This document shows positions 1-34,026 of a DNA stretch of 34,026 nt, one piece after another. Each line of letters begins with the position of its first letter. The stretch's first letter is position 1. This stretch comes from Bacteroidales bacterium (GTDB lineage: Bacteria > Bacteroidota > Bacteroidia > Bacteroidales > P3), in contig JAIRRI010000205.1 of the NCBI GenBank assembly GCA_031256055.1, positions 1 to 34,026 on the forward strand, written 5' to 3'. The notes beneath the pieces were generated by a model. The model had not been told where the DNA came from, did no database searches, and worked only from the letters and a program-made list of their open reading frames with translations. The position numbers and the translations under genes are program-made.

Positions 1-141
1 CTCGCCATCGGGGCGGGAGCGGGTGCCGTGAACTAAAGTGTCGGTATGTGAATGACCATGACCGTGGTGATGATGTGCTTCGGAATGATAGGTAAGAAAA
101 AGGAAAACAAAAAAGAAAAGAAACAAGGAAAAATGTTTCAT
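1..141 (-). CDS. Secreted His-rich protein, N-terminus only (partial)
   Basis: An open frame starts at the ATG whose complement is 139-141 and runs off the left edge after 47 codons. The first residues (MKHFSLFLFFFVFLFLTYHS) form a lysine-poor but strongly hydrophobic signal peptide or anchor. It is followed by a histidine cluster, EAHHHHGHGHSH, at about residues 21-32. Such clusters after a signal sequence are seen in metal-handling envelope proteins of Bacteroidota, for example zinc, nickel or cobalt importers and receptors. That metal role is inferred from the histidines alone, since no domain is visible. The gene is divergent from recA, with 258 bp of AT-rich sequence between them. Confidence 0.55.
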   Translation of the reverse strand, partial: MKHFSLFLFFFVFLFLTYHSEAHHHHGHGHSHTDTLVHGTRSRPDGE

Positions 142-285
142 GGATTTAATTAATTTAATAGATAATATATTTTTTTACAAACAAAGTGCAAAAATACAAA
201 TAAAAAACGAACCAACAAAATTTTGAGGCAAAAATTTGGAAATAACGAGCTAAAAGTTTCAAAATTTGTGTTCGAGAAAGAAAAT

Positions 286-329
286 TTAACACTTTTAACA
301 TTTTTTTGACAAATTTAACACTTTTTAAC
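286..329. promoter_or_regulatory. TTAAC direct-repeat cluster upstream of recA
   Basis: TTAAC half-sites occur at 286-290, 295-299, 315-319 and 325-329. The last pair forms the exact 15-mer TTAACACTTTTTAAC (315-329), and the first pair is the same sequence with one T fewer. The 15-mer ends 33 bases before the recA -7 box. The identical 15-mer recurs upstream of the ORF6N gene at the same offset. It looks like an activator or repressor site, or a phased AT-rich UP-like element. No known regulator is assigned. Confidence 0.45.
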
Positions 330-362
330 AATTTTTCGCTTTTTTTTTTCAAAAATTCGGCG

Positions 363-370
363 TAACTTTG
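363..370 (+). promoter_or_regulatory. recA promoter -7 box
   Basis: TAACTTTG matches the Bacteroidota -7 consensus TAnnTTTG and lies 29 bases before the recA ATG. No clear -33 TTTG is seen at the expected spacing; a T-rich run (340-349) occupies that place. Confidence 0.6.
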
Positions 371-399
371 CAACAACAAATTAAAAAATTAAAAAAATC

Positions 400-1416
400 A
401 TGGGGAAAAAAGAAGAAAATGTTGAACAAATCAACAAAGCAGAAAAATTAAAAGCACTTCAGCTCACGTTGGATAAAATTGAAAAATCTTACGGCAAGGG
501 CGCAATTATGAAAATGGGTGACCATGCTGTTGAAAAAGTAGAAGTGATTTCCACAGGCTCTATCGGCGTGGATGCAGCGCTTGGTATTGGCGGTTTCCCG
601 AAAGGGCGTATTGTTGAAATTTACGGACCGGAATCTTCGGGTAAAACCACATTGGCGATCCATGCGATTGCCGAAGTTCAGAAAAATGGCGGTATTGCTG
701 CATTTATTGATGCCGAACACGCGTTTGACCGCTTTTATGCTCAAAAATTGGGTGTAAACATCGAAGATCTGTTGATTTCGCAACCTGACAATGGCGAGCA
801 AGCCTTAGAAATTGCTGAAAATCTCATTCGTTCGGGCGCTATCGACATTATCGTTATCGATTCTGTGGCAGCACTTACTCCGAAAAGCGAAATCGAAGGC
901 GAAATGGGCGAATCCAAGATGGGTCTTCATGCGCGTTTGATGTCGCAAGCGTTGCGGAAACTCACCGGAACGATCAGTAAAACAGGCGCTTGCTGCATAT
1001 TTATCAACCAATTGCGCGAAAAAATTGGTGTAATGTTTGGAAATCCCGAAACTACAACAGGCGGAAATGCGTTGAAATTCTATGCTTCCGTGCGAGTGGA
1101 TATTCGCCGTCAGACGCAAATTAAAGAAGGCGAAAATGTGATCGGAAACCGCGTAAAAGTCAAAATCGTAAAAAACAAAGTGGCTCCTCCGTTCCGCACC
1201 GCAGAATTTGATTTGCTTTACGGCGAAGGCATTTCCAAAGTCGGCGAAATTTTGGATTTGGGCGTTGATTACAACATCATCAAAAAGAGCGGGTCTTGGT
1301 TTAGTTACGGTGACACAAAATTGGGACAAGGTCGCGATGCGGTAAAACAATTGCTCAACGATAATCCTGAATTGATGGATGAGTTAGAGGCAAAGGTTCG
1401 CGAAGCATTGAAATAA
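400..1416 (+). CDS. recA: Recombinase RecA
   Basis: RecA is the ATP-dependent strand-exchange protein of homologous recombination and DNA repair, and the co-protease of SOS-type responses. The 338 residues match the usual length. Visible motifs are the Walker A loop GPESSGKTT (residues 76-84), [11 protein letters not shown] (104-114), the Walker B strand [10 protein letters not shown] (150-159), and [20 protein letters not shown] (203-222), which covers the DNA-binding L2 region. The start is the ATG at 400, preceded by an A-rich stretch rather than a Shine-Dalgarno sequence, as is usual in this phylum. The gene is monocistronic: it has its own promoter and a terminator at 1461-1497. TTAAC repeats upstream suggest regulation. 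Confidence 0.98.
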
Positions 1417-1460
1417 ATAGAGGCAAGACATACCTCACCTTTATTTACGGAAATCTAATT

Positions 1461-1497
1461 AAAAAATCGAAATATTTTTTCATTTCGATTTTTTTTC
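1461..1497 (+). terminator. Intrinsic terminator of recA
   Basis: A 13-bp perfect stem (1461-1473 with 1482-1494) encloses an 8-base loop, and the T run continues to 1496. The stem core is TCGAAAT/ATTTCGA with flanking A and T tracts, so it could work on both strands. The next promoter begins 2 bases later. Confidence 0.85.
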
Positions 1498-1498
1498 G

Positions 1499-1506
1499 TA
1501 TCTTTG
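1499..1506 (+). promoter_or_regulatory. -7 box for the TPR-like gene
   Basis: TATCTTTG lies 9 bases before the ATG at 1516 and directly after the recA terminator. The leader would be only a few bases long. An upstream in-frame TTG at 1504 falls inside this box and is therefore unlikely to be the start. Confidence 0.65.
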
Positions 1507-1515
1507 CAAGTTAAA

Positions 1516-2412
1516 ATGACTGACAAACATTTACAAAACATATTAACCGACTACTCGCAAATGAGCGTGAATAGCCTGATCGAATTGAAAAATTTGATCG
1601 AAGACTATCCGTATTGCCAAACGGCACAGATTTTGTATTTACTGAATTTAAGGCGTTTGGAAGAAGATACGTTTGATACGCGTTTGCCTTACACGGCTAT
1701 TTGTGTGAATAATCGTCAAAGATTGAAATGTGCGGTTGAGCAAGTGGATGAAATTTTAGCGAAGGAGAGCGGCACGAGGTACGAGGTGGCTTCAACTACG
1801 CTCAGCCACCGATCGTCGAGCGGAGTCGAGACGATCAAACCTCGTACCCAATACCCAGCAATCTCGCACCAAACAACCTTCCGAAATAAAACCATCTCGG
1901 AATTGCTGAATTTACAAGAGCCCAAACCTTCCGCAGTTACTCAAATCAAACTTCCAAAAACCCAAACTTCAGAAGATTTTTTGCTTGAGCAACTGCGACA
2001 AGAAACATTAGCAAAAGTCAACGAACGTTTGCTCGAAATTCGCAAAACAGAAATGGTCGACGTGGATTTTTCGGAAACACCAAAACATAAAGCCCTTATT
2101 GATAAAGTGATTGCGACAAATCCGAAAATTTCCAAAATGGATGATTTGGAGATTAGCAGACTATCGCATTGGAAAATCAAGGAGGAGAATAGTATGCGTG
2201 AAAATTTTGATGTAACAAGCGAAACGTTGGCACTTCTTTATGTGGCTCAGGGAGCACCTGAAAAGGCTCGTGAAATATACAAGGCTTTGGGTAAAAAATA
2301 TCCCGAAAAAGCCGAACATTTTGCACATCTCAGCAAACAAATAAAATCGACAAAAACAACAAATACAATAAATTCAAAATCTAATAATCATAAACCAAAA
2401 ACAAAAAAATAA
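1516..2412 (+). CDS. TPR-like conserved Bacteroidales protein
   Basis: The protein has 298 residues, no signal peptide and no membrane segment. The N-terminal 80 residues are helical (SLIELKNLIEDYPYCQTAQILYLLNL), and the C-terminus (about residues 234-280) contains a TPR-like unit, ETLALLYVAQGAPEKAREIYKALGKKYPEKAEHF. I know this type from Bacteroidales as a gene just before secG; its function is unknown to me. The middle of the protein is low-complexity and contains in frame a palindromic repeat element (1778-1848, roughly residues 89-111) that is probably an insertion. The stop codon overlaps the secG start by one base, so the two are co-translated. The true start is ATG 1516, since the longer reading begins inside the promoter. 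Confidence 0.75.
   Translation: MTDKHLQNILTDYSQMSVNSLIELKNLIEDYPYCQTAQILYLLNLRRLEEDTFDTRLPYTAICVNNRQRLKCAVEQVDEILAKESGTRYEVASTTLSHRSSSGVETIKPRTQYPAISHQTTFRNKTISELLNLQEPKPSAVTQIKLPKTQTSEDFLLEQLRQETLAKVNERLLEIRKTEMVDVDFSETPKHKALIDKVIATNPKISKMDDLEISRLSHWKIKEENSMRENFDVTSETLALLYVAQGAPEKAREIYKALGKKYPEKAEHFAHLSKQIKSTKTTNTINSKSNNHKPKTKK
1778..1848. repeat. Two-hairpin palindromic repeat element inside a coding region
   Basis: An outer 10-bp perfect stem (1778-1787 with 1839-1848) encloses two hairpins. Hairpin 1 pairs GGTGGC 1785-1790 with GCCACC 1805-1810; its loop is TTCAACTACGCTCA. Hairpin 2 pairs GATCGT 1811-1816 with ACGATC 1831-1836; its loop is CGAGCGGAGTCGAG. The loops are partly complementary to each other (10 of 14 positions). 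The architecture matches the element in rsmE (21089-21146), although the stem sequences differ. It is read in frame as part of the TPR-like protein. Confidence 0.7.
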
Positions 2413-2738
2413 TGGGACTTTACATCACTTTTTCCGTTCTTATTTTCTTTTGCTGTCTCTTTTTAGGGATCAGCGTACTTGTTCAAAATCCTAAAGGTGG
2501 CGGGCTTTCGCAAACATTTGGTGGGGCAGGAACACAAATTATGGGCGCTCGAAAAACCGCCGATTTTCTCGAAAAAGCCACGTGGACGTTGGCTATTGCC
2601 TTGTGCACGTTGAGCATTTTTTCAGCGTTCGCAATTCCTCGCGGATCAGGTGGCGAAAGCGGTATCAGAACCGAACTCACTGTAGACGAAAGCGTTCTGC
2701 CACAAATGCCGCAAATGCCTGTGTTTCCTGTGGAATAA
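2412..2738 (+). CDS. secG: Preprotein translocase subunit SecG
   Basis: SecG is the small accessory subunit of the SecYEG channel in the inner membrane. Its 108 residues contain two membrane helices (about 4-24 and 57-76). These flank the conserved cytoplasmic loop VLVQNPKGGGLSQTFGGAGTQ and GARKTADFLEKATWTLA, which is diagnostic of SecG. A short proline- and methionine-rich tail follows. The ATG overlaps the preceding TAA (2410-2412), indicating translational coupling with the TPR-like gene. The PfkB gene follows after 6 bases. Confidence 0.93.
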   Translation: MGLYITFSVLIFFCCLFLGISVLVQNPKGGGLSQTFGGAGTQIMGARKTADFLEKATWTLAIALCTLSIFSAFAIPRGSGGESGIRTELTVDESVLPQMPQMPVFPVE

Positions 2739-2744
2739 TCTGTC

Positions 2745-3713
2745 ATGAAAAAAATCCTTGGTCTCGGGAATGCTCTCGTTGACATCGTTATTCAACTCGA
2801 AAACGACAGTCAACTTGACGAATTGAAACTTCCGAAAGGTAGTATGCAATTGGTCGATTTGGAGCGTGCACAGCGAATTTTGGAGTATTTCAAAACTTCG
2901 CCGTACACGCTTGCGTCGGGAGGTTCTGTTGCCAACACTCTTAATGGAATTGCCAATTTGGGCGGAAATGCGAGTTTTGTGGGCTGTGTAGGTGCTGATA
3001 AATATGGCGAGTTTTTCAAAACGGATATGCTTGAAAATGGCATAAAACCTAAGCTTTTCACAGGAACAGTCGGAACAGGAACGGCTATAACGTTGATGAG
3101 TCCGGATTCTGAACGCACGTTTGCAACTTATCTCGGTTCGGCGATTGAACTTTCGGCAAATTACTTGTCGTTAGAACTTTTTGAAGGTTACGACTATTTT
3201 CACATTGAAGGGTATTTGGTGCAAAATTACGACTTAATTCGCACTGCAATTCAGTTGGCTAAACAAATGGAATGTCGCGTTTCGCTTGATTTGGCGAGTT
3301 ACAACGTTGTGGAAGAAAATTTACCATTCTTAACGGAAATGGTCGAAAATTATGTCGATATTTTGTTTGCCAATGAAGACGAAGCTCACGCCTTTTGTGG
3401 AAAATCCGCTGAAAAGGCGTTGGCGTATTTTGCAAAACACGTTGAATACGCCATTGTGAAAATCGGCAAAAAAGGCTCGTTAGTTCAACATAAAGACCAA
3501 GTTGAACGTATCAATGCACCAAACGACATTAAAGTTATCGACACCAACGGCGCCGGAGACGCTTATGCAGCAGGCTTTTTGTATGGTTTGATGACTGACA
3601 TGGATTTGAAGTCCTGTGGGAATTTGGGTGCTAAATTAGCGGGCGAAGTGGTGCAAGTTGTAGGTCCGAAGTTATCGAAAAACGAATGGCAAAACATCCT
3701 CAATAGCGCATGA
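2745..3713 (+). CDS. PfkB-family kinase (adenosine kinase-like)
   Basis: This is a 322-residue ribokinase/PfkB-fold enzyme that transfers phosphate from ATP to a sugar or nucleoside. Visible features are the N-terminal GLGNALVDI, the substrate-binding ASGGSVANTLNGIANLGG (about 58-75), the GCVGADKYGEFF segment, and the signature DTNGAGDAYAAGFLYG (266-281), which carries the catalytic aspartate and anion hole. In Bacteroidota this subgroup is usually annotated as adenosine kinase; the substrate cannot be fixed from sequence. Its end overlaps the DUF1599 start by 4 bases (ATGA), so the two are co-translated. Confidence 0.88.
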   Translation: MKKILGLGNALVDIVIQLENDSQLDELKLPKGSMQLVDLERAQRILEYFKTSPYTLASGGSVANTLNGIANLGGNASFVGCVGADKYGEFFKTDMLENGIKPKLFTGTVGTGTAITLMSPDSERTFATYLGSAIELSANYLSLELFEGYDYFHIEGYLVQNYDLIRTAIQLAKQMECRVSLDLASYNVVEENLPFLTEMVENYVDILFANEDEAHAFCGKSAEKALAYFAKHVEYAIVKIGKKGSLVQHKDQVERINAPNDIKVIDTNGAGDAYAAGFLYGLMTDMDLKSCGNLGAKLAGEVVQVVGPKLSKNEWQNILNSA

Positions 3714-4237
3714 ATACAAGTCAAGAATACTACGCCGTAATTGCCGAATGCCGTGCGCTTTTCGAGAAAAAAATGCGCGACTACGGAAGTGCGTGGCGTA
3801 TTCTGCGCCTACCGTCGATGACCGATCAGATTTTCATCAAAGCCAACCGCATTCGAAGCATTCAGACAAGTGGCGTTCAGAAAGTTGACGAAGATATTCG
3901 TGGTGAGTTTATCGCCATTGTCAATTATTCGATTATGGCACTCGTTCAACTCGAATTGGGCGATAGCGATAAAGCCGATTTATCGCTCGAAAAAGCCCTC
4001 GAATACTACGACAAATACGCCAAACAAGCCCACGATTTGATGATGAACAAAAATCACGATTACGGCGAAGCATGGCGCGATATGCGACAATGTTCATTTG
4101 TTGATATTATTCTCCAAAAAATTCTCCGCATCAAACAAATTGAAGATAACAGCGGAAAAACCCTTGTTTCTGAAGGGATTGATGCGAATTATTACGATAT
4201 GATGAATTATGCTGTTTTTGCGTTAATAAAAATGTAG
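3710..4237 (+). CDS. DUF1599 / Nmad1 protein
   Basis: The protein has 175 residues and consists of two tandem copies of the same unit. KxxDYGxAWRxxR occurs at about residues 21-33 and again at 114-126. Each copy is followed by a helical block ending in NYSIMALVQL or NYAVFALIKM. This matches the DUF1599 family (nucleotide modification associated domain 1); the family name is established but a biochemical role is not. Its start overlaps the PfkB kinase, and in Bacteroidales it commonly sits beside the DoxX-like gene, as here. The TAG stop lies inside a palindromic repeat (4234-4261), so a repeat insertion may have redefined the C-terminus. Confidence 0.85.
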   Translation: MNTSQEYYAVIAECRALFEKKMRDYGSAWRILRLPSMTDQIFIKANRIRSIQTSGVQKVDEDIRGEFIAIVNYSIMALVQLELGDSDKADLSLEKALEYYDKYAKQAHDLMMNKNHDYGEAWRDMRQCSFVDIILQKILRIKQIEDNSGKTLVSEGIDANYYDMMNYAVFALIKM

Positions 4238-4261
4238 AGACGCGCGGCCGTGCGTCTCTAC
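4234..4261. repeat. GTAGAGACGC palindromic dispersed repeat, copy 1
   Basis: This 28-bp palindrome (GTAGAGACGC 4234-4243 with GCGTCTCTAC 4252-4261, centre CGGCCG) has one mismatched pair. It supplies the stop codon of the DUF1599 gene and sits in the 48-base gap before the DoxX-like gene. A second copy lies between sdhA and sdhB (32395-32418). Confidence 0.8.
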
Positions 4262-4285
4262 AGGACAAACAAAAAAATAAAACCC

Positions 4286-5560
4286 ATGAAAAAAATCCTA
4301 AACCACACGATCATCCCTTCCTTTATTTTGGTTTCGACCATCATTTTAGGCGTTATCTGTGTATATGCGAAAAATTTTGAACCGCTTTTCTTAGTTACGC
4401 TGTGTCTGTTTTTTGTATTGGCGATTTTATATCGCAACAATTTCAACAAAACCCTTGTAACCATTGCACGAACGCTGGTTGGTGCATTGTTTCTTTTTTC
4501 GGGTTTCGTGAAAGGCGTTGACCCGCTCGGTACACAATATCAAATTTTCGACTACTTTGCTGCGTATGGTACGGTATGGGCAAATCCGCTATCCATGCCA
4601 CTTGCGCTTATTTTAATTGCGACGGAATTTGTGGTTGGTGCAGCCTTGATTTTGAATATTCGCATTCCGTTTATGGCGTGGATCACCGTTTTGATGATGG
4701 CGTTTTTTACGGTAACGACATTGCTTGATGCGACCATTTATTCCGATAAAATTACCGATTGCGGCTGTTTCGGAAAAGCCATTACATTGACCAATTGGCA
4801 AACGTTTTACAAAAATATCGTGCTGAATATTTTGGTGGTGATTTTATTTTTTGGGCGATACCGCATTCGCAACACATTTAGTCTCAAAGATGAGGTGTTG
4901 ATTGTTGTTGTAACGGCTGTTTTATTTTTCGGTTTTCAATTCTACAACCTGCGCCATTTACCGGTTATCGACTTTATGGACTGGAAAAAAGGTGCAAAAC
5001 TTAACCCGCCGAGAACAGAACCTGTAACCTATCTGTTCCAATACAAAAACAAAGAAACGCAAGAAATTCACGAATTCGATTCTAAAAATTTGCCTGCGGA
5101 TATTGCCACAAACTGGGAATTTGTGGACATGCAAATCAACGATCCAAATCCGCCAAATCTCATGATTCCGATCTTTGATCAGAACAACGAATATGGTCAA
5201 GATGTGGCAAATTTTGTGGCCTCTTTTCCGGATTATGTCTTCATTGTAGCGATATACGACGTGCAAAAAGCAAACTTGAAAAACATGAAAAAAATCTTTG
5301 CTTTGCAAGATTTTGCGAGGGAAAACGGCTATATGTTTATGTTTTTGTTTGATTTGAATGTTACGGGCGAAGCCGTTGAAAAATTCAAACAAAAAGTTGG
5401 TCGTAGCGATTTGGATATTTTTTATTCGGATGATAAATCCATCAAAGCCATTGTACGTTCCAATCCGGGATTAATCTTGTTGAAAAACGGCGTTGTGGTT
5501 GATAAATGGGCTTGGCGTGATGTTCCGTCCGTCGAAAAACTACAAAAAATAACATTGTAA
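4286..5560 (+). CDS. DoxX-like membrane protein with thioredoxin-like tail (BT_3928-like)
   Basis: The protein has 424 residues. About eight membrane helices fill residues 1-225, including LVGALFLFSGFVKGVDPLG, typical of DoxX/MauE-type proteins. A DCGCFG motif follows the fifth helix and resembles a redox-active cysteine pair. The soluble C-terminal part ends in SNPGLILLKNGVVVDKW, which looks like the end of a thioredoxin fold. It resembles the Bacteroidales BT_3928 family, which follows a DUF1599 gene. A role in envelope thiol redox or electron transfer is inference. I chose ATG 4286 because the longer frame starts with GTG inside the palindromic repeat. A terminator follows at 5576-5623. 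Confidence 0.78.
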   Translation: MKKILNHTIIPSFILVSTIILGVICVYAKNFEPLFLVTLCLFFVLAILYRNNFNKTLVTIARTLVGALFLFSGFVKGVDPLGTQYQIFDYFAAYGTVWANPLSMPLALILIATEFVVGAALILNIRIPFMAWITVLMMAFFTVTTLLDATIYSDKITDCGCFGKAITLTNWQTFYKNIVLNILVVILFFGRYRIRNTFSLKDEVLIVVVTAVLFFGFQFYNLRHLPVIDFMDWKKGAKLNPPRTEPVTYLFQYKNKETQEIHEFDSKNLPADIATNWEFVDMQINDPNPPNLMIPIFDQNNEYGQDVANFVASFPDYVFIVAIYDVQKANLKNMKKIFALQDFARENGYMFMFLFDLNVTGEAVEKFKQKVGRSDLDIFYSDDKSIKAIVRSNPGLILLKNGVVVDKWAWRDVPSVEKLQKITL

Positions 5561-5575
5561 TGTCGAAGCCATTTT

Positions 5576-5623
5576 AACAATTTGCTAAAATTCAACTTGG
5601 ATTTTGGCGAATTGTTATTTTTT
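5576..5623 (+). terminator. Intrinsic terminator after the DoxX-like gene
   Basis: AACAATTTGC (5576-5585) pairs with GCGAATTGTT (5607-5616), extended inwards by AAAATTC/GGATTTT with wobble pairs. The stem is followed by a T run at 5618-5623. It closes the run of genes from 1516 to 5560. Confidence 0.7.
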
Positions 5624-5659
5624 GAATGTCTTTATTTTTCTGGTGTTTGCGAAGTTTTA

Positions 5660-5692
5660 GTTAAAGTTTGTTAAGGATTAACACTTTTTAAC
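5660..5692. promoter_or_regulatory. Four-half-site TTAAC/GTTAA operator-like sequence
   Basis: GTTAA occurs at 5660-5664 and 5670-5674, then TTAAC at 5678-5682 and 5688-5692. Each pair is spaced exactly 10 bases start to start, and the two pairs are mirror images around GGA (5675-5677). The right arm is the 15-mer TTAACACTTTTTAAC also found before recA. It ends 32 bases before the -7 box at 5725. This arrangement suits a protein dimer pair bound on one face of the helix. Confidence 0.5.
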
Positions 5693-5724
5693 TTAAAATT
5701 TTCGATTTGTGTTTGTTTTTTGCA

Positions 5725-5732
5725 TAATTTTG
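5725..5732 (+). promoter_or_regulatory. -7 box for the ORF6N gene
   Basis: TAATTTTG fits TAnnTTTG and lies 29 bases before the ATG at 5762, the same spacing as in recA. Confidence 0.55.
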
Positions 5733-5761
5733 CAAATTATTAATCAAAAAAAATCAATATT

Positions 5762-6406
5762 ATGGAAAATTTAATCAAATTACCGGATGTGAATGATAAA
5801 ATCATTTGCATTAGAAACGAAAACGTTATTTTAAGTAATGACGTTGCCGAACTTTATGGAGTGGAAACACGAGAAATTAATCAGGCAATTAAAAACAATC
5901 CCGACAAGTTTCCTGAAGGATATGTGTTGGAAACATCTCAGGATGAAAAAATTGAACTGATCAAAAATTTTGATCGGTTCGAGCGTTTAAAACATTCGTC
6001 TGCTTTTCCAACAGCATTCACCGAAAAAGGTTTGTATATGCTCGCAACCATTCTCAAAAGTCCGCAAGCCACACAAACTACAATCGCTATCGTAGAAACA
6101 TTTGCAAAGTTAAAACAACTATCAAACAACATTGTCACCATAAATTCAATGGATGTAGACACCATCGAGCCCGAAATTATAGAATCAACAGGCCGTTTGC
6201 TCGACGAGATTTTATTTTCGGGACTTCCAACATTGGCAGAAACTTCGTTTGAGTTTAATCTTGGCGTGATGAAAGGCAAGCGCATTGTAAAAAGCGAAAA
6301 TCCAAATGTTGTACACCATGCACACATTATGCAAAATGAAATTGACGAATTGAAAAAAATAATTGCAGGAATGAATGAACGTTTGGAAAAATTAATAGAT
6401 AGTTGA
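5762..6406 (+). CDS. ORF6N-domain DNA-binding protein
   Basis: This 214-residue protein begins with an ORF6N domain (about residues 8-110): VILSNDVAELYGVETREINQAIKNNPDKFPEGYVLE, then AFPTAFTEKGLYMLATILKSPQA. The family is related to KilA-N-type domains of phage antirepressors and binds DNA. The C-terminal half is a helical region ending in a probable coiled coil (about 189-214). It is a single gene with its own promoter and no phage genes nearby, so it is either a domesticated regulator or a lone cargo gene. The operator-like sequence upstream is shared with recA, which suggests a link to the same stimulus (inference). Confidence 0.85.
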   Translation: MENLIKLPDVNDKIICIRNENVILSNDVAELYGVETREINQAIKNNPDKFPEGYVLETSQDEKIELIKNFDRFERLKHSSAFPTAFTEKGLYMLATILKSPQATQTTIAIVETFAKLKQLSNNIVTINSMDVDTIEPEIIESTGRLLDEILFSGLPTLAETSFEFNLGVMKGKRIVKSENPNVVHHAHIMQNEIDELKKIIAGMNERLEKLIDS

Positions 6407-6425
6407 AAAACTCGTTTTTTTTTCG

Positions 6426-6433
6426 TATCTTTG
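6426..6433 (+). promoter_or_regulatory. -7 box for the zinc peptidase gene
   Basis: TATCTTTG lies 25 bases before the ATG at 6459, behind a T run (6416-6423). Confidence 0.65.
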
Positions 6434-6458
6434 CACTACAAAATTAAACACAAAAAAC

Positions 6459-7166
6459 ATGCAAGACATTCCACTGCACGTAAACGGCATTCCAATTATT
6501 TGGATTGTTTTCGGACTAACCATTCTCGCGAGTTGGTTGGTTAGCCATTCGTTGAAATCTAAATTTCAAAAATATTCTAAAATCCCTGTTAATTACGGTT
6601 TAACCGGAAAAGATGTAGCCGAAAAAATGTTGAACGAATCCGATGTTCGTGATGTAAAAATAACCTGTATCAACGGACAATTGACCGACCATTACAACCC
6701 AATTACCAAGTCTATCAATCTCAGCAAAGAGGTGTATTACGGTAACAATGTGGCTGCTGCAGCCGTAGCCGCACATGAAGCCGGACACGCTGTGCAACAT
6801 GCTCATGCCTATGTTTGGTTGGGCATGCGTTCGAATTTGGTGCCTGTGGTGAGTTTTGCTTCGCGTTGGATGCAGTGGGTGCTGTTGGCGGGAATTCTGC
6901 TGGTAGAACGATTTCCGGAATTGTTGCTCATCGGTATTATTCTTTTTGCGACCACGACCTTATTCAGTTTTATTACGCTTCCTGTGGAAATCAATGCGAG
7001 TAAACGCGCCTTGGTGTGGCTTTCTGCACATAATATCACCTCGCCGGAAAATCACCCGAAAGCCCAGTCTGCTTTGCGAACTGCTGCCTATACTTATGTG
7101 GTTGCAGCATTGAGTTCGTTGGCAGCCTTGTTGTATTATATTATGATTTTTCTTAATCGACGATAG
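6459..7166 (+). CDS. Membrane zinc metallopeptidase (Zn_peptidase_2, YugP-like)
   Basis: The protein has 235 residues, the usual size for this family. There is one membrane helix near the N-terminus (about 11-30), then the zinc site HEAGH at 106-110 within AAVAAHEAGHAVQHA, and three further membrane helices (about 130-150, 150-175 and 210-232). VEINASKRAL (about 179-188) is the conserved segment likely to supply the third ligand. The family is a neutral zinc metallopeptidase embedded in the inner membrane; substrates are not known. It is a single gene convergent with the sulfatase. The 87-base gap 7167-7253 shows no clear terminator hairpin. Confidence 0.88.
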   Translation: MQDIPLHVNGIPIIWIVFGLTILASWLVSHSLKSKFQKYSKIPVNYGLTGKDVAEKMLNESDVRDVKITCINGQLTDHYNPITKSINLSKEVYYGNNVAAAAVAAHEAGHAVQHAHAYVWLGMRSNLVPVVSFASRWMQWVLLAGILLVERFPELLLIGIILFATTTLFSFITLPVEINASKRALVWLSAHNITSPENHPKAQSALRTAAYTYVVAALSSLAALLYYIMIFLNRR

Positions 7167-7253
7167 AATCCAATGCCATTCAGTATGGAAATGCAGGATG
7201 TGAGAAGCATTTTGTTTTTCGTGCAACGTCTTAAAAAAAAAGCACCCATTATA

Positions 7254-9182
7254 TTATTCGGTTTCATTTGGTCTGTACACATAGTTTTTCTCATGTAATC
7301 GCTGATAATAGGTCTGCAAAATTGCCTTGAGATGCCGTTCCGCAATGGCTTCCTGTTCGGGATTTCTGATATTTTTGTAGGTCGAAACCACGTTTTCACC
7401 ATCGAAATAAATGGTGATGGAGTCGGTGATACATTGGTAGGTTTGTCCTACGAAATTAGTTGCAAGCGGAAGTCGGTGAGACTGGTTGAATACATCGCGG
7501 CCAAAAGCAAAAAATGGTTTTTCATAACCAATCAAGCCCAACAACGTCGGCATTAAATCCAATTGTTGAGATACTTGATTTTGCTGTCCTTTCAAAGCAT
7601 TATCGGGAGTATAAATAAATTGAAAAATCGCCGAATTTCCGCGAGGACCGCGATACTCGTTCGAATAAACCTCAGCTGATGCATGATCGGCTACAAACAC
7701 AAAAATTGTATTTTCAAACCATGGTTCGTGTTTTGCTTTGTCGAAAAATTGACGAATGGAATAATCCGTGTAAGCCGCAGTGGGCTGAACAGGCGTCCAA
7801 CCTTTGGGAGCTTTGTCTTTAAATGTTGCGGGTAACGTGTAAGGATGATGCGAGCTCAACGTAAACACCGTAGAAAAGAATGGTTGCGGCATTTGGTTGA
7901 TGACCTGATTCATATATTCGAAAAAAGGCTCGTCGTAAATTCCCCACAATTCGTCGGTGTTGCGATTGATTGGAAATCCTGCGGATTTGTAGGTTTCGCG
8001 AGTGTACAAATGTTGAATACCTGTGAGTTTGGCAATGGCCTCGAACCCCATTGAATTAGCCTCTGCACCACAAAAAAATGCCGTGTGATAACCCTCGTTT
8101 GAAAGCAGGAAAGGCAAAGCTTCCATTTTTCCAAGCGATTGCGGGAGTAAGACAAACGGTGTTCTGTAAGATGGAATGGAGGCCAAAATCGACGGCATGG
8201 CTTCAATAGATTTTCGTCCGTTGGAAAATGCGTTAAAAAATGTGTAACCTTCTTGCATCAAACTATCCAAAAATGGCGTAAATCCGGGGTGGTCGGGAAA
8301 AATTTCCGGACATAAAAATTTGGAGTGCTCTTTGCTGAAACTTTCCAAAATAAAAATTACAATGTTCCGTTTGCCGAGATTATAGAAGAATTCAGAAGTT
8401 CTGTGATTTGGAGAAAAAATGCTTAGTAATTCTTCGTCACTGAAAAATACAGGCTTTTCAATTGTTTTATTACTCGATGTTCGCAACACACAAAACGGAT
8501 TGCTCAAAATCAAATTCGCTTGTTGCGGCGAACTGCAATAATACACGGCATTGCTCAATGTGTAAGGTCTTACAGCATGAGAAAAACTTCCGCGAATGCC
8601 CATAATCATCACATAAACCGAAAGACACAAAACAACCGTGCAAATCGGATAATACAAGATTTTTTTCGGAATATCTGTTGGGAAATACGGAATTTTTCGA
8701 TACGTCCAAACCATACCCCAAATCAGCAAAACGCCGATAATAAGGAGGTCGAAACGACTTTTTAATACTTCCCAAACAACACCTGCATTGTTCGTATTGT
8801 TGCTCAAAAAATGAAATTCCTCGCTGGTCAACCGTTTGTGTGCAAAGTAAAAATACTCAATATCCATTAAATTCAACACAATAATTCCAATCGAATTGGA
8901 TATAATAAACAGCCAAAGCAGCGTTTTTTGGTAATATTTATGCGCTCTAAACCGAAACGGAAGCAATGCTAAAACACAATAAAATCCATTGAGATATAAA
9001 ATCGAAATCGTATTAAATTTCAAACTTCCTTGAAACAATCTAACTCCTTCCGAAAACGACATGGAGCCCAACGAACTTTGATTGTAGACATAAAACAACA
9101 CTTGCGTGATGAATAAAATCACGTAGAGCATACCAATGCGTAGCATTAAAGTTGTGAGGTCGTTTTTTAATAATTTCTTCAT
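7254..9182 (-). CDS. LTA synthase-like membrane sulfatase / phosphotransferase
   Basis: The protein has 642 residues. Several membrane helices occupy roughly residues 10-200, followed by a periplasmic alkaline-phosphatase/sulfatase domain. Family landmarks are NIVIFILESFSKEHS (273-287, metal-binding E280), SNGRKSIEAMPSILASIP (320-337, with S325 the probable nucleophile position), WGIYDE (413-418), SSHHPYTLP (443-451) and VADHASAE (497-504, metal-binding D499/H500). Relatives transfer phosphoglycerol or phosphoethanolamine to envelope glycolipids or glycans; the substrate here is unknown. ATG 9182 was chosen because longer readings start upstream of the promoter. That ATG lies only 4 bases from the -7 box, so the mRNA may be leaderless. 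Confidence 0.88.
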   Translation of the reverse strand: MKKLLKNDLTTLMLRIGMLYVILFITQVLFYVYNQSSLGSMSFSEGVRLFQGSLKFNTISILYLNGFYCVLALLPFRFRAHKYYQKTLLWLFIISNSIGIIVLNLMDIEYFYFAHKRLTSEEFHFLSNNTNNAGVVWEVLKSRFDLLIIGVLLIWGMVWTYRKIPYFPTDIPKKILYYPICTVVLCLSVYVMIMGIRGSFSHAVRPYTLSNAVYYCSSPQQANLILSNPFCVLRTSSNKTIEKPVFFSDEELLSIFSPNHRTSEFFYNLGKRNIVIFILESFSKEHSKFLCPEIFPDHPGFTPFLDSLMQEGYTFFNAFSNGRKSIEAMPSILASIPSYRTPFVLLPQSLGKMEALPFLLSNEGYHTAFFCGAEANSMGFEAIAKLTGIQHLYTRETYKSAGFPINRNTDELWGIYDEPFFEYMNQVINQMPQPFFSTVFTLSSHHPYTLPATFKDKAPKGWTPVQPTAAYTDYSIRQFFDKAKHEPWFENTIFVFVADHASAEVYSNEYRGPRGNSAIFQFIYTPDNALKGQQNQVSQQLDLMPTLLGLIGYEKPFFAFGRDVFNQSHRLPLATNFVGQTYQCITDSITIYFDGENVVSTYKNIRNPEQEAIAERHLKAILQTYYQRLHEKNYVYRPNETE

Positions 9183-9186
9183 TGTA

Positions 9187-9194
9187 CAAAGATA
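9187..9194 (-). promoter_or_regulatory. -7 box for the sulfatase gene
   Basis: The minus strand reads TATCTTTG (complement CAAAGATA), then TACA, then the ATG. The start codon would coincide roughly with the transcription start. Confidence 0.6.
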
Positions 9195-9237
9195 CAAAAA
9201 AAAATGAGAATGGAGAACACGAATAAATTTTTTTTTG

Positions 9238-9245
9238 TATCTTTG
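9238..9245 (+). promoter_or_regulatory. -7 box for galE
   Basis: TATCTTTG follows a T run and lies 12 bases before ATG 9258. It diverges from the sulfatase promoter, with 43 bases between the two boxes. Confidence 0.65.
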
Positions 9246-9257
9246 CAAAAAAATATT

Positions 9258-10280
9258 ATGTCAAAAATTTTGGTTACAGGAGGTGCCGGATTTATCGGAA
9301 GCCACACCGTTGTTGAACTTCAAAACAGTGGGTTTGAAGTCGTGATTGCCGACGATTTATCCAACTCGAACGAAAATGTAATTCAGCAAATTGCTGAAAT
9401 TACACAGAAAAAACCGATATTTGAATTGGTAAATTTAGCAAATGAAGAGGTGTGCAAACAGTTGTTTACAAAACATTCGGATATTACAGCCGTTATTCAT
9501 TTTGCGGCAAGCAAAGCAGTTGGCGAGTCTGTTGAAAAGCCGTTGTTTTACTATAAAAATAATTTATGTTCATTGTTAAATGTGCTGGAAAATATGGTAC
9601 AGCATAACATAAAACCGATTGTATTTTCGTCATCCTGCACCGTTTACGGACAGCCGAAAACATTGCCTGTAAACGAGCAATGCCCTTTGCAACCTGCTGA
9701 ATCACCATATGGAAACTCCAAACAGATTGCTGAAGAAATTTTATCCGATTGCACAAAAGCGACTTCAATTAAGGTGATTTCATTGCGATATTTCAACCCA
9801 ATCGGAGCACATGAAGCCGCGATGATTGGCGAACTTCCGATTGGTGTACCGAATAATTTAATGCCGTTTATCACACAAACCGCAGCCGGTATTCGCGAAA
9901 AATTATCGGTATTTGGAAATGATTACAACACGCCGGATGGCACGTGCATCCGCGATTACATTCATGTTGTGGATTTAGCGAAAGCGCACGTTGTTGCACT
10001 CAATCGCATGTTGAAAAATCAGCAAAAAAAATCAATCGAATTCTTTAATGTTGGAACAGGCAAAGGTTTTAGCGTTTTAGAGGTGATAAAAAGTTTTGAA
10101 AAAACATCGGGACAAAAATTGAATTACCAAATCGTTGGTCGTCGTGCAGGAGATATCGAACAAATTTGGGCAGACCCGAAATTTGCCAATGAGGAATTGG
10201 GTTGGAAAGCCGAAAAAACATTGGATGAAATGACATTAAGCGCGTGGAATTGGCAGAAAAAATTAAGTAAAATCGCATAA
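9258..10280 (+). CDS. galE: UDP-glucose 4-epimerase
   Basis: GalE interconverts UDP-glucose and UDP-galactose, using bound NAD, for galactose use and for sugar nucleotides of surface polysaccharides. The 340 residues match the family. The Rossmann motif is VTGGAGFIGSH (6-16). The catalytic set is SSSCTVYG (about 124-131) and YGNSK (151-155). The substrate region is SLRYFNPIGAHE, and GTGKGFSVLEVI is the typical GalE C-terminal segment. I chose ATG 9258 because a longer frame from 9204 would cross the promoter. A small gene follows after 10 bases. Confidence 0.93.
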   Translation: MSKILVTGGAGFIGSHTVVELQNSGFEVVIADDLSNSNENVIQQIAEITQKKPIFELVNLANEEVCKQLFTKHSDITAVIHFAASKAVGESVEKPLFYYKNNLCSLLNVLENMVQHNIKPIVFSSSCTVYGQPKTLPVNEQCPLQPAESPYGNSKQIAEEILSDCTKATSIKVISLRYFNPIGAHEAAMIGELPIGVPNNLMPFITQTAAGIREKLSVFGNDYNTPDGTCIRDYIHVVDLAKAHVVALNRMLKNQQKKSIEFFNVGTGKGFSVLEVIKSFEKTSGQKLNYQIVGRRAGDIEQIWADPKFANEELGWKAEKTLDEMTLSAWNWQKKLSKIA

Positions 10281-10290
10281 TTTAGACAAA

Positions 10291-10800
10291 ATGCTCAAAC
10301 TCGGTCGCATAGAAATTGTTTTGGATGGAATGGCGTATTTTGGAATCCTAAGTCCGTTGTTGAAAGCTTATAATTTAGCACATTTCATCAATAAATTTTT
10401 TGACATCGAATTGGCAAAAACACTTGATTTTGAAAAATACGAAGATGAACAAATTGTTGATTTTCCTTGTTACATGTACGTTTCAGAAATAGAACAATGT
10501 TCGTATCATCTTATTGGAAATAAGAATGAAGCTGTGCGATTGTTTTCAAATTATCCCGAAATGGATTTTTGGTTTTTGGTGCAGTTCGAAAACGGATTGA
10601 ATGATCATCGTTTTTTGGCATTGAAAGAAAAGTTATACAACGACTTAACCCAAGTGGAAGGCGTATTTTTGGTCGTTCAGGTTGAGCAGAAAAAACTTGC
10701 GAGTATCAAAGATTTTGAAGATTTCAAAATGGATTTTTCGGAATATTGCAGAAAGTTATTGCCGGAACGCACTCAACCTAAACGTCGAACTCACCATTAA
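10291..10800 (+). CDS. IPExxxVDY-like small Bacteroidota protein
   Basis: The protein has 169 residues with no signal peptide. The layout fits the phylum-specific IPExxxVDY family: LAHFINKFFDIEL (about 36-48) corresponds to the NK-containing helix. It is followed by YHLIGNKNEAVRLFSNYPEMDFWFL (about 71-95), in which YPEMDF replaces the namesake motif, and then by a C-terminal helix-strand region. The function of the family is not known to me. It lies 10 bases after galE, so is probably cotranscribed with it. Its TAA (10798-10800) overlaps the TAA of nspC on the other strand. The family assignment rests on pattern similarity and is tentative. Confidence 0.55.
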   Translation: MLKLGRIEIVLDGMAYFGILSPLLKAYNLAHFINKFFDIELAKTLDFEKYEDEQIVDFPCYMYVSEIEQCSYHLIGNKNEAVRLFSNYPEMDFWFLVQFENGLNDHRFLALKEKLYNDLTQVEGVFLVVQVEQKKLASIKDFEDFKMDFSEYCRKLLPERTQPKRRTHH

Positions 10801-11936
10801 GACAAACGATTACGATAATCTTCGTAAGAAAATTCACGAACCAATTCAAAACCTGTTTGTTCTCGCCAAATGCCGATTGATGGATGTTTCACACCGTTAA
10901 ACATCGAAGTTTTCACCATGGTGTAATGGATCATGTCGTTGAACACAATTTTATCACCAATTTTCAACGGTTTTTCAAATGACCAATCGCCCATGAAATC
11001 ACCTGCCAAACACGAGTTTCCTCCCATTCTATACGTTGGAAAATTGGTGTCGGGATTATCCAATGCAGACAAAATTTTCGGTTTGTACGGCATTTCCAAA
11101 CAATCGGGCATGTGTGCTGTGAACGAAACATCTAAAATTGCAGTTTTTTGTCCGTGATTTTCCACGATGTCTTCTACTGTGCTTACCAAAACACCCGTTT
11201 CCCAGGCAAAAGCGGAGCCCGGCTCTAAAATCAATTTGAGGTTTAGGTATTTATTTTGGAAATTTTTCAGAAGCTCAATCAAAAATTCGATATCGTAGCC
11301 TTTCCGTGTCATCAGATGCCCTCCGCCCATATTGAGCCATTTTAATTTTGGTAAAAAGTGTCCGAAACGTTGTTCAAGAGCGTTCAAAACTTTTGCCAAA
11401 TCATGCGAATCGGATTCGCAAAGGGCGTGAAAATGCAAGCCTTCCACACCTTCGGGCAACATTTTTAGAAGTTCGGATGTGATGCCCAAACGTGAGCCTT
11501 TAGCACATGGATTATATAAATCCGTTGCTACTTCGGAAAATCCCGGATTAACACGTAAACCCAATGAAATGGCTTTGTTCGCCGATTTTGCACGTGTTGA
11601 AAAACGTTCATATTGCGACAGCGAATTAAACGTTAAATGCGAGCTCAGCGCTGCAATTTCATCAATATCATGATCCGTATAAACCGGCGCATAAGTATGC
11701 GCAAAATCGCCCATTTCCTCCATCGCCAAACGCGCTTCTGCCAACGAACTCGCCGTAGCGCGTTGAAATCCGAATGCATTCAAAATCGGAAATGCACTCC
11801 ACATCGCAAAACCTTTGAATGCTAAAATAATTTCAACATTCGCACGTTTCCGAACGCTATCAATTAATTGCAGATTTTTTTTCAAAAGGGCTTCGTCTAA
11901 AACGTAGCAGGGGCTTGGGATTTGGGCGTAGTTCAT
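10797..11936 (-). CDS. nspC: Carboxynorspermidine decarboxylase
   Basis: NspC is a PLP-dependent alanine-racemase-fold decarboxylase. It makes spermidine from carboxyspermidine (or norspermidine from carboxynorspermidine) in the alternative polyamine route. The length of 379 residues is typical. Near the N-terminus, ILAFKGFA contains the PLP lysine K41. Further motifs are HFHALCES, LNMGGGHLMTRKGYD (phosphate-binding glycines), ILEPGSAFAW, and the C-terminal MGGNSCLAGDFMGDWSF, which supplies the cysteine of the second subunit's site. It is the last gene of the ettA-DUF456-nspC set on this strand. The partner carboxynorspermidine dehydrogenase is not in the window. Confidence 0.92.
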   Translation of the reverse strand: MNYAQIPSPCYVLDEALLKKNLQLIDSVRKRANVEIILAFKGFAMWSAFPILNAFGFQRATASSLAEARLAMEEMGDFAHTYAPVYTDHDIDEIAALSSHLTFNSLSQYERFSTRAKSANKAISLGLRVNPGFSEVATDLYNPCAKGSRLGITSELLKMLPEGVEGLHFHALCESDSHDLAKVLNALEQRFGHFLPKLKWLNMGGGHLMTRKGYDIEFLIELLKNFQNKYLNLKLILEPGSAFAWETGVLVSTVEDIVENHGQKTAILDVSFTAHMPDCLEMPYKPKILSALDNPDTNFPTYRMGGNSCLAGDFMGDWSFEKPLKIGDKIVFNDMIHYTMVKTSMFNGVKHPSIGIWREQTGFELVREFSYEDYRNRLS

Positions 11937-11965
11937 CGTATTGTTATTTTATTTTGAAAAAGTGT

Positions 11966-12442
11966 TTACATCGTAAAAAAAAGCCACCAGCAAGCGATAG
12001 CGTAAGTTAATTTTAATCCCACGGAAAGCAAAAATCCAAAAAAAGTCATTACTGAAATTCTTAATGCTTTTTCGATATCGTCGCTATTCGCAATCATTTC
12101 TCCGATAAATGCGCCGAGCATCATGCCGGCTATCATGCCGATTGGAGTGAATATAATGCCGATAAGCATTCCTATGAAAGCGCCCCACGAACCATATTTA
12201 GAACCTCCTTTTTTTCTGACAACCCAAGCCGGTACAACATAATCTAAAATGGTTACAACAATCAATGCAACTAATAGTACTAACATGATTATCGGAAATG
12301 CTTCGCTTTGATTGGTTGAATAAAAATATCGTAATACAAGCGCGCCGAATGTTAAGATTTGCCCCGGAATTATCGGTAATACACAAAAGATTGTGCCGAT
12401 TACTAATAGTATTATTCCTAATATTTCGAGCCAAATACTCAT
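11966..12442 (-). CDS. DUF456 membrane protein
   Basis: The protein has 158 residues and about four membrane helices. It opens with WLEILGIILLVIGTIFCVLPIIPG, typical of DUF456. A glycine-rich stretch follows (GAFIGMLIGIIFTPIGMIAG and LGAFIGEMI, about residues 87-116) and resembles paired glycine zippers. No catalytic residues are evident and the function is unknown. It starts 5 bases after the ettA stop and ends 29 bases before the nspC start, so it is very likely cotranscribed with both. Confidence 0.85.
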   Translation of the reverse strand: MSIWLEILGIILLVIGTIFCVLPIIPGQILTFGALVLRYFYSTNQSEAFPIIMLVLLVALIVVTILDYVVPAWVVRKKGGSKYGSWGAFIGMLIGIIFTPIGMIAGMMLGAFIGEMIANSDDIEKALRISVMTFFGFLLSVGLKLTYAIACWWLFFTM

Positions 12443-12447
12443 GTTTT

Positions 12448-14124
12448 TTACACCATCAGTTTTTTATAACGGAAACGTTTTGGAGTTACATCGCCCAAGC
12501 GTTTTTTCTTGTTTTCTTCGTATTCGGAATAGGTTCCTTCAAAGAAATATACTTGCGAATCGCCTTCAAATGCGAGGATATGCGTGCAAACACGATCCAA
12601 AAACCAGCGGTCGTGCGAAATAATTACGGCACAACCTGCAAAGTTTTCCAACCCTTCTTCCAATGCGCGAAGTGTGTTTACATCAATATCATTCGTTGGC
12701 TCATCAAGCAGCAATACATTACCCTCCGATTTCAGTGTTAGCGCCAACTGTAAGCGATTACGCTCACCACCTGAAAGTACGCCTGCCTTTTTCCCTTGAT
12801 CTGATCCGCCAAAATTAAAGCGCGACACATAGGCACGAGAATTGACCAATTGTCCACCCAAACGAATTTGTTCGTTGCCTTCCGACACCACTTCCCACAC
12901 AGTTTTTTCGGGGTCAATGCTTGCGTGTTGTTGGTCAACGTAAGCGGCTTTCACGGTTTCGCCGATTTTAAATTCGCCGTTGTCGGGTTTTTCCAAACCC
13001 ATAATCATGCGGAATAGCGTGGTTTTTCCCGCGCCATTTGGTCCGATAATACCGACAATTCCCGCAGGAGGTAGCGAAAAATTCAAATTTTCGTACAACA
13101 ATTTATCGCCAAAAGCCTTGGAAACATTGATGGCTTCAATCACATTCGTTCCCAAACGCGGACCATCGGGGATATAAATTTCCAAACGTTCTTCTTTCTG
13201 TTTACCATCTTCGGCCAACATTTTTTCGTAAGCATTCAAACGCGCTTTTCCCTTGGCGTGACGGGCTTTCGGTGCCATGCGTGCCCATTCCAATTCGCGT
13301 TCCAATGTTTTTCTGCGACGCGATTCTGTTTTTTCCTCCATCGCCATTCGCGTAGTTTTTTGGTCGAGCCAAGAACTGTAATTGCCTTTCCAAGGGATGC
13401 CTTCTCCCCTATCCAACTCCAAAATCCAGCCAGCCACATTATCCAAAAAGTAGCGGTCGTGCGTTACGGCGATAACCGTGCCTTTGTATTGCTGCAAGTG
13501 AAGTTCGAGCCATTGAATGCTCTCTGCATCCAAGTGGTTGGTAGGTTCGTCTAAGAGCAAAATTTCAGGTTCTTGCAACAGCAAGCGGCACAAGGCTACA
13601 CGACGTTTTTCGCCACCCGACAAATTTTTCACCAATTGTTCTTCGGGCGGACAGTTCAGCGCATCCATCGCGCGACCGAGTTTGGTGTCTAACTCCCAAG
13701 CGTCGTGCTGTTCGAGCAATTCTGTAAGTTCGCCTTGACGTTCGATGAGTTTGTTCATCTCGTCATCGCTCATCGGTTCGGCGAATTTGGCATTGATGGC
13801 TTCGTATTCTTTGAGGTAATTCACAACGTCTTGAACGCCTTCTTCAACAATTTCGCGAACCGTTTTTGTTTCGTCCAAAACAGGCTCTTGCGGAAGGTAT
13901 CCTACGCGATAACCGGGCGAAAAATGTACTTCACCTTGAAACGATTTTTCCTCGCCCGCAATAATGCGTAACAACGTGGATTTTCCCGAGCCGTTTAAGC
14001 CGATAATTCCGATTTTCGCACCGTAAAAAAACGAGATGTAAATGTCTTTAAGCACTTGTTTCGACGGCGGAAACGTTTTGGAAACGTTTACCATCGAAAA
14101 GATAATTTTTTGGTCGTCTGCCAT
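12448..14124 (-). CDS. ettA: Energy-dependent translational throttle protein EttA (ABC-F)
   Basis: EttA is a soluble ABC-F ATPase that binds the ribosomal E site and gates the first elongation step according to ATP/ADP. The length is 558 residues, close to E. coli EttA. It has two ABC domains: Walker A GLNGSGKST and GPNGAGKTT, signatures NLSGGEKRR and VLSGGERNR, and Walker B LLLDEPTNHLD and LLLDEPTNDID. The arm insertion ELDRGEGIPWKGNYSSWLDQ and the linker RMAPKARHAKGKARLNAYEKM are EttA-specific. I chose ATG 14124 because a longer frame (68 residues more) would run through two promoters into the neighbouring gene. It is the first gene of a set with DUF456 and nspC. Confidence 0.93.
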   Translation of the reverse strand: MADDQKIIFSMVNVSKTFPPSKQVLKDIYISFFYGAKIGIIGLNGSGKSTLLRIIAGEEKSFQGEVHFSPGYRVGYLPQEPVLDETKTVREIVEEGVQDVVNYLKEYEAINAKFAEPMSDDEMNKLIERQGELTELLEQHDAWELDTKLGRAMDALNCPPEEQLVKNLSGGEKRRVALCRLLLQEPEILLLDEPTNHLDAESIQWLELHLQQYKGTVIAVTHDRYFLDNVAGWILELDRGEGIPWKGNYSSWLDQKTTRMAMEEKTESRRRKTLERELEWARMAPKARHAKGKARLNAYEKMLAEDGKQKEERLEIYIPDGPRLGTNVIEAINVSKAFGDKLLYENLNFSLPPAGIVGIIGPNGAGKTTLFRMIMGLEKPDNGEFKIGETVKAAYVDQQHASIDPEKTVWEVVSEGNEQIRLGGQLVNSRAYVSRFNFGGSDQGKKAGVLSGGERNRLQLALTLKSEGNVLLLDEPTNDIDVNTLRALEEGLENFAGCAVIISHDRWFLDRVCTHILAFEGDSQVYFFEGTYSEYEENKKKRLGDVTPKRFRYKKLMV

Positions 14125-14145
14125 GATTTTTTTGATTTTAGGATA

Positions 14146-14173
14146 CAAAGATACTATTTTTTTTGTATCTTTG
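14146..14173. promoter_or_regulatory. Overlapping divergent promoters, ettA (-) and TPR-AraC gene (+)
   Basis: The minus-strand TATCTTTG (complement 14146-14153) and the plus-strand TATCTTTG (14166-14173) lie only 12 bases apart. They sit within an 11-bp perfect inverted repeat, TACAAAGATAC 14144-14154 and GTATCTTTGTA 14165-14175. The two start codons are at 14124 and 14189. Confidence 0.65.
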
Positions 14174-14188
14174 TAGAAAAAATCAAAA

Positions 14189-15817
14189 ATGAAGAAGCTC
14201 TTTTTTATTTTTTCCTTTGTTTTTTCTTTAGTATTCATCATCAAAGGACAAAACCCTTTATCTCCTAACAATGATATTATTTCAAGTTTCAAACATCTTT
14301 CACAACAAGAACTCTTAGATACTGCCAATTATTTTCGTAGCAAAAGTAGTATAGATACCGCTTTAATTTGTTATAGCTTAATAATAAACACTCCTGTAAA
14401 AGGCTCAGATATTGAACAACAGGAAAGAATGGTTAAAGCGTATTACCAATCAGCATTGATCTATCAAAGTTTATATGATCATCGCACATCTTACGATTTT
14501 TTGATTAAAGCGTTAACCTTATGTGAAAAAGCGAATTATGAATCATATCAGCCAAGAATATACAACAGTATTGGAAATATTTACCATCGTTTTAACAGAC
14601 ATGATTTAGCAAAGCTTTATTATACAAAAGCATTGGGTTTGAGTCAAGACACAATAGTTATTGTGCGTATTTTAAATAATTTAGGATCTGCGGAAGCAAA
14701 AATTGGAAATGCTGATAGCGCGTTTTTCTTTCTTGATCAGGCTTTACAAATTAGCAAGAAGCATAACAATATCATTTTTAGCTCCATAATGAATAATATT
14801 GCATTGGTTTACTACAATGAAAAACAATATGATTCTGTTTTTTATTATGTAAGAATTGCATTGGATGAAGCAAGGAAGAATAATGATTTAGCATCAGAAG
14901 CTATGTATTTATCAAATTTGGGGGATTTGCATTTTGAAATGAACAAAATTGATAAAGCTTTGCATTACATCAATTTATCGAATGTTATTGCAAAGAAAAA
15001 TAATTTCTTTCAAACGTTGGCAAAAAACTACCTCCTTTTGTCAAAGATAGAAAAAACGAAAGGACATTATAAAAAATCTTTAGAATATTTTGAAATGCAC
15101 ACTGCCATAAAGGATTCGGTATTTAACACCGAAAAATTTGGAGAAATTAACCAATTGCAACATCTGTATGAGATTTCGAAGGCGAATCAAGAAATAGAGC
15201 TGCTTGTTATTGAGCAGCAAATTAAAGACCGAACAATTCATCTTCAGCAAATTATACACTTTATTTTATTGATAGTTCTACTATCGGTAAGCGGTATATT
15301 ACTATTTGTTTTTTTTCAAAAAAGAAAATTGGACAGAAGTTACAAAGTGTTATTTAAAAAGAATCTTGAAATTATTGAGCTTCAAGATCAATTATCTGAA
15401 AAAGAATCTGAAAAACATAGAAAAAGCATGCTTACTGATGAGAGGCAAGACGAGCTTTTGGATAAAGTCTTGACATTCATGAAAGATACTTCCATAATTT
15501 GCGATACCGAATTTTCTATTGACAAACTTGCAAAGTTGGTGCAATCCAACAAGACACACGTTTCCTATGTGATTAATAATGCCTTAAAGAAAAATTTCCG
15601 TTCATTTTTAAATACTTACCGAATACGAGAAGCACAACGTTTATTTTCAAATCCAAACGCTGAAAAATATACTATTGAAGCTGTTGCTTTTATGGTAGGT
15701 TTTAAGTCCCGATATGCTTTTCGCGAAGCATTTAAAGAAATTACGGGAGTAACTCCTAATTATTATTTAAAGTCACTTAAAGGTTTTGAAAATGAAGTGT
15801 TTTCAAGTGGTGAATGA
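14189..15817 (+). CDS. TPR sensor with AraC-type DNA-binding domain
   Basis: The protein has 542 residues. A signal peptide or anchor (about 1-20) precedes a periplasmic array of TPR-like repeats (about 60-330; e.g. YNSIGNIYHRFNRHDLAKLYYTKAL and YLSNLGDLHFEMNKIDKALHYINL). A membrane helix follows at about 355-376, then a coiled-coil linker, then an AraC HTH domain (about 440-530; FSIDKLAKLVQSNKTHVSYVIN, and EAVAFMVGFKSRYAFREAFKEITGVTPNYY). This single-protein layout is common in Bacteroidota: envelope signals are sensed outside and transcription is controlled inside. The likely targets are nearby genes, above all the type IX-secreted protein that follows, but that is inference. Confidence 0.88.
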   Translation: MKKLFFIFSFVFSLVFIIKGQNPLSPNNDIISSFKHLSQQELLDTANYFRSKSSIDTALICYSLIINTPVKGSDIEQQERMVKAYYQSALIYQSLYDHRTSYDFLIKALTLCEKANYESYQPRIYNSIGNIYHRFNRHDLAKLYYTKALGLSQDTIVIVRILNNLGSAEAKIGNADSAFFFLDQALQISKKHNNIIFSSIMNNIALVYYNEKQYDSVFYYVRIALDEARKNNDLASEAMYLSNLGDLHFEMNKIDKALHYINLSNVIAKKNNFFQTLAKNYLLLSKIEKTKGHYKKSLEYFEMHTAIKDSVFNTEKFGEINQLQHLYEISKANQEIELLVIEQQIKDRTIHLQQIIHFILLIVLLSVSGILLFVFFQKRKLDRSYKVLFKKNLEIIELQDQLSEKESEKHRKSMLTDERQDELLDKVLTFMKDTSIICDTEFSIDKLAKLVQSNKTHVSYVINNALKKNFRSFLNTYRIREAQRLFSNPNAEKYTIEAVAFMVGFKSRYAFREAFKEITGVTPNYYLKSLKGFENEVFSSGE

Positions 15818-15880
15818 AGCCTTTTTGGCTAAATTTCCATATTTGTCCATAAGATTATTTTATTTTATGCAATAGTTTTG

Positions 15881-15888
15881 TAACTTTG
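15881..15888 (+). promoter_or_regulatory. -7 box for the type IX-secreted protein gene
   Basis: TAACTTTG precedes candidate starts at 15894, 15921 and 15939. The first is only 5 bases away, which favours one of the later two. Confidence 0.5.
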
Positions 15889-15920
15889 TACTTATGAAAC
15901 CAATTAAAATATTCAAAAAC

Positions 15921-18900
15921 ATGAACACGAAAAAAATTATGAAAAAGCTAATTGTACTATTTATCTTGACAGGACTACTTGCCACAGCAAATGCACAGCA
16001 ATTTATTGGAGCACGAAGCCATGCAGGCGGTAGCCTCAATTTCGACATTGTAACCCTTAATGCAAACACTCCGGGAACAATTCAATCCGTGAAAACATCT
16101 CCTACTACTCAAGGAACTACACCGATGCCTCTTGCGGGACAATTTTCTCAAGGTTATTTTTACGTGGTAACCCAACCTACCACCTCGGCCAACACCACGG
16201 GTTCTTGGGGTCTTTCAAAACTATCCGTAAAGGATTGGACAGAAGTTTCCACAAGCACTATTACATTGACACCGCAGTTTGAAACTCCAATTGGCATGGT
16301 TTATGACTACACCACTAACGAAATGTACTTAGTGACACAAGATCTGTCAGGTGCATTTACAGGAGGAGATGTGCAAACCAAGATCTATACCTTAGATTTA
16401 ACGACCGGTGGAGTTACTCTTTTTTTAACGATAAATGATTTTTTTCAAGTCGTTGCATGTAGTCCAAGCGGAAACTGGTATGGAATTACTGTAGCAGGTC
16501 CATTTGGAGGTGTTGCAGGACAGTTTAAATCCATTAACATGACAGATGGAACAACAACATTGATTAGCGCCACAGGAATTACTCCAAACTTTGCTCAATC
16601 CATGAATTTTGATAGACCGAGTGGAAGATTGTTTTGGGCGAGCGCGACAGGCACAAATCGTGCCACCTCTACGGTTAGACTGTACGAAATTAATGTTGCT
16701 ACAGGAGCGTTAACCAATTTGGGCGATCTTGAAAATAGATCCTATATAATTGGGTTATCGTCCCCGATTATAGCAACAGAGGTTGCACCGGCTAATGGAG
16801 AAGGAGATATAGCTATTACAGCTATTCCTGCCGTAATATTCAATAGCAATATTACAGCAGCTGATTTATCGACAATCAGTATTTCTCCTGCTGTAAGTAA
16901 TGTTTCTGCAAGTATTGAAGATAATGTACTTACCATTACTCACGACCCTTTTGCTTGGTTCGAAACCTATACTGTTACAGTTCCGAAAGAGGCCATTCAA
17001 TATTTGGAATATGACATTTCATGGACGTTTCAAACTATGCCGAATCCGGTATTGTGTAACCCTCCTTCACAACTTAACGCCACAAATATCACAGCACTCA
17101 GCGCCACATTGTCATGGCACGAAACCGGCGAAGCAACGTTGTGGAATTTGAAATATGGAGCAACAGGGTTTAACGTAGAAACCGAAGGAATTCTTGTAAG
17201 TAATATTGACGTAAATCCGTATGTGTTGCAAAACTTGAACGAATTAACAACCTACGATTTTTATGTGCAAGCCAGCTGTGGCAGCGAAACCAGCGGTTGG
17301 TCGCTTGCACACACATTTAGCACGCCTACAGACTGTGATAAACCTATTACAAGTTTTCCATGGACAGAAGGCTTTGAAAACCCAATATTTCCTACCGACT
17401 GTTGGCAAAACATAGACATAGATGAGACTATAGAACCTTTTACTGGACTACCAAACATGTGGAGAAGAATTGAGTTTGGAGAAGCTGCTGTTAGACCACA
17501 TAGCGGAAACGCTCATGTAGTTCATAATTTCAGTATAAGGGATGAGGAAGGCTGGTTAGTAACACCAAAATTTGCCATTCCAACGGGAGACGATGCTTAT
17601 ATTTTAAGATTTTGGAGTTATAATGAAGATTCCGAAAATTATGGCCCCGTAGGAACTCTTCCGGACGCTCAGCAATTTGGTTATAATGGCGTGTGGATAT
17701 CGGAAGGAAGCAACGATATTACCAGTGGAGATTTTGTGGAAGTTTGGACCCCTTGGAGCCCATCAGACGTGAGAGATGAATGGTTAGAGGATAAAGTAAA
17801 TCTGTCCGACCATTATGCTGGAAAAAATATTTACATTGCATTCGTTTATAAAGGAAAAGTCGGACATCGTTGGCATTTGGACGATCTGTCTATTGATACT
17901 TATGACTATAAAGATATTCAAATTCGATCTATTGACAGCCCGTTAACTGGTGGTCCGAATTTATCCGGTGATATTAAGATAACACTATATAACAACGGAA
18001 GCAAGCCGCTCACGAACATTCCTGCAATACTGAAAATTAATGGAGTAGAAGTAGCGAGAGAAACCATCGAAGGACCAATTTATTCGCTCGTTCATTTTGA
18101 ATATATGTTCGATTTCAAAGCGGATTTCTCCACTGTAGGTACTTATACTATTGAAATAGAAGTTGAATTAGAAGGCGATCAACAACCTGCAAACAATAGA
18201 ATGACAAGATCCATATTTGCAACTTCTGACGAAAATATCGCCTTATTTGGATTTAGCGTATGGAGTTATCCGGAACCCGATGATCATTTTATAAAATTTA
18301 ATACCAGCACTTTTAGTAGTACTGTTACTCAACTTGGACAATTTTCGGAAGGCAATAACGTTACCGTGTCAGGAGAATATTTGGATGGGTATTTCTACAT
18401 CTTTTCACAAAGAGATGATAACGATATTAGCGGGTATTTTGTCAAAATTGATACCGAAACATGGAGTGAAGTTAGTAGAGTAGCTGTTACTGAATGTGCA
18501 CACGAAATGACTTATGACTACTCCACACAAACCATGTATGCCGCGCAGCCGACAGGTCCTTCACAAACAAGATTATATACTGTGGATATGAATACCGGTG
18601 TATTAACTCAAATAGCCACAGTTAATTCACTCATTTTAGGTTTAGCCTGCGACTTGGACGGAACCATGTACGCTGCCCTAAACACCGGAGCTTTTGTTAA
18701 GATTGACAAAAATACAGGTGCTATTCAACATCTCTACAACACCGGATACGTCTATGCCCAATACCTTCAATCTATGGCATTCGACCATAATACGGGCAGA
18801 TTGTTTTGGGCACTTGCAGGCCAAGGTCCTAATTCCGGTATTTTGTACGGAGGTTTGGTGGAAATAGATAAAACAACCGGTGTTCCGTATTATTACGGAC

Positions 18901-19217
18901 GTATTGGCTTCATCCATACGCTAATTGTAGGGCTCCATACCCCTTACACCAATCCTGATGTTGGAGTTGCCTTACCTAAGGAAGACGTAAGAATAGTAGT
19001 GTATCCGAATCCTGTAAATGCCGGTGAGGAGTTGAACTTCAACTTGCCTGAAGGCGTTGCCAACGCAATTGTTAGTATCTACAATGTAACCGGTAGCTTG
19101 ATACATCAGCAGGTAAGCAGTCAAACGATAATAGCACCGAACCAAGCGGGAATGTATGTTATTGAAATCAGATTACCAAATGGTGCAAAAAGCACACAAA
19201 AGATAATTGTAAAATAA
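15921..19217 (+). CDS. Large type IX-secreted multidomain surface protein
   Basis: The protein has about 1098 residues from ATG 15921; 15894 and 15939 are alternatives. The signal peptide is MKKLIVLFILTGLLATANAQ. Domains in order: a beta-propeller-like region (about 27-285), an SbsA/Ig-like domain (about 286-375), a fibronectin type III domain (about 379-470), a choice-of-anchor J domain (about 479-657, with FEGWLVTPKF-like EEGWLVTPKF and WHLDDLSI), a CARDB-like domain (about 658-770), and a second propeller-like region resembling the first (about 771-1009). A type A sorting tail (about 1024-1098, VVYPNP to KSTQKIIVK) follows. The tail marks export by the type IX system and attachment to the cell surface or release. 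No catalytic domain is visible, so adhesion or binding is the best guess. Confidence 0.85.
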   Translation: MNTKKIMKKLIVLFILTGLLATANAQQFIGARSHAGGSLNFDIVTLNANTPGTIQSVKTSPTTQGTTPMPLAGQFSQGYFYVVTQPTTSANTTGSWGLSKLSVKDWTEVSTSTITLTPQFETPIGMVYDYTTNEMYLVTQDLSGAFTGGDVQTKIYTLDLTTGGVTLFLTINDFFQVVACSPSGNWYGITVAGPFGGVAGQFKSINMTDGTTTLISATGITPNFAQSMNFDRPSGRLFWASATGTNRATSTVRLYEINVATGALTNLGDLENRSYIIGLSSPIIATEVAPANGEGDIAITAIPAVIFNSNITAADLSTISISPAVSNVSASIEDNVLTITHDPFAWFETYTVTVPKEAIQYLEYDISWTFQTMPNPVLCNPPSQLNATNITALSATLSWHETGEATLWNLKYGATGFNVETEGILVSNIDVNPYVLQNLNELTTYDFYVQASCGSETSGWSLAHTFSTPTDCDKPITSFPWTEGFENPIFPTDCWQNIDIDETIEPFTGLPNMWRRIEFGEAAVRPHSGNAHVVHNFSIRDEEGWLVTPKFAIPTGDDAYILRFWSYNEDSENYGPVGTLPDAQQFGYNGVWISEGSNDITSGDFVEVWTPWSPSDVRDEWLEDKVNLSDHYAGKNIYIAFVYKGKVGHRWHLDDLSIDTYDYKDIQIRSIDSPLTGGPNLSGDIKITLYNNGSKPLTNIPAILKINGVEVARETIEGPIYSLVHFEYMFDFKADFSTVGTYTIEIEVELEGDQQPANNRMTRSIFATSDENIALFGFSVWSYPEPDDHFIKFNTSTFSSTVTQLGQFSEGNNVTVSGEYLDGYFYIFSQRDDNDISGYFVKIDTETWSEVSRVAVTECAHEMTYDYSTQTMYAAQPTGPSQTRLYTVDMNTGVLTQIATVNSLILGLACDLDGTMYAALNTGAFVKIDKNTGAIQHLYNTGYVYAQYLQSMAFDHNTGRLFWALAGQGPNSGILYGGLVEIDKTTGVPYYYGRIGFIHTLIVGLHTPYTNPDVGVALPKEDVRIVVYPNPVNAGEELNFNLPEGVANAIVSIYNVTGSLIHQQVSSQTIIAPNQAGMYVIEIRLPNGAKSTQKIIVK

Positions 19218-19254
19218 AAGCGAAAACGTAAATAATAACAATAAGTTGTGAATG

Positions 19255-19290
19255 AGCGTCAGTGGAATTGTACCGTTGGCGCTTTTTTTT
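19255..19290 (+). terminator. Intrinsic terminator after the type IX-secreted protein gene
   Basis: An 11-bp stem (19255-19265 with 19273-19283, three G-U pairs) and a 7-base loop are followed by an eight-T run (19283-19290). Confidence 0.85.
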
Positions 19291-19316
19291 AGCAGGGCAA
19301 ATTCAGAAATTTTTCG

Positions 19317-19324
19317 TATCTTTG
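19317..19324 (+). promoter_or_regulatory. -7 box for pyrG
   Basis: TATCTTTG lies 24 bases before ATG 19349 and just after the preceding terminator. Confidence 0.65.
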
Positions 19325-19327
19325 TAG

Positions 19328-21719
<2,392 letters not shown>

Positions 21720-21723
21720 GATT

Positions 21724-23415
21724 TTATTTTTTCGCCGCCTCCAATTTCTGCATTTGAACCGCAATTTGTTCGTCCTCAATTTTGGAAAACAAATGTTCGG
21801 CTTTGTTGATTTGATGCCCTGTTGGAACTAAATCAACACGTCCGGCTTCCGCCCATTTTTGTGCGGAAAGATTGAGCATGCGATTGATTTTTTCAGCTGT
21901 AAATGGCAAAAATGGTTCGCAAATGATTGCTAAGTTTGCACAAATTTGCAAGCTTAAATTCAAAATTGTTTTTACACGTTCCGGCTCAGTTTTTTGAAGT
22001 TTCCAAGGCTCGGTTTCGGTCAGATATTTATTTCCTACTCGTGCTAAATTCATCATTTCCGCAAGGGCTTCGCGGAATTTGTAATGTTCGATACTTGTTG
22101 CTACTTTTTGAGGAATGGTTTTGATTTCTTCTACAACTTCTTTGTCAAGGTCTGTTAAATCAGTGTATTGGGGCACTTTACCTTCGTAATATTTATCAAT
22201 CAAAACAACCGTTCGATTCACAAAATTTCCGAAAATCGCCAATAGTTCACTATTGTTACGAGTTTGAAAATCTTTCCATGTAAAGTCGTTATCCTTAGTC
22301 TCAGGCGAGATTGCCGTGAGCACATAACGCAATGCGTCTTGTTGATTAGGAAATTCCTGCAGATATTCGTGTAACCAAACTGCCCAATTTTTTGAAGTCG
22401 AAATTTTATCGTTTTCCAAGTTCAAAAACTCGTTGGCGGGCACATTGTCAGGCAATATATATGAGCCTTCGGCTTTTAACATCGCAGGGAAAATGATGCA
22501 ATGGAATACGATATTGTCTTTTCCAATGAAATGCACGAGTTTCGTTTCTTTGTCTTTCCAATATTTTTCCCAATCGTCGCGAAATTCTTTCGTTGCCGAA
22601 ATATAACCAATTGGCGCGTCAAACCAAACATACAACACCTTGCCTTCTGCGTTTTCGAGCGGAACTTTCACACCCCAATCCAAGTCGCGCGTCACCGCAC
22701 GAGGTTGCAAACCCAAATCAATCCATGACTTGCATTGCCCGTAAACATTGGGTTTCCATTCTTTGTGTTCTTCCAAAATCCATTTTTTGAAAAAATCCTC
22801 ATACTGATCTAAAGGTAAATACCAATGTTTGGTTTCTTTTAAAATCGGTGTGTTTCCACTAATTGCGGATTTTGGATTGATCAAATCGGTTGCATTTAGC
22901 GATGTTCCGCACTGTTCGCATTGATCACCATAAGCGTTAGGATTGTGGCAATGCGGGCATTCACCTGTGATGTAGCGATCTGCCAAAAATTGATTATTAG
23001 CTTCATCAAAATATTGTTCGGTTGTTTTCTCAATAAATTTACCATTATCATAGAGTTTTTTGAAAAATTCAGAAGCCGTTTCGTGGTGAATTTTCGCCGT
23101 AGTTCGCGAATAGATATCAAATGAAATGCCTAAATCTGCAAAAGATTGCTTGATTATGGCATGATATTTATCTACGATATCTTGCGGTGTAACCCCCAAT
23201 TCGCGGGCTTTTATCGTAATCGGCACGCCATGTTCATCGCTTCCGCCGATAAAAACAACGTCTTGATTTGTTGAGCGTAGATAGCGAACATAGATGTCGG
23301 CAGGCACGTAAACGCCTGCCAAATGTCCGATGTGAATAGGTCCGTTGGCGTAAGGAAGCGCCGTAGTAACGGTGTAGCGTTTGGGATTTTTAACAGCTGG
23401 TTGTTCAAAATTCAT
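21724..23415 (-). CDS. metG: Methionyl-tRNA synthetase lacking the C-terminal tRNA-binding domain
   Basis: MetG charges tRNA-Met. The protein has 563 residues. The HIGH motif is [11 protein letters not shown] (22-32). Zinc knuckles are CPHC (153-156) and CEQC (166-169). The KMSKS equivalent is KISTSKNW (about 335-342), a variant I associate with this phylum. The helical anticodon-binding domain is complete and ends with [19 protein letters not shown]. Family members of about 680 residues continue with an EMAP/Trbp111-like domain that aids dimerisation and tRNA binding; here a stop follows at once and rsmE begins 4 bases later. The core enzyme is known to work without that domain in other bacteria. 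Confidence 0.93.
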
Positions 23416-23449
23416 GATTGTTAAATGAAAATCGTTTGACTTTTTTATT

Positions 23450-23465
23450 TATTTTTGCAAAATTA
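23450..23465. promoter_or_regulatory. Head-on pair of -7 boxes between metG (-) and serine hydrolase (+)
   Basis: The plus-strand TATTTTTG (23450-23457) abuts the minus-strand TAATTTTG (complement 23458-23465), giving the near-palindrome TATTTTTGCAAAATTA. The starts are at 23415 (-) and 23501 (+). Confidence 0.5.
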
Positions 23466-23500
23466 AGCAAAAAATTGCAAATAACGAAAAAAAATTTAAT

Positions 23501-24712
23501 ATGAACTTTAAATTTAACAAATTTGTACGACCCATCATTCACATGCCAACAACGCAGAAAGTCCTTATTTTATTGGCAATCGTCGGCTGTTTTACACTTT
23601 ATGCAAAAAGTAATCATAAGCAAGAATTTTTATGCTTCGCAGCAAAAATAGAAACCGCAATTGATTCTACAAAATATAATCGGATTGACAAAGTTTTGAC
23701 CGACGCCTTTAATCAAGGGCGTTTCAACGGACATGTAATCTATGCCGAAAATGGTCGAATTTTGTACAATTCCACATTCGGCTACGAAGATTTTAAAACC
23801 AAAAAACCACTGACCGACTCTTCTGTTTTTCAGTTGGCGTCGACCAGTAAACCCTTTACAGCCGTAGCAATCCTAAAATTACATCAAAAGAAAAAATTAG
23901 ACATCAATCAATTCGTTATTCATTATTTACCCGATTTTCCGTTTAAAACTATAACCATCAAACATCTTTTGCAACACCGTTCGGGATTGCCCAACTACAT
24001 GCACTTGTCGCACAAAAACTGGGATACTCGTAAGCCCATGACCAACGCCGACATCACGCCGTTGCTGAAAAAAACCAACGCAAGATTGCAATTCAATCCT
24101 GACAGTAGATTTCAATACAACAACACCAACTACGCGTATTTAGCGAGTATTATTGAAAAAGTGAGCGGACAAACCTATCATGAATACATGAAAAAACAGA
24201 TTTTTGAACCGCTTGGCATGCACAATACGTATGTTTATTTACACGACGAAAGACATAACTATAATCCTGTTAAAGGCCACGATTTCAGCAAAAAGCGCGG
24301 ATTTTACGAACGAAAAGCCGATTACTTAGACGGCGTTGCGGGTGATAAAGGCATTTTTTCAACCGCAAACGATTTATTTTTATTCGACCAAGCCTTGCAC
24401 AATCACAAACTTATTTCCAAAGAATTGCTTGATCTGGCTTTCGCGCCCAACAAGCCTTTCAATGAGAAGCACACTCGCGATTACGGCTTAGGGTTTCGCG
24501 TAAAAATGACAGACGAAGGATACCCGATTGCCTTTCATCACGGCTGGTGGAGAGGGTTTCGCACGTATTACATTCACGATTATGAAAATCGGCGTACGTT
24601 GATTTGGCTCAACAATCGCAGTGATGTAACGATTGCACCTTTAATGAACGAAATCCTTGAGCAGACAGGTATTTCAGACGATGAACAACCTGTATTGGGA
24701 GGAGGAAATTAA
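23501..24712 (+). CDS. Beta-lactamase-family serine hydrolase (class C-like)
   Basis: The protein has 403 residues. An N-terminal hydrophobic segment (about 20-34) acts as signal or anchor. The penicillin-binding/beta-lactamase fold follows with its three motifs: SxxK as S114-T-S-K117, YxN as Y206-N-N208, and HxG as H346-H-G348. Members act as carboxylesterases, D-Ala peptidases or related serine hydrolases; few are true lactamases. The protein probably works in the periplasm or anchored to the membrane. A shorter start at the internal ATG for residue 15 (MPTTQK) is possible. It is a single gene divergent from metG and followed by a tRNA 47 bases later. Confidence 0.87.
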   Translation: MNFKFNKFVRPIIHMPTTQKVLILLAIVGCFTLYAKSNHKQEFLCFAAKIETAIDSTKYNRIDKVLTDAFNQGRFNGHVIYAENGRILYNSTFGYEDFKTKKPLTDSSVFQLASTSKPFTAVAILKLHQKKKLDINQFVIHYLPDFPFKTITIKHLLQHRSGLPNYMHLSHKNWDTRKPMTNADITPLLKKTNARLQFNPDSRFQYNNTNYAYLASIIEKVSGQTYHEYMKKQIFEPLGMHNTYVYLHDERHNYNPVKGHDFSKKRGFYERKADYLDGVAGDKGIFSTANDLFLFDQALHNHKLISKELLDLAFAPNKPFNEKHTRDYGLGFRVKMTDEGYPIAFHHGWWRGFRTYYIHDYENRRTLIWLNNRSDVTIAPLMNEILEQTGISDDEQPVLGGGN

Positions 24713-24742
24713 AAAAAACTTGCATATTCCAAAAAAAAATCG

Positions 24743-24750
24743 TACCTTTG
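24743..24750 (+). promoter_or_regulatory. -7 box for the initiator tRNA gene
   Basis: TACCTTTG ends 9 bases before the tRNA 5' end, the spacing expected for direct transcription of a tRNA precursor. Confidence 0.6.
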
Positions 24751-24759
24751 CACCCACAT

Positions 24760-24834
24760 TGCGGGGTAGAGCAGAGGCAGCTCGTCGGGCTCATAACCCG
24801 GAGGTCGTTGGTTCGAATCCAGCCCCCGCTACCA
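24760..24834 (+). tRNA. tRNA-Met (CAT), initiator type, CCA encoded
   Basis: The cloverleaf folds fully. The acceptor strands are 24760-24766 and 24824-24830, the D stem GAGC/GCTC, the anticodon loop CTCATAA, the T loop TTCGAAT, the discriminator A, and CCA is encoded at 24832-24834. Two features mark it as the initiator: three consecutive G-C pairs in the anticodon stem (GGG/CCC) and an unpaired first acceptor position (T1 opposite T72). Its own promoter and terminator flank it. Confidence 0.93.
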
Positions 24835-24840
24835 AAAACA

Positions 24841-24872
24841 AAAAAAGACGCAGTATATTGCGTCCTTTTTTT
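24841..24872 (+). terminator. Intrinsic terminator after tRNA-Met
   Basis: GACGCA 24847-24852 pairs with TGCGTC 24859-24864, flanked by an A tract and a T run, so it may act in both directions. It also serves the converging DUF2795 gene, whose stop is at 24887. Confidence 0.8.
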
Positions 24873-24886
24873 GCTTTTAAGAAGCA

Positions 24887-25108
24887 TCAATACTCATCCT
24901 CATGAAAGAAAAAGTCCTCTTTAGTTGGATAATCCGGCCAAAGGTCTTCAATACTTTCGTAAACTTCGCCTTCGTCTTCGATTTCGATTAAATTTTCAAT
25001 TACTTCTTGCTGAAGTCCTGTACGTAAAGCATAATCCAACAACTCCTCTTTGGTTGCAGGCCAAGGTGCGTCTTCTAATTTTGAGGCTAATTCAAGTGTC
25101 CAATACAT
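24887..25108 (-). CDS. DUF2795 small acidic protein
   Basis: The protein has 73 residues and is very acidic, with the near-invariant Bacteroidota sequence [20 protein letters not shown], then [10 protein letters not shown] and a C-terminus [18 protein letters not shown]. It matches DUF2795, a family conserved across the phylum without an assigned function. No signal peptide or membrane segment is present. GGAGAG, 5 bases before the ATG on its strand, is an unusually good Shine-Dalgarno-like sequence for this window. It diverges from asnS and has its own promoter (25150-25157). Confidence 0.88.
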
Positions 25109-25149
25109 AGTTCTCTCCGTTTTTTATGAATTATTTTTGAAATTTTTTG

Positions 25150-25157
25150 CAAAAGTA
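25150..25157 (-). promoter_or_regulatory. -7 box for the DUF2795 gene
   Basis: The minus strand reads TACTTTTG (TAnnTTTG), 41 bases before the start codon at 25108. Confidence 0.5.
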
Positions 25158-25218
25158 AGTTTTATTTTTCGATTTTGCAAGTTAAAAGCAAAAATTTTTT
25201 ATTTTCGAAAAATTTTCG

Positions 25219-25226
25219 TATCTTTG
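25219..25226 (+). promoter_or_regulatory. -7 box for asnS
   Basis: TATCTTTG lies 21 bases before ATG 25248. The upstream in-frame extension to 25050 is therefore not coding. Confidence 0.65.
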
Positions 25227-25247
25227 TCGGTTAAAATTTTTTGTACG

Positions 25248-26660
25248 ATGAAACAGATTTTTGTTAAAGAACTTTTGCAAGGAAAAGTCACAGTTGGGGA
25301 AACTGTGTTGATTAAAGGTTGGGTTCGCACCAAGCGAGGTAATAAGAACGTGGCGTTTATCGCGCTTAACGATGGTTCGATTATTCACAGTATCCAAGTG
25401 GTTGCGGATTTGGCTAATTTTGATGAGGAGTTGATTAAACGCGTTACGACGGGCGCTTGCTTGGCGGTAACAGGCAAGTTAGTAGCCTCGATGGGACAAG
25501 GGCAATCGGTCGAAATTCAAGCCGAACACATTCATATTTACGGTGAGGCTGATCCCGAAACGTTTCCGTTACAAAAGAAAGGTCATACATTAGAATTTTT
25601 GCGCGAGATTGCACATTTGCGTCCACGCACAAACACATTTGGCGCGGTGTTCCGCATTCGCCACGAAATGGCATACGCACTACACACGTTTTATCACGAA
25701 CGCGGGTTTTTCTATCTGCATACACCGATTATTACGGCTTCCGATTGTGAAGGTGCGGGACAGATGTTTCATGTAACGACGTTGGATTTAAATAATCTTC
25801 CGAAAACTACTGAAAAAACGGATACTTGCGGTTGCGGCAGTGTGGATTACAGCAAAGATTTCTTTGGAAAACCTACAAGTTTGACTGTTTCCGGACAATT
25901 GGAAGGCGAACTTGGCGCAATGGCGTTGTCAAAAATTTACACATTTGGTCCTACATTTCGTGCCGAAAACTCCAATACACCGCGACATTTAGCCGAATTT
26001 TGGATGAACGAGCCCGAAATGGCATTTTACGAAATCCAAGATAATATGGATTTGGCAGAAGAATTTCTAAAGTACCTTGTGAAATGGGCGCTTGAGCATT
26101 GTATGGACGATTTGCAATTCTTGAATGACTTGTACGATAAAGAATTGATTGAACGTTTAAAATCCGTAGTTGACGTGGATTTTGTAAGATTAAGTTATAC
26201 CGAAGCGATTGATATTTTGAAACAATCGGGACAAAAATTCGAGTTCAAAGTGGAATGGGGCGTAGATTTACAAAGCGAGCACGAACGCTATTTGGTGGAA
26301 AAACATTTCCAAAAACCGGTGATTTTAACGGATTATCCAAAAGACATCAAAGCGTTTTACATGAAAGTCAACGACGACGGAAAAACTGTTCGCGCAATGG
26401 ACGTTCTGTTTCCGAGAATCGGCGAAATCATTGGTGGTTCGCAACGCGAGGAACGTCTAGAAGTTTTGCAAAAACGCATGCAAGAAATGAACATTCCCGA
26501 AAAAGAAATGTGGTGGTATTTGGATACCCGTCGTTTCGGAACAGCGCCACATGCAGGATTTGGCTTGGGTTTTGAGCGATTGCTCTTGTTCGTTACCGGT
26601 ATGGCGAATATTCGCGATGTGATCCCATTCCCGCGAACGCCGATGAATGCGGAGTTTTGA
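25248..26660 (+). CDS. asnS: Asparaginyl-tRNA synthetase
   Basis: AsnS charges tRNA-Asn. This class IIb enzyme has 470 residues, close to E. coli AsnS. The N-terminal OB-fold anticodon domain is [19 protein letters not shown] (about 20-38). Class II motif 2 is [21 protein letters not shown] (about 236-256), and motif 3 is [13 protein letters not shown] (about 445-457), followed by [12 protein letters not shown]. The segment [13 protein letters not shown] is typical for AsnS rather than AspRS or LysRS. A small cysteine-containing insert, TDTCGCGS, lies near residue 195. rsmA follows after 19 bases and is probably cotranscribed. Confidence 0.94.
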
Positions 26661-26679
26661 TTTTTCAAACATTGACACC

Positions 26680-27432
26680 ATGAAAAACGTCAGAGCCAAA
26701 AAACATCTCGGACAACATTTTTTGAAAGATGAAACTATTGCGGAAACTATCGCGAAATCGTTGCCTGACGGAACTTTAAATGTTTTGGAAATAGGTCCCG
26801 GAATGGGCGTTTTGACGAAATACTTAATTCAAAATACGGAAATTTCATTAAAAGTTGTTTAAATAGACACGGAATCTGTTGCCTATTTACACGAAAAGTA
26901 TCCCGAATTAACCGTAATTTCAGACGATTTTCTGAAAATGGATTTGACTAATTTGTTTGATGGAAATTTTGCAGTGATTGGAAATTTCCCATACAATATT
27001 TCGTCGCAGATTTTGTTTAAAGTATTGGAACATCGAAATTCTGTACCCTGTGTGGTTGGTATGTTTCAGAAAGAAGTTGCCGAACGTATAGCCGCAAAAT
27101 CGGGAAATAAAACCTATGGTATTTTGAGTGTTCTTTTGCAAGCATTTTACGATATTGAATATTTGTTTACGGTTCACGAATATGTTTTTTCGCCACCGCC
27201 GAAAGTTAAATCCGCTGTTATTCGTCTCACACGAAACTCGCGTCAAAATTTAAATTGCGATGAAAAACATTTTTTTACAGTTGTCAAAACAGCCTTCAAT
27301 CAACGTCGAAAAACGTTGCGAAACGCGCTTTCAGGGCTATTCGACAAAACCTTGCTGACCGACTCGATTTTCGACAAGCGTGCCGAACAACTTACGGTTG
27401 AGGATTTTGAACGGATATGTATCAAATTTTAA
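26680..27432 (+). pseudogene. rsmA: rsmA (16S rRNA dimethyladenosine transferase) with in-frame stop
   Basis: RsmA/KsgA dimethylates A1518 and A1519 of 16S rRNA late in small-subunit assembly. The reading frame is complete from [20 protein letters not shown] to the stop at 27432 (250 residues, family-like length) except for a TAA at 26860-26862, codon 61. Before it lies SAM motif [11 protein letters not shown]; after it, [16 protein letters not shown], the catalytic NFPYNISSQ, and the [12 protein letters not shown] region. The usual residue at the stop is the acidic one before I-D (VEID), so GAA changed to TAA would explain it. No other lesion is visible, so this is a recent mutation or an error. 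Restart at ATG 26938 would lack the SAM site. Confidence 0.88.
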
Positions 27433-27536
27433 AACAAAATCGTAATTCTGAAATCAGAATAGTATCCTTCAAGCTTTTTTGCAATGCTCAAATCGGAAAA
27501 CCGTTTTATTTTCAGACACCATGAACAATAAGTTTC

Positions 27537-27573
27537 TATCGAAAAAAAAAACATTTTTATCGAATTTCGATAA
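27537..27573. promoter_or_regulatory. TATCGA inverted repeat upstream of the DUF2975 gene
   Basis: TTATCGA (27557-27563) and TCGATAA (27567-27573) form a perfect 7-bp inverted repeat with a 3-base centre. A further TATCGA lies at 27537-27542, 21 bases before the left arm's TATCGA. The repeat ends 29 bases before the -7 box, a reasonable place for an operator of the small HTH protein encoded downstream (inference). Confidence 0.4.
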
Positions 27574-27602
27574 TTTCTCTTGTTTTATTCAAAATAATGT
27601 TG

Positions 27603-27610
27603 TATCTTTG
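27603..27610 (+). promoter_or_regulatory. -7 box for the DUF2975-HTH operon
   Basis: TATCTTTG lies 29 bases before ATG 27640. Confidence 0.65.
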
Positions 27611-27639
27611 CACCGTCAAACTCTAAAACATCATTAAAA

Positions 27640-28314
27640 ATGAACAAACGCTTAAAAATAATCACAATTGCTGTTAGTGTGATTTATGCAGTGATTTTTA
27701 TTGGAAACACCTATCGCGAAATGATTGGTTTTAGACAAGGGTTCAAACTCGGTTGGAATGAAGGGCGAGAGTATGCAATAAATGAAAAGTTGGGATTGCC
27801 AATTACAAAAACGTTTTTCGTTTCCTTGAAACCGGAAGACGGTCCTTACACCTTTCCCACAACAACACTCAATCAAGTACCAGTAAAAGCGGAAATCAAA
27901 AAAATGAGTATTCAAGCAACCTACATGAAAGAAGAAGTACCAAAAGGACTCCGCATTGCAGAGGGTTGGGCGATATTTTTGGTTTTTCCGGTTTTGTTGT
28001 ATATCATTGTGATGATTCCGATTCAAGTGTTCCGTATCGTTCACTCTGTCACGAAAAACAAAGTTTTCGACCCTTGGAATATTAACAGATTGAGAAAAAT
28101 AGGTAATGCCCTACTGATATTCTACGTTGTATGTTTAGCATGGGATTATTTCTCTTACAGAATTGCCACACATGTTGTTCATGTAGAGGGTTATTCATTA
28201 CAAATAGACTGGGGAAACATAACACTTATTCTGTTAGGTTTGGTTATGCTGATGTTTGCCGAAGTGCTCAAAGTTTCCGTGAAATTGAAAGAAGAACAGG
28301 ATTTAACCGTATAA
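27640..28314 (+). CDS. DUF2975 membrane protein
   Basis: The protein has 224 residues with four membrane helices (about 7-24, 108-130, 160-180 and 188-208) and an extracytoplasmic segment between the first two. The third is preceded by VTKNKVFDPWNINRLRKIGNALL, which is the diagnostic DUF2975 stretch. The family is usually encoded with a small Cro/C1-type regulator, as here (12 bases to the next gene). The function is not established; a membrane-bound partner or sensor that controls the HTH protein is a plausible inference. Confidence 0.82.
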   Translation: MNKRLKIITIAVSVIYAVIFIGNTYREMIGFRQGFKLGWNEGREYAINEKLGLPITKTFFVSLKPEDGPYTFPTTTLNQVPVKAEIKKMSIQATYMKEEVPKGLRIAEGWAIFLVFPVLLYIIVMIPIQVFRIVHSVTKNKVFDPWNINRLRKIGNALLIFYVVCLAWDYFSYRIATHVVHVEGYSLQIDWGNITLILLGLVMLMFAEVLKVSVKLKEEQDLTV

Positions 28315-28326
28315 ATACCGAAAGAA

Positions 28327-28545
28327 ATGGGAATCATTGTTAATTTAGATGTGATGATGGCGAAACGCAAAGTTTCACTCAACGAACTATCGGAACGCGT
28401 AGGAATTACGCCGGCTAATCTTTCCATTTTAAAAACCGGAAAAGCGAAAGCCATACGGTTTAGCACATTGGAAATTTTGTGTAAAGAGTTGGAATGTCAA
28501 CCCTCGGATATACTCGAATACCAAGACAAAACTATTAACCCTTAA
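28327..28545 (+). CDS. Small Cro/C1-type HTH regulator, DUF2975 partner
   Basis: The protein has 72 residues and is essentially a single helix-turn-helix domain. VNLDVMMAKRKVSLNELSER is followed by VGITPANLSILKTGKAKAIRFSTL and a final helix ending PSDILEY. This is the YozG-like group found next to DUF2975 genes. It probably binds DNA as a dimer and may control its own operon, for instance through the inverted repeat at 27557-27573. The start ATG 28327 is used; no Shine-Dalgarno sequence is needed in this phylum. Confidence 0.88.
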   Translation: MGIIVNLDVMMAKRKVSLNELSERVGITPANLSILKTGKAKAIRFSTLEILCKELECQPSDILEYQDKTINP

Positions 28546-28599
28546 ATAAATAAAATTATGAAAAAATTAAAAATCATTGTTCAATATAAAAAAAATTCG

Positions 28600-28607
28600 T
28601 ATCTTTG
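28600..28607 (+). promoter_or_regulatory. Promoter of the M16 peptidase gene
   Basis: The -7 box TATCTTTG (28600-28607) is preceded at a 20-base spacing by TTG (28577-28579), a fair -33 element. The ATG is at 28646, 38 bases downstream. Confidence 0.65.
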
Positions 28608-28645
28608 TAAAATATAAAAAAATCAAAAACAAAAAACCAAATATC

Positions 28646-31501
28646 ATGAAAAAATTTCTTTTATCCCTGTTAGTTATCCTACTAACCATTCCGGCAATGG
28701 CTCAAATGGGCAGTCCGTTGCCAATTGATCCGAAAGTTCGCAAAGGTGTTTTGCCGAACGGATTAACGTACTTCATCCGCCACAATGCGGAACCTCAAGG
28801 TCAAGCCGAATTTTTTATCGCACAAAGAGTCGGTTCTGTTCAAGAAGAAGACAATCAGCGCGGTTTGGCGCACTTCTTGGAACATTTGGCTTTCAACGGA
28901 ACCAGACATTTTCCGGAAAAAACGTCGATGCTTAACTATCTTGAAAGTATTGGTGTGAAATTCGGTGTAAATCTGAATGCTTACACTTCATTTGACGAAA
29001 CGGTTTATAACATTTCGGCCGTTCCCGTTTCACGTCAAGGTGTTCCTCAGAAAGGTATTATTGATTCTGTTCTTTTAGTGCTTTGGGATTGGGCAGATGG
29101 TTTATTGTTAACAGACGAAGCCATCGAAGCAGAGCGTGGTGTAATTCGCGAAGAAATGCGCACCAGAGAGAACGCATTTATGCGTATCGTAGATAATACT
29201 CTTCCCGAAATTTTTCCAAACAGCCTCTACGGACAACGTTTTCCGATTGGTACGGAAGAAGTGATTATGAATTTCAAACCCGATGAGTTGCGTGCTTATT
29301 ACCGCAAATGGTATCGTCCCGATCATCAAGCAATCATTGTAGTTGGTGATATTGACCCCGATTATATAGAAGCCAGAATTAAGGAATTTTTCAATCAAAT
29401 TCCAACACCGACAACACCTTCCCAACTGGTTCCTATTCCGGTTGAACCGAATGAAACTCCAATCGTTGTTATTGGTCTCGATCCGGAAATGACAATGACT
29501 CAAGTTTCGATAAATTTCAAATACGATCCATTTCCAAAAGAAGTAAAATTATCGGACCAAGGGTTGATCCTGAACTATGTAAAAGATCTTATCACATCCA
29601 TGCTAAACACCCGTTTGAGCGAAATTACTCAAAAGGCTAATGCGCCTTTCCTTTTTGCTCAATCGGCAACAGGGAAGTTTTTCTTCGACATAGCGAAAAC
29701 CATGAATGCTTTTTCTGTAACTGCTGTGAGCAAAGAAGGCGGGATGGCAGAAGCATTCCAAGCTATGGTTACTGAAGTTGCTCGCGCAAAACAACATGGA
29801 TTTACGATGGGCGAGTTTGAACGCGCTAATGCTACCTTTTTGAGCAATCTCGAAAGAGCATTTAACGAACGCGAAAGACAAAGAAGTGTGACTTATGCTC
29901 GCGAATATGTTCGCAATTTCGGAGATGATGAACCCATTCCGGGTATCGAATTTGAACGCAATTTTTTCACTTCCGGAATGATGTCTATGATTCCGCCTGA
30001 ACAAATGTTGATGATGATCAACATGTTAATGCCGCAACTTGTTGGAGAAACTAATATCGTGATTTTCGGTGTAGGACCTGAAAAAGACGGACTTGTTTAT
30101 CCAACCAGAGAAGAATTGTTGAAAATTCTTACAACCACTATGGCAACCCAACAAGAAGCTTATCAAGACGAGGCCCTGGATGAGCCGCTTATCGCTCAAA
30201 TGCCGAAAGCCGGAAAAGTGACTAAAACCGAGAAATTAGATTTGTTTGGAGCTAAAGTATTTACATTGTCAAATAATGTAAAAGTCATCATCAAACCTAC
30301 AGATTTTAAAGATGATGAAATTCGTTTTACAGCTACTTCGTTTGGAGGAAATTCATTATTTGATGATAAATATATTGCAACATTCAGAGTGTTGAATGAA
30401 ATTGCAACTATTGGAGGTGTTGGTAATTTCAGCCGTGTAAATTTGACCAAAGCGCTTGCAGGCAAACAAGCTCGCGTGAGTTCAAGCGTTTCCACAACTA
30501 CCGAAGGCCTTCACGGCAACGGTTCTCCGAGAGATTTGGAAACCATCATGCAATTGATTTATTTGTATTCTACATCTCCTCGTCACGACCAAGAAGCATT
30601 TGATTCATGGCTCGCACGCATGAGAGCGCAATTAGAAAACTTGGCACTCAATCCGATGGTTACATTTCAAGACACACTGCTCACAAGATTATACGGTGAC
30701 CAACCTCGTCTAATGCCCATATTCATAAGACCGATAGAAGAATTGAATCAAATTGATTATAAAAAAGCCATTGAGTTGTATAAAGATCGTTTCAAAGACA
30801 TGAGCGATTTTACGTTTACATTTGTGGGTAATATTGACGAAAAAACATTCATTCCTTTGATGGAACAATACATCGGTGCATTGCCGAATTTGAATCGTAA
30901 AGAAACGTTTAAAAAGCTTGATTTACTTCCACTTACAGGCAAACGTCAATCCCATTTTGACCGCGAAATGCAAACTGTGAAAGCCACAGTTGCCACGGTT
31001 TACACCGGAAAAGCTGACTTTACACCGGAAAACAGATTGAAGTTTAGCTTTTTGGATCAGATTTTAGATATTGTTTATGTCAGAGAAATACGTGACAAAG
31101 AGAGTGGCACATACGGCGTTCAAGTGCAATGTGATTTTCAACGTTTCCCGGAAGGTAATTATTCGTTGTTTATTTTATTCGATACGGATCCTCCTTTGGC
31201 AGAGAGATTGTTAGCGGCTGTGTATCGCGAATTAGATAAATTAGCCACAGAAGGACCAACTCAGGAAGATTTCGATGCAGTAAAAGCCTTTATGTTGAAA
31301 GATACTGAAGAAAGACGTCGCAACAACAACGCTTGGCTGAATGCCATCGACGAATATGCGATGTACAAAACGGATAATTTCACAAAAAGAGAAGAGATGA
31401 TTAACAAACTCAAACCATCCGATGTTCAAGCGATAGTAAAATTGATTTTAGGACAGAAAAATCGTGCAGAAGTTGTGATGACAGGCGTTGAAGCAAACTA
31501 A
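28646..31501 (+). CDS. M16-family (insulinase-like) zinc peptidase, secreted
   Basis: The protein has 951 residues. The signal peptide MKKFLLSLLVILLTIPAMAQ puts it in the periplasm or outer membrane. The inverted zinc motif HFLEH (76-80) lies in GLAHFLEHLAFNGT. The downstream glutamate cluster EAERGVIREEMRTRE (161-175) provides the third ligand. The RPDHQAIIVVGDID segment (about 223-236) and a second, non-catalytic half (from about 520) complete the clam-shell. M16 enzymes degrade peptides; substrates are unknown here. I chose ATG 28646 because the longer frame begins upstream of the promoter box. A strong terminator follows. Confidence 0.92.
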   Translation: MKKFLLSLLVILLTIPAMAQMGSPLPIDPKVRKGVLPNGLTYFIRHNAEPQGQAEFFIAQRVGSVQEEDNQRGLAHFLEHLAFNGTRHFPEKTSMLNYLESIGVKFGVNLNAYTSFDETVYNISAVPVSRQGVPQKGIIDSVLLVLWDWADGLLLTDEAIEAERGVIREEMRTRENAFMRIVDNTLPEIFPNSLYGQRFPIGTEEVIMNFKPDELRAYYRKWYRPDHQAIIVVGDIDPDYIEARIKEFFNQIPTPTTPSQLVPIPVEPNETPIVVIGLDPEMTMTQVSINFKYDPFPKEVKLSDQGLILNYVKDLITSMLNTRLSEITQKANAPFLFAQSATGKFFFDIAKTMNAFSVTAVSKEGGMAEAFQAMVTEVARAKQHGFTMGEFERANATFLSNLERAFNERERQRSVTYAREYVRNFGDDEPIPGIEFERNFFTSGMMSMIPPEQMLMMINMLMPQLVGETNIVIFGVGPEKDGLVYPTREELLKILTTTMATQQEAYQDEALDEPLIAQMPKAGKVTKTEKLDLFGAKVFTLSNNVKVIIKPTDFKDDEIRFTATSFGGNSLFDDKYIATFRVLNEIATIGGVGNFSRVNLTKALAGKQARVSSSVSTTTEGLHGNGSPRDLETIMQLIYLYSTSPRHDQEAFDSWLARMRAQLENLALNPMVTFQDTLLTRLYGDQPRLMPIFIRPIEELNQIDYKKAIELYKDRFKDMSDFTFTFVGNIDEKTFIPLMEQYIGALPNLNRKETFKKLDLLPLTGKRQSHFDREMQTVKATVATVYTGKADFTPENRLKFSFLDQILDIVYVREIRDKESGTYGVQVQCDFQRFPEGNYSLFILFDTDPPLAERLLAAVYRELDKLATEGPTQEDFDAVKAFMLKDTEERRRNNNAWLNAIDEYAMYKTDNFTKREEMINKLKPSDVQAIVKLILGQKNRAEVVMTGVEAN

Positions 31502-31517
31502 TTCTTTTTTAGTACAT

Positions 31518-31550
31518 AAAAAAGGCGCACTTTTGGGTGCGCCTTTTTTT
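31518..31550. terminator. Strong intrinsic terminator between convergent genes
   Basis: GGCGCAC (31524-31530) pairs with GTGCGCC (31537-31543) around TTTTGG. An A tract lies before and a T run after, so it works for the M16 gene and, in reverse, for sdhB. Confidence 0.9.
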
Positions 31551-31564
31551 GTGATAGCAAGGGG

Positions 31565-31585
31565 ATGTTCGGCTACGCTCGACAT
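31565..31585. repeat. Half copy of the palindromic repeat element
   Basis: ATGT (31565-31568) and ACAT (31582-31585) enclose TCGGCTACGCTCG, which resembles loop 1 of the two-hairpin elements (TTCGACTCCGCTCA). Only one hairpin is present, in the gap between the M16 and sdhB genes. Confidence 0.45.
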
Positions 31586-31597
31586 GACGACGATGAA

Positions 31598-32374
31598 TTA
31601 AAATGCTACACTACCACCCTCTTTCGGTAGTTGTGCCCCTAATTTAGCTGCAATAAATTCCCGATTTAGTTTGGCGATATGGTCAATTTTAATGCCTTTC
31701 GGACATTCGGCTTCGCAGGCACCGGTATTGGTGCAGTTTCCGAAACCGAGTTCATCCATACGTTTGACCATGGCTTGAACGCGCTCGTGTGCCTCAATTT
31801 TGCCTTGCGGAAGGTGTGCCAAATGCGATACTTTCGCAGCCACAAACAACATCGCCGAAGCATTTTTGCAAGATGCCACACACGCACCGCAACCGATACA
31901 TGCCGCTGCATCCATAGCCGTATCCGCATCATGTTTACGCACCGGAATCGCGTTGCCATCGGGCACTCCGCCTGTGGTTACAGAAACATAACCTCCGGCT
32001 TGAATGATTTTATCGAACGCACTGCGATCCACAACCAAATCCTTAATCACAGGAAACGCTTTTGAACGCCAAGGTTCAATCGTAATCGTTTGTCCGTCTT
32101 TGAATTTACGCATATGGAGTTGACAAGTTGTGATATCATCATCATTGCCGTGCGGACGTCCGTTGATGTACAGACTGCACATTCCGCAAATGCCCTCACG
32201 ACAATCGTGATCGAAACAAATCGGTTTTTCGATTTTGTCAACTAATTGTTCGTTGAGGATATCCAACATTTCCAAAAACGAGCAATCGCTGGAAATATCT
32301 GTGATTTTATAAGTTTCGAAGCGTCCTTTGGCTTTTGGGTTTTCTTGACGCCAGATTTTTAGGGTGAAATTCAT
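31598..32374 (-). CDS. sdhB: Succinate dehydrogenase / fumarate reductase iron-sulfur subunit
   Basis: This subunit carries electrons between the flavin subunit and the membrane quinone site. It has 258 residues. The [2Fe-2S] cysteines are C58, C63, C66 and C84 (CREGICGMC and TTC). The [4Fe-4S] and [3Fe-4S] ligands lie in [11 protein letters not shown] (159-169) and C214, C220, C224. In anaerobic Bacteroidales the complex mainly reduces fumarate. I chose ATG 32374 because the longer frame would start inside the palindromic repeat between sdhA and sdhB. The gene order sdhA-sdhB on this strand is standard, and sdhC should lie beyond the window. Confidence 0.94.
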
Positions 32375-32394
32375 AACAGATTTATTTGTTATGC

Positions 32395-32418
32395 AGAGAC
32401 GCACGGCCGTGCGTCTCT
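32395..32418. repeat. GTAGAGACGC-type palindromic repeat, copy 2
   Basis: AGAGACGCACGGCCGTGCGTCTCT is a perfect 24-bp palindrome in the 56-base gap between sdhA and sdhB. It shares AGAGACGC...CGGCCG...GCGTCTCT with the copy at 4234-4261. Confidence 0.8.
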
Positions 32419-32430
32419 ACGGTTTCATGA

Positions 32431-34026
<1,596 letters not shown>

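Follow-up and report, generated by a model that had tools for sequence, protein, structure and literature searches.

A candidate REP-like family of DNA hairpins with a conserved 12-nucleotide head, paired in inverted orientation within a TPR-like gene of a Bacteroidales bacterium

Within a window of 34,026 nucleotides, the whole stretch of Bacteroidales DNA analysed here, a TPR-like gene carries a palindromic element of 71 nt. Our results show that the repeated unit is a single hairpin, composed of a 12-nt head, GAGCGNAGTCGA, on a stem of 4-8 bp whose sequence is nearly free. The window element is two such head hairpins in inverted orientation, surrounded by an outer stem that is private to this copy. 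We regard it as probable, at roughly 0.62, that the element is an inverted pair from a REP-like, non-autonomous, multi-copy family of DNA hairpins. The element and the second doublet of the window, in rsmE, are laid out as follows.

1516 to 2412, + strand: TPR-like gene of 298 aa, with the doublet in frame as ...TTLSHRSSSGVETI...
1778 to 1787 and 1839 to 1848, no strand: outer arms GGTACGAGGT and ACCTCGTACC, a 10-bp stem spanning 1778 to 1848, not a family feature
1785 to 1810, - strand: hairpin 1, stem GGTGGCT/AGCCACC, head TCAACTACGCTC at 1792-1803
1811 to 1836, + strand: hairpin 2, stem GATCGTC/GACGATC, head GAGCGGAGTCGA at 1818-1829, an exact match to the consensus
20922 to 21719, - strand: rsmE gene, carrying the second doublet (21090-21141) in frame
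21090 to 21115, - strand: rsmE hairpin 1, stem GTTCGCT/AGCGAAC around TCGACTCCGCTC (21097-21108)
21116 to 21141, + strand: rsmE hairpin 2, stem GGACATT/AATGTCC around GAGCGAAGTCGA (21123-21134)

The first-pass annotation had described a 10-bp outer stem enclosing two inner hairpins, all of which are present at 1778-1848; the stems of both inner hairpins are 7 bp long. Read on the - strand, the head of hairpin 1 is GAGCGTAGTTGA, with one change from the head consensus. The loops are conserved as the annotation held, but they measure 12 nt and not 14, the longer figure having included the closing T-A or C-G pair. Compared with shuffled sequences, the 71 nt fold better by 3.5 sd as RNA and by 3.1 sd as DNA. 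The host gene itself has a TPR_6 match at residues 238-264 that is weak and below the cutoff. The rsmE doublet has other stems and similar loops, as had been noticed, and both doublets lie inside open frames, so that the reading frame is indeed preserved. We also noticed a possible degenerate single head, GAGCGTAGCCGA, at 31569-31580 on the - strand of the window.

The outer stem did not survive as a part of the element. An outer stem of at least 8 bp occurs in one of 18 doublets in the genome of the window (G000, 2.14 Mb), against 0.6 expected with shuffled flanks, and that one is the window copy. It occurs in none of seven doublets in the genome of a sister species (G002), whose orthologue of the TPR gene (L235) has the doublet without it.

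The exact head occurs 97 times in G000, whereas a reversed-pattern control occurs 0 times; the repeat seen in the window is therefore not due to chance. The corresponding counts in G002 are 239 and 1. The further copies that the annotation called for were thus found, by the dozen and scattered. We read all copies in G000, and every head is flanked by short inverted repeats, mostly of 4-8 bp and perfect. Its 73 sites comprise 49 with a single exact head and 23 with an inverted pair. Two stem groups dominate: the A-type, CGTCATTCC-head-GGAATCCCC, which also occurs with GTC/GAC and whose copies start with CGTC-AT and end with AT-CC, and the B-type, GGTGGCT/AGCCACC with GGTCGTT/AACGACC, of which the window copies are variants. 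Most copies in a genome share a few stems, so some of the diversity among stems reflects the history of subfamilies. The stem often has a short 5' foot. Of 254 halves, 54 have GTCA at position -8, a foot that belongs to one group of lineages, the remainder having mostly CGNN or no foot.

The proposal that stems vary freely and yet stay paired around conserved loops was borne out when compensatory changes were examined. At the loci of our own set, tallied over hairpins with a stem of at least 5 bp and at least eight head matches, heads are nearly invariant, with a free choice of base only at position N (T 41, G 18, A 15, C 9). In 248 cross-phylum hairpins, stem pairs 1-4 are Watson-Crick in 89-96% of cases, versus 31-71% expected from composition, and pair 5 in 60% versus 30%, with pairs 6-8 near chance; pairs 3 and 4 (90% and 89%) use all four pair types. 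An alignment of 59 mostly cross-phylum hairpins showed covariation at all five stem pairs, each with changes on both sides. The covariation score was 1.05, whereas shuffling gave 0.29 and sliding the partners gave no more than 0.21; 95.6% of cells were paired versus 56.9% after shuffling, and 128 cells had changed on both sides versus 39.9, these sequences being partly related, so that the shuffle counts are not probabilities. The far hairpins had been picked by their exact heads and not by their stems, and the stem test is therefore not circular; for the same reason, head conservation in the far set is partly by construction.

The 12-nt head, GAGC-GNA-GTCGA, is probably a structured single-stranded DNA motif. 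In the fold we propose, G1A2 and G11A12 would form tandem sheared pairs, G3-C10 and C4-G8 would be paired, T9 would be bulged, and the apex G5-N6-A7 would be a GNA triloop of the d(GCGNAGC) kind. In DNA, the minihairpin d(GCGAAGC) and GNA loops have exceptional stability (PMC6582339, PMC6479982), which supports the GNA loop part of the fold. Of 279 hairpins whose heads read GAGC...G(T)CGA, almost all carry a GNA apex, in loci that were mostly fetched with GNA patterns. A head lacking the T, GAGCGNAGCGA, is found in seven of the 279 and occurs in relatives, and GAGC and GTCGA can stay in place when the tip is replaced. The free N, the optional T, and the replaceable tips between GAGC and GTCGA are consistent with the proposed fold. 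A folding program leaves the 12-nt head unpaired, which counts against the non-canonical pairs; if the G.A, G-C, and C-G pairs are counted as stem, the apex is 3 nt. Recognition of such a folded head is the step by which the element may be kept and spread as single-stranded DNA, and the recognizing factor would act in trans, so that a host need not encode it.

Placement was then compared with what a DNA or an RNA element would show. Single heads have no bias relative to the strand of neighboring genes (10 versus 10 and 4 versus 7), which favors a DNA element. At unidirectional sites, 26 of 34 are nearer the upstream gene, that is, near gene 3' ends, a preference that fits RNA roles too. N is equal within doublets in 12 of 23 cases versus 6.7 after shuffling (p 0.015), and in 8 of 12 versus 5.8 in a further count (p 0.10); the far set has a larger excess, confounded by lineage. 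The excess may point to exchange or pairing between the heads of a doublet. The annotation had favored a kissing-loop structure as what is recognized or maintained; read as an RNA element, the two complementary loops would interact in the transcript and be conserved for that purpose. The complementary loops, the excess of matched N, the preference for gene 3' ends, and the stability of the hairpins as RNA all agree with such an RNA element. The two loops are nevertheless complementary by construction, since the doublet is an inverted duplication of one hairpin, and the 49 sites out of 73 with a single exact head, the unbiased strand of single heads, and the mismatch of N in about half of the G000 doublets all speak against loop pairing as the reason for conservation. 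No Rfam family reached the gathering score (best E 0.34). The data do not require kissing loops, and we consider the RNA reading very improbable.

Most sites lie outside ORFs, and the in-frame copies mostly use one preferred frame (STxLx...LSxVE). In-frame heads occur in DNA polymerase I, MetH, a radical-SAM methylthiotransferase-like protein, a sigma factor, and DnaG (L044, L064, L048, L019, and L040). The copies in polymerase I (residues 329-343), MetH (332-344), the methylthiotransferase-like protein (120-132), and the sigma factor (90-102) lie between Pfam domains, and that in DnaG lies past the last matched domain. For any N, five of the six reading frames of the head are free of stop codons, and the sites are mostly linkers; insertion into genes would therefore be tolerated. 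The use of one preferred frame in many genes could also mean that copies have been domesticated as useful protein linkers. Against this stand the location of most sites outside ORFs, the paired changes seen in the DNA stems, and the differences between species at the same site. The comparison of TPR orthologues that the annotation had suggested uncovered related species whose gene is without the insert (G003, G001, and G010). The RsmE linker (L305, L306, L307) holds a decayed doublet in G002, is empty in G003, and has a different, CGTC-type repeat in G004; differing in-frame repeats thus occupy it in three species, G000 included, and none in the fourth. Domestication as a linker is hardly credible on these data. 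The head family does explain why certain peptides without meaning (STxLx...LSxVE, FDYAQ, and ERSRS) recur in predicted proteins, where they are able to mislead annotation as well as domain models.

Inverted head pairs were found in at least 118 genome-contig stretches from many phyla. Hosts among the matches listed include Flavobacterium, Tenacibaculum, Pseudanabaena, Leptolyngbya, Scalindua, Leucothrix, Chloroflexales, Acidobacteria, Spirochaetes, Desulfuromonadaceae, and a Daviesbacteria genome, along with others, and 15 viral contigs carry such pairs. Head counts are very uneven, ranging from 0 to 194 across 296 Bacteroidota genomes. Among the nearest relatives of the source genome, only members of the same genus and G010 are head-rich, the rest of the same family having few or none. 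In Tenacibaculum skagerrakense, three consecutive doublets lie inside 460 bp (L101:721-1184).

Comparison of orthologous sites in G000 and G002, which have about 89% identity in aligned DNA, revealed how copies change. The doublet in the TPR gene is shared by the orthologue L235, where hairpin 2 has the stem GGTCGTT/AACGACC, with two compensated changes, and the tip of hairpin 1 is longer by 24 nt (a 36-nt versus a 12-nt head). Across the eight heads shared by orthologues, there are three double, paired stem changes, and N differs in four. The longer head of 36 nt, GAGC-27 nt-GTCGA with a hairpin nested in its tip, was also found at L008, L041, L058, L059, and L281; at L041, L281, and the TPR site, the same stem and flanks carry a 12-nt head in one orthologue and a 36-nt head in the other. 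Copies also differ in presence between the sister species: the whole doublet at L052, an A-type element at L036, a site represented by L270 versus L285, and, at L017, 24 nt at the center of another palindrome. At L017 and likewise at L280, a composite in one species stands opposite a plain palindrome in the other. No clean or consistent case of target duplication was seen at the sister-species sites, L017 being compatible with 0-2 nt.

These sites bear on an explanation by tip exchange, in which heads would spread and diversify mainly because hairpins break at their tips (for example, by SbcCD-type cleavage) and are repaired, or switch template, with another hairpin as the source; the inner part would be swapped and the outer stem and flanks kept. 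Orthologous hairpins that share stems and flanks but not tips (the TPR site, L041, and L281, together with the composites at L017 and L280) hint at exchange at the tip, as do the difference of N in four of eight shared heads, the matching of N within doublets, and the paired stem changes between orthologues. The events are few, though, the composites are also dispersed repeats and could reflect independent insertion, and the first arrival at an empty site (L052, L036, L285) is left unexplained. We therefore hold tip exchange to be unlikely as the account of the family. A stronger version is a self-spreading tip common to many bacterial phyla: the 12-nt head, as a structured single-stranded DNA motif, would propagate through copying into the tips of further hairpins, for instance after tip cleavage and repair, would leave outer stems and flanks in place, and would need no transposase of its own. 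We think this version quite improbable.

The search for a mover centered on RAYT transposases, which the annotation had named as possible partners. G000 has three Y1 genes (L071, L072, L073), with their own flanking repeats TCCCGTTAGGGAC..ATTGGTAGAAA or GGGCTGAAAGCCC. The RAYT genes of G002 (L312, L315) both contain GTAGGGGC-type (GTAG) palindromes, and no 12-nt heads were found at these two loci. At 27 Y1 loci of relatives, 12-nt heads lie near L228 only, a gene that has GCCGC repeats of its own, and an 11-nt head pattern lies near one other, L231. None of about 33 Y1/RAYT loci examined has the 12-nt head as its own repeat; the repeats they carry instead are TCCCGTTAGGGAC, GGGCTGAAAGCCC, GCCGC..., and GTAGGGGCG. 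PF01797 matches are similarly frequent in head-rich and other Bacteroidota genomes (28 of 34 and 182 of 262). The RAYT model NF047646 detected divergent RAYTs in G002 and G258 that PF01797 had missed. Since G002 does have a RAYT, it is G042 and the other genomes without a match that carry the argument from missing Y1 genes. No recognizable Y1 or RAYT gene was found in G042, a closed genome with 194 heads, where NF047646 has no match at E 0.1; at the same threshold, it has no match in G124, G232, G041, or G274, and in the closed genome G069 (134 heads), it finds only a fragment broken by stops.

A RAYT/IS200-type Y1 transposase, since lost or acting from elsewhere, may still be what moves the heads, which would then be classical REPs in the manner of REPINs. 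The REP-like design (hairpin, 5' foot, and inverted dimers) agrees with this, as does the commonness of RAYTs in the phylum, in head-rich genomes and in divergent forms in G002 and G258. The other repeats at the examined loci, the like frequency of PF01797 in head-rich and other genomes, and the NF047646 results weigh on the opposite side, and we judge a RAYT-driven origin unlikely, though a serious alternative. A search for some other mover clustered 313 ORFs neighboring heads at far and viral loci and yielded, as recurrent genes, only housekeeping groups of three; on a Chloroflexales contig (L082), inverted doublets 1.2 kb apart enclose no transposase.

The resemblance to REP/BIME elements pointed out by the annotation stands, in that the unit is a hairpin, the dimers are inverted, and many copies are dispersed. 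Di Nocera et al. (2013; PMC3733652) described GTAG and CGTC REPs, the latter including RPE-4 and RPE-6 of Rickettsia and dRS3 of Neisseria, and in their account CGTC REPs form inverted dimers, have intragenic copies, and lack a dedicated transposase. The head family is like them in its short palindromes, inverted dimers, complementary stem changes, presence in several phyla including Bacteroidetes, in-frame intragenic copies (in DNA polymerase I, among others), and want of a dedicated transposase. Their tag (CGTC, TGTC, or CCTC at one end) followed by an AT start is found in the A-type copies but not in those of the window. CGTC REPs are there given loops of 4-5 nt, stems of 8-9 bp starting with AT, and a CCA tail, and the head family, with its 12-nt head on a stem of 4-8 bp, falls outside this definition. 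Our best reading, on the description in the text of that paper, is that the family is REP-like with a new head and is set apart from CGTC REPs. A literature search with head strings, which covered papers outside subscription journals, retrieved nothing relevant, and an earlier description is possible. Since 2013 at the latest, it has been an open question how transposase-less REPs of the CGTC class spread. The head family makes this question testable, as it offers a sharp candidate recognition motif, copies that differ between close genomes, and a closed head-rich genome in which no Y1 gene is recognizable.

Other mobile elements offer partial parallels. The family is like MITEs in being non-autonomous, dispersed, and palindromic, but unlike them, it has no terminal inverted repeats outside its hairpins and no clear target duplication. 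TnpA of the IS200/IS605 family recognizes, as single strands, short end hairpins whose stem contains an unpaired T. By comparison, no tnpA or tnpB was found with heads, and the bulged T of the head belongs to the proposed fold.

Finally, we compared the family with GTAG REPs and REPINs, which it resembles in hairpin size, inverted dimers, and intergenic sites near gene 3' ends. It differs from them in that it has no GTAG tag, the window copies being without a GTAG (or GGAG) foot, and in that no RAYT gene with the head as its own repeat was found among the loci examined. GTAG repeats in the source genus are a separate family, located inside RAYT genes (L312, L315), and share some slots with the heads. 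At 5 of 13 head sites in G002, the orthologous slot of G000 holds a GTAG-type palindrome, versus 3.1% of gaps; the 13 are those for which a G000 orthologue was fetched by its flank, and the background is from intergenic gaps of G002.

G002, L256:3159, L258:7082, L258:8475, L271:13531, and L273:1534: GAGCG hairpin
G000 side, L275, L284, L274, L276, and L280: GTAG-type palindrome

A small number of permissive intergenic slots is the plain explanation of this sharing between GAGCG and GTAG palindromes. The window itself also contains a second, GTAG-tagged REP-like palindrome, GTAGAGACGCGCGGCCGTGCGTCTCTAC, at 4234-4261, with a close variant at about 32393-32420.
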